Origin: Pararhizobium sp. IMCC3301
GTDB lineage: Bacteria; Pseudomonadota; Alphaproteobacteria; Rhizobiales; GCA-2746425
DNA length: 64,000 nucleotides
Reading direction: 5' to 3'
Assembly (NCBI RefSeq): GCF_030758315.1
Contig: NZ_CP132336.1
Location: 4,493,001-4,557,000 of the forward strand
Part shown: positions 1 to 64,000 of the stretch, piece by piece
Position numbering within the stretch: the first letter of the stretch is position 1
How the letters are laid out: each line of letters begins with the position of its first letter
Program-made: the position numbers and the translations under genes
The notes under the pieces: model-generated
What the model was told of the DNA's origin: nothing
Databases searched by the model: none
The model's input: only the letters and a program-made list of their open reading frames with translations

Positions 1-1
1 C

Positions 2-214
2 CCAACTGCGCACACATCGTCTATATGCTGGTCAACGAGAACGCCAATCGTGGCGCTGCAAGGTCTCGCTGGCATAGTGGCCCTTGCGTCGGTTCTGATC
101 CCGGCAGGCACCGGAGGGAAGCTTGTTTATGGCGGCCAACGCGTGCGCGCTGTGTGTGCTATAACTCGCCGAAACTGTTTGAAGATGCAAAATGCAAATA
201 AATCAACACACTAA
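2..214 (+). CDS. C-terminal tail of a possible DUF2231-like membrane protein (partial)
   Basis: An open frame enters from the left edge and stops with TAA at 212-214, giving 70 residues. It has one hydrophobic stretch (about residues 16-35) followed by GTGGKLVYG, which resembles the end of DUF2231-type membrane proteins. The last ~25 residues do not resemble that family, and the end of the frame overlaps the dusA remnant at 192-257 in another frame. The tail may therefore have been created or truncated by recombination. The assignment is weak because the body of the gene lies outside the window. Confidence 0.25.
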   Translation, partial: PTAHTSSICWSTRTPIVALQGLAGIVALASVLIPAGTGGKLVYGGQRVRAVCAITRRNCLKMQNANKSTH

Positions 215-257
215 AATTTCCATTGCCCCGATGATGGATTGGATGGGACGCCCATAA
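192..257 (+). pseudogene. dusA 5' remnant (attachment-site-like)
   Basis: An ATG-initiated frame of 21 codons encodes MQINQHTKISIAPMMDWMGRP and then stops. Its core (SIAPMMDW) matches residues 10-17 of the intact DusA at 5475. At DNA level 219-246 matches 5502-5529 at 24 of 28 bases, and all four mismatches are at third codon positions; homology ends just after. Truncated dusA starts of this kind mark integration of genomic islands or prophages, for which the 5' end of dusA is a known hotspot. The imperfect identity suggests an old or divergent attachment site, or an allele brought in from another host, rather than a fresh duplication. Confidence 0.6.
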
Positions 258-862
258 AAATCAACTGGTTATTGTAGCGTGCGTGCACAATACGTGCACC
301 AGGAAATCAATGATGATCCAGTGCAGTCAAAGCCACATGCAATGAAAAATACAATTTTCAGCATGTCGGATGTAAATGTTTTTGGAAAAGCCTGCAGTGA
401 TGCTTACTGGAACCGACTAATCTAAGCGTATTGGTTTCAAATGCTCTGATCATTTCACCGCCCATTGAATCAGATTTGCAAATTCATTTAGGACACACCG
501 CAGAGTTTATCCTATTTCTGTTTTTTGACATCTCTTCAAAACGACCTTGTGCAGTGGGAAACGAGAGGTCAAAGAAATCGCGTGTTTTAGGATCGCGGAT
601 GACCTCAGCCTCAAGGCCAAATACCGGCTTAAGTCGCTCAGAGGTGAGAGTTGAATGCATTTCTAACAAATTGGTTAGTTTCCTGACAAAATGGATAGTT
701 GCCGCTGCGCTTTAAGTTCGGCTATCGCCGAATAGAAATTTTTTACCGTTACGCTGCTGAGGCCGCATTTAACTTTTTTGAAGCTGCCAATGGTGGCAAC
801 CAAATGGATGTGCCGTCAAAAGGCGCTCCAGGGTAACACAGACTAATTCAGGAGACACTAAC
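258..862. other. Gene-poor, AT-rich stretch left of the RND operon
   Basis: About 600 bp with no convincing gene except the doubtful minus-strand ORF at 484-660. It is visibly richer in A/T than the DNA right of 5475. The 7-mer CGTGCAC occurs twice here (282-288 and 293-299) right after the dusA remnant, and once more at 5382-5388 before the intact dusA. These could be arm-type integrase sites, but that is speculation. The promoter of the RND operon should lie in 700-850; an SD-like GGAGA sits at 851-855. Confidence 0.4.
484..660 (-). CDS. Small hypothetical ORF, doubtful
   Basis: A 58-codon frame beginning with ATG at 660 (a TTG three codons upstream is an alternative). It encodes a charged, soluble-looking peptide (starts MHSTLTSERLKPVFGLEAEV) without signal peptide or membrane segment. 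I do not recognise a family. The region lies between a dusA remnant and an RND operon in AT-rich DNA, so it could be a fragment of a gene broken by recombination. The absence of a clear SD site lowers confidence. Confidence 0.2.
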   Translation of the reverse strand: MHSTLTSERLKPVFGLEAEVIRDPKTRDFFDLSFPTAQGRFEEMSKNRNRINSAVCPK

Positions 863-2080
863 TTGCGTAGAATTGTCATATTGATTGTTTCGGCACTGAT
901 AATTGCAGGAGCATATTTAATTACATTTGGCGTCCCATCATTTTGGGGAGACCCTTCTGCGACTGAAAGTGCAGGTGATGCGCAAACGGGTAGACCTACC
1001 GGTGGCCCTGGCGGTCGTGGCGGTGCATTACAAGCGACAACGGTGAGTGTAACCCCATTGGACATGCAGCCGTATGAAAGTATCCTGCTAGCGATTGGCA
1101 GCGCCGATGCTGTGCATAGTGCCAGTGTGATCTCGAGTGTTTCGGGCGAAGTGATCGAAACCAACCTTACGGCAAATCAGGAGATTTCGGCCGGAGACGT
1201 GCTGGTTCAGCTTGACGCACGTACGGAGACATTCAATCTCGAAATTGCCCAAGCCGAACTTGACCAAGCGCGTGAAAAGGTTGAGCGATATGAGAAATTG
1301 AGCGCGGCAGGAAACTCGTCGATTGCCGATGTCTCTATATCAGAGGCGCGGGTTGAGCTGCGCCTTGCAGAGGCCAATGTTGGACTCGTCCAGATTGCGC
1401 TAGATGACCGGACAATCAGGGCTCCCATCTCCGGTAAGCTGGGTATGAGCGATATTAAAGTCGGCGATGTCTTATCGGTGGGCAGTGATGTTGTCACCAT
1501 TGATGACGCTGAACAACTGCTGGTGGTTTTCGAATTACCGGAACGCGCTGTCGGGCTGTTGGCAACAGGACAGAAGGTGCTGACAACCACGCCGACATTT
1601 GCCGGAGAGATATTCGAAGGTGAGATCATATCCTTCGATAGCCGCATCGACGACGTTACGCGTAGCGTGACTGTACATGCGCTAATTGACAATGCCGACG
1701 CTCAGCTTTGGCCGGGCATGACATTTACAGTCCGTATTGTGCAAGAGAGTGAGCCGTTGGCTTTGGTTCCCGCTACGGCAATTACTTGGTCACGCGACGG
1801 GTCGAGTATCTGGGTCAACAATGATGGCGTTGCCGAGCAGGTCGCTGCAACAATTTTGTTTCGGCGTAATGAGCAGGTTTGGATTGAGACTGATCTTGCC
1901 CCAGGTACGCTTGTGGTAACTGAAGGGGCGCAAAAACTGCGGGCCGGATCCGCCATCGCGGTGGCAGGGGCAGAAGGCGCACGGACCGGCGACAGAAAGC
2001 GCACCGCGCCTGCGCGCGCTGAAGATGCAACTGACGAGTCCGATGCAGCAAAAACCGCCACGAGTGAGGCAGCACAATGA
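863..2080 (+). CDS. RND efflux periplasmic adaptor (membrane fusion protein, HlyD/AcrA family)
   Basis: The 405-residue protein is the periplasmic adaptor that would link the RND pump encoded next (2077) to an outer-membrane channel. It starts at TTG 863 with GGAGA at 851-855. An N-terminal membrane anchor (about residues 3-24) precedes a Gly/Pro-rich linker, a lipoyl half-motif, an alpha-helical hairpin around residues 130-180 (NLEIAQAELDQAREKVERYE) and the beta-barrel domain with the typical IRAPISGKLG near 190. The C-terminal ~35 residues are a low-complexity Ala/Asp/Arg tail. The stop overlaps the permease start as ATGA, implying translational coupling. No TolC-type channel gene is present in the window. 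Codon use is more AT-rich than right of 5475, in line with acquired DNA. Confidence 0.9.
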   Translation: MRRIVILIVSALIIAGAYLITFGVPSFWGDPSATESAGDAQTGRPTGGPGGRGGALQATTVSVTPLDMQPYESILLAIGSADAVHSASVISSVSGEVIETNLTANQEISAGDVLVQLDARTETFNLEIAQAELDQAREKVERYEKLSAAGNSSIADVSISEARVELRLAEANVGLVQIALDDRTIRAPISGKLGMSDIKVGDVLSVGSDVVTIDDAEQLLVVFELPERAVGLLATGQKVLTTTPTFAGEIFEGEIISFDSRIDDVTRSVTVHALIDNADAQLWPGMTFTVRIVQESEPLALVPATAITWSRDGSSIWVNNDGVAEQVAATILFRRNEQVWIETDLAPGTLVVTEGAQKLRAGSAIAVAGAEGARTGDRKRTAPARAEDATDESDAAKTATSEAAQ

Positions 2081-5000
2081 GTGCGCAGACACCATCAAAG
2101 GGCGGATACCGGATGGCGGGATTGTTCGTGTCCCGCCCGCTTTTGGGTATCGTCATTAATTTGCTGATTTTGATCGCCGGTTTGGCAGCCCTCACATCGG
2201 TAGACGTGCGTGAGATGCCCGATGTGGACCAGCCGGTCCTGTCGGTTCGTACCACTTATGAAGGTGCGGTTCCTCAAACAGTCGACCAAGAAGTGACACA
2301 GGTTCTTGAGGACGCCTTGAGCGCTCTCGATGGCCTCTCCTATATCGAATCGAGTTCCAGCACCGGTTCGAGCCAGATAACCATTGATCTTTCTGAAGGC
2401 ACTGACGTCGATATCGCTGCCAATGAGGCACGTGAGATTGTATCTGCAACCCTGCGTCAGCTCCCTGACGATATCGACGATCCAACAGTGTCGAAAAGCG
2501 ACAGCAACGCTGATGCCATTATTCGTCTGGCCGTGCTGGGGGACGCGACCCTAGACGAACTGAGCGTTCTGGCTGAAGGGATGATATATGATCGGCTCTC
2601 GGTCATTGACGGGATTGCCGAAGTGACCACCCGTGGTAACCGGACCAATGAATTCCGTGTCACCTTGGATATTCCTTCACTGCTTAGCCGTGGGTTGACC
2701 GTCTCGGATGTCACCAATGCGTTGGCTTCTTTGCGCGACGACACCCCCTTAGGTGAGTTAGAAACCAATTCACAGACTCTCGCGCTACGTGTCGGCAATG
2801 CAGATGTGACCGTTGATAGCGTTGGTCAGGTCTCAATCAATTCCACAACCCACGTGTCCGACGTGGCCTTTGTGCAGCTCGTCCCTGAGGACAACGAGGT
2901 CTTGTCTCGCGTCAACGGTCAGTTGGCCATTGGCCTAGATATTAGTCGCCAATCGGCCGGAAACACCCTTGAAATATCTAAAGCGGTGAACGCCGCAGTT
3001 GAAGAACTGCGTCAAGTTTTGCCCGAAGGTGTAGAGATTGTCATCACCTCCGATGATGGTGTGTTTATCGAATCTTCTATAGACGAAGTGGTCAAATCTA
3101 TCGGTTTGGCGGCAGTCATTGTGATCGCAGTGATCTTCGGTTTTCTGCGCTCACCCACTGCGACGTTAATCCCAGCTATAACGATTCCCGTCGCTCTAGT
3201 GGGAACAGTTGCCGCGATCTGGTTAACTGGATTTTCCATCAACACCATAAGCCTTCTTGCGCTGGTTCTCGCCACAGGCATGGTTGTGGATGACGCAATC
3301 GTGGTCATTGAGAATATTGTGCGAAAGCGCAGAGAAGGTATGGGGGCTTTCGCCGCTGCTGCTGCTGGCACCAACGAAGTGTTCTTCGCTGTGATATCAA
3401 CCACAGCAACGCTAGCAGCCGTTTTTATTCCGATTTCGTTTTTGCCCGGTCAGGCCGGCGGCGTCTTTAGCGAGTTCGGATTTGTTTTGGCTTTTGCCGT
3501 GACTCTGTCTTCCATCACCGCGTTGACATTGGCGCCGGTCATGGCTGCGTTTCTAGACCCAGGTCGCGCCGGTTCAGAAAAGCCAGTTGCCGAACCGGGG
3601 AGGCTGTCTCGCGCTTTTGATTTCGTTATGGATCACGCTATCCGCTCACCGCTGATCGTGATTGCCACTGCAATCGGCTTTGCCATTATTGCAATAGGAG
3701 GGGCCACGACGCTTTCTTCTAGCATTACGCCGACCGAAGATCGGGGGTTTTTCCTTGTTCAGGCGCGTGGTGCATCTGACACCACAACCACTTATCTCGA
3801 TGGTCAGGTCGCAATGATCGAAGAGATTTTAACCCCATATCGTGAAAGCGGCGAAGTGACCGCTGTGCAGAGCATCATTGGTATTGGTGGGGGCACCAGC
3901 GCCTTCATCATTGTGCGCCTGCAAGATTGGGTCGAACGCGACCGTAGTCAGGCAGAGATTATCTCTGAACTCAGTGGTAAGTTGACGAGTGTGCCTGGCG
4001 TGCAAGCGAGTGCTCGGTCAACCAACAGTCTGAACATCCGTGGCGGAGGACAAGGTTTACAATTCGCAGTCACCGGAAATGACGTTACGGCGATGACTGA
4101 GGCCGCCGATGACTTGGTGGCGGCCATGTCTGGCGATGATAGTTTTCTGAATCCGCAATTATCCAACGACAGCGTACAAGCCCAGTATGAGGTGCGTGTA
4201 GACGAAGACATGGCAGGTGTGTTCGGTCTAACTGAAGCCGAAATTACCCAGACTATAAGTTCAATGGTTCAGGGAAGTGTCGCGGTTACCGTCTTCGAAA
4301 ACGATACCGAAACAGATGTAAACGTCGTGCCGGGTGGTCCGCCGATTGATGATCCTTCCAATCTTGAATCAATCTTTCTACGCCTTCCCGATGGCGCTTA
4401 TATCCCGCTTTCGGCTGCTGCGACGCTAGTTCCGGTGGTCAGTGAATCTCAGATTGAACGTCAGGGTGGGTCGCTGGCGGTGTCGGTGCAGGCCAATCTT
4501 GGTACGGGAGTCGATCTTGGCGATGCCATGGCACGATTGACTGAGCTCGCAGCAGATACACTACCCGAAGGCATGGGCATCACATTTACAGGAGAAGCCG
4601 CATCTCTGACAGACAGCCAATCCAGTATGTACTTGGTATTTGGGGTGGCCTTTGTAGTTGTATTTCTTGTGCTATCGGCCCAGTTCGAAAGCATTGCCAG
4701 CGCCGTCGTTATCATGCTGACGGTCCCTTTCGGCCTTGCTGCTGCTTTGATGGCGATTTTACTTACCGGTGGGTCATTGAACTATTACAGCCAGATCGGC
4801 CTGGTAATGCTGATCGGGGTGATGGCAAAGAACGGTATTTTGATCGTTGAATTTGCCAATCAGCTGCGTGAGGCGGGGCAAGATATCGATAGCGCTATCC
4901 GCGATGCGTTACGCCTGCGTATCAGACCCGTGATGATGACGATGCTATCGACCGTGTTCGGCGGCCTGCCCCTTATTTTGACATCTGGGGCTGGTGCCGA

Positions 5001-5163
5001 AGCGCGAATTGCTGTTGGCTGGGTTATTGTTGGTGGTCTTGGTTTCGCCACCGTGTTCACGCTTTTTCTCACGCCAGTGTTTTATCGTTGGGTAGCGGTA
5101 TGGGGCTTTGAACCCGGTATGGCATCCAAGCGGTTGAGGCATGAAGTGGCGGCGATCGAGTAG
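2077..5163 (+). CDS. RND efflux transporter permease (AcrB/HAE1-like)
   Basis: At 1028 residues this is the usual length of an AcrB/MexB-type proton-driven inner-membrane pump. The proton-relay pair in TM4 is present in GMVVDDAIVVIEN (D405, D406), and the partner lysine is K918 in GVMAKNGILIVEF. Two large periplasmic loops and about 12 TM segments are evident from the alternating hydrophobic blocks. The sequence ends shortly after TM12, as is common in alphaproteobacterial members. It forms an operon with the adaptor gene (4-bp overlap). Substrate cannot be read from the sequence. No dedicated TetR-type repressor lies beside the operon inside the window, so its control is unknown. Confidence 0.95.
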   Translation: MSAQTPSKGGYRMAGLFVSRPLLGIVINLLILIAGLAALTSVDVREMPDVDQPVLSVRTTYEGAVPQTVDQEVTQVLEDALSALDGLSYIESSSSTGSSQITIDLSEGTDVDIAANEAREIVSATLRQLPDDIDDPTVSKSDSNADAIIRLAVLGDATLDELSVLAEGMIYDRLSVIDGIAEVTTRGNRTNEFRVTLDIPSLLSRGLTVSDVTNALASLRDDTPLGELETNSQTLALRVGNADVTVDSVGQVSINSTTHVSDVAFVQLVPEDNEVLSRVNGQLAIGLDISRQSAGNTLEISKAVNAAVEELRQVLPEGVEIVITSDDGVFIESSIDEVVKSIGLAAVIVIAVIFGFLRSPTATLIPAITIPVALVGTVAAIWLTGFSINTISLLALVLATGMVVDDAIVVIENIVRKRREGMGAFAAAAAGTNEVFFAVISTTATLAAVFIPISFLPGQAGGVFSEFGFVLAFAVTLSSITALTLAPVMAAFLDPGRAGSEKPVAEPGRLSRAFDFVMDHAIRSPLIVIATAIGFAIIAIGGATTLSSSITPTEDRGFFLVQARGASDTTTTYLDGQVAMIEEILTPYRESGEVTAVQSIIGIGGGTSAFIIVRLQDWVERDRSQAEIISELSGKLTSVPGVQASARSTNSLNIRGGGQGLQFAVTGNDVTAMTEAADDLVAAMSGDDSFLNPQLSNDSVQAQYEVRVDEDMAGVFGLTEAEITQTISSMVQGSVAVTVFENDTETDVNVVPGGPPIDDPSNLESIFLRLPDGAYIPLSAAATLVPVVSESQIERQGGSLAVSVQANLGTGVDLGDAMARLTELAADTLPEGMGITFTGEAASLTDSQSSMYLVFGVAFVVVFLVLSAQFESIASAVVIMLTVPFGLAAALMAILLTGGSLNYYSQIGLVMLIGVMAKNGILIVEFANQLREAGQDIDSAIRDALRLRIRPVMMTMLSTVFGGLPLILTSGAGAEARIAVGWVIVGGLGFATVFTLFLTPVFYRWVAVWGFEPGMASKRLRHEVAAIE

Positions 5164-5474
5164 CGGCGGAGTTTTGGCACTCAATGTGGTAAGCCTCTTC
5201 TAGGCCTACACCGCTAAATATCGAACGCGTCGGGAACAATTTTGGCAAAGATGGTAGTCAATTCAACCGCCTCAAACTCCGTTTAATCCATAAGGACCAA
5301 GTACTATCGTGTTGCGCTGACGCACTCTAACTTTTTGTCTGGCACTAATAAATGCGCACGATTACCCATCCGCGTAAATTCCGTGCACATAGCGATCAAA
5401 CACGGTAAAAGGCGATCAAATATGATCCATTCCGCCCAAAGATCGGGCTTGAAAGCACTGCTTTACTCTGAACA
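5164..5474. other. Intergenic stretch between RND operon and dusA
   Basis: 311 bp with no gene. It contains one CGTGCAC (5382-5388) and a short direct repeat GCGATCAAA/GCGATCAAAT around 5392-5420. No clear terminator hairpin was seen after the permease gene. If dusA was the integration target, this stretch carries the element-borne promoter and 5' end now serving dusA. Confidence 0.4.
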
Positions 5475-6497
5475 ATGACCTTAACTAACGCACGCACATT
5501 CTCCATCGCCCCCATGATGGACTGGACGGACCGCTGGTGCCGGTCGTTTCACCGCATCCTGTCGCGCAAGGCGTTGCTGTATACCGAGATGATTGTTGCC
5601 GAGGCCATTCTGCATGGCGACCGTGATCGTCATCTGCTGATTCCGCAGGGGCAGAACCCGGTGGCGCTGCAATTGGGCGGCTCGGACCCGGCCAAACTGG
5701 CTGAGGCCGCGCGTATTGCCGCAGATTATGGCTATGACGAGATCAATCTGAATGTCGGCTGTCCGTCCGACAGGGTCCAGTCCGGCACATTCGGTGCCTG
5801 TCTGATGCGCTCGCCGCAACTGGTGGCCGCCTGTGTCAGCGCCATGAAGAATGCTGTCGATTTGCCGGTGACGGTAAAATGCCGCCTCGGCGTTGATGAT
5901 CAGGATATCGAAACTGCGCTTGATGATCTGGCGGATGCCTGCGTTGAGCAAGGTGTCGACGGGCTTTGGGTGCATGCGCGCAAAGCCTGGCTGGATGGTT
6001 TGTCACCAAAGGAGAACAGGGATATTCCGCCTCTGGATTATGACCGGGTCTACCGGTTGAAACAAAGACTGGGACATCTGTTCATCGGCATCAATGGCGG
6101 CATTCAGAACCTGACTGAGGCCAGCAGCCATCTATCCCATGTCGACGGCGTGATGCTCGGCCGGGCGGCCTATCACCAGCCAGCACTGCTGTTCGGCGTT
6201 GACCATGGTTTTTATGGCGAAGCGGCTGTTGCCGAAGACCGCCACGGCGCGGTTCGCCGCATGTATCCGATCATTGAACAGCATCTGCAGTCGGGCGGTC
6301 GGCTGAACCAGATCACCCGTCATATGATCGGCATGTTCCATGGCGTTGCAGGCGCGCGGGCCTATCGCCGTATCCTAAGTTGCGAAGCGGCCAGGCCATC
6401 GGCGGGTATCGAAGTGGTTGAAGCCGCTCTCGCTGCTGTACCGAAAAGTCAACCTGATCTGATACATCTGCCGGAAGATTTGGCGGTGCTTGCCTGA
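5475..6497 (+). CDS. dusA: tRNA-dihydrouridine(20/20a) synthase DusA
   Basis: DusA uses FMN and NADPH to reduce uridine 20/20a in the D-loop of tRNAs. The 340-residue frame opens with SIAPMMDWTDRW, the family's FMN-binding start, and has the catalytic cysteine in NVGCPSDR (C96) plus the GINGGI phosphate-binding motif near 200. Length and motifs indicate an intact enzyme. The 5' end is paired with a divergent duplicate at 192-257, so codons 1 to ~10 may come from an integrated element while the rest is the original chromosomal gene. It is convergent with the protease gene at 6505, with only 7 bp between them. Confidence 0.93.
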   Translation: MTLTNARTFSIAPMMDWTDRWCRSFHRILSRKALLYTEMIVAEAILHGDRDRHLLIPQGQNPVALQLGGSDPAKLAEAARIAADYGYDEINLNVGCPSDRVQSGTFGACLMRSPQLVAACVSAMKNAVDLPVTVKCRLGVDDQDIETALDDLADACVEQGVDGLWVHARKAWLDGLSPKENRDIPPLDYDRVYRLKQRLGHLFIGINGGIQNLTEASSHLSHVDGVMLGRAAYHQPALLFGVDHGFYGEAAVAEDRHGAVRRMYPIIEQHLQSGGRLNQITRHMIGMFHGVAGARAYRRILSCEAARPSAGIEVVEAALAAVPKSQPDLIHLPEDLAVLA

Positions 6498-6504
6498 GCT
6501 GGGA

Positions 6505-7194
6505 TCAGCGTCGCAGAACCAGTTTTGAGCCGCTGAATTCATACGATGACAGCCGGTTGAGAAAGCTGTTGCCCAGCACACTTTGCTGCAATTTACCGGG
6601 TTGGGCTATGGCTGCACGGACATTGTTCAGTTCAATGCCGCCGACGGTCACTGTATCCAGCACGATACGGGCAAAAAAGGCATTTCCATTTGCGGTGCCC
6701 ACGGGCGTCGAAAAATTCAGTGAATTGACATCGATCCCGACATTTTCCGCATCTGTATAGTTCAGAACCACAGTGCTGGCGCCGGTGTCGACCAGCATGT
6801 CGACCGGCACCCCGCCAATTTCCGCCTTCACTGAGAAATGACCACTGCGTCCGCGATTGACCGTAATGGAATTTCCATCGCTGCTGGTCAGGGCAACCCC
6901 GGGTACCAGTTCCCCGGTGACCCGGGTGGCAACCGATTCTAATTCAAAACGATAGGCATAGACCGTTACCAGCGCCAGTGCGATGCCGGTCCAGATCAGC
7001 GCGTTCTTGAAAAACTCGGATGTCCGCATCCCGCGAAACACGCCGATACTTATGAAGGCCAGAAGGGCAAACAGCACGCCGAGTTGCCCGAAGGCCCCGA
7101 TATCCATGCCAAGTACGGTTCCAGCGTCGTTTCTGACGATCAGCACGACCAACAGGACCGCAAGACCCAGAAGCAGTGTCCAGAGCACGTTCAA
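6505..7194 (-). CDS. Membrane-anchored retropepsin-like aspartic protease (TIGR02281 type)
   Basis: A 229-residue protein with three N-terminal hydrophobic segments (about residues 3-20, 37-55, 66-81) followed by a single retropepsin domain with the catalytic LVDTGAST motif (D136). Single-domain proteases of this type act as homodimers; the domain would face the periplasm. Physiological substrates are not known to me. Translation starts at TTG 7194, whose last two bases plus the next base form the stop of the DUF1289 gene (TTGA), so it is translationally coupled and third in the cobS-DUF1289-protease transcript. Confidence 0.85.
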   Translation of the reverse strand: MNVLWTLLLGLAVLLVVLIVRNDAGTVLGMDIGAFGQLGVLFALLAFISIGVFRGMRTSEFFKNALIWTGIALALVTVYAYRFELESVATRVTGELVPGVALTSSDGNSITVNRGRSGHFSVKAEIGGVPVDMLVDTGASTVVLNYTDAENVGIDVNSLNFSTPVGTANGNAFFARIVLDTVTVGGIELNNVRAAIAQPGKLQQSVLGNSFLNRLSSYEFSGSKLVLRR

Positions 7195-7367
7195 CTGGTC
7201 ACCTGTGGCAGAAGCTGCAGCCTGTGCGGCAGCACTTTCATGATGGCGTCGCGCTCGGCATCATTCATCTGGCTCCAGCCGCTTATTTCCCGCAAGCTCC
7301 GGCCACATCCCAGACATTGCCGGGTGGGCTCATCAATCAGGCAGATGTTTACACAGGGTGATTTCAT
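7191..7367 (-). CDS. DUF1289 domain-containing small protein
   Basis: A 58-residue protein, beginning MKSPCVNICLIDEPTRQCLG. The cysteine pattern C-x3-C plus C-x2-C (SPCVNIC and CLGCGR) followed by an EISGW-type helix is the DUF1289 signature; these cysteines probably bind metal. The start codon overlaps the cobS stop (TCAT at 7364-7367 read on the minus strand), and its own stop overlaps the protease start. This start is chosen over the longer open frame because everything upstream is cobS antisense-frame sequence and DUF1289 proteins normally begin with this motif. Function unknown. Confidence 0.85.
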   Translation of the reverse strand: MKSPCVNICLIDEPTRQCLGCGRSLREISGWSQMNDAERDAIMKVLPHRLQLLPQVTS

Positions 7368-8230
7368 GTCAGATCCACAATATTGCCTACTGACATAAGA
7401 AGACCGGCCATAAAAGCAAGTTCGCTGATCTGCTGCGCCGCACCGATCGTGTCGCCGGTCTGACCACCAATCTGGTGATGGCACAGCCCGATCAGCAGCC
7501 AGATTGACAGACCACTGACAACAACCGCAGCCACAAGCGCTGCCGGGCCCGCGCTCCACCACAACACTGCCAGCAGCACGATCAGTGTCATCGCCATGGC
7601 AAAAGTCAACGCCGCCCTGTCAGGCTGACCGACATCTCTGGAAAGCCCATCCTTGCGGGCCGGGGGCAGGGCCGACCAAAACACCATACTGGCGGCACGT
7701 GAGGCCACAGCCGACCCGGTCAGCGCCGCCATCGCGATAATCAGATCGGCCGAGATCAGCGCGCTGAGAAGGCTTATGCGCAGGCCCTGTGAAAGCACCA
7801 GGGCAAGAACACCATATGTGCCGATATGGCTGTCCTTCATGATCTCCAGCTTGCGCATGCGGTCCCGGCCGCCGCCAAATCCATCCACCATATCGGCAAG
7901 ACCGTCCTCATGCAGCGCCCCAGTAGCAAGGATCATTGTGGCAACGGCCAGAACGGACACCGCGATCACCGGCAGACCAAGCAGCCATGCCACCGCCATG
8001 GCCAGCGACCCGATACCGCCGATAATCAGGCCGGTTGCCGGAAACATTCGTGATGATTTGGACATGTCGGCTGGCTGTTCAAAAGAGAGCGAAACAGGTA
8101 GTCTTGTGAAGAATGCCAGACACAGCAGGAAGTCACGCAGCATCGCACGGAGCCTTGGAATCACCGTTTTGAGCGTCGCTCCAGACGGTTTCTTGTCACC
8201 TTTCAGCGGGTCATTCATCTGGTTTGCCAT
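7364..8230 (-). CDS. cobS: Adenosylcobinamide-GDP ribazoletransferase (cobalamin synthase)
   Basis: CobS joins adenosylcobinamide-GDP with alpha-ribazole (or its phosphate) in the membrane at the last stage of vitamin B12 synthesis. The 288-residue protein is polytopic and carries the family motif HEDGLADMVDGFGGG in the cytoplasmic loop, with DF..FFTRLPV near the N-terminus. The first ~30 residues are a charged extension and an internal start is possible. It is divergent from cobT (8350), the enzyme that makes its alpha-ribazole-phosphate substrate, with 119 bp between them. I looked for a cobalamin riboswitch in that gap and saw no B12-box signature. Confidence 0.93.
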   Translation of the reverse strand: MANQMNDPLKGDKKPSGATLKTVIPRLRAMLRDFLLCLAFFTRLPVSLSFEQPADMSKSSRMFPATGLIIGGIGSLAMAVAWLLGLPVIAVSVLAVATMILATGALHEDGLADMVDGFGGGRDRMRKLEIMKDSHIGTYGVLALVLSQGLRISLLSALISADLIIAMAALTGSAVASRAASMVFWSALPPARKDGLSRDVGQPDRAALTFAMAMTLIVLLAVLWWSAGPAALVAAVVVSGLSIWLLIGLCHHQIGGQTGDTIGAAQQISELAFMAGLLMSVGNIVDLT

Positions 8231-8349
8231 CTTGCGTCTTCTCCAAGGCGCTTTATAGATCGAATGTGAATGTTGGCAATGGGCAGGAATCAGTTTGCAA
8301 CTCCGCCCAACGCCTGCCAGGCCCCTTTATCCGATAGGCTCCAGGACTC

Positions 8350-9387
8350 ATGAATACATCGATAACAGCACTTCCATTTGAAGACATCCGGGAATTGATC
8401 CGGTCGCTTCCAGGTCCCGTCACTGAAGCGGTGGAAGCGGTGCGCGCGCGCGACGCGACGCTGACAAAACCGGCAGGCTCGCTGGGTCGTCTGGAGGAAC
8501 TGGTTGAATGGCTGGCCGCCTGGCAGGGCAAGGCCCCTCCGGCGGTAACCCGGCCTTTGGTGGCGATCTTCGCCGGAAATCACGGGATTGCCGAGCTTGG
8601 CGTTTCGGCATTTCCGTCCAACGTCACCCAGCAGATGGTGGCAAATTTCGCAGCTGGCGGCGCAGCGATCAATCAGCTCTGCACGGCCAATAATCTCGGC
8701 CTGAAAGTGTTTGATCTGGCGCTTGATCTGCCGACACCGGACATCACGTTGAAAGATGCGTTCGATGAGAAGACCTGTGCTGCGACCATGGCTTTCGGCA
8801 TGGAAGCAATTGCCGGCGGCACAGATTTGCTGTGCATCGGTGAAATGGGCATTGCCAATACAACAGTCGCAGCGGCGATTTTTCATGCGCTGTATGGCGG
8901 CCGTCCGGAAGACTGGGTCGGTGCGGGAACCGGCGTCGATGCGGCAGGTCTGAAACGCAAGGCCGATGTGGTGCGCCGCGCTGTCGGCAGAGCCGGCGTC
9001 AGCAAAACCAACGGACTGGAAGCCTTGCGCCGCCTTGGCGGGCGCGAAATTGCCGCCATGTGCGGCGCCATGCTGGCAGCACGGGTTGAGCGCATTCCGG
9101 TCATAGTCGATGGATTTGTCGCAACAGCCTCTGCAGCGATCCTGCATTCAGTCAGTCCGGCATCAATTGATCACTGCCTGTTTTCCCATGTATCGGACGA
9201 GCAGGCCCATGCGGCGGTGCTGAAACGGCTGGGCAAACGGCCTCTGCTCGATCTGGGGATGCGGCTGGGCGAGGGCAGTGGTGCGGCACTTGCAGCAGGA
9301 ATTGTGAAATCGGCGGCAGCAGTGCATTCCGGAATGGCAACTTTTGATCAGGCCGGAGTGTCCGGCAGCGACGTTGAAACCGACTGA
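8350..9387 (+). CDS. cobT: Nicotinate-nucleotide--dimethylbenzimidazole phosphoribosyltransferase
   Basis: CobT activates the lower ligand dimethylbenzimidazole to alpha-ribazole phosphate using nicotinate mononucleotide. The 345-residue protein has the usual length. Recognisable are TKPAGSLGRLEELVEWLA near residue 38, the GGAAINQLC segment, CIGEMGIANTTVA (near 160) and the catalytic glutamate in RLGEGSGAA (E308). The gene is divergently arranged with cobS. Together the pair completes nucleotide-loop assembly; the corrin-ring genes are not in this window. Confidence 0.95.
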   Translation: MNTSITALPFEDIRELIRSLPGPVTEAVEAVRARDATLTKPAGSLGRLEELVEWLAAWQGKAPPAVTRPLVAIFAGNHGIAELGVSAFPSNVTQQMVANFAAGGAAINQLCTANNLGLKVFDLALDLPTPDITLKDAFDEKTCAATMAFGMEAIAGGTDLLCIGEMGIANTTVAAAIFHALYGGRPEDWVGAGTGVDAAGLKRKADVVRRAVGRAGVSKTNGLEALRRLGGREIAAMCGAMLAARVERIPVIVDGFVATASAAILHSVSPASIDHCLFSHVSDEQAHAAVLKRLGKRPLLDLGMRLGEGSGAALAAGIVKSAAAVHSGMATFDQAGVSGSDVETD

Positions 9388-9420
9388 TCCAGCCGGAAAA
9401 CCTGTTTCAGGAATGGTCAA

Positions 9421-9957
9421 TTGAAGATTCGGGATCTGCTGAAGGCTGCAATGTTCATTCTTGCCGTTGCAGTGCTGGTGGTCTGGCTGGATGATGAAAG
9501 CTGGGAGCCTTTGAATTCGGCAGTTCGGGTGGTTGATGGCGATTCGCTGGCTGTCGGCGGGCAAAAAATGCGACTTCTGGGGATCGATGCGCCGGAGCTG
9601 GATCAAACCTGTCTGCGCGCCGGCAGGGCCGTGCCATGCGGTCGTCTTGCCAGAGACCATCTGGCGCAACTGGTAGGCAAGGAAGCGTTGGCCTGCAGCG
9701 ATCGCGGTGTGGATAAACACGGCCGAACCCTTGCTGTATGCCGCTGGCAAAGCTCAGAGCAGCCGGGCAATGCAGCGCTGGTTGCTGCCGGCTCGCAAGC
9801 CTCGATCAATGCCCAGATGGTGCATGATGGCTGGGCTGTATCTTATGGCGACTACAAGGCTCTCGAGGTGCTGGCAGCGCTGGCGGGGCGCGGATTGTGG
9901 GAGCTGGACTTCGAGGTGCCGCAAGACTGGCGCCGCGACAACGGTATAGGACAATGA
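9421..9957 (+). CDS. Thermonuclease family protein (SNase-like), membrane-anchored or secreted
   Basis: A 178-residue protein with an N-terminal hydrophobic segment (about residues 8-22) and one staphylococcal-nuclease OB-fold domain. VVDGDSL and RLLGIDAPELDQ supply the calcium-binding and catalytic aspartate region typical of SNase, and GRTLAVC holds the catalytic arginine. The start is TTG at 9421. The stop overlaps the start of the next gene as ATGA (9954-9957), so the nuclease and the glycosylase-like protein are co-translated. Likely acts outside the cytoplasm; the biological role is not evident. Confidence 0.85.
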   Translation: MKIRDLLKAAMFILAVAVLVVWLDDESWEPLNSAVRVVDGDSLAVGGQKMRLLGIDAPELDQTCLRAGRAVPCGRLARDHLAQLVGKEALACSDRGVDKHGRTLAVCRWQSSEQPGNAALVAAGSQASINAQMVHDGWAVSYGDYKALEVLAALAGRGLWELDFEVPQDWRRDNGIGQ

Positions 9958-10604
9958 CCACAGCACCATTGCACAGCCTGGTCAAAGACATCCGGTCCTG
10001 CCGGATCTGCATTGAACGGCCATTGCGAAATCCGCTGCCACATACGCCAAAGCCGGTGCTCCAGGTGTCTGCGACCGCCAGAATATGCATTTGCGGCCAG
10101 GCGCCGGGGACGCGGGTCCACAAATCCGGCCAGCCCTTTACCGACCGGTCCGGCGACCGGCTGAGAGACTGGCTCGGGCTGGAGGCAACTGATTTCTATG
10201 ATTCGTCGAAAGTCGCCATTGTGCCGATGGGCTTCTGTTTTCCGGGACAGAACGCCAGCGGTTCCGATTTGCCACCCCGGCCTGAATGCCGGGCGAGCTG
10301 GCATGATCAGCTGTTTGCAGAAATGCCTCAGATCGAAATTCTGCTCGCTATCGGCCAATATGCCATTGCTTATCATCTTGGTCTCAGACGCAAAGCCAGT
10401 CTGACCGAAACCGTCAGTGCGTGGCGGGAATATTGGTATGATACTGAGCGGGATAACGCGGCACCGCGCATCATGCCGTTGCCGCATCCCTCGTGGAGAA
10501 ATAATGCGTGGCTCAAGCGCAATATCTGGTTTGAGCAGGAATTGTTGCCGGTGCTGCGCCAGGAAGTCACGCGCCTGACCGGCGAAGCCGATCTGCTGCC
10601 CTGA
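9954..10604 (+). CDS. Uracil-DNA glycosylase superfamily protein
   Basis: A 216-residue protein from ATG 9954; the longer open frame to 9897 lies inside the nuclease gene and is rejected. CICGQAPGTRVHKSG is the water-activating motif region of UDG-superfamily folds and LPHPSWRNNAW is the C-terminal DNA-intercalation motif. The SCRIC pair near residue 16 resembles the cysteines of iron-sulfur UDGs, but the full four-cysteine set was not confirmed. It might excise uracil or have another base specificity, or be a non-enzymatic relative. Confidence 0.8.
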   Translation: MTTAPLHSLVKDIRSCRICIERPLRNPLPHTPKPVLQVSATARICICGQAPGTRVHKSGQPFTDRSGDRLRDWLGLEATDFYDSSKVAIVPMGFCFPGQNASGSDLPPRPECRASWHDQLFAEMPQIEILLAIGQYAIAYHLGLRRKASLTETVSAWREYWYDTERDNAAPRIMPLPHPSWRNNAWLKRNIWFEQELLPVLRQEVTRLTGEADLLP

Positions 10605-10693
10605 TCCAGACCGGTTTTCAGTGCGAATGGCGCTGGAAGTGCCAGGGTGGTTCCTGTAAGAGGGGCACACATTGAAGCATCAATGAGGGCGAT

Positions 10694-11173
10694 ATGGACA
10701 GAATTGATCGCAGCATTCTGGCAATTCTGCAAAAGGACAGCACCGTGCCTGTTGCGGAAATCGGCAAACGTGTCGGCCTGTCAACAACCCCGTGTTGGCG
10801 GCGCATCCAGAAAATGGAAGAAGATGGCGTCATCAAGCGGCGTGTCGCCGTGCTCGATCCGGCTTTGGTCGGGGCAGGTGTGACGGTGTTTGTTTCAATC
10901 AGCACCAATCAGCACAGCAAGGAATGGTTGACGCGTTTTGCCGAAATCATCAGCGATTTTGCAGAAGTGGTCTCGTTTTACCGCATGAGCGGCCAGGTTG
11001 ATTATCTGTTGAAAGTGGTGGTGCCGGATATTGCGGCCTATGACAAATTCTATCAGAAACTGATTGCCAAGATCGACATTTCCGATGTCAGTTCCAGCTT
11101 CGCAATGGAAGAACTCAAAAACACCAGCATCTTGCCACTGGACTATATGTCTCTGGCAAAATCTAACAGCTAA
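10694..11173 (+). CDS. Lrp/AsnC family transcriptional regulator
   Basis: A 159-residue protein with an N-terminal winged helix (IDRSILAILQKDSTVPVAEI, then recognition helix LSTTPCWRRI, residues ~3-60) and a C-terminal RAM/AsnC ligand-binding domain with the GQVDYLLKV motif near residue 98. The start ATG 10694 is preceded by GAGGGCG. Such regulators sense amino acids and often control the adjacent or a distant amino-acid gene. No obvious target lies next to it, so its regulon cannot be inferred. It stands alone after the nuclease/UDG pair. Confidence 0.9.
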   Translation: MDRIDRSILAILQKDSTVPVAEIGKRVGLSTTPCWRRIQKMEEDGVIKRRVAVLDPALVGAGVTVFVSISTNQHSKEWLTRFAEIISDFAEVVSFYRMSGQVDYLLKVVVPDIAAYDKFYQKLIAKIDISDVSSSFAMEELKNTSILPLDYMSLAKSNS

Positions 11174-11251
11174 ACTGTCTCATTGGAATAATGACTCACG
11201 TCACCGGTCTATTACTTTCTTAGGTCGCGTTACACACGCGCCGATGCAGCT

Positions 11252-11977
11252 TTAGTAGGTTCTCAACAGCCCGACCAGTTTGCCCTGAACCTCGACCTGA
11301 TCCGGCCCGAAAATGCGGGTCTCATAGGCTGGATTGGCCGCTTCCAAAGCAATAGAGCCACCCTTTTTGCGAAGTCGCTTCAGGGTTGCTTCTTCATCGT
11401 CGATAAGTGCGACGACAATGTCGCCCGTTTCTGCTGTCATTCCTCTTTTGATGACAACGGTGTCGCCATCCAGAATGCCCGCCTCAATCATCGAATCGCC
11501 GCGCACTTCCAGAGCGAAATGCTCGCCCGAAGTCAGCATGTCGGCCGGGACGGGGATGGTATGGCTGTGGTTCTGAATCGCCGATATCGGCGTTCCTGCA
11601 GCAATTCTGCCCATCACAGGAATGGACACCGAGCGCCCGTCACCCTGCGCGCCTGCGGACTCACTGGCCGGGCGGACGGTTTCACGCTTCTTGCCAAGAC
11701 TGCCTTCAATCACACTTGGAGAGAAGCCCTTGCTTCTGGGCGCGGCAAGGCTCGGCGAAACCGATTCCGGTAATTTGATGATTTCCATGGCGCGCGCCCG
11801 ATTCGGCATGCGGCGCAAAAAACCGCGTTCCTCAAGTGCGACGATAAGCCGGTGAATCCCGGATTTCGACTTCAGATCCAGCGCAACCTTCATCTCGTCA
11901 AACGAAGGTGGAACGCCAGATTCTTTGAGGCGTTCGTGAATGAACATCAAAAGTTCATGTTGTTTGCGCGTCAGCAT
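11252..11977 (-). CDS. lexA: LexA SOS repressor/autoprotease
   Basis: LexA represses DNA-damage genes and self-cleaves when RecA is activated. The 241-residue protein starts at ATG 11977 ([17 protein letters not shown]); the longer open frame extends through the promoter and is rejected. It has the N-terminal winged helix, the cleavage bond A127-G128 in GRIAAGTP, the catalytic serine S162 in RGDSMIEAG and lysine K200 in ATLKRL. A perfect alphaproteobacterial SOS box (12069-12083) lies 92 bp upstream, so autoregulation is expected. In related genomes lexA follows moeA; here three plus-strand signalling genes separate them. Confidence 0.97.
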
Positions 11978-12511
11978 GTCAATCAATCCCGGGTTCTGAC
12001 TGTCCATAGTAGTCACAAGCGACATCACTATAGAAATCAGATGTGTACAAAGCATGAACACTGTAACTGTTCCTGTCTTGTTCCGCAAGGCGGAAATCCG
12101 AGACATAGAAGGAACATCTGCTCCGGTCGGAAACATTGCATGTAAACAGGACAGGACCTGTCGGCTCCGGATCGCAGCGGCAGGGCCACACCCGATGCGC
12201 CTGTTTGCGGATTACAGGCACCATTGCGTGGTTCTTGCCGGCAGTCAGGGCCATATCCGCATGGCGCACAGCACAGCCATTCATCGCGAACGCAAAATCG
12301 ATGAGTTGCATCCCTGATGCAACGCTCGGTCCTGAGCGCAGTCAGGATTCACACACTGGCGCCAGAACACTTTCACCGGATAGTCAGGTTAACTCGTTAA
12401 CAAAATCTCGTTGAAAGACCAATGCAAAAGAAGCTCCATAAACGTTTTGCGTAATTCTTAATCTTTGTAATTTATTGGGATTTTAATCTCTATTGATTGG
12501 TTGGGGTCGCA
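11978..12511. other. lexA / histidine kinase intergenic region
   Basis: 534 bp of divergent promoter DNA. It holds the lexA SOS box, and a palindromic pair GTTAAC-TC-GTTAAC at 12388-12401 in the AT-rich part before the kinase. From 12400 to 12500 the DNA is strikingly AT-rich compared with its surroundings. No convincing gene was found; the short open frames here lack family resemblance. Confidence 0.5.
12069..12083 (-). promoter_or_regulatory. LexA-binding SOS box upstream of lexA
   Basis: GTTC-CTGTCTT-GTTC on the plus strand (GAAC-N7-GAAC on the lexA strand) is an exact match to the alphaproteobacterial SOS box, a direct repeat of GTTC spaced by 7 bp. It sits 92 bp upstream of the lexA start codon, which fits repression of its own promoter. 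Confidence 0.85.
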
Positions 12512-14554
12512 ATGACAGTTTCCGATACACACCCAGACACCGGGATGGTGGGTCTGGAGGGCGCACAATTCTTGTCCGAGCGATCGGAAGAGGCCGGGTT
12601 CAGGCCGTTGTTGTTCGGGCTTGCGGCAAAGATCGCCCTTTGGACGACCTTGTGTGGAGCAATCATCGCCGCCGGTACAGTCTTCTTCATGTATCAAGGC
12701 GCAGTCGACGCCTTGGTCGAGCGCGAACAGTTCCGCCTTTCGTCCTCAATCAACACCACCGCCAGTCGTTTCGCATCGCGGACCGAATTCGCCAGCCGGG
12801 ATACCTTGTTTTTGTCTCAAACCCTTCCAGTTGAAGGGATTGTCCGCGCGCAGTTGAACGGCGGCATCGACCCGGAAACCGATCTCAGCGAAGCCGAGTG
12901 GACCCGGCGCCTCGCGGCGCTTTTCGAGGTGCTTCTGGAAAACCGGCCTGCCTACTTTCGGCTGCGCTATATCAAGATCGCCGATGGCGGGCACGAAGTT
13001 GTCCGCGTCGAGCGCCCCACGAACGGCATGATCTTGCGCACGCCGACGGCCCAGTTGCAGGAGAAGGGTCAGGAACCCTTCTTCAGGGAAGCCGCAAAGC
13101 TGACAGACGGTGCCGTGTACATGTCAGATTTCGAACTCGACCGGGATTTTGGCAGGATTGTCGAACCCTATCGCCCGGTTGTTCGTACCGCGGCACCGGT
13201 TTTTGATGACGCAGGCATCCTGCGTGGAGAACTGGTCGTCAATGTAGACGCGACCTATTGGTTTGACCTTCTCCAGGAAACCCTTGGCGCGGACGAGCAG
13301 CTTATGATTGCGAATCAAAACGGCGATTTTCTTGTCCATCCCGATCCGGCGCTGCCCTTTGGCTTCGATCGCGGTGAACGACAGCTCATGCAGGACCATA
13401 TGCCTCATCTGTCCGGCTTGTTCAGCGATAAGGCGCAATCATACTCCACCAGTGTTCGAACCGTCCGCGGCGAGGAACTCGCCTTCGCCAGGCGCGTATC
13501 CTTCGGCAAGGCGGAGGCGGATCGATACATTGTCATGGTGGCGACTCTGGACGGGGCGGCACTATTCCAGCGCATCAATTCCCTACGCTATTCTACGGTG
13601 CTCCTCGCGCTGGTTCTTATAATTGCCGTTGGTATCGTCGCCGTATTGCTGGCGCGCATCATCATCCGGCCGCTTCGCGATTTGACGGTCGCAGCGACAA
13701 ATATTGCAGCCGGGGCGCGGGACTTCGATCTGCGCAAAGCAGTTCACCGCAAAGACGAAACCGGCGCGCTGGCGCGTGCTTTCGAGGAGATGGTCGCAGG
13801 GATCATGAGGCGCGAACTTGACCTCAAGGCGAAGACTGAGGAATTGTCAAGATCCAACCAGGAATTGTCGCAGTTTGCCTACATCGCTTCGCATGACCTG
13901 CAGGAGCCACTCCGGATGGTCAGCAGCTATCTGGGCCTGCTGTCGCGACGTTATAGCGGCAAGCTCGACACGGAAGCCGACGAGTTTATCGGCTTTGCCG
14001 TTGACGGTGCCGTGCGCATGAAATGTCTGATAAACGACCTTCTGGCCTATTCGCGGGTCAGCAACCGCCCGTTGAATCGGGAAATGATCGATACCGGCCA
14101 AGTCGTCCAGTCCGCATTGCAGGCACTCAGCGAGCGCCTTGCCGAGTGCGATGGCAAAATTGATGTCGGGCCACTTCCGGTGATTGAGGCCGATTCGGTG
14201 CAGATGGAGCGGCTGTTCACCAATCTTATAGAAAATGCCATCAAGTACCGCAGCGAATTGCCACCGCAGGTGAGTGTCGCCGCAGAATTCAAAGGCGACT
14301 TCTGGGAGTTTGCTATTTCCGACAACGGCCTCGGCATTGCACCCGAGTTCAGGGAAAAGGTCTTCGTGATTTTTACGCGCTTACACAGTCGGGACAAATA
14401 TCAGGGTACCGGAATCGGACTGGCATCGTGCAAGCGTATCGTTGAACGTCACGGCGGCACAATTTGGATCGACCCGGCACCCGAAGATGGCACGACCTTT
14501 CGCTTCACGCTTCCGGCGCTTCAACATTTGGAGAAAAGAGACAATGGCGAATAG
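12512..14554 (+). CDS. Sensor histidine kinase with periplasmic sensor, HAMP, HisKA and HATPase domains
   Basis: The 680-residue protein starts at ATG 12512 with TTGGGG just upstream (a TTG at 12497 is possible). Order: TM1 at ~38-60; a periplasmic Cache-like sensor up to ~358, with the conserved-looking [21 protein letters not shown]2 at ~361-383; HAMP to ~435; a coiled coil; HisKA with phospho-acceptor H461 in [11 protein letters not shown]; and the HATPase_c domain with N, G1 and G2 boxes ([19 protein letters not shown]). The kinase core resembles phytochrome-type kinases that pair with single-domain Rcp1-like regulators, exactly what follows. It overlaps the regulator gene by 11 bp. The cassette lies inside the ancestral moeA-lexA interval. 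Confidence 0.92.
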
Positions 14555-14984
14555 CATTGTAGGACGTGCGATCGAGATACTCTTGGTCGAAGACAATCCG
14601 GCAGATGTCCGTCTGACGGTGGAAGGCTTCAAAGAGGCAAGGATAGCAACCAATCTTAGTGTTGTGATGGACGGTAAAAAAGCACTGGACTTCCTGTATC
14701 GCCGGGGGGAATACAGCGACGCACCGAGGCCTGATGTCATCCTGCTCGACCTCAACCTGCCGGGTGTCGATGGCCGCTCCATCCTCAAGGAGATCAAGAA
14801 CGATCAGGTCTTGAAAGTGATCCCGGTCGTTGTACTCACATCGTCGGAAGCAGAAACTGATATTGTCAGGGCGTATGAATCCTACGCCAACTCATTTGTT
14901 TCAAAGCCTATCGATTTCGAAGGGTTTATGAGCGTCGTTCACTCCATCGAAAACTTCTGGTTTACCGTCGTGAAACTTCCGTGA
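14544..14984 (+). CDS. Single-domain response regulator (Rcp1-like)
   Basis: A 146-residue stand-alone REC domain. ATG 14544 is chosen because [20 protein letters not shown] gives the canonical family start; upstream sequence is kinase coding DNA. The acidic pocket is E16/D17, the phospho-acceptor D69 in [10 protein letters not shown], the switch T/S at LTSSE (~99-101) and the invariant lysine K121 in FVSKPIDF. It has no output domain, so it probably acts by protein contact, with the REC-GGDEF-EAL protein encoded 27 bp downstream the obvious partner. SD AGAGAC precedes the start inside the kinase 3' end. Confidence 0.92.
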
Positions 14985-15011
14985 GCGCAAACCAATTCAG
15001 CGGAGCGGAAA

Positions 15012-16802
15012 ATGTCAAGTTTTGACGGCACCCAACTTGACATTCTCCTGGTTGAAGACAATCCGGGTGATCGGCGGCTCGCCGAGATCGCATTGCGGGA
15101 GGCCGCGACTGAGGGTGACATGCGCATTGACATCCAGTCGGTTGGCACTCTCGCCGACTGCATTGCCCGGCTGGCCGACTCCGCCAACCGCTTCGACGCG
15201 GTGCTGCTTGACCTCGGGCTGCCCGACGCTACGGGGCTTGATGGTCTGCGCGCCGCGCGCGCCACTCTCCCAGAAGTGCCGATCATTGTGCTCACCGGGA
15301 ATTCGGATATCACCACGGCGACCGAGGCGCTCAATTTCGGCGCCTGCGACTACCTCGACAAGGCCGAAGTTCAATCGCGACCTTTGCTGCGGGCGATCCG
15401 CTACGCCATCGAACGCAAAAAGAGCGAGATTGCCCTAATCCACCTCGCGCGCACCGATCCCTTGACCGGCCTCCTTAATCGCCGCGCTTTTTTTGAGGAA
15501 GTCGAACGGGCGCGACGCAATGCTCGCCGTACGGGCCTCGACTGCGCGGTGATTATGTTCGACGTTGATCGCTTCAAGGAGGTCAATGATCTTTATGGCC
15601 ACAAGGCCGGAGACACCCTGCTTATCGCGATTGCCGACAGCCTGCGCGCTCAACTGCGTGACACCGACAGCATCGCCCGCGTCGGCGGCGATGAATTTGC
15701 GGTTCTTGCCACCCACCTGAATGGTGCGGATGGCGCCATCGACGCCGCCGAGAAAATTTCCACCACGGTGCGGGCGATTACCACCTTCGGTCGGACAAAT
15801 CTGGAAGCCACGGTCAGCATCGGGATTGCCGTTTTTCCAACGGTAGACACCGATGCAGACGCCGACATGCTGCTTACCCACGCCGACGTCGCAATGTACA
15901 AGTCGAAGGCTACCAAAAGAGGCTCGATAAGTTTTTATGACAACGATATGGATGCCAGGGTCAAGGTGCAACATGAGCTGAAGCGCCGCATGTCGGGTGA
16001 TATCGCCGCCGACCGGTTCTTTCTCCACTATCAGCCGATCGTTGATGCGAAGACGCATGAGTTAATCGGCGTCGAGGCACTTGCCCGCTGGCGCGACGCG
16101 GACGGCCAGTTCATTCCTCCTGTGGATTTCATTCCGTTGGCAGAGGAATCCGGCCTGATTTCGCAGCTCAGCACACAACTTCTCGCCCAGGCATGCGCCA
16201 ACATTCTTCGATGGCAGAATGCCGGTCTGCCTGCCGTTGGCGTTTCGCTGAACATTTCGCCCATTGAGTGCCGCAGTCCAACCTTCGCTCTGCGGCTGAT
16301 TGCAGTGATCGAGAAGTCCGGCATATCGCCAGAATTGATCAATATCGAGCTTACCGAGTCGAGCATCATTCAGGATATTGAAATGACGAAGCGGAATCTG
16401 GACTTTTTGAAGACGTATGGCGTCGGCATCCACGTCGACGATTTCGGAACAGGCTATTCATCGCTGTCCATATTGAAGGATTTGCCGCTCGACGTGCTCA
16501 AGATTGACCGCAGTTTTGTCAATGATCTCGATAAAGAAGGCGGTGCCGAGCCGATTGTCCAAGCGGTTGTCGAACTCGCCCGCAAGCTCAATCTCAAGAT
16601 TGTCGCCGAAGGTGTGGAAACTGAGGAGCAGGCGGCTATCCTCGCAAGTATCGGCGTGGACCATCTCCAGGGTTACTACTTTTCGCGACCGGTGGACGCG
16701 GAACAACTTACGACACTCTGGACGCGCAAGCTCAGTGACGCAGCGGGAGAATCTCCACAATTGATCCAGAGTCCGTCTGTGGAGCAAAAGGTGGCCGTTT
16801 GA
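15012..16802 (+). CDS. REC-GGDEF-EAL protein (bifunctional cyclic-di-GMP enzyme)
   Basis: 596 residues: a REC domain (1-~125; LLVEDNPGD, phospho-acceptor in VLLDLGLPD), a diguanylate cyclase domain with intact RVGGDEFAV and an intact inhibitory I-site RDTD five residues ahead of it, and a phosphodiesterase domain with EALARW, NIELTES, DDFGTGYSS, KIDRSF and EGVET all present. Both activities are therefore possible, and the balance may be set by phosphorylation of the REC domain by the upstream kinase. The last ~23 residues (after LWTRKL) are encoded opposite the 3' end of moeA, an overlap of 71 bp. This suggests the original stop was lost at insertion. Confidence 0.93.
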   Translation: MSSFDGTQLDILLVEDNPGDRRLAEIALREAATEGDMRIDIQSVGTLADCIARLADSANRFDAVLLDLGLPDATGLDGLRAARATLPEVPIIVLTGNSDITTATEALNFGACDYLDKAEVQSRPLLRAIRYAIERKKSEIALIHLARTDPLTGLLNRRAFFEEVERARRNARRTGLDCAVIMFDVDRFKEVNDLYGHKAGDTLLIAIADSLRAQLRDTDSIARVGGDEFAVLATHLNGADGAIDAAEKISTTVRAITTFGRTNLEATVSIGIAVFPTVDTDADADMLLTHADVAMYKSKATKRGSISFYDNDMDARVKVQHELKRRMSGDIAADRFFLHYQPIVDAKTHELIGVEALARWRDADGQFIPPVDFIPLAEESGLISQLSTQLLAQACANILRWQNAGLPAVGVSLNISPIECRSPTFALRLIAVIEKSGISPELINIELTESSIIQDIEMTKRNLDFLKTYGVGIHVDDFGTGYSSLSILKDLPLDVLKIDRSFVNDLDKEGGAEPIVQAVVELARKLNLKIVAEGVETEEQAAILASIGVDHLQGYYFSRPVDAEQLTTLWTRKLSDAAGESPQLIQSPSVEQKVAV

Positions 16803-17955
16803 TCAGGCAGTCCGCTCTGGCGAAATTTGCCAGCATCGAACTGTCCTGGCGTCCGAGCGGGCGCACCCCGGGAAGCGCATCAGAATTGTCGGTCTCCTGC
16901 AGAACCGCCCGCAGATAATCTTCGCGCTGGTCATTGGCCGGCAACGGTTCCAGCAATCTGGCAGTGCGGAAAGGCATTGTGGTGGGCAAGCCGAGCCATT
17001 GCTTCATCAAAGGTGCAAGAAACAGTTCCGCACACACCATGCTGGACACCGGATTGCCTGGAAATCCGAGAAACACCATATTGCCGACAGTGCCGAACAT
17101 CAGGGGTTTGCCGGGGCGCATGGCAATTTTCCAGAAAGCAAGTTGCAGCCCGGCGCTCTGAAAAGCCTGCTGAACCAGGTCGTGGGTTCCCACCGAGGCG
17201 CCGCCAAGCGTGATGATTGCGTCACAGTGTTCGGCCTGTGCGCGTTTCAACCCATCCAGCAGATCCGCCTCAGTATCCTTGGCAATGCCAAGATCGACCG
17301 GATATCCGCCCAGTTCGGAAATCCGCGCCGCAATACCGAAATTATTTGAGGCAACAATCTGATCAGGGCCGATGGTGCTTCCCGGCATTGCCAGTTCATC
17401 GCCCGTTGCCAGAACAGCAATGCGCGGTTTTCGGATAACACACACCTTTGCGTGGTTCATGCTGGCAAGCAGGGCCATATCTGCTGAGCGCAGAATTTGC
17501 CGGGCAGGGATCAGAACATCGCCCAGCGTGAAATCCAGGCCTGCGGCGCGCACATAGGCGCCCGGTTGCGGAATCTCCAGCGGGCGGATCTCTGTGTTTT
17601 CCGCCTGTTCCGCCCGTTCCGCATCTTCCTGAATGAGGATCGTGTCTGCGCCAACAGGCAGCGGTGCGCCGGTGAAAATACGCACGGCCTGGTGTGGCAG
17701 CAGCCTGCTTTTAAATCCGTGTCCGGCCGGCGCTTCGCCGACCACGGTCAATGATTTGTTCAAGGCCAGATCCGCATGGCGTACCGCATAGCCATCCATG
17801 GCCGAGCTGGAGAAGGGCGGCTGTGTCCGCTGCGCGGCCAGGGCATCGGCATTGACCCGCAAATGCGCCTCGCTCAGAGGAACAATTTCGGCCGGCAGGG
17901 TTGAACTGCCATCCAGGATCAACTGTCTGGCCTCGGCAACGGGAAGAAGTGACAT
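16732..17955 (-). CDS. moeA: Molybdopterin molybdenumtransferase
   Basis: MoeA inserts molybdate into adenylated molybdopterin. The 407-residue protein has PPFSSSAMDGYAVR near residue 46, the LATGDELAMPG motif, TLGGASVGTHD and PGKPLMFG/PGNPVSSM in the MoCF domain, and the usual beta-barrel domain IV at the C-terminus, so it is complete. It is the last gene of the trpD-trpC-moaC-moeA transcript, 17 bp after moaC. Its final 71 bp overlap the convergent GGDEF-EAL gene. Confidence 0.95.
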   Translation of the reverse strand: MSLLPVAEARQLILDGSSTLPAEIVPLSEAHLRVNADALAAQRTQPPFSSSAMDGYAVRHADLALNKSLTVVGEAPAGHGFKSRLLPHQAVRIFTGAPLPVGADTILIQEDAERAEQAENTEIRPLEIPQPGAYVRAAGLDFTLGDVLIPARQILRSADMALLASMNHAKVCVIRKPRIAVLATGDELAMPGSTIGPDQIVASNNFGIAARISELGGYPVDLGIAKDTEADLLDGLKRAQAEHCDAIITLGGASVGTHDLVQQAFQSAGLQLAFWKIAMRPGKPLMFGTVGNMVFLGFPGNPVSSMVCAELFLAPLMKQWLGLPTTMPFRTARLLEPLPANDQREDYLRAVLQETDNSDALPGVRPLGRQDSSMLANFARADCLIKRPPFAPQTDSGSIVEILPLRH

Positions 17956-17972
17956 TCTGAACTCCAGCTCTG

Positions 17973-18452
17973 TCAGGCGTCGGCGCGGTAAGTGCCGGAT
18001 TTTCCACCACTCTTTTCCAGCACTCTGATGCCCTCAATGCGCATACTGCGATCAACCGCCTTGGCCATATCGTAGATTGTCAGACAGGCGATTGAAACCG
18101 CTGTCAGGGCTTCCATCTCCACGCCGGTCTGACCCTTTACCCTGACAGTGGACACGACATGCAGGGTCGAACTGTCCACTTCCGGCGTAATTGAAATTTC
18201 AATTTTGCTGATCAGCAATTGATGACACAGCGGAATCAGCTCATGCGTGCGCTTTGCCGCCATAATACCGGCAAGCCGCGCCGTGCCCAGAACATCGCCC
18301 TTTTTGGCGTTGCCGGACAGGATCATGTCAAGGGTTTCCGGCAGCATCGCAACCCGGCCTTCCGCCTGGGCAATGCGATGGGTGACGGCTTTGTCACCGA
18401 CATCCACCATATTGGCTTCACCCTTGTCATTGAGATGTGTCAGCTTCGCCAT
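17973..18452 (-). CDS. moaC: Cyclic pyranopterin monophosphate synthase
   Basis: MoaC makes cyclic pyranopterin monophosphate, the first stable intermediate of molybdenum cofactor synthesis. 159 residues, the standard length. Conserved features include [12 protein letters not shown] (near 60), [12 protein letters not shown] (residues ~73-84) and [19 protein letters not shown] (~115-133), which make up the active-site pocket. The start codon is one base beyond the trpC stop, so translation is coupled to the tryptophan genes, as in many Hyphomicrobiales. Confidence 0.96.
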
Positions 18453-18453
18453 A

Positions 18454-19251
18454 TCAGGCCCCGGTCAGAAGATGTCTGGTGGCGGCGCTCACATCGTGCT
18501 GGCGCATCAGGCTCTCTCCGACCAGAAAACTGCTGATGCCGCATCGTTTAAGCCGCTGCAGGTCGGCATGGGTGTTGATGCCACTTTCCCCGACCAGTAA
18601 TTTATCATCCGGCATCAACGCCGCCAGTTTTTCGCTGGTGCTCAGGCTTGTCTCAAACGTATCAAGATTGCGGTTATTGATGCCGATCAGATCCGATGTC
18701 AGATGGCGCAGCGCACGCTCCGTCTCCGCCTCATTGTGTACTTCGATTAGGACGTCCATACCCAGCAGAAATGCAGTGTCTTCCAATTCCCTGGCCTGAT
18801 CGTCACTGGTGCAGGCCATGATAATCAGAATGCAATCCGCATTCCACGCACGGGCTTCATAGACCTGATACGGATCAAGCATGAAATCCTTGCGCAACAC
18901 CGGCAGGTCGGTGGCGGTGCGTGCCGCCAGCAGAAAATCGGGATGGCCCTGAAACGACGGAGTATCGGTCAGCACCGAAAGGCAGGCTGCGCCCCCCGAC
19001 TGATACGATTTTGCCAGCGCAGGAGGATCAAAATCCGCACGGATCAGGCCCTTCGACGGGCTCGCCTTTTTGATCTCGGCAATCAACGCAAACCCGCCCT
19101 GATCAACTTTGCTCTGTAACGCGGATTTGAAGCCTCGGACTGGCTCGGCATCACGGGCCTTAGCCTTGATTGCTGAATCAGGCAAGCGGGTTTTAGCGGC
19201 GGCAATTTCGTCCCGCTTGTAGCGGCATATTTTATCAAGAACGCCCTGCAT
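18454..19251 (-). CDS. trpC: Indole-3-glycerol phosphate synthase
   Basis: TrpC closes the indole ring from CdRP. 265 residues with the TIM-barrel landmarks [15 protein letters not shown] (catalytic lysine region near 60), [19 protein letters not shown], the HNEAE segment, IGINNRNL and the phosphate-binding GESGINTH. It abuts trpD directly (stop of trpD 19252, start of trpC 19251) and precedes moaC by 1 bp. The fusion with TrpF seen in enterobacteria is absent. Confidence 0.96.
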
Positions 19252-20277
19252 CTATTTGCTTCCGAACGAGTTGGAGAGTGTCACCAGGGCTTGCATCGCG
19301 CTGTGGGCTTTGCCGTCATCAATACTGGCGCGGGCCATCTCCAGCCCGTCCGACAACGTCTCAGCCCGGCCCGCGACCACAGCGGTTGCCGCTGAATTCA
19401 GCAGCACAATGTCCCTGTGCGCGGATTGCTCGCCATCCAGAACCCGTTTCAGAGCGTCAGCATTATACGCCGCATCGCCGCCGACCAGTTCTGCCGGCTT
19501 CGCCAGTTCAAGGCCAAGTTTTCCCGGTTCAATGACGCACCGGCTGACCGTTCCATTATCCAGAATTGCACACTGGGACGGCCCTGTGGTGGTAATCTCG
19601 TCAAGACCGTCAGACCCATGCACGATCCACGCCTTGATTGAGCCGAGGCGTGACAGCGTATGGGCCAGCGGCTCCAGCCATTTTTCATCGAACACACCGA
19701 CCATCTGCCGCTTCACCGATGCCGGATTGGACAGCGGGCCGAGCAGATTGAAAATCGTCCTTGTGCCAAGTTCCACACGCGCCGGACCAACATGTTTCAT
19801 CGCGCTGTGATGCGCCGGAGCAAACATGAAGCCAAGGCCTGCCTTGTCGATGCAGATGCTGATCTGTTCGGGGGTGAGGTCCAGATTGACACCGAGCGCC
19901 ATCAGCGTGTCGGCCGCGCCCGATTTTGAGGACAGCGCGCGATTGCCGTGTTTGGCCACCGGAATGCCCATCCCGGCCACGACAAAACTGGCACAGGTCG
20001 AAATATTATAGGTTCCGGATGAATCACCTCCCGTTCCAACCAGATCGACGGCGTCGGCCGGCGCCTGCACGCGCACCATTTTGGAGCGCATCACTTTGAC
20101 CGCACCTGAAATCTCGTCAATGGTTTCGCCGCGCACCCGCAAGCCCATCAGCAGAGCACCGATCTGGACCGGTGTGGCATCGCCGGACATGATAATGTCG
20201 AAGGTCTGCTCGGCGGTTTCCTGATCAAGGGCATCGCCGCTCGCCACCCGGGCCAGCGTAGCTTTCATATCAAACAT
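19252..20277 (-). CDS. trpD: Anthranilate phosphoribosyltransferase
   Basis: TrpD transfers phosphoribose from PRPP to anthranilate. 341 residues with the glycine-rich PRPP motif [18 protein letters not shown] (~78-95), the [15 protein letters not shown] segment and the GPLSNPA motif. It is separated from trpG by about 1.9 kb holding the plus-strand LuxR and XRE genes. In the presumed ancestral order trpG-trpD were adjacent, so trpD must now use a promoter in 20278-20694. Confidence 0.96.
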
Positions 20278-20694
20278 GTTCTACTCATCCGCACTGTCGG
20301 CAAGTCCTGAAGGTCCGCGTTGTCAGAGCTGCGCTCCCAGTTAACATCCTGCCTGTTCTGCCTGCTTGCCATATAATGACAGCAATTTCCACCAAAACAG
20401 CAGCCTCGTTCGGGGCCTGATCATGCGCCGATGCTGTGCACCGACGACTGCCTCCGCCAAGCGCCGGAAGTCCTCGCCGACCGTTTCTCCCCAGGCATAG
20501 AAACAGCCTGATAATCATGGAGTAACCTGGATGTTAAAGCTGTAGGACAGTGGGGAAAAATCGGACAAACCGCAGTTATAGATTGAAAAAATCGGGGGAT
20601 CTAAGGTCAAACCAAACAAACTCGCCAAACAAGGATCAATGCTATAGTTTAAATTCAAGGATGGACGGTCTAACCGAATAAAAAGGATGATCGC
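20278..20694. other. trpD / luxR divergent promoter region
   Basis: 417 bp without a convincing gene. It must hold the promoter for trpD-trpC-moaC-moeA on the minus strand and for the LuxR gene on the plus strand. The right half (20530-20690) is AT-rich with two AAAAATCGG-type repeats (near 20555 and 20588). No clear 18-20 bp lux-box palindrome or Trp-codon leader peptide was identified. Confidence 0.45.
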
Positions 20695-21423
20695 GTGGGG
20701 GCAAGGGAGCTTCGCCAATATCTGCAACTGAGCGTGCGCAAGCTGAAAGCCTGCACCACGATGAAGGAATTGCGCGCCACATTTGGCAATGCGATATCCC
20801 CGATAGGCCTGCAACAATTCGCCTATACAAAGATTTCCGGCAACGTCATTTTGTTCGATCAGTCTATCCATACTTATGCTGCTGACTGGATAGACATCTA
20901 TGTGCGCAAAGATTTCGCGCGAATTGACCCGGTACTGGAACTGGCACAGAGCGAAGCAGACCCGTTTTACTGGTCAGCGGAGCAATTTACCGGCAAGCCC
21001 GGACTGGTGGAATATTTCAGACAGGCCAATGGCTACGGACTATCCTGGGGTGTCGCGACCCGGTTGAAAACCTCGTCCAAAACAGTGGGGATACTTCTAA
21101 CCTGTTCGGCATCCAGCACCTCGCATCGCCCGCAGGACATGTCGATAGAACAGCTGACCGCCTGCTGCCGGGTGCTGTCAGAAACCTTTCATCAGTCTGC
21201 TCTCGTGATGACGACCACAGACAGAATCGTTCTGCGGCCGCGCGAACAGGAAGTGCTCGAGCTCAGTGCGCTTGGAATGTCGGGAACTGAAATCGCGCTG
21301 ATTATCGGCGTTTCCCCGATTTATGTGGCGGAAATTTCGCGTAACCTCATCCAGAAATTCGGTGTCAGGAATAAGCTTGCGGCGCTGTGGCGAGCACGCG
21401 AACTCGATTTGATCGGAAACTAA
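20695..21423 (+). CDS. LuxR-family regulator with acyl-homoserine-lactone-binding domain (orphan)
   Basis: 242 residues starting at GTG 20695 with AAGGA upstream. The N-terminal domain (~20-165) is an autoinducer-binding fold. Counterparts of the TraR ligand residues are visible: W65, Y69, D78, P79 and W93, with glycines around 115-119. The C-terminal GerE-type helix-turn-helix (~178-240) contains LRPREQEVLELSALG and the recognition helix. No luxI-type synthase is in the window, so it is a solo receptor here that may respond to a synthase elsewhere or to foreign signals. Together with the XRE gene it interrupts the trp block on the opposite strand. Confidence 0.85.
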   Translation: MGARELRQYLQLSVRKLKACTTMKELRATFGNAISPIGLQQFAYTKISGNVILFDQSIHTYAADWIDIYVRKDFARIDPVLELAQSEADPFYWSAEQFTGKPGLVEYFRQANGYGLSWGVATRLKTSSKTVGILLTCSASSTSHRPQDMSIEQLTACCRVLSETFHQSALVMTTTDRIVLRPREQEVLELSALGMSGTEIALIIGVSPIYVAEISRNLIQKFGVRNKLAALWRARELDLIGN

Positions 21424-21601
21424 AACACCCTCAAAAATATCGATTTCACCAGGAAGCCGATAGTAATCGCGGGTCTGGACAACAGGCTGCTTCCCAAGTT
21501 GCCATTAATTCATTGGCAACATTGACGGAGATGTCGTAAATTGAACGAGTCATCGGGGTTTTGCGACGTTTTTCAAAGGATTGCGTGTAAGAAAATACAA
21601 C

Positions 21602-21619
21602 ACCCTTATAATTAAGGGT
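21602..21619. repeat. AT-rich inverted repeat before the XRE gene
   Basis: ACCCTT-ATAATT-AAGGGT is a perfect 6-bp inverted repeat with a 6-bp AT spacer, 63 bp upstream of the XRE start codon in an AT-rich promoter-like stretch. It could be an operator for the XRE protein itself, by analogy with other XRE genes; it has no T-tract on the plus strand, so it is unlikely to be the terminator of luxR. Confidence 0.3.
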
Positions 21620-21681
21620 TGATTAATCATTTAAATGTGGCTAAAGCTGCAACCACAGGCAGAAATTGTGGGAAGGTGACG

Positions 21682-22083
21682 ATGTTATCTATGGAAAAAC
21701 CAGCCTCTTCAAAAGTTGTCATGCACAATGCACGCTCGGCGCTTGATGCGGATCTTCATGTCGGTCGCAAAGTGCGCAAGGCGCGCAAGGCGATGGAAAT
21801 GAGTCAGACAGAACTGGGTGATCAGCTCGGCGTGAGCTTTCAGCAGATACAGAAATATGAAAAGGGCAGCAATCGGATTGGCTCTGGGCGCCTCTGGGAG
21901 ATGTCCCGTGTTCTGCAGGTGCCGATCGACTATTTCTTTGACGGGATTGATGAATCCGTATCGTCAGAAAAAACCGTGCCCTGGTGGCTGCTGAATCTGG
22001 CAAAGCAGATCGAGTCCATCAAGGATGAAAAATTGCAAAAGCAGATCATCAGTCTGATCGAGGCTTGCTCGGAACAAGACTGA
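21682..22083 (+). CDS. XRE-family helix-turn-helix regulator
   Basis: 133 residues from ATG 21682, chosen because AAGG at 21673-21676 is ideally spaced; an upstream in-frame start at 21619 lacks one. The Cro/CI-type HTH spans ~27-86 with MSQTELGDQLGVSFQQIQKY, a pattern common to a family of short alphaproteobacterial regulators. The C-terminal ~45 residues include VPWWLLNLAKQIESI, possibly for dimerisation. It follows the LuxR gene in the same direction after 258 bp, so it probably has its own promoter. Targets unknown. Confidence 0.85.
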   Translation: MLSMEKPASSKVVMHNARSALDADLHVGRKVRKARKAMEMSQTELGDQLGVSFQQIQKYEKGSNRIGSGRLWEMSRVLQVPIDYFFDGIDESVSSEKTVPWWLLNLAKQIESIKDEKLQKQIISLIEACSEQD

Positions 22084-22198
22084 TCATCCTGGATGCCCCT
22101 TGAAGTCTGAAATCCTGGCAATCGCCCCTTTGATTCCATCGGACTTGATGCCCCAAAATCTTGTGAACCAAAGCTGAAGCCTCTCTGCAAATCTGCAG

Positions 22199-22804
22199 TC
22201 AGGCGGCGGCCTGTGGCCGGTTCACCTTATTGAAATCACGCGCGATTTCAATAAAGTTGCGCATGATCGTGTCGCCATGTTCCGAAGCGATACTCTCCGG
22301 GTGGAATTGCACTCCGTGAACCGGATGTGATGTGTGCGACAATCCCATCAGACTGCCATCGTCGGTTTTGGCCGTGATCTGCAAAGTCTCGGGGAGTGAG
22401 GCATCCTCGACGACCAGCGAATGGTACCGGGTGGCCCTGAACGGCGAGGGCACTTTCCTGAACATTGCAGTACCATCGTGAACGATGTCACTCATCTTGC
22501 CATGCATGAGACGGTTGGCGCGAATGACGTTTCCGCCATAGGCCTGACCAATGGCCTGCATGCCAAGACAGACACCAAAGATCGGCATCTGTCCTGCTGC
22601 TGCTGTGATGATGTCGAGGCAGATGCCGGCTTCATTCGGCGTGCAGGGCCCGGGCGAGAGAATAATACCTTCCGGGTTCAGCGCCAGGGTATCTTCGACG
22701 CGGATTTTATCATTACGCACCACCTCCAGCTTGACGCCCAATTGTCCGATCAGATGCACCAGATTGTAGGTAAAGCTGTCGTAATTATCGATCACTAGGA
22801 ACAT
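22199..22804 (-). CDS. trpG: Anthranilate synthase, glutamine amidotransferase subunit
   Basis: TrpG supplies ammonia from glutamine to TrpE. 201 residues with the class I amidotransferase triad: cysteine in GVCLGMQAIGQ (~80-84) and the His/Glu of GVQFHPESI (~170-175), plus the oxyanion-hole LSPGPCTP segment. It is 43 bp downstream of trpE on the same strand. A PabA role shared with folate synthesis is possible because these proteins are often dual-purpose. Confidence 0.95.
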   Translation of the reverse strand: MFLVIDNYDSFTYNLVHLIGQLGVKLEVVRNDKIRVEDTLALNPEGIILSPGPCTPNEAGICLDIITAAAGQMPIFGVCLGMQAIGQAYGGNVIRANRLMHGKMSDIVHDGTAMFRKVPSPFRATRYHSLVVEDASLPETLQITAKTDDGSLMGLSHTSHPVHGVQFHPESIASEHGDTIMRNFIEIARDFNKVNRPQAAA

Positions 22805-22847
22805 TGCGGGACCCCAAAGCCTGCCGATTGCGGGTTACGGCGGTACA

Positions 22848-24362
22848 TTATTGACCGCGCGCTGTGCTGGAGGCAAATCGCACGGCTTCTTCCGCCGCGC
22901 GAAACAGGGCTTTTGCTTTGCTGATACATTCCTGCTGTTCCATTTCCGGAATGGAATCGGCGACAATGCCGGCACCGGCCTGGACATACATCTTTCCGTC
23001 CTTCACCACAGATGTGCGCAAAACGATGCAGGTATCCATATTGCCATCGGCGGTAAAATAACCGACGGCTCCCCCATAGGGGCCGCGTTTGTCGCGCTCC
23101 AATTCATCAATGATCTGCATCGCCCGCACTTTCGGAGCGCCGGACACAGTACCTGCAGGAAAGCCGGCAGACAGGGCGTCAATGGCGTCAAACTCGTCGG
23201 ACAGTTCTCCCACCACATTGGAGACGATGTGCATGACCTGGCTGTAATATTCCAGAAAGAATTGATCGGTGACTTCAACCGTGCCGATTTTCGACACCCG
23301 GCCCACATCATTGCGGCCAAGATCAAGCAGCATCAGATGTTCGGCCAGTTCTTTCGGATCAGACAATAGCTCCCTGGCAAAGGCAGCGTCCTTCTCCGGC
23401 GTGTCGCCGCGCGGCCTTGTACCGGCAATCGGACGGATCGTGACTTCACCATCGCGCGCCCGCACCAGAATTTCCGGACTTGAGCCGACAATGGCAAAAT
23501 CACCGAATTTGAGGAAATACAGAAACGGTGCCGGATTGACGCGCCGCAGCGCGCGATAGAGGGCAAATGGCGGAAGCGTGAATTCGGTTTCAAAGCGTTG
23601 CGACAGAACCACCTGAAAAATATCGCCGGCGGAAATATATTCCTTGGCTTTGCGGACCATCGCGTAATAGTCGTCAGGCGTTGTATTGGACTGCATGTTG
23701 ATCGTCAGATCCACCCCGTCCGCATCTAATCCGCGTTCCAGTGGCGCATCAAGGCGGTCCATGACCCGTGTCAGACGGTCAACCGCACGTGAATAGGCGG
23801 TTTCCGCAGTGACATGCTGGTCGGGGCGAAGCGGTGTGATCAGAGTGATCTCATCCTTGATATTGTCAAAAATGACGATCATCTGCGGACGGATCAGCAA
23901 TGTGTCGCTGAGCCCCAGCGGATCAGGGCCCGACTCGGCAAGATTTTCCATCAGCCGCACATTGTCATAGCCCAGATAACCGAACATTCCGGCCGCCATC
24001 GGCGGCAGTGCCTCCGGCAGGTCAATCTTGGAGCTTTCCAGCACATCACGCAGCGCCTGCAGCGATGGTTTGTCGAGACGGGACATTGTATCTTTGGCCA
24101 GGTCCTCGGCACTTCCCGACCAGGCCGTGTCGGCGACAGTCTTGAAAACCAGATCCGGGTCCATTCCAATGATCGAATAACGGCCGCGAACGGCTCCGCC
24201 TTCAACCGATTCCAGCAGGAAGCAATGTTCTTCGCTGCGCGACAGTTTCAGCATCGCTGATACGGGAGTTTCCAGATCGGCCACAAGCGTGGTCCATACC
24301 ACTTGTGGCGCGCCCTTTGCATAGCTCGCAAGCACGGCATCTTGTGGCGGCTCAATCAACAT
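22848..24362 (-). CDS. trpE: Anthranilate synthase component I
   Basis: TrpE converts chorismate and ammonia to anthranilate. 504 residues. The tryptophan feedback site is recognisable as CFLLESVEGG near residue 47, and the chorismate-binding core carries GSSPEILVR, IAGTRPRGDTPEKD and the GAPKVRAMQIIDELE metal-binding motif. The separate trpE/trpG arrangement differs from the fused trpE(G) of Rhizobium/Sinorhizobium. It begins 31 bp after the ppiD stop, which leaves no room for a classical trp leader/attenuator and suggests readthrough from ppiD. Confidence 0.96.
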   Translation of the reverse strand: MLIEPPQDAVLASYAKGAPQVVWTTLVADLETPVSAMLKLSRSEEHCFLLESVEGGAVRGRYSIIGMDPDLVFKTVADTAWSGSAEDLAKDTMSRLDKPSLQALRDVLESSKIDLPEALPPMAAGMFGYLGYDNVRLMENLAESGPDPLGLSDTLLIRPQMIVIFDNIKDEITLITPLRPDQHVTAETAYSRAVDRLTRVMDRLDAPLERGLDADGVDLTINMQSNTTPDDYYAMVRKAKEYISAGDIFQVVLSQRFETEFTLPPFALYRALRRVNPAPFLYFLKFGDFAIVGSSPEILVRARDGEVTIRPIAGTRPRGDTPEKDAAFARELLSDPKELAEHLMLLDLGRNDVGRVSKIGTVEVTDQFFLEYYSQVMHIVSNVVGELSDEFDAIDALSAGFPAGTVSGAPKVRAMQIIDELERDKRGPYGGAVGYFTADGNMDTCIVLRTSVVKDGKMYVQAGAGIVADSIPEMEQQECISKAKALFRAAEEAVRFASSTARGQ

Positions 24363-24393
24363 ATCAAATGATTCAATGTAACCATGAAACGCT

Positions 24394-26295
24394 CTAGCGC
24401 CGTTGATCCGCGTTTCCAGCCAGCATCTGGTTCAGCAATGCCTGATTCAGCGACACTCCCAGATTGGTCTGCAACTCGGCGACATATTGTGTCAGCAACT
24501 CATTTTCGATCGCCGGAGCAACCGCCTCGGCAATCTGGAGTGCCGTCTGCTCTTCGCTGAAATACGCCGGCACTGTTACATCGGTAACCTGAAACACCAG
24601 ACGCTGCGTCGGGTCTGCCGGGGTCAAGAAGCCGAAACTGTCAGCCTTCGCTTCGAAAATAGTTGCAATATTGGTTGCAGCCAATCCGTCCTTGCCTTCC
24701 AGCCGTGTGATGCCTTCCAGGGCAGTGATCGGCTTGTTGCGTGCCTCGGCCAGCGCGGTGAAGCTGATATCGGACTTCAGATTGCCTGCCAGGCTTGAGG
24801 CCAGAGCATCAAGCGCCTTTGCTGTCTCGTCGCGGATCCAGTCCTGTTGAACCCTGTCGCTGACTTCCTCAAGCGTGCGCTCGCGCTCGGGCGTTACGCC
24901 GGTGACTTCGTACCAGACAAATTCATTGTCACCTTCCAGAGGCGGGTTTTCAATTCCGATATCGCTCGCATAGATGCCGCTTGTCAGGTCCTCGCTGAGC
25001 GGCAGATCGGAAATAACTGCATCCGTCTCATCAAGCCCGGTTTCGCTGACGGCTGCGACTTGTCGCAAGTTCAAGCTGTTCGCTGTGGCCACCTCTGCAA
25101 GCGATGCACCTCCGGCGATGCTGTCTTCGACCGCATCTCGCACAGTGAATATCTGGTCGATGGCTTCGTCACGGGCAATTTCCTGTTTGATATCACCGGC
25201 GACGTCCTCGAACGGCCGGGTCGAGGCAAGCTGTATAGCCGTGACCCGCGCCAGAACCGGGCCGAAGCGGCCTTCGATAACATCGCTGACCGAGCCTTCC
25301 GCCATGGAAAACACCGCATCCGCAACCGATTGGTCAATAATGTCTTCCCGCGCCACAAGGCCAAGATCAATGTCTCCCGGCACAACGCCGCGCTGGTCCA
25401 GCAGTGTTTCCCACTCTGTGCCCTCGTCCAGTTTGGCTTTGGCGGCGTCAGCTTCTTCCTTATCCGCGAAAACCAGTTGCTCGACACGCCGCTTTTCAGG
25501 TTCGGAAAACCGGTCCTTGCGTTCATCGTAAATGCGCCTTGCATCATCATCGGAAACTGCCGCCGCATCCATAATGTCGTCGAGGGTCAGATGGATCAAT
25601 GAGACAGAGCGGTATTCCGGTGCCCGGTAGCGCGCTTTATTGTCATCAAAATAGCTTGTCAGGTTCTGCTCGCTTGGCGTCGGGATTTCCTGCAGATCGC
25701 TGGAATCCAGAGCAATGGACCGAATAGTGCGGGATTCATTGCGAAAAATATGAATGGCTTTCAACAGCGTTTCCGGCACTTTCGCTCCACCAGACACACC
25801 TTCGGCGATCTGCCGGCGCTCCGAAAAGGCCCGTTGATCAGCGACGAACTGATTTTCAGTCATACTATTTGATTGCAGGATTTGCTGCAAAAAGGAGCGG
25901 TCAAATCGGCCATCCGGGCCTGTGAACGCAGGGTTTTCAGTAATGTCATCGCGCAGTCGCTCATCGGATACGCCAAGATTGAGTTTCGTAGATACATCGT
26001 CGAGCGCCGCTTCGGTCACAAGTTGCGAGATCACCTGGTTAGGGATGCCGAAAGCCACCGCCTGAGACCGGCTTATCGGCTGCTGGATCTGGCGTTGCAG
26101 ACGGGATATCTCGATTGACAGGGCGCGGTCGAAACGCTCTGCGCTGACTGTGGTCTCCCCGACGGTCGCAATTGTGGTGCGGTTGATGCCGCCGATGAAG
26201 TCGTTGACACCCCAGACAGCGAAGCTGAGCACCAACAGGCCGATCAGAACCTTGGCCACCCAGGTGCTGGCCGATTTACGCAATGCGTTGAGCAT
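24394..26295 (-). CDS. PpiD/SurA-N type peptidyl-prolyl isomerase, inner-membrane anchored
   Basis: 633 residues. One N-terminal TM (VLIGLLVLSFAVWGVNDF, ~17-34) anchors a large periplasmic part. A SurA-type chaperone domain (~40-180) is followed by a parvulin-like domain around 240-360 (RRVEQLVFADKEEADAA) and a long C-terminal region. Such proteins assist folding of exported proteins near the Sec translocon; the catalytic activity of PpiD parvulin domains is often weak. Upstream start of the ppiD-trpE-trpG transcript and divergent from tpiA. I do not assign ppiD firmly because the family has several paralogues. Confidence 0.9.
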   Translation of the reverse strand: MLNALRKSASTWVAKVLIGLLVLSFAVWGVNDFIGGINRTTIATVGETTVSAERFDRALSIEISRLQRQIQQPISRSQAVAFGIPNQVISQLVTEAALDDVSTKLNLGVSDERLRDDITENPAFTGPDGRFDRSFLQQILQSNSMTENQFVADQRAFSERRQIAEGVSGGAKVPETLLKAIHIFRNESRTIRSIALDSSDLQEIPTPSEQNLTSYFDDNKARYRAPEYRSVSLIHLTLDDIMDAAAVSDDDARRIYDERKDRFSEPEKRRVEQLVFADKEEADAAKAKLDEGTEWETLLDQRGVVPGDIDLGLVAREDIIDQSVADAVFSMAEGSVSDVIEGRFGPVLARVTAIQLASTRPFEDVAGDIKQEIARDEAIDQIFTVRDAVEDSIAGGASLAEVATANSLNLRQVAAVSETGLDETDAVISDLPLSEDLTSGIYASDIGIENPPLEGDNEFVWYEVTGVTPERERTLEEVSDRVQQDWIRDETAKALDALASSLAGNLKSDISFTALAEARNKPITALEGITRLEGKDGLAATNIATIFEAKADSFGFLTPADPTQRLVFQVTDVTVPAYFSEEQTALQIAEAVAPAIENELLTQYVAELQTNLGVSLNQALLNQMLAGNADQRR

Positions 26296-26503
26296 GGTTT
26301 CCCCTGATTATTTTTGAGCCGGACCGGCTATTGTGCCGGGTGCGGAATAGATGTGCCGTGTGATAGTCAATTTGTGGAAACAAGGAAAGCCAATTTTCGG
26401 GCAGTACCTTAACCTGGCCGGATGAGCAGGCAACAAGCTTGATGCTGGTCTTTCTGATCGCGCTTTGATATCCAGCGCCTAAGAGTAAATGCGGAGAGAT
26501 TTC

Positions 26504-27259
26504 ATGAGCACACTGAAGCCACTGATTGCGGGCAACTGGAAAATGAACGGTCTGCGTGCCGATATGGCTGAGTTCGCGGCAATGGCCCAAGGGCTGACTG
26601 CCGAGTTGTCCAACGCTGCTGACGCCATGATCTGCCCGCCTTTTACGCTGATTGCCGCTTTCGCCAACCATCCTGATCGTCGAGCAATGGCAGTGGGCGC
26701 ACAGGACTGCCACACCGCAGGCTCCGGCGCGCATACGGGCGATATTTCCGCCGCGATGCTCGCCGATTGCGGTGCCAGCGCGATCATTGTCGGTCATTCC
26801 GAGCGCCGTCAGGATCACGGCGAGAGCGACGCGCTGGTGGCGGACAAGGCCAAAGCGGCCTGGGATGCCGGCCTGACAGCCATCATCTGTGTCGGTGAAA
26901 CGGAATCGCAACGCCGTGGCGGCACGACCCTTGCTGTGGTGGAACAGCAATTGGCCGGCTCGGTGCCCGAGGGAGCAACCGCGCAAAACACTGTCATCGC
27001 CTATGAGCCTGTCTGGGCGATTGGCACCGGTCTCACTCCGGGTACAAAGGATGTGGCCGAGGTCCATGCATTCATCCGCAGCTTTCTGACACAGCGCCTG
27101 GATGCAGAAGGCAAGGCCATGCGGCTGCTCTATGGCGGCTCTGTGAAGCCCGGAAATGCCGCGGAACTTCTGGCGGTTGCCGATGTCAACGGCGCATTGG
27201 TTGGTGGCGCAAGTCTGAAAGCGGTGGATTTTCTGGGAATTATTCAGGCCGTGGCCTGA
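26504..27259 (+). CDS. tpiA: Triosephosphate isomerase
   Basis: Interconverts dihydroxyacetone phosphate and glyceraldehyde-3-phosphate. 251 residues from ATG 26504 with GGAGAG at 26493-26498; the ATG/GTG further upstream is not needed. Active-site residues are visible: lysine in AGNWKMNG, histidine in IIVGHSERR (~95) and glutamate in [11 protein letters not shown] (~165), plus the phosphate loop [10 protein letters not shown]. Monocistronic, ended by the hairpin at 27301-27325. Confidence 0.97.
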
Positions 27260-27300
27260 ATTGTAAGACGCGGCATTTCGACCGGGCGGTTACACAACAA

Positions 27301-27325
27301 AAAGGGCTGCACATGGCAGCCCTTT
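27301..27325. terminator. Bidirectional hairpin terminator between tpiA and the DEAD-box gene
   Basis: A perfect 10-bp stem, AAAGGGCTGC / GCAGCCCTTT, with loop ACATG lies between two convergent genes. The flanking A-run (left) and T-run (right arm) give a T-rich 3' end in both directions. Confidence 0.85.
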
Positions 27326-27360
27326 CCGGTGTCTTGCTGAAATTCAAACAGAAGCTCTGA

Positions 27361-28647
27361 TCAGCCTGCTGCTGCAGCCTGGCGCTGGCCGGAGCGACCG
27401 CGCGATCTGGCAGCCGGGCGGCGGGTGGAATTGGGCCTGCTGCGCTGTTGCCGGTGCGGCTTGTTCGGCCGGCCGGCCTTGCGTTCGCTGACAGGTTCAA
27501 CGCTCATGTCAACCGCAGCCACGCCCTCAGGTGCGGCAATCACCGGAATCTCCCGCTGAATAAGACGTTCCACAGCCCGCAGCAGCTTGCGCTCTTCGGG
27601 AGCACAGAGCGCAATCGCCTGGCCGGCGGCGCCGGCCCGGGCCGTCCTCCCGATACGGTGCACATAGACTTCTGCGACTTCCGGAAGATCGAAATTCACA
27701 ATAAGATTAACACCCGGAACATCAATGCCGCGCGCTGCAATATCTGTTGCAATCAGAACCGGCAGCGATCCATTGCGAAAAGCGGCAAGCGCCTTTTCAC
27801 GCTGGTTCTGCGACTTGTTGCCATGGATAGCGGCCGCGTTGATACCATCGGCGATCAGGCGTTTTGCAACCTTGTCGGCACCTCGTTTTGTGCGGGTAAA
27901 GACAATCGTCTGTTCGCGCACCCGCTGCTTCAGCATTTTGCTGGTGACAAACATTTTTGAAGGTTGCTGGACATGCATCACACTTTGGTCGATGCGGTCT
28001 GCAGTGGTGGCAACCGGGGTCACCGAAATTTCTGCCGGATCTTTCAGGTGTTGTCTGGTCAGATTTCTGATTTCTTTTGGCATGGTTGCGGAAAACAGCA
28101 GCATCTGGCGCTCTTTGGGCACCATCGCGATGACTTTCCGGATTGCGGGCAGAAATCCGATGTCAAGCATCTGATCGGCTTCATCAAGAACCAGTGTTTC
28201 CACACGTTTCAGATCAAGTGCTTTCTGCTCGATCAGATCAAGCAGCCGGCCAGGTGTGGCGACGAGAATATCAACGCCCTGTGCCAACTTCTGCCGTTGC
28301 GGGCGCATCGAAACGCCGCCCATGACTGTGGCACTTTTGAGTGGCAGTTTTGCGCCGTAGCTGCGCACGGCTTTCTCAATCTGCGAAGCCAGTTCACGGG
28401 TTGGAGACAGCACCAGCACCCGCACACTGTTGGGCTTGACGGGTATTCTGTTGTTCATCAGCCGATGCAGCAAGGGCAGGGTGAAGGCGGCTGTCTTGCC
28501 GGTGCCGGTCTGGGCAATTCCGACGACGTCGCGGCCTTTCAGGATTTCGGGAATGGCTTGCGCCTGGATAGGGGTTGGTGTCGCGTAGCCTTGTAAGGCA
28601 AGCGCGTCCAGAATCGGCCGGTCAAGGCCGAGGGATTCAAATGTCAC
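27361..28647 (-). CDS. DEAD-box ATP-dependent RNA helicase (RhlE-like)
   Basis: 428 residues from GTG 28647 (VTFESLGLD, the normal family start), preceded by GAAAGAG; the longer frame to 28680 is not needed. All helicase motifs are present: the Q motif PTPIQAQAIP, Walker A AQTGTGKT, VLDEADQMLD, SAT, and HRIGRTARAG. The C-terminus (~375-428) is a basic Arg/Gln/Ala-rich tail like that of RhlE-type helicases, which act in ribosome assembly and mRNA decay, often in the cold. Confidence 0.93.
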   Translation of the reverse strand: MTFESLGLDRPILDALALQGYATPTPIQAQAIPEILKGRDVVGIAQTGTGKTAAFTLPLLHRLMNNRIPVKPNSVRVLVLSPTRELASQIEKAVRSYGAKLPLKSATVMGGVSMRPQRQKLAQGVDILVATPGRLLDLIEQKALDLKRVETLVLDEADQMLDIGFLPAIRKVIAMVPKERQMLLFSATMPKEIRNLTRQHLKDPAEISVTPVATTADRIDQSVMHVQQPSKMFVTSKMLKQRVREQTIVFTRTKRGADKVAKRLIADGINAAAIHGNKSQNQREKALAAFRNGSLPVLIATDIAARGIDVPGVNLIVNFDLPEVAEVYVHRIGRTARAGAAGQAIALCAPEERKLLRAVERLIQREIPVIAAPEGVAAVDMSVEPVSERKAGRPNKPHRQQRSRPNSTRRPAARSRGRSGQRQAAAAG

Positions 28648-29020
28648 GTAAACTCTTTCGGTTGGCCCCGGGAGCCGCATGATGCGGATCTGTGTGGCGC
28701 ATGGACTAGGTCAAGATGTCCCAGTCTGCGCGAGCGCTGATGCGCTCCTACCTCAGGGACTATTGGGGGTTGTCGGGGTAGACGCTGAAATAGCGAATGT
28801 CCGGCAAAAAGCCAGAATGGCCCCGTTCCAATGACGCGCTTATGCCCACAGGAGTGTGGCCAAGTCAAGGCTTTGTTGCACTGCATCGTGAAGTTCAGCA
28901 GTTCACCTTGCAAGTTGCGCAGATGATCCCCAACTGCAACAAGCGCATTTCAACACTGGTATCTGCGGCGCGGATCGTGTAGAAGCGCGCGCAACAATCA
29001 CTTCGTGACACAGGTTACAA
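28648..29020. other. Intergenic region between helicase and secG
   Basis: 373 bp of divergent promoter DNA. I looked for a tRNA and for small ORFs and saw none that convince; the 61-codon plus-strand frame at 28797 lacks an SD site and family resemblance. Nothing else recognisable. Confidence 0.4.
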
Positions 29021-29392
29021 ATGTCCTCGGTTATTATCGTTATTCATCTGATGGTCGTGCTTGCGCTCATTGCTGTTATTCTTCTACAGCGCTCGGAAGG
29101 CGGCGCCCTTGGAATTGGCGGCGGCGGCGGCGGTGGCAATTTCATGACTGGCCGCGGTGCTGCCAATGCGCTCAGCCGTGCCACCACCTTTCTGGCAATT
29201 GGTTTTTTTGCCACTTCGATTGCTTTGTCGATCATTGCAAATAATGAAGGTCAATCCGGATCGATACTCGATAACGTACCCGGTTCTGAGCAATTGGATG
29301 GCAGCGGCAACGGTATTCTGGATGCTCTGCCAGGCAGTCTCCCGGAAACGCCCGCCGAGCCGGCAGCGCCAAGCGCACCCGTATCTGAATAG
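29021..29392 (+). CDS. secG: Preprotein translocase subunit SecG
   Basis: Small integral-membrane subunit of SecYEG. 123 residues with two TM helices (~3-20 and ~53-71), the conserved loop LLQRSEGGALGIGGG and a Gly-rich linker NFMTGRGAANALSRAT. The C-terminal Pro/Ala-rich tail (PGSLPETPAEPAAPSAP) is typical of alphaproteobacterial SecG. A strong terminator follows at 29414. Confidence 0.95.
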   Translation: MSSVIIVIHLMVVLALIAVILLQRSEGGALGIGGGGGGGNFMTGRGAANALSRATTFLAIGFFATSIALSIIANNEGQSGSILDNVPGSEQLDGSGNGILDALPGSLPETPAEPAAPSAPVSE

Positions 29393-29413
29393 ACTGACAA
29401 CAATAATCCTCTG

Positions 29414-29450
29414 GAAAACGCCCGCAACTTCGACGGGCGTTTTCTTTTGG
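29414..29450 (+). terminator. Rho-independent terminator after secG
   Basis: An 11-bp perfect stem GAAAACGCCCG / CGGGCGTTTTC (29414-29424 with 29434-29444) and a 9-nt loop, followed by TTTTGG. It separates secG from pyrG. Confidence 0.85.
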
Positions 29451-29477
29451 CTTCCCGAATCGATGTGACAGGCGTAA

Positions 29478-31118
<1,641 letters not shown>

Positions 31119-31156
31119 GCCCGGGGAAAGCCCCCGACAACACCAGGAACCGGTCC

Positions 31157-32044
31157 ATGGATCACGCGCCCGCCACAATCGATCATCTTGTGTTGCCAGT
31201 GCGCGATCTGGATCTGGCACGGGTACGCTATGAAGCTTTGGGATTTCACGTTGCCGCCGAAGCAAAGCACCCTTTTGGTACAGAAAATGCCTGCATCTTT
31301 CTTGCAGATGGCACCTATCTGGAACCGCTCGGCATCGCCGACCGCACTTTGACGGAAATCGAAACCCGAAAGGGCAACCCATTTCTGCGCCGCGATCAGG
31401 CCTATCGGTTCCGCGTTGATGATGAAGGCTTCTCGATGCTGGCGATGCGCTCTGAAAACGCTGCCGCAGACCTGGCCTCATTTGCAAGTCAGGGCTTTGG
31501 TTTCGGGCAATTGTTCCCGTTTTCACGCATGGCGAAAACTCTGGATGGTGAAATCGAGATCGGCGTGAAGCTGGGTTTTGCTGCCGACGACCGCGCACCG
31601 GATGCGGCTTTTTTCGCCTGCGAGCGAATTAATATGGAACCGCTCTGGTCGGCGGACCGAACCGCGCACGAAAACGGCGTCACCGGGCTCTCGGCAGTTC
31701 TGATCTCGGAGGAAAATCCGACTGATTTTCAGTACATTCTGCAGGCCGCGACCGGCATGCGCGATTTCGCGTCATCATCAAACGGGCTGTCATTTCATAT
31801 GGATGGTGCCGATCTGTTCTGTTTTACCCCGGTAGCGCTGCAGCAGCTTTTCGCCATTCCATCGGCCAGAACCGAGCGGGGGATACGGTTTGAAGGCGCT
31901 GTTTTCACCTGTCAGTCGATCAGTGCTCTGGCAGCGCGCTACACCGCCGCCGGGATTGACTGTTTCCTTCATCTGGGCCGCCTGATTGTGCCGGCAGCAC
32001 CGGGGCAGGGCGTTCCCTTCGTGTTTGAAGAGGCCTCCTTATGA
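31157..32044 (+). CDS. VOC-superfamily (glyoxalase-like domain) protein
   Basis: 295 residues with an N-terminal vicinal-oxygen-chelate module ([20 protein letters not shown]) and a second related half after ~145, as in the Glyoxalase_3 type. The substrate is unknown; these domains bind a metal and cover dioxygenases, isomerases and resistance proteins. It lies 38 bp after pyrG and overlaps kdsA by 4 bp (ATGA at 32041-32044), so it is probably co-transcribed with both. Confidence 0.8.
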
Positions 32045-32883
32045 GCGACACAACCGCACCAAATTCAATTGTCACCGTGGGCAGCGCCACCTTTGCCAAT
32101 AACGCGCCTTTTACGTTGATTGCCGGCCCCTGTCAGATGGAAAGCCGCGACCATGCATTTGATATGGCCGGCGCGCTGAAGGAAATCACCGGCAAGCTGG
32201 GAATTGATTTCATCTATAAAAGCTCGTTCGACAAAGCCAACCGCACCAGTCTTGGCGCGCAGCGTGGTGTTGGACTGGACGCGGCCATGGCAATATTCGC
32301 CGATCTGCGCGAGGATCTGGGACTGGCCGTCATTACCGATGTGCATGAGCGCGACCAATGCGCAATTGTCGCTGAAGCCGTCGATATTCTTCAGATCCCG
32401 GCGTTTCTATGCCGTCAGACTGATCTGCTTCTGGCCGCAGCCGCCACCGGCAAGGTGGTCAATGTCAAAAAGGGGCAGTTTCTGGCGCCCTGGGACATGG
32501 CCAATGTGGTCAGCAAGATCACCGGCAGCGGCAACCGCAATGTGCTGTTGACCGAACGCGGCACAAGTTTTGGCTATAACACCCTTGTCACCGATTTCCG
32601 TGCGCTTCCGCAAATGGCGCAAACAGGCGCACCGGTTATTTTTGATGCCACCCATTCTGTAGCGCAGCCGGGTGGCCTTGGCGGCTCTTCCGGCGGTCAG
32701 AGAGAATTTGCACCGGTTCTGGCTCGCGCTGCAATCGCGGTGGGTGTGGCCGGGCTGTTTATTGAAACACATCAGGACCCGGACACTGCACCCTCTGACG
32801 GACCCAATATGATTGCACTCGCCGATATGCCGGCGCTGCTGGACCAATTGAAAGCCCTGGACGATGTTGTCAAAGCATTCTGA
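32041..32883 (+). CDS. kdsA: 3-deoxy-8-phosphooctulonate synthase (KDO-8-P synthase)
   Basis: Condenses phosphoenolpyruvate with arabinose-5-phosphate for lipopolysaccharide KDO. 280 residues with the TIM-barrel signatures [14 protein letters not shown] (~24), [12 protein letters not shown] (~60), [12 protein letters not shown] and [12 protein letters not shown]. Translationally coupled to the preceding VOC gene. Its presence points to a Gram-negative outer membrane with a KDO core. Confidence 0.97.
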
Positions 32884-32967
32884 ACAAGCGCCGCGCCGGG
32901 CCGCATGGCGACAGGATTGGCTTAACAAGGCCGGTGACGGATGCACTGCAGCGAAGGATGATGCGCT

Positions 32968-33672
32968 ATGAGCCGGGACTTCAAGATCGCAGCGGCCAAA
33001 GCCGCTTTGACACTGCTCGAAGATGGCATGAAAATCGGCCTTGGAACCGGTTCGACAGCTGAAGAACTGGTCAGAGCACTGGCACCGCTGGTCGCCGATG
33101 GTCTGTCCGTTATCGCGGTGCCAACCTCGGAGCGCACCGGCGTTCTGGCAAAACAGCTTGGCATTCCGGTCGCCACTCTGGACGAATATCCGCATCTCGA
33201 CCTGACCATCGATGGCGCCGATGAGATTGACAGTGCGTTGCGCCTGATCAAGGGCGGCGGTGCCGCGCATCTGCGCGAAAAAATCGTTGCCTGCGCTTCA
33301 GACAGAATGGCTGTGATTGCCGACCACAGCAAACTGGTCGGGACACTTGGCGCGTTTCCGCTGCCGCTGGAAGTCATCCCGTTCGGCCTGGCAGCAACAC
33401 GCCGTGCGATAGAACATTTGTGCCGCGACACATTCGCGCTCGCCGGACCTCTGACACTGCGCAAAAATGCGGGCAATCCGGTGTTGACTGACAGCGGGAA
33501 TGTGGTCCTGGATGCATCTTTTGGCCGCATTCCAGACCCAGAAGGACTGGCGGCGGAATTGTCTCAGATCCCGGGACTTGTCGAACATGGCCTGTTTATA
33601 AATATTGCGGATATTGCCTTTGTAGCAGGTCCGGACGGAGTGGCTACGATCACGCCGGGCCCGGCGGATTAA
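32968..33672 (+). CDS. rpiA: Ribose-5-phosphate isomerase A
   Basis: Interconverts ribose-5-phosphate and ribulose-5-phosphate. 234 residues with [12 protein letters not shown] (~27), the [10 protein letters not shown] motif (~83, containing the catalytic aspartate/glutamate region), [13 protein letters not shown] and the IADHSKLV segment. Gene order rpiA-DUF2059-gor is a common Hyphomicrobiales arrangement. Confidence 0.96.
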
Positions 33673-33690
33673 TTGAATGAGGAACCAGGA

Positions 33691-34227
33691 ATGACTTATT
33701 TCTTCAAGATGCGCAGTGCCTTGCTTGCACTGGTGCTGATGGGTGCTGTGCTGCCTGAAGTTTCAGACGCACAGCAGCCGACGGATCCGGAAATCATCAA
33801 GATGATGAATGATCCCGAAGCGCTGAAAATCGCCGATGAAATACTCGACGTCTCGCGCGTCACCGCAGGGTACAACAATATTTTGCCGGAAATGGCCGCG
33901 CGCACCAGGCAGACCTTCACCCGGAGCGCTCCGCAACTGGCACCCATCATCGCGGAAGTGACCGATGCGGTGGCCGTTAGCTTGATTTCCAAACGAGTGG
34001 AACTTCAGGATAAGGCCGCCAAATTGTGGACCATGCGTTTCACAAGGGGAGAACTGGAAGACATCCTGGAGTTCTATAAATCTCCTGTTGGTGCAAAATT
34101 CGCTTTGAATTATGCGCCTATTCTGCGCGATTCCGTGGAGTTGACCAATGAATGGGGTGAGGAGCTGGCGCAGGAACTTGCTGCCAAAGTCCGGGTCGAA
34201 ATGGGATTGCGCGGGCACAAGCTCTAG
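33691..34227 (+). CDS. DUF2059 domain-containing periplasmic protein
   Basis: 178 residues from ATG 33691, with GAGGAACCAGGA upstream. An N-terminal signal peptide (SALLALVLMGAVLPEVSDA, cleavage near residue 23) is followed by an all-helical domain with the DUF2059 hallmark FTRGELEDILEFYKSPVGAK. Function is unknown. It lies between rpiA and gor; the same neighbourhood is common in relatives, but no functional link has been shown that I know of. Confidence 0.85.
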   Translation: MTYFFKMRSALLALVLMGAVLPEVSDAQQPTDPEIIKMMNDPEALKIADEILDVSRVTAGYNNILPEMAARTRQTFTRSAPQLAPIIAEVTDAVAVSLISKRVELQDKAAKLWTMRFTRGELEDILEFYKSPVGAKFALNYAPILRDSVELTNEWGEELAQELAAKVRVEMGLRGHKL

Positions 34228-34278
34228 CAAATCAAACAGCAATTGTCTGAGTAAACGTCGCAGGTTGGGAAACATTAG

Positions 34279-35658
34279 ATGCAGGAATTTGACTACGATC
34301 TCTTTGTGATCGGAGCGGGATCAGGCGGTGTTCGGGCCGCCCGGATTGCGGCCCAGCATGGCGCAAAGGTTGCCATCGCCGAAGAATACCGGGTTGGCGG
34401 CACCTGTGTCATCAGAGGCTGCGTTCCCAAAAAACTGCTTACATATGCGGCCCATTATTCGGAAGACTTCGAAGACGCCGCCGGGTATGGCTGGACGGTC
34501 GGGGCCATCAGTTTTGACTGGCCAACACTGATTGCCAACAAAGACCGCGAAATCGATCGCCTGAATGGCATCTACATCACCAATCTGGAAAAGTCCGGTG
34601 TGGAAATCTTCCACAGCCGCGCCACTTTGCGTGACCGTCATTCGGTGTTTCTGGTCAAGGAAGAGCGCCATGTGACGGCGAAGAAAATCCTGATTGCCAC
34701 AGGGGGCTCTCCCAATTTCGATCCCACAATTGACGGGATCGAACACACCATCAGTTCCAATGAAGCCTTTCATCTGGAAAAGCTGCCAAAATCGATAATA
34801 ATTGCCGGAGGCGGATATATTGCTCTGGAGTTTGCGTGTATCTTCAATGGCCTGGGCGTGGAAACATGTGTGATTTACCGAGGCGAGCGGGTGTTGCGCG
34901 GCTTTGACGAAGATGTCCGCGAACTGGTGCAAAAATCCATGATTGACCGCGGTATCGTGGTCGATTGCGGTGATGTTTTCACCAATATTGAAAAAACCGA
35001 AGACGGACTTGTCGGCCATACCCGCAATGGCCGGGAATTCAAGGCAGAGCAGATCATGTTTGCAATTGGCCGTTCGGCCAATACGGACGGGTTGGGCCTT
35101 GCCAAGCTTGGCATTGAGCTGAATGCCAAAGGGGCCATCAAGGTGGATGCCCATTCACGCACATCAATCGACAATATTTTTGCCGTCGGGGATGTCACCG
35201 ACAGGGTCAATCTGACACCCGTAGCCATTCGCGAAGGTCATGCCTTCGCCGACACGGAGTTTGGCGGCAAGGATATCACTGTCGATCACAGCAACATCGC
35301 GACTGCAGTATTCACCACGCCGGAGATCGGCACTGTTGGTCTTACCGAAGCCGAGGCCCGCGAGGCATTTGCATCTGTCGATGTTTACAAATCGAGCTTC
35401 CGGCCGATGAAATCGATTCTGCCGGGCCGCGATGACCGGATGCTGATGAAGCTGATCGTGGATGCCGATACGGACCGGGTTGTCGGTTGCCACATAGTCG
35501 GACCGACATCCGGTGAAATGGCGCAACTGGTCGGAATTGCCATCAGGATGAATGCCACCAAGGCGGATTTTGATGCCACAATGGCGGTGCATCCCACCGC
35601 TGCAGAAGAGCTGGTAACCATGAGAGAGCCGACCAGCCGCCACAGAAGGGACGGTTGA
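34279..35658 (+). CDS. gor: Glutathione-disulfide reductase
   Basis: NADPH-dependent reduction of GSSG. 459 residues. FAD-binding VIGAGSGGVRAARIA at the N-terminus, the redox disulfide in GGTCVIRGCVPKK (~41-53), the NAD(P)-binding GGGYIALEFA (~177), the FAD-contacting AVGDV, and the catalytic His-Glu of HPTAAEEL at the C-terminus. The GTCVIRGC spacing favours glutathione reductase over lipoamide dehydrogenase, as does the RGCVPKK context. A glutamate-cysteine-ligase-type gene lies nearby on the other strand. Confidence 0.95.
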   Translation: MQEFDYDLFVIGAGSGGVRAARIAAQHGAKVAIAEEYRVGGTCVIRGCVPKKLLTYAAHYSEDFEDAAGYGWTVGAISFDWPTLIANKDREIDRLNGIYITNLEKSGVEIFHSRATLRDRHSVFLVKEERHVTAKKILIATGGSPNFDPTIDGIEHTISSNEAFHLEKLPKSIIIAGGGYIALEFACIFNGLGVETCVIYRGERVLRGFDEDVRELVQKSMIDRGIVVDCGDVFTNIEKTEDGLVGHTRNGREFKAEQIMFAIGRSANTDGLGLAKLGIELNAKGAIKVDAHSRTSIDNIFAVGDVTDRVNLTPVAIREGHAFADTEFGGKDITVDHSNIATAVFTTPEIGTVGLTEAEAREAFASVDVYKSSFRPMKSILPGRDDRMLMKLIVDADTDRVVGCHIVGPTSGEMAQLVGIAIRMNATKADFDATMAVHPTAAEELVTMREPTSRHRRDG

Positions 35659-35790
35659 TTGGCCGGATTGAGCCGCCGGGATGAAATGCCTGCTGCGCGG
35701 CGCATCTGCCTCCGCCTCTTGTGATCCGGCCACCGGCACCCGATATAATACAACAACGAAACCGGCGAATGTCACACATTGGACCGATCT

Positions 35791-36024
35791 ATGATTATGA
35801 TTAAACAGACTGCCCAACTGCTCTTGCGGATTGTTGCCGCTCTGGTGTCTCTGGTGGTGCTGGTCGGAGCCGGTGTGCTGGCGCTTGGCATGTTGACCCT
35901 GGCTACTCTGGCCATTGTGCTTCGGGTGAAATGGCTCCAGCATAAATTCTCAAGGCAGCCGGACGCCCGGATCATCAATGCCGAAAAAACCAAAAATGGC
36001 GGCTATTCGATCTCCGGCCTTTGA
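35791..36024 (+). CDS. Small membrane protein, unknown function
   Basis: 77 residues from ATG 35791 (a TTG at 35779 is an alternative). A long hydrophobic block (~8-45, LLLRIVAALVSLVVLVGAGV onward) probably forms one long or two short TM helices, followed by a basic cytoplasmic tail with KWLQHKF. I do not recognise a family. It sits 132 bp after gor and 4 bp from the convergent ligase gene. Confidence 0.55.
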   Translation: MIMIKQTAQLLLRIVAALVSLVVLVGAGVLALGMLTLATLAIVLRVKWLQHKFSRQPDARIINAEKTKNGGYSISGL

Positions 36025-36028
36025 GCGC

Positions 36029-37180
36029 TCAGTTCTGGCCGCACTCTTCAAGGGTTTCGGCGATCAGATGATCCACCACCCCTCGAAGGGCGGCTTCATC
36101 ATCCAGGCCACAATCCCTGGCTTTTTCAAACACTGCTAACTGGCGCTCCGCGCTGGTGCCATTCTCGACAATGGTCCGGCAGTGTTGAATTTCAGCAGCA
36201 CAATCCAGCGCCTGCGCATCTTCTTCAACCAGTTCGATCAATTCCTCGATAAGGTCCGAGTAGGGCACTGCCGTGCCGGCGCCGAAATCGATCAGTTTGC
36301 CTTCAACCCCGTGACGTTGCGCCAGCCAGCGGTTTTCGTTGATCAGAAAGTGCGAATAATTGCGCCAGCGTTGATTGGCGACCCGCAAGCGATACAGCAT
36401 GCGTGCAAGGCATCGATACAGCGCTGCAATCGACAGCGCATCTTCCAGCCGGGTGCAGACATCGGTAATGCGCAATTCCAGGGTTGGATAGCGGTGTGAG
36501 GGGCGTAAATCCCACCACACCTTTGTCGCATCCTCGATGACGCCGGCCTTGACCAGCGTCTCGATAGTGCGGCGATATTCATCGGCACTGTCGAAGCCAT
36601 AGGGCAGGCCGGTTCTTGGCATTTCGTCAAACACCGAAAGGCGATAGGATTTCAGCCCGGAATTCCGCCCCTGCCAGAAGGGTGAACTGGTCGACAGAGC
36701 CAGCAAATGCGGCAGGAAATAAGTCAGCTGGTTGAAAAGATCATTGCGCAAGGCGTCATTTTCAATCCCGATATGCACATGCATGCCGCTGATAACCATG
36801 CGGCGCGCTACAACCTGCAGGTCGTTTGCCAGTGTATTGTAGCGTTCCTTGTCGGTGTTCTGCTGACGGTCCCATTTGGCAAAGGGGTGGGTGGAACTGG
36901 CGATTGGCGCAAGTCCATAGCTTCCCGCAGCGTTGGCAACTGTGCGGCGGAAATGCTTCAGTTGGGTTCTGGCTTCGTCCAGAGTTGCACAGACCGCTGT
37001 GCCGACCTCGACCTGGCACCGCAGAAATTCCGGCGTGACATGCTCGCCAAGGGCTTTTTTGCAATCATCCATGAACCCGGCAGGTGGATCGACAGCCAGG
37101 TCCCGGGATTCCAGGTCAACCAGCAGATATTCTTCTTCAATGCCAAGTGTGAAATCCGGTTCCTGCTGATGTTTTCCCAT
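36029..37180 (-). CDS. Carboxylate-amine ligase (YbdK-type, glutamate-cysteine ligase GCS2 family)
   Basis: 383 residues from ATG 37180; AGGAGG lies 11 nt upstream, and in-frame ATGs at 37201 and 37219 remain possible. FTLGIEEEYLLVD near the start is the family's metal/glutamate-binding motif and HVHIG(ENDALR) near 135 another conserved block. Members catalyse weak gamma-glutamylcysteine formation or other carboxylate-amine ligations. The nearby glutathione reductase makes a thiol role plausible, but this is inference from context. Confidence 0.88.
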   Translation of the reverse strand: MGKHQQEPDFTLGIEEEYLLVDLESRDLAVDPPAGFMDDCKKALGEHVTPEFLRCQVEVGTAVCATLDEARTQLKHFRRTVANAAGSYGLAPIASSTHPFAKWDRQQNTDKERYNTLANDLQVVARRMVISGMHVHIGIENDALRNDLFNQLTYFLPHLLALSTSSPFWQGRNSGLKSYRLSVFDEMPRTGLPYGFDSADEYRRTIETLVKAGVIEDATKVWWDLRPSHRYPTLELRITDVCTRLEDALSIAALYRCLARMLYRLRVANQRWRNYSHFLINENRWLAQRHGVEGKLIDFGAGTAVPYSDLIEELIELVEEDAQALDCAAEIQHCRTIVENGTSAERQLAVFEKARDCGLDDEAALRGVVDHLIAETLEECGQN

Positions 37181-37389
37181 GGTCTCTTGCGCCTCCTGCA
37201 TGTCCAGACAATCTGCCACAAAGGCCTGTAAAAATACAACTTTTCAGACCTGTCTGACAGCTTGACGAAAATTGACCGGGAAACCTTTGAATCTGGAGGT
37301 AATCATGTGTATATACCGCCACCCGCAAAAGGGTCGGCGCAGGGTCCGTAGGAACGGCACCTGCCGATTACAGTTAAGGAGTTGATGAC

Positions 37390-38772
37390 ATGACCACCTG
37401 GAGCCCACAAAGCTGGCGCGGCTTCCCTGTAAAACAGGTCCCGAATTATCAGGATCAGGCAGCCCTGGAAGCGGCTGAAAAACGTCTGTCGTCGTATCCG
37501 CCGCTGGTTTTTTCAGGTGAGGCCCGTCGGCTCAAGTCGCAACTGGCTGACGTTTCCCGTGGCAACGGTTTTCTGTTGCAGGGCGGTGATTGCGCAGAGT
37601 CATTTGCCGAACATCATCCGGATAATATCCGCGATTTCTTCCGTGTATTCCTGCAAATGTCGGTGGTTCTGACATATGCCGCTGCCGTTCCGGTCGTAAA
37701 GGTCGGCCGCATTGCCGGCCAGTTCGCCAAGCCCCGCTCGTCCGATATGGAAACCATCGGGTCTGAAGAATTGCCGAGCTATCGCGGTGATATCATCAAC
37801 GACATTGATTTCACTCCGCAGGGCCGATATCCCGATCCGGCGCGCCTTGAAATGGCCTACCGCCAGTCAGCGGCGACACTCAACCTGCTGCGCGCCTTCG
37901 CGCAGGGCGGTTATGCCAATCTGGAACATGTCCATAATTGGACGCTTGATTTCCTCAAGGACAGCCCTCAGTCAGAGCGCTATGAGGAATTATCCGATCA
38001 GATATCCAATGCGCTGAATTTCATGCGCGCCTGTGGCATCGACCCGGAAAACACCGCGCGGATGCGGACAACGGATTTCTTCACCAGCCACGAAGCGCTG
38101 CTGCTGGGCTATGAACAGTCCCTGACGCGCCTCGATTCCACTTCCGGCGACTACTATGCCACCTCCGGCCACATGGTCTGGATCGGTGACAGAACGCGCC
38201 AGCCGGATCATGCTCATGTTGAGTTTTTCCGCGGTATCAAAAACCCGGTTGGCATCAAATGCGGCCCGACCCTGGATGAAAATGAGCTGATCAAGCTGCT
38301 CGATATCGTCAATCCCGATGATGAGGCAGGTCGTGTCACGCTGATCGCCCGCTTTGGTCATGACAAAGTCTTCGAGCACCTGCCGCGTCTCATTCGTACA
38401 GTGCAGCGAGAAGGGCGCTCTGTAGTGTGGTCGTGCGATCCGATGCATGGCAATACGATCAAGGCCTCAAACGGCTACAAGACCCGGCCGTTTGACCGGA
38501 TCCTGTCTGAAGTGAATGGCTTTTTTGATGTGCATGAAGCCGAGGGAACCTATCCCGGTGGCATCCACATTGAAATGACCGGCAGAAATGTCACCGAATG
38601 CACCGGCGGTGCCCGGGAAATTACCGATGACGAGCTGTCGGATCGCTATCACACCCATTGCGATCCGCGTCTCAATGGAGATCAGGCTCTGGAACTGGCG
38701 TTTCTGATCGCCGACCGTCTGAAGCGCAAGCGCAACAGAACACAGGTTGCGGCCAGCGACGCGGCCGAATAG
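37390..38772 (+). CDS. Class II 3-deoxy-7-phosphoheptulonate synthase (DAHP synthase)
   Basis: First step of the shikimate pathway, condensing PEP and erythrose-4-phosphate; it feeds chorismate to the trp genes in this window. 460 residues, the plant-like class II form. [12 protein letters not shown] near the N-terminus, [14 protein letters not shown] (~70, metal-binding cysteine), [21 protein letters not shown] and GGIHIEMTG are all class II signatures. The start ATG 37390 has AAGGAG upstream (37377). Ended by the hairpin at 38801. Confidence 0.95.
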
Positions 38773-38800
38773 CAACAGACTTTCCGAAAAAACTACTGCA

Positions 38801-38829
38801 AGCCCCGGTCATCGACCGGGGCTTTTTCT
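38801..38829 (+). terminator. Rho-independent terminator after the DAHP synthase gene
   Basis: A perfect 10-bp stem AGCCCCGGTC / GACCGGGGCT with a 3-nt ATC loop, followed by TTTTTCTT. Confidence 0.88.
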
Positions 38830-38985
38830 TGGCAGATGGTGCCTCGGATCATGCGAGTCGATTGGGCATCATGATGCCGGGGAGAGTCGGCCAAAGGCAA
38901 TGAGGCCAGGTTTGGTGGATATCCCGGCAAGGATCGATTCATCTGCGTACGGGTCATGGGCGCGGTAGACTTCACCGTTCTTGCA

Positions 38986-39006
38986 ATATCCCCCCTGGGG
39001 GGATAT
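38986..39006. promoter_or_regulatory. G-tract palindromic operator of the CsoR/RcnR-type repressor
   Basis: A perfect palindrome: ATAT, six C, a central T, six G, ATAT. RcnR, FrmR and type-1 CsoR operators are C/G tracts flanked by AT-rich inverted repeats, and this is an unusually ideal version. It ends 9 bp before the repressor start codon, so it lies in the leader next to the ribosome binding site. Binding there would autoregulate the repressor and the exporter gene downstream. Confidence 0.75.
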
Positions 39007-39015
39007 AGAGCAGGT

Positions 39016-39273
39016 ATGCCGGATCCGAATATTCATACAACTCATCCTGCACTTGTCACACGGCTGAAACGGGCTGAGGGACATCTGCGTCACGTTATTG
39101 GCATGCTTGAAAGCGGGAAACCCTGCGTCGAGATTGCGACCCAGATGCAAGCCGTTGAGCGCGCCATAGTGAATGCGAAACGTGCGCTGATTCATGACCA
39201 TATCGACCATTGCCTCGGCAACGGCGGTGAGAATGACCTTGATGAATTGCGTTTGATGGCGAAACTGCTGTAG
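39016..39273 (+). CDS. Metal-sensing repressor, CsoR/RcnR (DUF156) family
   Basis: 85 residues from ATG 39016 (the upstream in-frame ATG lies beyond the operator). All-helical DUF156 fold with RLKRAEGHLRHVIGMLE then C37, and H62 and C66 in the second helix (ALIHDHIDHC). The C-H-C set at these spacings corresponds to Cu(I)-sensing CsoR (C36/H61/C65) rather than the H-C-H-H of nickel/cobalt RcnR, though extra His residues (H7, H10, H60, H65) could add ligands. It is followed 11 bp later by an exporter gene with a His-rich tail, which it presumably controls through the palindrome at 38986. Confidence 0.88.
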   Translation: MPDPNIHTTHPALVTRLKRAEGHLRHVIGMLESGKPCVEIATQMQAVERAIVNAKRALIHDHIDHCLGNGGENDLDELRLMAKLL

Positions 39274-39284
39274 CGGAGTTTTTG

Positions 39285-40610
39285 GTGTTAGAAGTTCTTG
39301 CGGATCGCACTTACCGCCATCTTTTCATGGCGCAGATCATTGCCCTTCTGGGCACAGGGCTGGCCACGGTCGCCCTGGGACTGCTCGCCTACGACCTTGC
39401 GGGCGAGCGGGCAGGGCTTGTCCTGGGAACGGTCTTCACCATCAAGATGGTGGCCTATGTGGGCATAGCCCCGATCGCCGGAGCCTTCGCCAACCGCTGG
39501 CCGCGCAGAGCCATGCTGGTCAGCCTTGATCTGATCCGCGCAGTTGTTGCATTTTGCCTGCCATTTGTGAGCGATATCTGGCAGGTTTATGTGCTGATAT
39601 TCGTGTTGCAATCCGCATCTGCTGCGTTTACGCCGACATTCCAGGCGACGATCCCTGATATCCTGCCACAGGAAGATCGCTATACCCGTGCCTTGTCGCT
39701 GTCACGGCTGGCTTATGATCTTGAAAATCTGATCAGCCCAATGCTGGCCGCGCTCCTGTTGGCCTTCGTCAGCTATCAGGCCTTGTTTTTCGGAACCGTC
39801 ATCGGATTTGTCGGCTCTGCCGTTTTGGTTTTATCCGTTTTGCTGCCGAGCCCGGTTGCGACCACTCGGCGCGGCATCTACGACCGCACCACGCGAGGAC
39901 TGCGCACATACCTCGCCACGCCGCGTCTGCGCGGGCTTTTGTCGCTGAACTTTGCGGCGGCGGCTGCAGGGGCAATGGTCCTGGTCAACACCGTCGTGCT
40001 GGTGCGCTCCGATCTGGATTTCGGTGATACACAGGTGGCCGTTACCCTTGGCGCATTTGGCGGCGGTTCTATGTTCGCCGCCCTCCTGCTGCCCCGGCTG
40101 TTGCGTAACAGGCCGGACCGACCGGTAATGATAGGCGGGGCCGCCTTGCTTGTCGTCACATTACTGGCACTCGCCGGAATGTCGCTGATCACGGGCCTCC
40201 AATGGTATCCCCTTCTGGCAGGATGGTTCGTCATCGGTGTCGGATACTCGACCGTGTTGACGCCTTCCGGGCGGCTGTTGAAGCGCTCCGCCCACCCTGA
40301 AGACCGGCCAGCTATCTATGCGGCTTATTTTGCCCTGTCACACGCCTGTTGGCTTGTCACCTATCCTCTTGCAGGCTGGCTGATAACCACGTTGGGCGCT
40401 GCCTCGGCATTTGTAAGCCTCGCTCTGCTTGCAATTTTCGGAATGATGGGTGGGGTGGTTTTGTGGCCGCGCGGCGATACCGCGTCCGTATCACACACAC
40501 ATCCCGATTTGCCAGCCGGCCACCCGCACCTTCGTGAATATGATGCCGCCGATCACCGGCACGCCGTCGTGATCGACGATCTTCATCCGCACTGGCCGAC
40601 CAATGGCTGA
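39285..40610 (+). CDS. MFS metal exporter, NreB-like, with His-rich tail
   Basis: 441 residues from GTG 39285 (CGGAG upstream; TTG 39282 also possible). About 12 TM segments in the MFS_3/EntS-like fold, with the loop PRRAMLVSLDLIRA. The C-terminus (~405-441) carries four H-x-H pairs (HTH, HPH, HRH, HPH), as in NreB-type nickel exporters. The tail and the neighbouring NikABCDE-like importer suggest nickel (or cobalt) export; the sensor upstream looks copper-like, so the metal is uncertain. Directly downstream of, and presumably co-transcribed with, the DUF156 repressor. Confidence 0.8.
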   Translation: MLEVLADRTYRHLFMAQIIALLGTGLATVALGLLAYDLAGERAGLVLGTVFTIKMVAYVGIAPIAGAFANRWPRRAMLVSLDLIRAVVAFCLPFVSDIWQVYVLIFVLQSASAAFTPTFQATIPDILPQEDRYTRALSLSRLAYDLENLISPMLAALLLAFVSYQALFFGTVIGFVGSAVLVLSVLLPSPVATTRRGIYDRTTRGLRTYLATPRLRGLLSLNFAAAAAGAMVLVNTVVLVRSDLDFGDTQVAVTLGAFGGGSMFAALLLPRLLRNRPDRPVMIGGAALLVVTLLALAGMSLITGLQWYPLLAGWFVIGVGYSTVLTPSGRLLKRSAHPEDRPAIYAAYFALSHACWLVTYPLAGWLITTLGAASAFVSLALLAIFGMMGGVVLWPRGDTASVSHTHPDLPAGHPHLREYDAADHRHAVVIDDLHPHWPTNG

Positions 40611-40767
40611 AACAGCAACTCACTTGCGAGACGGCCAGCTACTCTTGTGGCAGGCATGATCGTCCTCTCAACAAAGGTAAATGACAGAAATATGTATAGA
40701 CATTAAAGTAGTTTTATGAGTCAATTGGTCACGCTCATGATCAAACAACGATTTAACGGAGGGAAAA

Positions 40768-42324
40768 ATGCTTACAATGAACCGCAGAAACCTGTTTCAG
40801 GCGGCATCTGCATTTGCGCTGATTGCAGCACTGCCGCGCATTTCCGTGGCAAACGGACATGAAGTTCTAAAAATCGCCATTGCCGCCGAAACCGGCGATC
40901 TCGATCTTCTCCAGAACGTCTCGACTCTCTCGGCTTATACAGTCGTTTTCGACGCGTTGATCCACTATGGGCAAGGCGGAAAGCTTGAACCCGGTCTCGC
41001 AACCGCATGGCAGGTTGCACAAGATGAACGGTCGATCAGCTTCGATCTGCGTGAAGGCGTGAAATTCTCTGACGGCACACCATTTGACGCGGCCGCTGCA
41101 GAATGGAACCTCAAACGATGGATGGGAGTTGCTGATTTCAACTGGATCGGCATCGCAGACGCTTATGACAGCATCAGTATCGACGCTCCGAACAAAATCA
41201 CCGTTCATCTCAAACGCCCGGTGCCTGCGGGTCTGCTGGAACTGACAATCGTTCGCCCGGTGCGGTTCCTGTCACCCAAAGCAGTCAATGCGGACGGTGC
41301 GCAGACGGCACCGATCGGTACCGGCCCATGGATAGTGGAAAGCTATGATAGTTCGCGGACTGTACTGGTGCGGAACGAGAATTATTGGGGTGATAAACCC
41401 AAATTCAAAAAAATCGAACTGATTGTGGTGCCGGATGAACTGGCCCGCGCAAACGGCCTGCGGTCGGGTGATTTGGACGTAATTGGCGGAGACTGGGTTG
41501 CCACGCTGTCACCACGCCGTGCCCGTGCCCTTGAAAGTGAAGGTATTCCGGTCGTGGCAGAGCCTGGAACGGCAGTAATGCATATCGGATTCTCGCCGGT
41601 CTCCCCTTTGGTACAGGATATCGCAGTCCGAAAGGCCGTGTTCACGGGAATTGACCGGGCCGCTATTGCCAAGGTTCTGTTCGAGGGATTCGCCGATCCG
41701 GTTGCTGATGTGTTTCCCAGTATCATCCCGCTGTCCGGCAAGCGGCACGAAATTCCGACTCGCGATGTTGCTGCTGCAAAAGCAGCTCTGGCAGAAGGCG
41801 GCTGGAGCGAATCCGATGGCGGCTGGGCAAAAGATGGAACGGATTTGAGTCTCGATCTGCTTGTGTCGGAGGAATCTTTGCCCGGCTCCCGCAGGATCGC
41901 AGAGATGGTGCAGGGCATGCTTGGCGAGATTGGCATCAAAGTAAAAGTGTCGTCGGTAGACAACGCCACCATGCACGAACGGCGGCCGGCATTTCAATAT
42001 GACCTAGCGTTTTTTACCACCTATGGCGCTCCCTACGATCCCCATGGATCGCTTGGGGCATCTTTTATGACTGCCACCGACACCGGACCCGATGGCAAGA
42101 TTTACGTCTCTGACGCACTTGATCCGATTGTTGCTGCAGGGCTTGACGCCACAGGCCCGGAGCGCGAGGCAAAAATCCAGGCGATTTACGACTGGCTCTG
42201 GGACAATGTCGCAGTCTGCCCACTGGTGGTACAGCAGCGCATCTGGGCGCACTCGCCCCGCCTGAAAGGCTTCAGCCTCCCTGCAACTGATTACGATCTG
42301 CCATTTAAAGGCATATCCGCCTGA
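40768..42324 (+). CDS. ABC transporter substrate-binding protein, NikA-like
   Basis: 518 residues in SBP family 5, from ATG 40768 with GGAGGG upstream. The N-terminus MNRRNLFQAASAFALIAALP is a probable Tat signal (twin arginine). APIGTGPWIVESYD, LVRNENYWGDKPKFKK and GAPYDPHGSLG closely resemble the corresponding segments of E. coli NikA, the nickel-metallophore receptor. A general peptide function cannot be excluded. First gene of the five-gene importer operon; a stem-loop at 42331 separates it from the permease genes, which often lets the binding protein be made in excess. A loose ATGAG/CTCAT inverted repeat at 40716-40738 may be an operator. Confidence 0.85.
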   Translation: MLTMNRRNLFQAASAFALIAALPRISVANGHEVLKIAIAAETGDLDLLQNVSTLSAYTVVFDALIHYGQGGKLEPGLATAWQVAQDERSISFDLREGVKFSDGTPFDAAAAEWNLKRWMGVADFNWIGIADAYDSISIDAPNKITVHLKRPVPAGLLELTIVRPVRFLSPKAVNADGAQTAPIGTGPWIVESYDSSRTVLVRNENYWGDKPKFKKIELIVVPDELARANGLRSGDLDVIGGDWVATLSPRRARALESEGIPVVAEPGTAVMHIGFSPVSPLVQDIAVRKAVFTGIDRAAIAKVLFEGFADPVADVFPSIIPLSGKRHEIPTRDVAAAKAALAEGGWSESDGGWAKDGTDLSLDLLVSEESLPGSRRIAEMVQGMLGEIGIKVKVSSVDNATMHERRPAFQYDLAFFTTYGAPYDPHGSLGASFMTATDTGPDGKIYVSDALDPIVAAGLDATGPEREAKIQAIYDWLWDNVAVCPLVVQQRIWAHSPRLKGFSLPATDYDLPFKGISA

Positions 42325-42330
42325 CAAACG

Positions 42331-42366
42331 TGACGGTCTCCAACTGCCCGCGGTCGGAGACCGTCA
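42331..42366 (+). other. Intercistronic stem-loop between binding protein and permease genes
   Basis: A perfect 11-bp inverted repeat TGACGGTCTCC / GGAGACCGTCA with a 14-nt loop, without a T-tract. In binding-protein operons such hairpins protect the upstream mRNA from 3' decay or cause partial termination, giving more binding protein than permease. It ends just before the SD of the permease gene. Confidence 0.7.
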
Positions 42367-42385
42367 CCAATAAGGGTTGTCCTTC

Positions 42386-43324
42386 ATGCAACGCATCCTG
42401 ATGCGGCGTTTTGTGCTTGCCGTTCTTCTAATTCTTGCGGCTTCGGCCGCGCTATTCGCCCTGATTTCAGCGGCGCCGGGCAATGTCGCAGCTCTGATCG
42501 CCGAGCGGGCTGCGGGCGCCGGCGCAGACGCTGCGATGATCGCCCGAATCGAGGACGAACTGGGGCTCAACGATCCGCTGCCGGTTCGATATCTGGCTTG
42601 GTTCAGCAACGCCATTACCGGAGATTTCGGCATTTCCCTGCGGACCGGAAAACTGATTTCCGAAGAATTTGCAGAGCGCATTCCGGTCACCGGCCTGCTT
42701 CTGGGTTACGGTGGCCTGATTGCGCTGGTGGTTTCTGTCGGAGCCGGCCTGGGCGGCGCAGCCAGCAATGGTGGTGTCCTCGACAAAATCCTGCATGGCG
42801 GCGCTCTGCTGGGTGCATCGACGCCTAATTTCTTTGTCGCTGCGCTGCTGGTTCTGGTGTTTTCGGTGAGCCTGAGATGGCTGCCCAGCTTCGGAACATC
42901 GGGGGCGTCTTCCTGGGTGCTGCCTTCGCTGACCATTGCTCTGTTTCCCGCTTCTGTCCTGTCCCGCGTTGTCCGGGTTAATTTACAAGAGACCATGTCG
43001 CGGCCATTTGCGACAACAGGATTCGCCAAGGGTCTGACCCGTGGTCAGGTACTGCGAAACGAGGCGTTGCCGAATATCGCAGTGCCATATCTGACGACTT
43101 TCGGCGCCCAGTTCACACTGATGACGATTGGCGCGATCGTGGTCGAGACGGTGTTTGCCCTGCGTGGGGTCGGTTCTTTCTTCATCGACGCAATCCGGTT
43201 TCGCGATTTCATCGGAATGCAGGCAAGCCTGTTTCTGCTGGTCGTCTTCTTCGTCAGTGTCAATTTTCTCGTCGACATGCTCTGCATGTTCATCGATCCG
43301 CGTCTGCGCCGGGCAGAAGGCTAA
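42386..43324 (+). CDS. ABC transporter permease, NikB/DppB-like
   Basis: 312 residues from ATG 42386 (SD AAGGG at 42372-42376). About six TM segments; the EAA loop that contacts the ATPases is in GFAKGLTRGQVLRNEALPN (~212-230). The N-terminal TM with RRFVLAVLLILAASAALF and the extended periplasmic loop fit the DppB/NikB subfamily. Three bases before the second permease gene. Confidence 0.9.
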   Translation: MQRILMRRFVLAVLLILAASAALFALISAAPGNVAALIAERAAGAGADAAMIARIEDELGLNDPLPVRYLAWFSNAITGDFGISLRTGKLISEEFAERIPVTGLLLGYGGLIALVVSVGAGLGGAASNGGVLDKILHGGALLGASTPNFFVAALLVLVFSVSLRWLPSFGTSGASSWVLPSLTIALFPASVLSRVVRVNLQETMSRPFATTGFAKGLTRGQVLRNEALPNIAVPYLTTFGAQFTLMTIGAIVVETVFALRGVGSFFIDAIRFRDFIGMQASLFLLVVFFVSVNFLVDMLCMFIDPRLRRAEG

Positions 43325-43327
43325 CTC

Positions 43328-44227
43328 ATGTTTCTTCGAAAACTTTCCGCGTTGCCTTGGTTGCCGCTGTTACCGGTGACTGTGATCATTTTGGTTTCGA
43401 TCTTCTCGCCCTGGATCATGCCTTTTGATCCGGCCCAGCAGGACTATTCCGCTCTGTTGCAGGGGCCCAACGCCACCCATTGGCTGGGAACCGACTATCT
43501 GGGCCGGGACCTTTTCAGCCGTCTACTGGGAGGTGCCCGCGTTTCCATGGTGGCAATGGCAATTGTGCTTGTTTCAGCTTTGGTGATTGGCGTAGTGATT
43601 GGCTCGTTCGCCGGCTATGTCGGTGGCGTGGTTGAACTGGTCATGATTTCGATTATCGACATCATTCTGGCGTTGCCCAGTCTGATCTTTGCCTTGGCTC
43701 TGATCGGTATTCTGGGAGCCGGATACTGGGCGATGATTTTTGCGCTGACCATGGCGTGGTGGGCCAACTATGCGCGAATGAGCCGCTCTGTCGTGGCAAC
43801 CGAACTCCAGTTGCCCTACATCGAAGCGGCCCGGGTTATGGGCGCAAGCCATCTTTGGATATATACACGCCACATCCTCCCGCATGTGCTGGGGCTTGTG
43901 ATCGTCTATGCCAGCGCCGACGCCGGCGCGCTGGTAATCTCGATAGCTACGCTGTCGTTTCTTGGACTTGGCGTGCAGCCTCCGACTCCGGAATGGGGCC
44001 AGATGCTGGTCGACGGTATGAGCTATATTGAACAAAGTCCGCATCTGGTGATCTTGCCCGGTCTCGCGCTGACCTTTGTCGTGGTCAGCTTCAATCTGCT
44101 GGGTGAGGCCTTTGCGCTCAGTAAGGTGCCACATCCAATTTCACGTTTCGCCTTTCGCAACAGGCGGGCTGTCCGCACAGCGGAGGAAGTGGCGCGCGCA
44201 AAGATTGAGACAGAGGCCCGCTCATGA
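43328..44227 (+). CDS. ABC transporter permease, NikC/DppC-like
   Basis: 299 residues with an N-terminal TM (LPWLPLLPVTVIILVSIFSP), the WLGTDYLGRDLFSRLLGGAR motif at ~50-70 that is diagnostic of the DppC/OppC class, and the EAA loop YIEAARVMGASHLWIYTRHI at ~160-180. It pairs with the NikB-like permease and overlaps the ATPase gene by 4 bp (ATGA). Confidence 0.9.
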   Translation: MFLRKLSALPWLPLLPVTVIILVSIFSPWIMPFDPAQQDYSALLQGPNATHWLGTDYLGRDLFSRLLGGARVSMVAMAIVLVSALVIGVVIGSFAGYVGGVVELVMISIIDIILALPSLIFALALIGILGAGYWAMIFALTMAWWANYARMSRSVVATELQLPYIEAARVMGASHLWIYTRHILPHVLGLVIVYASADAGALVISIATLSFLGLGVQPPTPEWGQMLVDGMSYIEQSPHLVILPGLALTFVVVSFNLLGEAFALSKVPHPISRFAFRNRRAVRTAEEVARAKIETEARS

Positions 44228-45216
44228 CCGCACCGATCTATGAGATCGAAGACCTGGTCGTCGATCTTTATGCACCCACAGTCAGCGTGCGCGCGGTTGA
44301 CGGTGTCAGTTTCCATGTTTCCGCCGGGGAGACGGTCGCCATCGTCGGCGAAAGCGGATCTGGCAAGACAGTGATGACCCTGGCACCTCTCGGCCTGCTG
44401 CCAGAGGGTATCCGCATCGATATGAGGGGGAAAGTCAAGGTCGACGGTCAGGATTTGCTGACCATGGATGCATCGCGGCTGTCGCGCCTGCGCGGCGGCA
44501 CTTTCGGTGTCGTTTTCCAGGATCCGATGAGCGCGCTCAACCCGATGAAGAAAGTCGGGCCGCAGCTTGCCAGGCAAGCCCGCCGCCATCTCGGCCTGTC
44601 GGCCGCTGCGGCATGCGAAAAGGCTGTATCTTTGCTCGCCCGTACCGGAATTCCTGACCCCCGGGACCGCTTCAATCGCTACCCGCACGAAATGTCGGGT
44701 GGGATGCTGCAACGCGCAATGATTGCCTTGGCACTGGCGGCGCAGCCAAAGGTGCTGATCGCTGACGAACCGACAACAGCGCTTGATGCGACAGTGCAGG
44801 CCCAGATCCTGGAACTTTTACGCGATATCCAGCGCACCGAGCAGATCGCGGTCATCCTGATCACACATGACATCGGGGCAGTCGCAGCTGCTGCGGACAG
44901 GGTGGTGGTGCTTTATGCAGGCCAGATCGCCGAACAGGGTCCGGTGATTGACGTGCTGACCGATCCAATTCATCCCTACACGCGAGGGTTATTGGCGTCC
45001 GTCCCGGATTTCCGGGCACCGCGCGGAGCGGAGCGGACCGAAATACCCGGTCTGCCGCCTAACCAGACACAGTTGGAGCCGGGCTGTCGCTTCGCTGACC
45101 GCTGCGCGCAGGTTGAACCCAAATGCAGGGTGCAACGTCCGTTACTGGTTGCATTGCCCGGCAATCGGTCTGTGGCATGCCCTGTTGCTCTTCGCGAAAG
45201 GGATGCTCATGTCTGA
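44224..45216 (+). CDS. ABC transporter ATP-binding protein, NikD/DppD-like
   Basis: 330 residues. Walker A GESGSGKT (~40), Q-loop FQDPMSALNP, signature MSGGMLQRAMIALAL, Walker B VLIADEPTTALD and the switch His in ITHDIGAV. The C-terminal oligopeptide/dipeptide domain includes GCRFADRCAQVEPKC, the cysteine-rich extension of DppD/OppD (often iron-sulfur binding). Coupled to both neighbours by overlaps (4 bp and 8 bp). Confidence 0.93.
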   Translation: MTAPIYEIEDLVVDLYAPTVSVRAVDGVSFHVSAGETVAIVGESGSGKTVMTLAPLGLLPEGIRIDMRGKVKVDGQDLLTMDASRLSRLRGGTFGVVFQDPMSALNPMKKVGPQLARQARRHLGLSAAAACEKAVSLLARTGIPDPRDRFNRYPHEMSGGMLQRAMIALALAAQPKVLIADEPTTALDATVQAQILELLRDIQRTEQIAVILITHDIGAVAAAADRVVVLYAGQIAEQGPVIDVLTDPIHPYTRGLLASVPDFRAPRGAERTEIPGLPPNQTQLEPGCRFADRCAQVEPKCRVQRPLLVALPGNRSVACPVALRERDAHV

Positions 45217-46180
45217 AATTCCTGCGATTGAGGTAGAACATCTCAAGGTGCATTATCCCAATAATCGGGGGGGCGCGACACGGGCAGTTGACGGCGTATC
45301 GTTCAGTGTGACGCGCGGGGCCTTCCACGGCATCATCGGAGAATCCGGCTGTGGCAAGACCACTCTGGCACGCACCATCGTCGGATTGCAGAAAGCCACG
45401 TCCGGCCAGGTGCACATCGCAGGCCGTGAACGCGGCCAGTGGCAAAAAGAGAACCGTCTTGATTTTGCACGCAACGTGCAATTTGTATTTCAGGACCCGC
45501 TTGGTTCGATGAGCCGTCGCCAGACCGTTCGGCAGACTTTGGAAGAACCGTTGCTTATCCACGGCCTGAAAGGCAGACAGGCCCGGATTGCCGATCTGTT
45601 GCAGCTTGTTTCCCTCCCGGACACGGTTCTGGATCGTCTGCCGCGTTCTCTTTCCGGGGGCCAGAGGCAGCGCGTGTCGATCGCGCGGGCGCTGGCGCTG
45701 GACCCTGGCATTCTGATTTGCGATGAGCCATTGTCGGCACTGGATGTTTCTATCCGGGCGCAGATAGTGAACCTGTTCATGCGACTGCGTCAGGAACTCG
45801 ACCTGACCATCGTCATGGTGGCGCACGATCTGGCCGTAATCCGTGAAATGTGCACTTCGGTAACGGTCATGTATCTGGGGCAGGTCGTGGAAGAAGGAAG
45901 CGCGGAAGGCGTATTCGATGCGCCCGCACATCCCTATTCTCAAGCGCTCTTGTCCGCGGTGCCCTCTGCCGACCCCCGGATTGAGGCGACGCGGCAGCGA
46001 AAATTGCTTGAAGGGGATCCACCCTCACCATCTGCAATTCCTCCGGGTTGCCGCTTTCACACAAGGTGTCCGGTCTCGATTGCTGCCTGCCGGACCGATG
46101 AGCCGGATTTGCGTATTGTCGGTCATGGCGGACAGGCCCGTTGCCTGCTGGCCGATCAATCTGTCCGACCGGAAATCTGA
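45209..46180 (+). CDS. ABC transporter ATP-binding protein, NikE/DppF-like
   Basis: 323 residues from ATG 45209, chosen because MSEIPAIEVEHLKVHYP is the family start and it overlaps the previous stop by 8 bp. Walker A GESGCGKTT, signature LSGGQRQRVSIARAL, Walker B ILICDEPLSALD, and VAHDLAVI. The C-terminal GCRFHTRCPVSIAAC motif matches the DppF/OppF group. Last gene of the importer operon. Confidence 0.93.
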   Translation: MSEIPAIEVEHLKVHYPNNRGGATRAVDGVSFSVTRGAFHGIIGESGCGKTTLARTIVGLQKATSGQVHIAGRERGQWQKENRLDFARNVQFVFQDPLGSMSRRQTVRQTLEEPLLIHGLKGRQARIADLLQLVSLPDTVLDRLPRSLSGGQRQRVSIARALALDPGILICDEPLSALDVSIRAQIVNLFMRLRQELDLTIVMVAHDLAVIREMCTSVTVMYLGQVVEEGSAEGVFDAPAHPYSQALLSAVPSADPRIEATRQRKLLEGDPPSPSAIPPGCRFHTRCPVSIAACRTDEPDLRIVGHGGQARCLLADQSVRPEI

Positions 46181-46322
46181 CACTCGCGTGCCCCCGGCAA
46201 ACTCCGCACTCGGTTGACCGACTGCCGGCAAATCAGTCGTTCATACCGCAATGTTACACAGAAGCCGTGATGCGCTGACAAAGCTCAAAAATATGCTGGA
46301 TAATCATCAGAAAGCGGATGTC

Positions 46323-46808
46323 ATGGGCAGAGCTGAACTTCCGTCCATTTTTGTCTCCCATGGAGCGCCCGATCTGGTGCTGCAGCAGACCGACGCCCAC
46401 AGGTTTCTCAAAAAGTGGGGTGCGGAGATTGGAAAGCCGACAGCTATCCTGATCGTCGGATCAGCGTCTTTTACCCACAATCTGGGTGCGGTCTTCGGCA
46501 GGACCGGACTTGCAGACCGCGATGCGGCTGCTCCGCACTGGGTCACTGAATTTCCCAACTGGACGGATGACAGACTCTCCAAAGGCGCGCTCGAAGATTT
46601 GCTGGCGTATCGGCAATTTGCACCTTTTGCCGAAAAGAACCATCCGACAGATGAACATCTGCTGCCATTTTATGTCGCTCTCGGTGCTGCCGGCAGGGAT
46701 GCTTCAGCGACGCAAGTGCATCGCTCGCATCAATTTGGCGCCATTATGATGGACGCCTATGCATTCAGCCCGGCGGTCGAAACAGCGCTTGAAGCAAAGA
46801 CTGCCTGA
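46323..46808 (+). pseudogene. Class III extradiol dioxygenase (DODA/LigB-like) with internal deletion
   Basis: 161 residues from ATG 46323 (other ATGs at 46251 and 46284 in frame). The start LPSIFVSHGAPDL and the end (SASFTHNLG, HPTDEHLLPFYVALGAAG, FGAIMMDAYAF) match 4,5-DOPA-dioxygenase-like proteins, which are usually about 260 residues. The roughly 100 residues between ILIV-SAHWE and ILIL-GSGS of normal members are missing, and the frame joins ILIV directly to GSASFTHNL near 46458. The middle metal-binding and catalytic histidines are therefore gone. The frame is open, so a product may be made, but dioxygenase activity is unlikely. Confidence 0.75.
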
Positions 46809-46851
46809 TGTGGGATAGACGGATTTAAATTCGCACGCTAAATGACTGTTC

Positions 46852-48540
46852 ATGACCAGTGACTCCCCTTCAGAACTCAACATAGCCCTTGCGCAATTGA
46901 ACCCGATACTGGGCGATATTGCGGGAAATCTGGCGCTCGCCCGCGACGCGCGCCGCCGCGCTGCGGAGCAGCAGGCGGATCTGCTGCTTCTGACCGAGCT
47001 GTTCATCTGCGGTTATCCGCCCGAAGACCTCGTCAAGAAGCCCGCCTTCATTGAAGCCTGCATGGAGGCTGTGGCTGCGCTGGCCAAAGACACCGCTGAT
47101 GGCGGTCCCGGCGTCGTGATCGGCACGCCCTGGCTGGAAAACGATCAGCTTTATAATGCGGTCGCCGTGCTAGATGAGGGCGAGGTCAAAGGGGTCCGCT
47201 TCAAGGTTGACCTGCCGAATTACGGCACTTTTGATGAAAAGCGGCTGTTTTCTGTCGGCCCCATGCCCGGTCCGATTGCGTTTCGCGGCGTGCGCCTTGG
47301 CATTCCCATCTGTGAAGATACCTGGAATGACGAAGTCGCTGAATGCCTGCTGGAGACCGGCGCAGAAATGCTGCTGGTACCCAATGGCTCACCCTATTGG
47401 GCAGAGAAGGCGGATTTGCGCCAGCAGGTTCTGGTGCGCCGGGTGGTTGAAACCGGTTTGCCGGTACTCTACACCAATCAGCTGGGCGGACAGGATGAAC
47501 TGGTGTTTGATGGCGGCTCCTTCGTGTTGGCCGCAGACCGCACGCTGGCGTTGCAGATGCCACAGTTCAAAGAGGATATCGCGACTGTCACCATGCGGGC
47601 GGAGGAGGGCGCTGACGGCGGTCGTGTCTGGAAGCCCGTACCGGGCGTTTTGGCCGATCTGCCTGGACTGAAACAGGCGCATTGGCAGGCCTGCGTTCTC
47701 GGTCTGAGGGATTACGTCAACAAGAATGGCTTCAACGGTGTTGTGCTGGGTCTGTCAGGCGGCGTTGATTCCGCCGCTTGCGCTGCCATGGCCGTCGATG
47801 CGCTGGGTGCTGACCGGGTGCATTGCCTGATGATGCCCTACCGGTTCACTTCCGATGAAAGCCTGGTGGACGCCAAGGCCTGTGCTGATGCGCTGGGCGT
47901 GCGCTACGACATTGTTCCAATCTCTGCACCGGTGGAAGGCTTTCATGATGCCCTGGGGGCTCTTTTTGATGGTGCGGAGCCTGGCGTTGCCGAAGAAAAT
48001 ATTCAGTCGCGGACCCGCGGCGCGCTGTTGATGGCGGTTTCGAACAAATTCGGCCCCATGCTGGTCACCACCGGCAACAAATCGGAAGTCTCGGTCGGCT
48101 ATGCAACTCTGTATGGCGATATGAATGGCGGCTTCAATCCGATCAAGGATCTCTACAAGATCCAGGTCTATGATCTGTGTGCCTGGCGCAACACACATCG
48201 CCCGGAAGGCGCATTGGGGCCGGAAGGTGAAGTGGTTCCGGTCAATATTCTGACCAAGGCACCAACTGCGGAATTGCGCGAAAACCAGACCGACCAGGAC
48301 TCCCTTCCGCCTTACGAGGTGTTGGACGACATTCTGGAATGCCTTGTCGAACATGAAATGCGGATTGCGGAAATTGTCGAACGGGGGCATGATCGCAAGA
48401 CGGTCGAACGGATCGAGCACCTGCTTTATATTGCTGAGTACAAGCGCAGACAGTCCGCGCCTGGCGTGAAACTCACCAGAAAGAATTACGGGCGCGATCG
48501 CCGTTATCCCATCACAAATCGCTTTAGAGACCGCGGCTAA
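46852..48540 (+). CDS. nadE: Glutamine-dependent NAD+ synthase
   Basis: Amidates deamido-NAD+ with glutamine-derived ammonia. 562 residues in two domains: an N-terminal nitrilase-type glutaminase (Glu in LTELFICGYPPEDL, Lys in VDLPNYGTFDEKR, Cys in IPICEDTWND) and a C-terminal synthetase with the pyrophosphatase loop LGLSGGVDSAA (~300) and TTGNKSEVSVGYATLYGD. Standard length and motifs. Confidence 0.95.
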   Translation: MTSDSPSELNIALAQLNPILGDIAGNLALARDARRRAAEQQADLLLLTELFICGYPPEDLVKKPAFIEACMEAVAALAKDTADGGPGVVIGTPWLENDQLYNAVAVLDEGEVKGVRFKVDLPNYGTFDEKRLFSVGPMPGPIAFRGVRLGIPICEDTWNDEVAECLLETGAEMLLVPNGSPYWAEKADLRQQVLVRRVVETGLPVLYTNQLGGQDELVFDGGSFVLAADRTLALQMPQFKEDIATVTMRAEEGADGGRVWKPVPGVLADLPGLKQAHWQACVLGLRDYVNKNGFNGVVLGLSGGVDSAACAAMAVDALGADRVHCLMMPYRFTSDESLVDAKACADALGVRYDIVPISAPVEGFHDALGALFDGAEPGVAEENIQSRTRGALLMAVSNKFGPMLVTTGNKSEVSVGYATLYGDMNGGFNPIKDLYKIQVYDLCAWRNTHRPEGALGPEGEVVPVNILTKAPTAELRENQTDQDSLPPYEVLDDILECLVEHEMRIAEIVERGHDRKTVERIEHLLYIAEYKRRQSAPGVKLTRKNYGRDRRYPITNRFRDRG

Positions 48541-48585
48541 GCGATTCTTCCGATTCGGAAATAAGGTCTTCGAGAGGGAACAGGC

Positions 48586-49830
48586 ATGCTTGCCTTTTTG
48601 CGTCAGAATGCGCCATGGCTTTTGGCCGGGATGCTGCTGACATTTTCCTCCAGCTTTGGTCAGACATTTTTCATTTCGTTGTATAGCGGCCAGATCCGCG
48701 CCGAATTCGGCCTCAGCAATGGCGATTTTGGCGGCCTTTACCTGCTCGGTACGCTGGCCAGTGCGGCGCTGATGATGTTTGCCGGAAAGCTGGTCGATAT
48801 CTATACGCCGCGCCAGGTTGGCGCAGTCGCGATGCTTGGTCTGGCAATTGCCTGCCTTTTCCTGTTCGCTGCTGCCTCGTTGCCCATGCTGGTTTTCGCG
48901 ATTTTTCTGCTGCGGTTTTTCGGCCAGGGCATGATGAGCCACACCGCCCTGACGGCAGTGGGACGCTGGTTTGAGGCGACGCGCGGCAGGGCCGTCAGCA
49001 TTACCAACACAGGACATCAGATTGGTGAGGCACTGCTGCCGCTCAGTGTGGTGCTGCTGTTAGGGGTTTTGGACTGGCGTTTTGCCTGGCTGATCTTTGC
49101 GGCGGGCATTGTCCTGTTCGCAATTCCCGCGATGTGGCTGCTGTTTGGCCGCGACCGGATTCCCCAGAATCCCCGGAAATCCAGAAAATCCAATCCGGTT
49201 CGCCAGTGGTCGCGCGCGGAAATGATACGCGATCCATTGTTCTGGATTGCCTCATTCGGATATCTGTCACCGCCCTTTATCGGCACGGCGATTTTCTTCC
49301 ACCAGGTCTATATGGTTGAGCTGAAAGGCTGGGATCTGTCATGGTTTGCCAGCGGGTTTTCACTCTATGCGCTGACCACACTGATATTCGGCCTTGTCAC
49401 CGGATTTGGTGTCGACCGCTTCAGCGCTCGCGCGATGTTACCGTTTTTTCTGTTGCCCCTATCGGCGGCACTGCTGGTTCTGGGCCTGTTTGACAGCCCC
49501 TGGAGTATTCCCGTCATATTTGTGTTGATGGGACTTAATGGCGGTGGGTTTTCAACCTTGTTCGGCGCCTTGTGGCCGGAAATCTACGGTGTCAGACATC
49601 TCGGAGAGATTCGTTCATTGATTGTCGCGCTCATGGTATTTGCCAGCGCATTGGGACCGGGTGTGATCGGCTGGCTGATCGATTACGGCATACCGCTGGA
49701 AACCCAGTTTCTCACCATGGCCGCCTATTGCATTGTCACCTCGGGAGTGCTTTTTGGCGTTTCCAGAGCTTTGAGTGCCCGAGCCCTGCAGGAATCCATG
49801 GCGGCCACACAGGAACACAAACCAGCATGA
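48586..49830 (+). CDS. MFS transporter
   Basis: 414 residues from ATG 48586 with GAGAGGG upstream. About 12 TM helices; the inter-helix loop GKLVDIYTPRQVGAV between TM2 and TM3 is the MFS signature loop. Substrate cannot be inferred. Its stop overlaps the gltX start (ATGA at 49827-49830), so both are co-translated. Confidence 0.88.
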   Translation: MLAFLRQNAPWLLAGMLLTFSSSFGQTFFISLYSGQIRAEFGLSNGDFGGLYLLGTLASAALMMFAGKLVDIYTPRQVGAVAMLGLAIACLFLFAAASLPMLVFAIFLLRFFGQGMMSHTALTAVGRWFEATRGRAVSITNTGHQIGEALLPLSVVLLLGVLDWRFAWLIFAAGIVLFAIPAMWLLFGRDRIPQNPRKSRKSNPVRQWSRAEMIRDPLFWIASFGYLSPPFIGTAIFFHQVYMVELKGWDLSWFASGFSLYALTTLIFGLVTGFGVDRFSARAMLPFFLLPLSAALLVLGLFDSPWSIPVIFVLMGLNGGGFSTLFGALWPEIYGVRHLGEIRSLIVALMVFASALGPGVIGWLIDYGIPLETQFLTMAAYCIVTSGVLFGVSRALSARALQESMAATQEHKPA

Positions 49831-51191
49831 CAAATCCAATTGTTCGTTTCGCGCCATCTCCGACCGGCCGCATTCACATCGGCAACGCCAGAACCGCGCT
49901 TTATAACTGGTTGTTTGCGCGCCAGCATGGCGGCAGTTTTATCCTGCGTTTTGATGACACCGACAAGGCGCGTTCGAAAGAGGAGTTTGCCACCGGTATT
50001 CTGGCAGATATGGCATGGCTGGGGATTGAGCCAGCGCGCGTTGAACGCCAGTCAGCCCGCTTTGCCGACTATCAGCTTGTGACTGAGGAGCTGAAGGCAA
50101 AGGGTCTGCTTTATCCATGTTATGAAAGCGAAGATGAGTTGGAGCGCCGCCGGGCACGGCGCCGCGCGCGCGGACTTCCTCCGATTTATGACCGCTCGGC
50201 GCTTGAACTCAGCGACGGCCAGCGCCAGAAACTAGAAGCGGAAGGAAAACAGCCGCATTGGCGCTTCCTGCTGCCGAATTACAAGGACGATGTATTATCC
50301 ATAGAGCGTACGGAAATTCATTGGGATGATGTGTTCAGGGGCCCGCAAACTGTGGATCTGGGCTCCATGTCGGACCCGGTTCTGGTGCGTGAGGACGGCT
50401 CATGGCTGTATACTTTGCCATCGATCATCGATGATGCCGCCTTTGGCATCAGCCATGTCATCCGTGGCGCTGACCACATTACCAACACCGGCGCGCAAAT
50501 TGCGATTTTCCGGGCTCTGGGATATATCCCGCCGGCCTTCGGCCACCACAATCTGCTGACCGGATCAGAAGGCGAGGGCCTGTCGAAACGGCTGGGCTCT
50601 CTGTCGCTCCAGGGACTTCGGGAAGCCGGATTTGAAGCCATGGCGGTAGCGTCTCTGGCCAGCCTGATAGGCACGTCCGATGCGGTTGAGCCAATCCCGG
50701 ACATGGCCGGCCTGGCGCAGCGGTTTGATCCGCAGAAAGTATCGAAGTCACCAGCCAGATTCAATGTGGCTGAACTGGACGCCCTGAATGCAAAATTGTT
50801 GCATGGCCTGTCCTATGATGCTGTGGCTGACAGATTGACTGTGCCTGACGGAGTTGATGGCGCGCTGTTCTGGGATGCAATCAGTGGCAATCTGGAAAAA
50901 CTGCCGGATGCTGACCGGTGGGCCGAAATTGTCAGATCGGGTGCGAAGCCGCTGATTGATGATGAAGACCGGGATATGGTGTCCAAGGCGGTCGGTTTGC
51001 TGCCGCAGGACCCTTGGTCGCAATCCACGTGGATGGATTGGGCAAATGCAGTAAAATCCGAAACCGGGCGCAAGGGCAGGGCTTTGTTCATGCCCTTGCG
51101 CAAAGCGGTTACTGGATCAGAGTCCGGACCGGAGATGACAAAACTTTTGCCGCTGATTGGCCGTAAAACCGTTCTGGCCCGACTGTCCTGA
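49827..51191 (+). CDS. gltX: Glutamate--tRNA ligase
   Basis: 454 residues from ATG 49827; the open frame further upstream lies within the MFS gene. Class I synthetase with PSPTGRIHIGNARTALYNW (HIGH motif HIGN) and GLSKRLGS (KMSKS motif) near residue 252. The C-terminal anticodon-binding domain is present, so it is a full GluRS rather than GluQ-RS. Many Hyphomicrobiales have two gltX genes, one of which can charge tRNA-Gln with glutamate for the amidotransferase route. The last 83 bp overlap the convergent DUF2865 gene. Confidence 0.93.
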   Translation: MTNPIVRFAPSPTGRIHIGNARTALYNWLFARQHGGSFILRFDDTDKARSKEEFATGILADMAWLGIEPARVERQSARFADYQLVTEELKAKGLLYPCYESEDELERRRARRRARGLPPIYDRSALELSDGQRQKLEAEGKQPHWRFLLPNYKDDVLSIERTEIHWDDVFRGPQTVDLGSMSDPVLVREDGSWLYTLPSIIDDAAFGISHVIRGADHITNTGAQIAIFRALGYIPPAFGHHNLLTGSEGEGLSKRLGSLSLQGLREAGFEAMAVASLASLIGTSDAVEPIPDMAGLAQRFDPQKVSKSPARFNVAELDALNAKLLHGLSYDAVADRLTVPDGVDGALFWDAISGNLEKLPDADRWAEIVRSGAKPLIDDEDRDMVSKAVGLLPQDPWSQSTWMDWANAVKSETGRKGRALFMPLRKAVTGSESGPEMTKLLPLIGRKTVLARLS

Positions 51192-52212
51192 CGCGCTGAC
51201 CATCGCGGATCTGTGGATCGACCACGAGTTCAGCTGGCAACGGTAACGCATTGGGACGGAAATCCCCGGCCAGGTTCATTTGTGTTTCCGGATCCAGACC
51301 GAGTACCGGGCGGCGCAGGGGTACAGGACCGTTCTGTCCGAATTCGACATTGCTCATACGCCGGTTTGAGGATTGTGCGGTGCTTTGTCCGGTGACTTGC
51401 AGAAGGGTCTGTTGCAGGCGGCGGCGGTCGAACTTGCACGATGCGTCATAGGTTTCGCGATAGCGAAAGGCATAGGATTGAGAGCTGTAGGGCTGGCCAC
51501 TCATCGACTGTGCCGTTTCCATGGCATTCTCCACGCCTTCTGGGTGGTAGAATAATTCGACTTGTGTTTCCGGGAATTTCTCCTTGCAAACAGCTTCGTC
51601 CCGGGAAAAATTCTGCGCCGTGGTGGACGTACTGATTGGGAAGAAATAGCCATCGCAAATGCGCACGCAAACGGTCCGGTAGTGGGTCACTCTCGGTGGC
51701 CGGTATTCTTCCACAGGTTCTTCACGCCGGTTGAATAGGTTGCTTCTGTAACCATATCTGGCCGCTGCCCGCTCATATTGTCTGCCGCAATTATTGCGTG
51801 CCAGCGCAATCACCAGATCGCGCTGTTCGCGCCGCGTGCTTCGCGGATTACGGACAAAACGGGAGCGTTTCGATTCCAGACTGCGCAGTTCCCTTTCCAG
51901 TTGCCTGACTTCCCCGCTCAGACCGGAACATTCACGGCTTTGAAATAACAGGATACCGCTGGTCCGGCAGCGCGCCCGACGGGCCTGGTTTTGAGCGCCA
52001 GCGAGGCGTTTGCGCAGTTTCTGCGCGGCGTTGTTGTAACGCTGGTATTCGCGGTTGTTGGTAACAGATCCGCCATTTTGCAGCGATCCCAGTCGGTTTT
52101 CAAGATCATTACAGATTCGCGACTGCGCTTGGGCAGCAACGCTCGTCCCAAGCAAAATGCCGAATGCCAAAAGCACGGCGGAGCGGTAACATTTAAGCGG
52201 GAATCTTGGCAT
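51109..52212 (-). CDS. DUF2865 domain-containing exported protein
   Basis: 367 residues. A signal peptide (VLLAFGILLGTSVAAQAQS) is followed by a long coiled-coil-like Arg/Gln-rich region with paired cysteines, and the DUF2865 core near residues 170-270: YRTVCVRICDGYFFPIS and CKEKFPETQVELFYHPEG. Periplasmic, function unknown, restricted mainly to Hyphomicrobiales. The C-terminal ~27 residues are encoded antisense to the 3' end of gltX. Confidence 0.85.
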   Translation of the reverse strand: MPRFPLKCYRSAVLLAFGILLGTSVAAQAQSRICNDLENRLGSLQNGGSVTNNREYQRYNNAAQKLRKRLAGAQNQARRARCRTSGILLFQSRECSGLSGEVRQLERELRSLESKRSRFVRNPRSTRREQRDLVIALARNNCGRQYERAAARYGYRSNLFNRREEPVEEYRPPRVTHYRTVCVRICDGYFFPISTSTTAQNFSRDEAVCKEKFPETQVELFYHPEGVENAMETAQSMSGQPYSSQSYAFRYRETYDASCKFDRRRLQQTLLQVTGQSTAQSSNRRMSNVEFGQNGPVPLRRPVLGLDPETQMNLAGDFRPNALPLPAELVVDPQIRDGQRVRTVGPERFYGQSAAKVLSSPVRTLIQ

Positions 52213-52313
52213 TTGGCTCCGTCACTCAGATCAAGTTTTCGGTTATCTATCTCAGGTTTACCTTGCTGAACCATAAACCTCATAGAGAGGCAAGCCGGTA
52301 AATGTCCGTCCGA

Positions 52314-52475
52314 TTACATCTTTCCGCAATAGTTGCGCGTTTGCATACATCGATTGATCGACGCCTTCGTCTCATTGCTGAAACCCGATCCGGCAGACCG
52401 GTCAAACTGAGCCACGACCAGAGCGCTGCTCAAGACGATGAGTGTACATGAGAGTATAAACACAAAACGCGCCAT
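52314..52475 (-). CDS. Small membrane/secreted protein, candidate SOS-regulated gene
   Basis: A 53-codon gene starting at ATG 52475 with an SD-like AGGGAAGGGAACC just upstream and TAA at 52314. The protein starts MARFVFILSCTLIVLSSALV, a strong hydrophobic segment (~4-22) that is either a signal peptide or a single TM anchor, followed by a polar domain with C43 and C50 (RCMQTRNYC). A perfect SOS box lies 68 bp upstream on the same promoter side (52543-52557). Small SOS-induced single-TM proteins such as Caulobacter SidA inhibit division, but there is no sequence similarity I can claim. Both the gene call and its regulation rest on this sequence alone. Confidence 0.55.
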   Translation of the reverse strand: MARFVFILSCTLIVLSSALVVAQFDRSAGSGFSNETKASINRCMQTRNYCGKM

Positions 52476-52827
52476 TTGGTTCCCTTCCCTTATTGTTGCT
52501 CCAATTCTGCCGTAAACGGAATGAACCTGGACTGACCCCGTTGTTCAGTTTCGGTTCAGAAAACTCCCGGTTTTCCATTCCCTATTTCAGGCTTGACGCC
52601 TTGCGCGAAACGGCCTTTAGTGCAGCCGGTAAACACGGTGGACAGAGAATGGCGCATCAGCCGATTTGTATTTGCGGAATTATTATCAGGGGTTAACAGC
52701 CCGCTGGTCCGCGAACCGTGTCTTCTTCCCCTATATTGAAGCTGCATCGCGAGGCCGGCGATCATGACAGGCTGGTTTCAGTCTGTCCGGATCAGCAGAT
52801 ATGGTCTGGCGAAGCGGGAAAGCACTT
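52476..52827. other. Divergent promoter region between the small gene and cysS
   Basis: 352 bp. Contains the SOS box at 52543-52557 nearer to the small minus-strand gene (68 bp) than to cysS (270 bp). A third GTTC-like half-site lies 12-30 bp inside it on the minus strand. No gene seen; short frames here have no SD site or similarity. Confidence 0.5.
52543..52557 (-). promoter_or_regulatory. Second LexA-binding SOS box
   Basis: GTTC-AGTTTCG-GTTC on the plus strand is an exact GTTC-N7-GTTC match, in the same orientation relative to the small minus-strand gene as the lexA box is to lexA. Distance to the small gene's start codon is 68 bp, comparable to the 92 bp at lexA. Confidence 0.7.
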
Positions 52828-54342
52828 ATGGATACTCAGCCGGAGCTTTGGCTCTACAATACGATGACACGCGGAAAAGAGCGCTTTGAGCCACTCGACC
52901 CGTCAAAAGTGCGGCTCTATGTCTGTGGCCCGACGGTCTACGATTTCGCCCATATCGGCAACGCTCGTCCGATCATTGTGTTTGATGTCCTGTTCCGACT
53001 GCTGCGCCATCTGTATGGCGCGGAGCACGTCACATATGTCCGCAACATCACCGATGTCGATGACAAGATAAATGCCCGTGCTGCGCAAGAAGGGGTTTCA
53101 ATCGAGGATGTGACCCGGCGCACAACTCGCCAGTTCCATGAGGACATAGCGAAGTTGGGGGTGCTTAAGCCATCTGTCGAGCCGCGCGCCACCGACCATA
53201 TCGAAGAAATGAAAACGATCATCGAGCAGTTGATCACATGCCGCCATGCCTATGTGCATAAGGACCATGTTCTGTTTGAAGTGGCATCAATGGCTGAATA
53301 CGGGCAGTTGTCGGGCCGGCCTCTGGACGAAATGCTCGCCATCGCACGTATTGAGGATACCGACTACAAGGAAAATTCCGCCGATTTTGTGCTCTGGAAG
53401 CCATCCGCTCCGGGCGAGCCGTCCTGGGCCTCTCCGGGCGGAATATCAGTGCCGGGCCGGCCGGGCTGGCATATCGAATGTTCGGCGATGGCGGAAAAAC
53501 ATCTTGGTGAAGTGTTTGATATTCACGGCGGTGGTATTGATCTGACATTTCCGCACCATGAAAACGAGATCGCCCAGTCGCGCTGCGCCTTCGGCACTTC
53601 AAAAATGGCCAGCATCTGGATGCATAATGGATTTGTTCAGGTCGAAGGCGAGAAAATGTCAAAATCGCTCGGCAATTTCATAACAATCAATGATTTGCTG
53701 CAAACCGACAAATTCGGCGGGCGCAAATGGCATGGTCGGATATTACGTTTGGCAATGCTGAAAACCCAGTACGGACAGCCTATCGACTGGACTGTTGCTC
53801 GGCTGATGGAAGCTGAAAATCAATTGTTAAAATGGACCAGAACCTTAGTAAAGTGGGGCCGCGAAGTTGAAGGGCAAATATCGCAGGAAGCAGTCGCTGC
53901 ACTGGCCAATAATTTGGACACCCATGAATTTTTTCAGCTCATGGCAGGATATTCGGATGAAGCCAATACCGATCGTGTCACTGGAGGCGAACAGGTTTCA
54001 TATCTGAAAGGCGGTCTCGAATTGATGGGTTTCAATTTATTGGCAGATCTCGTGTCAACTGAAGCCGAAAGCGGCGAACTAAAAATTCAAGGATACGACC
54101 CAACATTAACTCATCGGATCGATCCGAAATACGCTGAAGATACCGTGACAAAAGATGATTTCGCCACTGCGCCAAGAGATCTGAATTCGCGAATTGATGA
54201 GCGGCTTCTATTCCTGAAAGACAAAAACTGGGCAGAGGCGGATCGTATCCGTGATGATTTGCGTGCAAAGGGCATTCAACTGAATGACGGAAAAAACCCG
54301 GAGACCGGCGAACGCGAAACCAAATGGGAGAACATCAGATGA
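52828..54342 (+). CDS. cysS: Cysteine--tRNA ligase
   Basis: 504 residues from ATG 52828 (the ATG at 52801 is a less likely start). Class I synthetase with [17 protein letters not shown] (zinc Cys and HIGN motif), [16 protein letters not shown] (zinc ligands) and KMSKSLGNF. The region 53800-54200 is noticeably more AT-rich than the rest of the gene and encodes a stretch ([14 protein letters not shown] onward) that is less conserved in the family. The stop overlaps the GFA gene (ATGA). Confidence 0.95.
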
Positions 54343-54818
54343 GTGGAGATGCAATCAGCGGCGGCTGCCAGTGTGGTGCTGTGCGCTTTCGCATTGGCCG
54401 GTTGGGGAATGCCTCGATCTGTCATTGCCGGATGTGCCAGAAAGCTTTCGGTGGCTTTTATGCGCCGCTCGTCACGGCTTATGAGCTGGAATGGACGCGC
54501 GGTGCGCCAAAGTTCTTTCAAAGCTCCAACAAGGTGCGGCGCGGATTTTGTGCCGATTGCGGCACCCCGTTAAGCTACGATTATGGCGCGGAGACGGAGA
54601 TAGCCATTGGCGCGCTGGACCAGCCGCAATTGGCAGCGCCGGTGGTTCAGGTCAGTCCCGCTGATAAGCAGCCTTTTGTCGACACGCTGGCAACGCTGCC
54701 GTTTCGCCATATTGAACCAGACGGTGACGAAGCGCGCTTCATGGCGTCTCTGGACAGCTATCAGCATCCCGATAAAGACACCAAAATCTGGCCGCCGGAA
54801 ACTGGTCCGGACCGCTAG
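54339..54818 (+). CDS. GFA-family (CENP-V/GFA domain) zinc protein
   Basis: 159 residues from ATG 54339, overlapping the cysS stop. Zinc-binding cysteines are in [22 protein letters not shown] and [10 protein letters not shown], the layout of glutathione-dependent formaldehyde-activating (Gfa)-like proteins. Whether this one binds S-hydroxymethylglutathione is unknown; most family members are uncharacterised. Co-transcribed with cysS. Confidence 0.88.
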
Positions 54819-54875
54819 GACGAACGATCGATATCCACAACAGGCGCGGTTACTGGCGCGCCGCCAGGACACAAC

Positions 54876-56471
54876 ATGCAGAAACAACGTCTCTATTTGT
54901 TCGACACCACATTGCGCGACGGCCAGCAGACGCCGGGAATCGACTTTTCGCTGGAAGACAAGATTCAGATTGCGTCCATGCTGGATGAAATGGGTCTGGA
55001 TTTTGTCGAAGGCGGATATCCCGGCGCAAATCCCACTGATACGGCGTTTTTCAGCGAGAAGCGCACTGCCAAAGCGGTATTCACGGCTTTCGGCATGACC
55101 AAGCGGGCAGGGCGCTCGGTGGATAATGATCCCGGCCTCCAGGCACTCCTGAGTGCCAGCGCCGATGCCATCTGCTTTGTCGCAAAAGCCTGGGATTATC
55201 ATGTGCGTGTCGCGTTGGGGTGCACCAACGAGGAAAATCTGGAGGGGATTGACGCGTCAGTCCGTGCGACGGTTTCCGCCGGTAAAATGGCGCTGGTGGA
55301 TTGCGAACATTTCTTCGATGGTTACAAGGCCAACCCGGACTATGCGCTGGCCTGCACCAGAACCGCCTATGAGGCCGGGGCGCGCTGGGTTGTGCTGTGC
55401 GATACCAATGGCGGAACCTTGCCAACCGAAATTCGCAAGATAATCGGCGAAGTTATCAAACATGTGCCGGGTGATCATCTCGGCATTCATGCGCATGATG
55501 ATACAGAGCATGCGGTGGCCAATACGCTGGCGGCTGTCGAAGCCGGTGTGCGCCAGATACAGGGCACATTGAACGGCGTCGGCGAACGTTGCGGCAATGC
55601 AAACCTGATTTCAATCATTCCGACTCTGAAGCTGAAGCCGGCTTATTCGGAGCGGTTTGAAATTGGCATTTCCAACAAAATCCTGAGAAAAATTACTTCT
55701 TTTTCAAAGGCTTTTGAGGAATTGTTGAATCGATCCGCGAACCGGCAGGCAGCCTATGTCGGCGACAGCGCCTTCGCTACCAAGGCAGGGATCCATGCCT
55801 CGGCCTTGCTGAAAGCGCCGGAAACATACGAGCATGTGCCGCCTGAAAGTGTCGGCAACAAGCGTCACGTCATGGTGTCCGATCAGGCCGGAAAATCGAA
55901 TCTGATTTCCGAGCTGACGCGCTTTGGCCTGAAGGTCAGCCGGTCGGATCCCCGACTGGATGGATTGCTGGCGGATATCAAGCAACGTGAGGCAATGGGC
56001 TACGCCTATGAAGCAGCGGATGCCTCTCTTGAATTGCTTGCAAGGCGGCGTCTTGGCACGGTTCCGGATTTCTTCACTGTCGACAGTTTCCGCGTCATGG
56101 TCGAACGCCGCTTCAACGCCCGCAAAGAGCTTGTCACTGTGACGGAAGCCATCGTCAAAATCTCAGTTGGCGGCGAGGAGTTCATGTCGGTGGCCGAAGG
56201 CAATGGCCCGGTCAACGCGCTGGATCAGGCGTTGCGCAAGGATCTGGGTGTCTATAATGCCTATATCGAGGATCTGGAACTTGTCGACTTCAAAGTCCGC
56301 ATTCTGAACGGTGGCACTGAAGCGATTACCCGTGTGCTGATCGAAAGCAGGGACGGCGAGGGCAACCGCTGGTCTACAATCGGCGTGTCGTCCAACATCA
56401 TCGATGCGTCCTTTGCGGCTTTGCTGGAGAGTATCGAATACAAATTGTTACGGGCAAATGTGGTCAAATGA
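54876..56471 (+). CDS. cimA: Citramalate synthase
   Basis: 531 residues. Condenses pyruvate and acetyl-CoA to (R)-citramalate, a threonine-independent entry to isoleucine. N-terminal HMGL/TIM-barrel domain with FDTTLRDGQQTPGIDFS, EGGYPGANPTD, HAHDDTEHAV and NGVGERCGNANLISI; C-terminal LeuA-type regulatory domain (~385-530). The YPGANPTD and NGVGERCGNAN segments and length distinguish it from 2-isopropylmalate and homocitrate synthases. In many relatives cimA follows cysS, as here. Confidence 0.92.
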   Translation: MQKQRLYLFDTTLRDGQQTPGIDFSLEDKIQIASMLDEMGLDFVEGGYPGANPTDTAFFSEKRTAKAVFTAFGMTKRAGRSVDNDPGLQALLSASADAICFVAKAWDYHVRVALGCTNEENLEGIDASVRATVSAGKMALVDCEHFFDGYKANPDYALACTRTAYEAGARWVVLCDTNGGTLPTEIRKIIGEVIKHVPGDHLGIHAHDDTEHAVANTLAAVEAGVRQIQGTLNGVGERCGNANLISIIPTLKLKPAYSERFEIGISNKILRKITSFSKAFEELLNRSANRQAAYVGDSAFATKAGIHASALLKAPETYEHVPPESVGNKRHVMVSDQAGKSNLISELTRFGLKVSRSDPRLDGLLADIKQREAMGYAYEAADASLELLARRRLGTVPDFFTVDSFRVMVERRFNARKELVTVTEAIVKISVGGEEFMSVAEGNGPVNALDQALRKDLGVYNAYIEDLELVDFKVRILNGGTEAITRVLIESRDGEGNRWSTIGVSSNIIDASFAALLESIEYKLLRANVVK

Positions 56472-56493
56472 TTTAATGTACCCAGGAGACGGT

Positions 56494-57102
56494 CTAAAGC
56501 CTGGCAACACGACCAACCGGCGCGTCTGAGCCTGTTTCTTCGCGTACAGCATTGCGCAACAACGGCATTATCTCGTCAACCTGATCGGTATTGAGAAAAC
56601 TCACCTCAAAGCCTTTTCTGATATAGGCCTCGTCCTGCATGTGAGAAATCAGATCGATCAGCGGCTGCCAGAACTTGTTGATATTGGCCAGCAGCACCGG
56701 CTTTTGGTGCTGGCCGAGCTGCGCCCATGTCAATTGTTCGACAAGTTCTTCCAGGGTTCCGATGCCGCCGGGCAGGGCGATAAAACCATCTGAGCGATCA
56801 AACATGGTGCGTTTGCGTTCATGCATGTCTTCCGTCAGGATCAATTCGTCGAGACGTTCCAGCTCGGCATGCGATGCTTCCATGTCCAGCAGAAATCTGG
56901 GAATGATTCCAGTCACCTGTCCACCATTCTCGATCACCGCGGAAGACACAGCGCCCATCATGCCAATGGTTCCGCCACCGTAAATCAGGCGAATTTTTTG
57001 TTCCGCCAGAATGCGTCCCAACGCCGACGCGGCCGCCATATGAGCCGGGTCTTTGCCGCTGCCAGCGCCACAATATACGCAAAGCGAAGAAATTTTGCCC
57101 AT
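56494..57102 (-). CDS. LOG-family (TIGR00730) protein, cytokinin riboside phosphoribohydrolase-like
   Basis: 202 residues with a Rossmann-like fold. VYCGAGSGKDP at the start, YGGGTIGMMGAVS, and the catalytic PGGIGTLEELVEQLTWAQLG (~108-127) are LOG/lysine-decarboxylase-like motifs. Family members hydrolyse nucleoside 5'-monophosphates to ribose phosphate and base; the old lysine decarboxylase label is wrong. Convergent with cimA, 22 bp apart. Confidence 0.9.
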   Translation of the reverse strand: MGKISSLCVYCGAGSGKDPAHMAAASALGRILAEQKIRLIYGGGTIGMMGAVSSAVIENGGQVTGIIPRFLLDMEASHAELERLDELILTEDMHERKRTMFDRSDGFIALPGGIGTLEELVEQLTWAQLGQHQKPVLLANINKFWQPLIDLISHMQDEAYIRKGFEVSFLNTDQVDEIMPLLRNAVREETGSDAPVGRVARL

Positions 57103-57355
57103 AAGTCAGATTACCTTCCGCAAGGTTCGCGCGTTTGGATTCGCCCTGAGTTTACCCTCAGTCAGCATTCTGGCGTGCTGACCTTGAGCTTGTTATGCCG
57201 GGAAAAGCATTTTAGGAACGGTTAACAGAATGTAGTTACACGGATATAGAGGGTTTGTGCAGTTAACTACCATAATCTGGTGTGAATTTATTGTTCAAAC
57301 AGTGTCGTTGAACTGTCCGCAAACGGGAACGCGATGAAATCGGATCGATCTGACC

Positions 57356-59254
57356 ATGAGTGACCCTTCGACAGCATCGGGTTCGAGTGAACCACCAGAG
57401 CCGAGCCAGCCCGCTCCAGCCCGATCCCGCAGAACTTATGCTTTGGCCCTGACCGCAGGAGGTCTGGGCGCAGCCATTGTCATCGGTTTTCTGATTGTCG
57501 GGAGTGGCGTGGTTTCCTTAAAAAGTTTGCGCCAGTCGCTGGCCGGACTGGGTACGGTTCCGCTGCCTGCCACCGAAAATTTACCCGGCTCTGAGCCACT
57601 GCCCGATTCTGAACCCGTGGAGAACACTGGAAACACCTCCGGCGATGCGCCTCAATCGGCGCAGGGGACCGGACGGCCCCAGCCATCACAATCTGCATCC
57701 GGCAAAGCAGCGCCTGTGGTTTCCACCGAGCAGCCTGCTGCCGGGCAGGAAGAATTAGCTGTGACACCGCAAAGCGATGAGTTGCCGACATTTGATATTG
57801 TCCGGGTGGAACCTGACGGCTCTGCAGTGCTTGCCGGCCTGTCATCACCCGGGGACCGGATCGAAATTATCTCGGGCGACAGTGTCTTGGCGAAAGCCAC
57901 AGCCAATTCGTCGGGCGAGTGGGCATTGGTGCTGGACGTGCCACTGGCGGTGGGCGGACATCAGCTTGTTGTCCGCAGCACCTCCGATACGGCGGAGGAA
58001 CCGATCGTATCCGTTCAAAGTGTCACCGTCGCGGTACCGGAACAGCCGGATGAGTCGGCTATTGTCATGCTCGACAGGCCCGGAAAACCGAGCACCGTCT
58101 GGCAGACTCCGGCCACGGTCATTCGACCAGACCAGCAAAGGGACCAGCAGCCAGACCAGCAGCCAGACCAGCAGAACGGGCAGGGCGATGTCGCACTGTT
58201 GCTACCACCGGCCGGCACTATCCTGACGCAACCGCCACAGGCCGATCCTGAGACCACCGCCAGCCCTGAATCCGCTCTGTCAGACAGGCCTGATGGGGCG
58301 ACGACAGCCGGGTCACAAACCACCGGGCCAGAAACTACCGGACCAGAAACAGCCGGGCCACGAACCACCGGCTCGCTGACAGCCCGGCCAGAAACCGCTG
58401 GACCAGAATCCGCTGAGCCGCAAACCGCTGAGCCGCAAACCGCTGAGCCAGAAACCACTGGGCCAAAAACCACTGGGCCAAAAACCGCTGGAGCAGAAAC
58501 CGCTGGAGCAGAAACCGCTGGAGCGGAAACCGCTGGAGCGGAAACCGCTGGATCAGAAACTGCTGGACCAGAAACCACAGAGCCAGAAACCACTGAGCCG
58601 CAAACCGCCGGCTCACAAACCGCCGGGCCACAAACCGCCGATCCAGAAACAGCAGGCTCTGCTACCAATTCTGAAGCCCCGCTGGTGACCGTCGAAACAA
58701 TTGAGACGGAAGGTACAGGCGACTTGTTTGTGTCCGGAGCTTCAACGCCGGACACAACGGTGCGGCTCTATTTTGACAATAAGCTGGTCGGTGAAACAAA
58801 ATCCGGTTCCCTTGGGCGCTGGCAGCTCCAGTCGCGTCTCGCTGTGCCCGAAGGCAAGTTGAAGGTGCGCGCGGATCAGGTCCAGCCTGAAACCGGAAAT
58901 GTGCTGGCGCGGCGAGAAGTGACATTCCAAAGCCAGTCTGAGATGACGGGTTCCTTGGAAGTCCTGATTGATCCAGCCAAAGTCGTCAATGCTGATTTTC
59001 GCCGTCGGGACCTTGCTGGTCGAGCTGAAACAACAATCTCAGGCGCATTTTCGCAGGTAGAGCGAGTGGTCGTCGATAAGGGTGACAATCTGTGGGCGAT
59101 CGCACGACGTCTCTACGGACGCGGCGTGCGCTATACCATCCTTTACAGCGCGAACGAGGATCAGATACGTGATCCCGATCTGATCTTCCCCGGTCAGGTT
59201 CTGGCGGTCCCAGACGGCGAGAATGGCCCCGACCACCATATTCTTGGAAATTAG
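57356..59254 (+). CDS. Membrane-anchored Ig-like/LysM cell-envelope protein with pentapeptide repeats
   Basis: 632 residues. N-terminal TM (~28-50, [20 protein letters not shown]) after a short cytoplasmic part; a Pro/Ser linker; an Ig-like domain (~143-225, [19 protein letters not shown]); a 4 x 4-residue DQQP repeat (~259-274); a 24-unit degenerate pentapeptide repeat T-[A/T]-G-P-E (residues 317-436); a second Ig-like domain (~443-530); and a C-terminal LysM (~571-622, [18 protein letters not shown]) for binding peptidoglycan. The architecture is that of a periplasmic spacer protein tethered to the inner membrane and bound to the wall. The repeat is coded by 15-bp units that look prone to length change. 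Confidence 0.85.
58130..58177. repeat. 12-bp tandem repeat in the LysM gene (four units)
   Basis: Units GACCAGCAAAGG, GACCAGCAGCCA, GACCAGCAGCCA, GACCAGCAGAAC, encoding [16 protein letters not shown]. In frame, so length changes would only add or remove four residues. Confidence 0.85.
58304..58663. repeat. 15-bp minisatellite (24 units) encoding degenerate pentapeptides
   Basis: Twenty-four in-frame 15-bp units such as ACCGCTGGAGCAGAA encode T-[A/T]-[G/E]-[P/A/S]-[E/Q/K]. The central block (58482-58541) has near-identical TAGAE units, while both edges are diverged, a pattern expected from recent expansion in the middle. All other frames are open by composition and should not be read as genes. 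Confidence 0.9.
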
Positions 59255-59272
59255 ACGCCCGCCAGGAAGCCC

Positions 59273-59336
59273 GCCTGTGTACCCCGCCTGTGTACCCCGC
59301 CTGTGTACCCCGCCTGTGTACCCCGCCTGATACCCC
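59273..59336. repeat. 13-bp tandem repeat fused to the LysM terminator
   Basis: GCCTGTGTACCCC occurs four times in a row without change (59273-59324), then as a 12-bp variant GCCTGATACCCC (59325-59336), then as a start of another unit. It directly precedes and partly forms the 5' arm of the hairpin at 59329-59360. Confidence 0.92.
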
Positions 59337-59360
59337 GCCTGTGTACAAAGGCGGGGTATC
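59329..59360 (+). terminator. Terminator-like hairpin with expanded 5' arm
   Basis: GATACCCCGCCT pairs perfectly with AGGCGGGGTATC (12 bp) around an 8-nt loop; AGTGTTTTGC follows. Each preceding 13-bp unit also contains ACCCCGCCT, which can pair with AGGCGGGGT of the same 3' arm, so alternative hairpins with larger loops are possible. Confidence 0.7.
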
Positions 59361-59469
59361 AGTGTTTTGCACCCGGGCAAACCGGCAACACGCGCTGGCT
59401 TATTCCCTGGCATATGACGATGCCACTTGATTGCTGCTGATCATATGCCATATTCATCGGTAATCACCG

Positions 59470-59862
59470 ATGAAAGGAATAGACGTGAAACGGCATGTCC
59501 CGGAGGCGATCTCCTCTTCACTGACAGTTTTGCCGCACGGCGTAAGCGGTGATTGCGACATGGCGACTGTTCTGCGCGCGCTGGGCCATCCTGCACGGCT
59601 GGAAATCATAAGGGCGCTGGCAAGCAGGGGGCGTTGCTTCTGCGGCGAAATCGTCGAGATGCTGCCACTGGTACAATCCACGGTATCGCAACATCTGAAG
59701 GTGTTGAAGGATGCCGGTCTGATCGAGGGCGCGATTGACGGTCCCCGGTCCTGTTACCGTCTCAACACACAAAAACTCAAAGATGCGAGCGCATTGTTGG
59801 CAGATCTGACAGTGGCTGGCGAGGCAGCTTCGGCCTGCCATGACGGCAACAACAGCACTTAG
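59470..59862 (+). CDS. ArsR/SmtB-family transcriptional regulator
   Basis: 130 residues from ATG 59470 (GTG 59485 is possible). Winged-helix core ~30-100: MATVLRALGHPARLEIIRAL, RCFCGEIVEM and the recognition helix VQSTVSQHLKVLKDAGL. The C-x-C pair in helix alpha3 (CFCGE) matches the arsenic/antimony-site position in ArsR, so it may sense a metalloid or metal. A Cys near the C-terminus (SACHDG) could be an extra ligand. No arsenic genes are adjacent; the next gene is an Atm1-type exporter 91 bp away, a conceivable target. Confidence 0.88.
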   Translation: MKGIDVKRHVPEAISSSLTVLPHGVSGDCDMATVLRALGHPARLEIIRALASRGRCFCGEIVEMLPLVQSTVSQHLKVLKDAGLIEGAIDGPRSCYRLNTQKLKDASALLADLTVAGEAASACHDGNNST

Positions 59863-59953
59863 ACATTGCTGTAAAACGTGATGTGACCCAGGGCCTGCAG
59901 CCTGCTCGCAGACTTCATGCTCAACCACGCAGAAATTCAGGAATTCGTTTCAT

Positions 59954-61885
59954 ATGACTGCAACTGACGTGCCCGGCAAAGCTGGCGAAACGGCAAAAAA
60001 ACCGAAGCAGCAGGCCTCCCCGGTTTCGACCAGTGATGGCGATCTGGTCTCGACCATTCGCAATTTGTGGCCCTATATGTGGCCGTCCAGCCGGCCGGAA
60101 CTGAAACGCCGGGTATGGTGGGCATTCGTTGCCCTTGTCGTGGCAAAAATCGTCACGGTATTTGTGCCGTTCCTTTACAAATATGCCACCGATGCGCTGG
60201 CCGGCAATACTGGCGAATTAGCTTTTTTGCCGCCGTTTCTCCTGGCACCGGTGATGCTGGTCATTGCTTATGGCGGTGGCCGGGTATTGATGATCGGGTT
60301 TACCCAATTGCGCGACGGACTGTTTGCGCGTGTCAGCCAGCACGCCGTCAGGAGTCTGGCGCGAAAGACCTTCATGCATATCCATGATCTTTCGCTGCGT
60401 TTTCATCTGCAGCGTCGCACCGGTGGTCTGTCGCGGATCATCGAACGTGGCACAAAAGGCATTGAAACCGTTGTCCGGTTTACCATTTTGAGTTCCTTTC
60501 CCACCGCGCTGGAATTCATCTTCATGGCGGGAATTGTCGGCTATAATTTCGACTGGACCTATCTGGCCGTGATCGTCGGCATGATTGTTTTCTATATTGT
60601 GTTCACGATCAAGGCGTCGAACTGGCGGATCGCCATCCGGCGCCAGATGAACGATTCCGATACGGATGCCAACAGCAAGGCAGTCGACAGTCTGCTCAAC
60701 TACGAAACGGTGAAGTATTTCGGCAATGAAAATGTTGAAGCCGACCGGTTCGACCGGTCGATGCAAGGCTATGAACAGGCCGCAATCAAAACCTCGACCT
60801 CGCTGTCCTGGCTGAATTTTGGCCAGACACTGATCTTTTCTGCGGGACTGGTTATCTGCATGGCAATGTCGGCAAGGGCTGTTATGGCCGGAACCCAGAC
60901 GCTGGGCGATTTTGTTCTGATCAATGCTCTGTTGATGCAGCTTTATCTGCCGCTGAATTTCATCGGCTCGATTTACCGCGAGATCAAGCAGGGCTTTGTC
61001 GACATTGAAGCGATGTTCAATCTGCTCGACGTGCCTGCCGAAGTGGAAGACAAGCCGGGGGCAGAGGACATTGCTATTAAAGATGCCACCATCCGGTTTG
61101 AAAATGTCCGGTTTCATTATGATGAGACACGGGCCATTCTGAAAGGCATCGATTTTGAGGTGCCGGCTGGCCGTACGGTTGCAATTGTCGGGCCATCAGG
61201 CGCGGGCAAATCGACGATCTCGCGGCTGCTGTTCCGCTTCTATGATGTAACCGGCGGTCGGATCACAATTGACGGACAGGATATCCGTGACGTCACACAG
61301 GCATCGGTCAGACATTCCATCGGCATGGTTCCTCAGGATACTGTTCTGTTCAATGAATCCATTGCCTACAATATACGCTATGGCCGTCCTGATGCGACCG
61401 CCGACGAAGTCCGGCAGGCCGCCGATATGGCGCAGATTTCAAATTTCATCAAAAGTCTTCCGGATGGGTTCGATACCGAGGTCGGAGAACGCGGCCTGAA
61501 ACTTTCAGGCGGTGAAAAACAGCGTGTCGCTATTGCCAGAACCATCCTCAAGGCCCCGCCGATTCTGATCCTGGATGAGGCCACGTCTGCGCTTGACAGC
61601 CACACCGAGCAGGAAATCCAAAGCGCTCTGGACCAGGTCTCCAAAGGACGCACGACGCTGGTCATTGCGCACAGACTGTCCACCGTTGTCGGCGCCAATG
61701 AGATCATCGTGTTGGACGCCGGGACCATCGCGGAGCGTGGAACCCATCAGGAACTGTTGTCCAAAAACGGGATTTACGCATCCATGTGGAATCGCCAACG
61801 CGAGGTTGATGAAGCTGCCGAGCGGTTGCGCAAGGCTCGCGAATCCGATGATCGCGGTTATATCGCCTCGCTTGCGGCCACCTGA
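59954..61885 (+). CDS. ABC exporter, Atm1/HMT1-type (ABCB family) permease-ATPase
   Basis: 643 residues. A six-TM exporter domain (~50-365) followed by an ATPase: Walker A GPSGAGKSTISRLLF, Q-loop VPQDTVLFN, signature LSGGEKQRVAIAR, Walker B ILILDEATSALD, switch IAHRLSTV. SLLNYETVKYFGNE near 250 is the Atm1 substrate-site loop region. Atm1-type exporters move glutathione conjugates or iron-sulfur precursors and can give metal resistance. Preceded by an ArsR gene, which may control it. Confidence 0.92.
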   Translation: MTATDVPGKAGETAKKPKQQASPVSTSDGDLVSTIRNLWPYMWPSSRPELKRRVWWAFVALVVAKIVTVFVPFLYKYATDALAGNTGELAFLPPFLLAPVMLVIAYGGGRVLMIGFTQLRDGLFARVSQHAVRSLARKTFMHIHDLSLRFHLQRRTGGLSRIIERGTKGIETVVRFTILSSFPTALEFIFMAGIVGYNFDWTYLAVIVGMIVFYIVFTIKASNWRIAIRRQMNDSDTDANSKAVDSLLNYETVKYFGNENVEADRFDRSMQGYEQAAIKTSTSLSWLNFGQTLIFSAGLVICMAMSARAVMAGTQTLGDFVLINALLMQLYLPLNFIGSIYREIKQGFVDIEAMFNLLDVPAEVEDKPGAEDIAIKDATIRFENVRFHYDETRAILKGIDFEVPAGRTVAIVGPSGAGKSTISRLLFRFYDVTGGRITIDGQDIRDVTQASVRHSIGMVPQDTVLFNESIAYNIRYGRPDATADEVRQAADMAQISNFIKSLPDGFDTEVGERGLKLSGGEKQRVAIARTILKAPPILILDEATSALDSHTEQEIQSALDQVSKGRTTLVIAHRLSTVVGANEIIVLDAGTIAERGTHQELLSKNGIYASMWNRQREVDEAAERLRKARESDDRGYIASLAAT

Positions 61886-61992
61886 GGCATTTTGCTGCGC
61901 CCTCACTGCAATTGCATCTGGATGTCCGGCAGTAATGTCTGTTAACGTTGCTGAGGTCACGGACCTGACGAAACAGATGGCGCACAAAAAGC

Positions 61993-62697
61993 ATGAGTAC
62001 GATCGCAGACAGCATCCGCAATTCCCTGGTTCCCATTCACAAGGAAGGCTACCCCTTCATAGCCATCGCCGGATTTCTTGCGCTGGTGCTAGGGTCGCTG
62101 TGGTCACCTTTGTTCTGGATTTTTGCAATCCTGACGGCATGGGTCGCTTATTTTTTCCGCGACCCTTCGCGGGTGACGCCGATTGACGACAGATTGGTCG
62201 TCAGTCCGGCAGATGGACGCATTTCTGCAATCGGCCAGATTGTTCCGCCACCTGAACTGGAACTGGGCACGCAACCCCTGGATCGCGTGTCGATCTTCAT
62301 GAATGTTTTCAATTGTCATGTAAACCGGATGCCGATGGGCGGCCAGATCACACGAATTGCCTACACGCCTGGAAAATTTCTCAATGCTGAACTGGATAAG
62401 GCCAGCGAGCACAATGAGCGCAACAGCGTTGTTGTCAACACACGCTATGGCCCTGTTGGGGTTGTCCAGATTGCCGGTCTGATTGCCCGGCGTATCGTCT
62501 GCTGGTCAAAGGAAGGCCAGGATATGACCGCTGGAGAGCGGTTCGGACTGATCCGTTTCGGATCAAGACTTGATGTCTATCTGCCGCGCGGCACCTCAAG
62601 TCGTGTCGCCCTTGGCCAGACCGCCATCGCCGGAGAAACCGTATTAGCGGTATTCGAAGAGGGCGGGGCGCAGGAATTGCTGTCTCGCGTGGATTGA
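61993..62697 (+). CDS. psd: Phosphatidylserine decarboxylase
   Basis: Makes phosphatidylethanolamine from phosphatidylserine. 234 residues, the short archaeal-type family. After an N-terminal hydrophobic region (~24-50), it has VSPADGRI (~74), the [11 protein letters not shown] block (~104) and the autocatalytic processing site RFGSRLDV, where S191 would become the pyruvoyl group. It is 3 bp upstream of pssA, which makes its substrate. Confidence 0.95.
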
Positions 62698-62700
62698 GTC

Positions 62701-63537
62701 ATGAGCGGACCTTTTCAGCCTCTGGAGCCGGATGACAAGGACGGATTGGGCCCAAATCTCGTGGACCCGGTCAGGAAGCGGCCCATTTCCCTGCGTGCCA
62801 TTCTGCCAAATATGGTGACCTTGCTGGCGCTGTGTGCCGGGTTGACCTCGATCAGGCTGGCCATGGAAGGCCGCTTTGAATTTGCCATTTTCGCAATGGT
62901 GATCGCAGCTGTGCTCGATGGTCTGGACGGGCGGGTCGCAAGACTGCTGAAGTCCAGTTCAAAACTGGGGGCAGAGCTGGATTCCCTGACGGATTTCGTC
63001 AATTTCGGTGTTGCACCGGGAATGATCCTCTATCTCTGGCTGCTCAACGATCTGCGCTCTCTTGGCTGGATTGCAGCTTTGATCTTTGCCATCTGCATGG
63101 CGTTGCGCCTGGCACGTTTCAATGTTGCGAATGCTGCCAGAAGCAAACGCAAAACCGATGAGTGGCAGGATAATTATTTCACCGGTGTGCCCGCACCTGC
63201 CGGCGCAATGTGCGCCCTGTTGCCTTTGTCACTGCAACATGTCGGTGTGCCGATTGACACGAATTGGGCAATTCCGGTCATGATCTATGTTCTGTTTATC
63301 GGATTTCTGGTGGTCAGCACTGTGCCGACCTTTTCCGGCAAGAAACTGGGAAAGCACATTCCGCGCGATTTCGCACTGCCGCTGATGGTCGGTCTGGTTC
63401 TGTGGGCTGCTCTGCTGGCGAGTTATCCGTTTACGGTCGTGACCATCATGACACTTATCTATCTTGGACTTTTGCCCTTCGGCGTCCGCAGTTTCCGCAA
63501 GAAACTGGCGGCTGAGCAACAGCCACCAGCTTCCTGA
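62701..63537 (+). CDS. pssA: CDP-diacylglycerol--serine O-phosphatidyltransferase
   Basis: Produces phosphatidylserine in the inner membrane, the step before psd. 278 residues with about eight TM segments and the CDP-alcohol phosphatidyltransferase motif DG-x2-AR-x8-G-x3-D-x3-D, visible as LDGLDGRVARLL followed by GAELDSLTDF. Type II (membrane) form typical of alphaproteobacteria. Operon with psd. Confidence 0.95.
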   Translation: MSGPFQPLEPDDKDGLGPNLVDPVRKRPISLRAILPNMVTLLALCAGLTSIRLAMEGRFEFAIFAMVIAAVLDGLDGRVARLLKSSSKLGAELDSLTDFVNFGVAPGMILYLWLLNDLRSLGWIAALIFAICMALRLARFNVANAARSKRKTDEWQDNYFTGVPAPAGAMCALLPLSLQHVGVPIDTNWAIPVMIYVLFIGFLVVSTVPTFSGKKLGKHIPRDFALPLMVGLVLWAALLASYPFTVVTIMTLIYLGLLPFGVRSFRKKLAAEQQPPAS

Positions 63538-63933
63538 GATTGCACTAAAAGACGCACGTCATTAAAATGGCCAACAATAAATGACTCGAAGAAACCAGCC
63601 ATACATGGCTGTTCCTTTCGCTGTCGATGCGCATCGCAACGCAGATGGCCGGTATTGGTGCGTTGGCGGAGAAATTTCACTTTGACCGACAGTGGGAGTT
63701 CATCAAAGTCGCCGGGAAAACACTTTGTTCGGTAATATCCCTTCTCTGCAAAGACCTGCAATTTGTCGCGATGACCTTGCTCTCGCGTCAGTCTGTCGGA
63801 ACTATTTAAACCTAACACCGGCGCGAATATAGGGTCTCTCAAAGAATCTTGACGGTCGCGCACGCCACGCTATGTTTCAAAGCCAAACCAGTTCCCCTGT
63901 GTTGGGGCCATTTTTTCAAGGAGCTTAATCGCC
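63538..63933. other. Intergenic region after pssA
   Basis: 396 bp with no convincing gene; the 134-codon minus-strand frame here overlaps the 3' end of pssA and has no family resemblance or SD site. A short inverted repeat AGCCAT-AC-ATGGCT near 63598-63611 could be part of a weak terminator. Promoter for the next gene is expected in 63800-63910. Confidence 0.4.
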
Positions 63934-64000
63934 ATGACAATCCGACTTGTTTTTGTCGCCGCCAGCTTGGCAGTTTCACTAGCTACTGTCGCGCAAGCCG
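63934..64000 (+). CDS. Secreted protein, N-terminus only (partial)
   Basis: ATG 63934 with AAGGAG at 63918-63923. The 22 codons in the window encode MTIRLVFVAASLAVSLATVA followed by QA, a classical Sec signal peptide with cleavage after AQA. The mature protein lies outside the window, so the family cannot be told. Confidence 0.6.
   Translation, partial: MTIRLVFVAASLAVSLATVAQA

Follow-up and report, generated by a model that had tools for sequence, protein, structure and literature searches.

A conserved 53-codon gene divergent from cysS and the 35-bp element that it shares with curlin and exported-protein genes

What controls a tiny, unlisted gene that lies between a DUF2865 gene and cysS with a perfect GTTC-N7-GTTC box in its promoter? 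In a preliminary description of the 64-kb stretch of DNA analysed here (the window), the gene was proposed to be under SOS control and its product was likened, as a candidate protein that arrests division and with no claim of sequence similarity, to SidA of Caulobacter, a 29-residue inner membrane protein under LexA (PMC4211646). Three questions arise. Is the reading frame a gene? Is the box an SOS box? And if it is not, to what does it belong?

The peptide gene and its product

The features attributed to the frame (an ATG, a Shine–Dalgarno-like sequence, a hydrophobic N-terminus and two cysteines) are all present.

51109–52212, minus strand: DUF2865 gene, downstream of the peptide gene (PF11064, E 9.9e-23)
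52314–52475, minus strand: peptide gene of 53 codons, stop codon included in the coordinates; ATG at 52475, stop ending at 52314
52317–52409, minus strand: predicted mature peptide, codons 23–53, about 31 residues, with C43-x6-C50-G and a possible disulfide
52410–52475, minus strand: signal-peptide-like N-terminus, codons 1–22, predicted cleavage between A and Q of V-x-A-Q
52482–52490, minus strand: Shine–Dalgarno-like AGGGAAGGG; close relatives have an AGGAGGG-type sequence at the same place

The frame, which is divergent from cysS, is open and intact in five of five genomes of the genus, that of Rhizobiales bacterium IMCC20636 among them, at 46–60% identity to the copy in the window. In the four species pairs whose synonymous sites are not saturated its dN/dS is 0.16–0.18, which indicates purifying selection. 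The search of relatives upstream of cysS found frame and box conserved together, and in this part, a small unlisted gene for a membrane or secreted protein behind a conserved box, the preliminary description is supported. Since both are kept in five genomes and the frame is under purifying selection, their conservation goes beyond chance; judged from its sequence, the 53-codon frame is a genuine gene.

What kind of protein does it encode? In all five species the N-terminus has a positive residue, a hydrophobic stretch and then V-x-A followed by Q. The invariant residues are R3-F4-V5-F6, S9-C10, A22-Q23, D25 and C43-M44-x-T46-R47-x-x-C50-G51. The product looks like a tiny exported peptide, with a signal peptide and a mature part of some 31 residues, in whose C-terminal portion cysteines 43 and 50 probably form a disulfide. 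The 53 residues match nothing in Pfam, NCBIfam, PHROGs or the PDB, and neither 397 genomes of the order nor the genome collection yielded a homologue outside the genus. Weak profile matches outside the genus were judged on inspection to be unrelated frames. In another family a C-x6-CG protein is also encoded divergently from cysS (L299); the resemblance is too short for homology to be claimed.

The DUF2865 gene follows 101 bp after the peptide gene on the same strand, and the two are possibly co-transcribed. Between them (52213–52313, minus strand) several members of the genus have a TATGGTT...AACCATA-type inverted repeat, which reads AGGTTTA...TAAACCT in the Pararhizobium genome. On the cysS side, positions 52650–52790 form a stretch that is conserved in the genus far above its surroundings, with blocks such as AATTATTATCAGGGGTTAAC and GAAGCTGCATCGCGA; it has no Rfam match and is possibly a leader or promoter region of cysS. 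No RNA families were found near the peptide locus.

The box as one half of a 35-bp element

Is the box an SOS box? It is perfect, as first described, and lies 67 bp before the peptide ATG, with all eight consensus bases kept in five species. Its placement had been equated with that at lexA; the two are similar without being identical, the box of lexA (12069–12083) preceding its ATG by about 91 bp. A lone perfect GAAC-N7-GAAC is weak evidence: the window has six where 1.9 are expected, and the genome has 131, compared with 99 copies of a reversed control pattern.

The spacer is more telling. We built an SOS matrix from the boxes of the genus at lexA (five species), recA (two imperfect boxes per species), imuA, uvrA/ssb and dnaE, and scored each true box with its own gene left out. 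Most true boxes score between +2.7 and +9.0; the three that fall lower, to between −0.7 and −2.8, all come from lexA and recA in G004, the most distant species. The spacer at the peptide gene scores −5.6 to −8.0, against −8.8 for the median random spacer. It reads TGAATCT or CGAAACT, whereas the SOS boxes of the genus are A-rich and start with GAACA. GAAC-N7-GAAC alone does not make an SOS box in these genomes. (As a separate observation, a dnaE-like polymerase gene has upstream of it a closely spaced pair of perfect SOS-type boxes in opposite orientations, at 4230–4274 of L220, G000:C1:144229–144273.)

To what, then, does the box belong? The sequence TGAAC-N6-TGAAC is enriched in the genus, and inspection of its sites revealed a symmetric array of four half-sites, GAAC-N7-GAAC-N5-GTTC-N7-GTTC, of which the box at the peptide gene is one half.

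52523–52557, no strand assigned: 35-bp element GAAC-N7-GAAC-N5-GTTC-N7-GTTC, one mismatch; best-scoring place in the window
52543–52557, plus strand: GTTC-N7-GTTC box, one half of the element; kept as GAACTGAATCTGAAC in four other species
52557–52554, 52546–52543, 52537–52534 and 52526–52523, read on the minus strand: half-sites GAAC, GAAC, degenerate GGTC and GTTC

At the peptide gene the third half-site is degenerate in every species of the genus. The element there has one or two mismatches in four of the five species, three in the fifth (G002), and in those four it is recovered by a scan that allows two. With a matrix trained on 81 distinct sites, the peptide gene left out, its promoter ranks first in the window (29.2; runner-up 5.1); across the five species it scores 28.8–39.7, and the recA and lexA loci fall below zero. 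The predicted exported product starts 45–48 bp downstream of the element, while the csgA genes start 75–88 bp away; this difference, the degenerate half-site and the three mismatches in G002 weigh against a shared operator.

The element is like the SOS box of Alphaproteobacteria in its GAAC-N7-GAAC half-sites, their 11-bp phase and the presence of GTTC-N7-GTTC in a promoter. It is unlike it in spacer, in the opposed second pair that completes the 35 bp, and in its targets, which are exported proteins and not DNA repair genes. In 5 of 38 sites of the genus the four-site architecture is kept with no intact GAAC-N7-GAAC on either side. We conclude that on sequence grounds the SOS hypothesis fails even though frame and box are both conserved, since the spacer does not match and the element is shared with curlin and other exported-protein genes; as half of that element, the box points to an envelope or biofilm regulon and not to control by DNA damage.

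What of the likeness to SidA? A SidA-like protein is an SOS-controlled small inner-membrane protein acting on FtsW/FtsN. Like SidA and DidA, the peptide is very small, has a hydrophobic N-terminal segment and was missed by annotation (PMC4211646). It differs in that it begins like a signal peptide, contains cysteines in its predicted mature part and is encoded behind a non-SOS element, by which description it stands apart from a bare inner-membrane protein of 29 residues. Arrest of division is not supported.

The element across the genus and the order

How widely is the element used? Across the genus, a scan of the five genomes that allows two mismatches finds 45 sites, and three for the reversed control pattern. 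When no more than one mismatch is allowed, the element occurs in 211 of 397 genomes of the order, and the control pattern in about 20. Exact matches were absent from some 380 genomes of other alphaproteobacterial orders; chance alone also predicts about none, so the exact element is merely not enriched there. We found no description of the element in the open-access literature, and we call it undescribed provisionally.

Which genes lie beside it? By a simple signal-peptide heuristic, an exported ORF begins 20–140 bp from 36 of 38 sites in the genus and from 43 of 52 in the order, the latter an uneven sample. At random intergenic-like positions of the same loci the figure is 186 of 1500 (12%). 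Fisher tests give 2e-29 and 6e-29 respectively, values that overstate the association, as there are orthologues among the sites and one region was counted twice.

The targets in the genus are curlin genes with CsgH (PF07012, PF21112), a gene opposite hsp20 for a small exported protein, genes for exported proteins that match META or, weakly, crystallin or inhibitor types, and some for proteins with no known domain. The peptide gene thus shares its element with csgA and csgH (curli described in PMC3521004), although its 53-residue product lacks the curlin repeat; on sequence grounds it would be a co-regulated gene and not a curli subunit. Across the order, several targets are peptides of 43–67 residues called exported by the heuristic, some with a C-terminal C-x4-C. 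In two other families, at or near cysS, an element with two or three mismatches is followed by ORFs of 45 and 43 residues that begin like a signal peptide.

Several arrangements recur among these loci. Curlin genes with csgH are present in several separate copies per genome of the genus, nearly all behind the element (four loci). The element between a divergent hsp20 and the gene for a small exported protein is a conserved arrangement in several families (16 loci). In other families, exported peptides of 60–67 residues with a C-terminal C-x4-C lie behind the element (five loci); their plan is like that of the 53-residue peptide, without clear likeness in sequence. Exported ORFs of 45 residues ending in a G(L)GIV-type ...LQR lie behind it in two genera (three loci) and are apparently an unlisted peptide family. 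Lastly, exported proteins with C-L-x6-C-G and then WC occur at L299 and L318, the first encoded divergently from cysS like the peptide gene, the second behind the element.

A proposed operator and its alternatives

What might bind such an element? Its 11-bp-phased repeats, arranged as two facing pairs, have a geometry that would fit a pair of protein dimers bound to the same face of the DNA. We think it likely that the peptide gene encodes a small exported peptide under a 35-bp operator common to curlin and exported-protein genes, and that a putative regulator switches on this envelope, surface and matrix set. The operator would comprise two opposed direct repeats of GAAC, each with an 11-bp phase. 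The regulator would sit on it, immediately before the core promoter, in a symmetric complex, probably a head-to-head pair of dimers. Once bound, it would switch on the envelope, surface and matrix proteins, the peptide included. In csgA, the gene opposite hsp20 and the peptide gene, the last half-site stands 12–13 bases before a −10-like hexamer. This spacing is an estimate by eye, and a scan for consensus promoters gave no match; activation from this position, in preference to repression, is therefore put forward tentatively. The cleaved peptide would act in the periplasm or the extracellular matrix. From the company kept by its operator, its most likely role is that of a small, possibly disulfide-bonded periplasmic or matrix factor that the cell produces along with curli and other surface proteins.

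Somewhat less firmly, we favour an order-wide and apparently undescribed regulon of the Hyphomicrobiales, in which one regulator acts through the 35-bp operator on curli and on a broad class of exported proteins, many tiny missed peptides among them. CsgD is reported to be absent from Alphaproteobacteria, where curli genes nevertheless occur (PMC3521004), and we found no description of their control there. If the proposal is true, the order-wide regulator would fill the role that CsgD has in enterobacteria. An element common to curlin and many exported-protein genes makes the control of alphaproteobacterial curli directly testable, and it offers a practical handle on tiny secreted peptides that gene callers miss.

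Could the regulator be one already known? An OmpR-family envelope response regulator (CenR, ChvI/BvrR or a relative), the element then being a local variant of an established system, is possible but unlikely. Like TGAAC-N6-TGAAC, the CenR motif TGA-N8-TGA is a direct repeat phased at 11 bp, and it controls envelope genes and exported targets (PMC9275681). The half-sites differ all the same: those listed for CenR are mostly TCAC or TGAC...GTGA and not TGAAC, and no opposed second pair has been described. Published ChvI motifs also differ, and neither these nor the motifs of CenR and HigX match the element. An OmpR/EnvZ-type pair adjoins one copy of the element in one genome of the genus; a keyword motif search of seven loci of other families found no such pair, and we do not take it for the regulator.

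Might LexA have a secondary part? The regulator of the element could be primary and LexA could also bind the intact GAAC-N7-GAAC half, giving a weak SOS input. The 15-mer does retain its eight consensus bases in five species, and the published consensus of Caulobacter is also GTTC-N7-GTTC (PMC12700426). Against this, the spacer is as random for LexA, and the element by itself explains why the half-sites are conserved. We regard such dual control as quite improbable.

The four half-sites invite one further comparison, with a pair of overlapping promoters for an ECF sigma factor of the EcfG (general stress) type. The EcfG consensus has the spacing GAAC-N16-GTT, and in the element every GAAC-to-GTTC pair is 16 bases apart; hsp20 stands opposite one of the target genes in several families. 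In the profile of the element, on the other hand, the base before GAAC is T and not the G of a GGAAC −35, and a sigma factor needs no four-site inverted symmetry. This explanation is very improbable. The first proposal, a true LexA site before a SidA-like inhibitor, has on its side a box kept in five species in the orientation found at lexA and, in SidA and DidA, precedents for such proteins in the class (PMC4211646). Against it stand a near-random spacer and the four-site element of which the box is half, and we hold it to be the most improbable of those considered.
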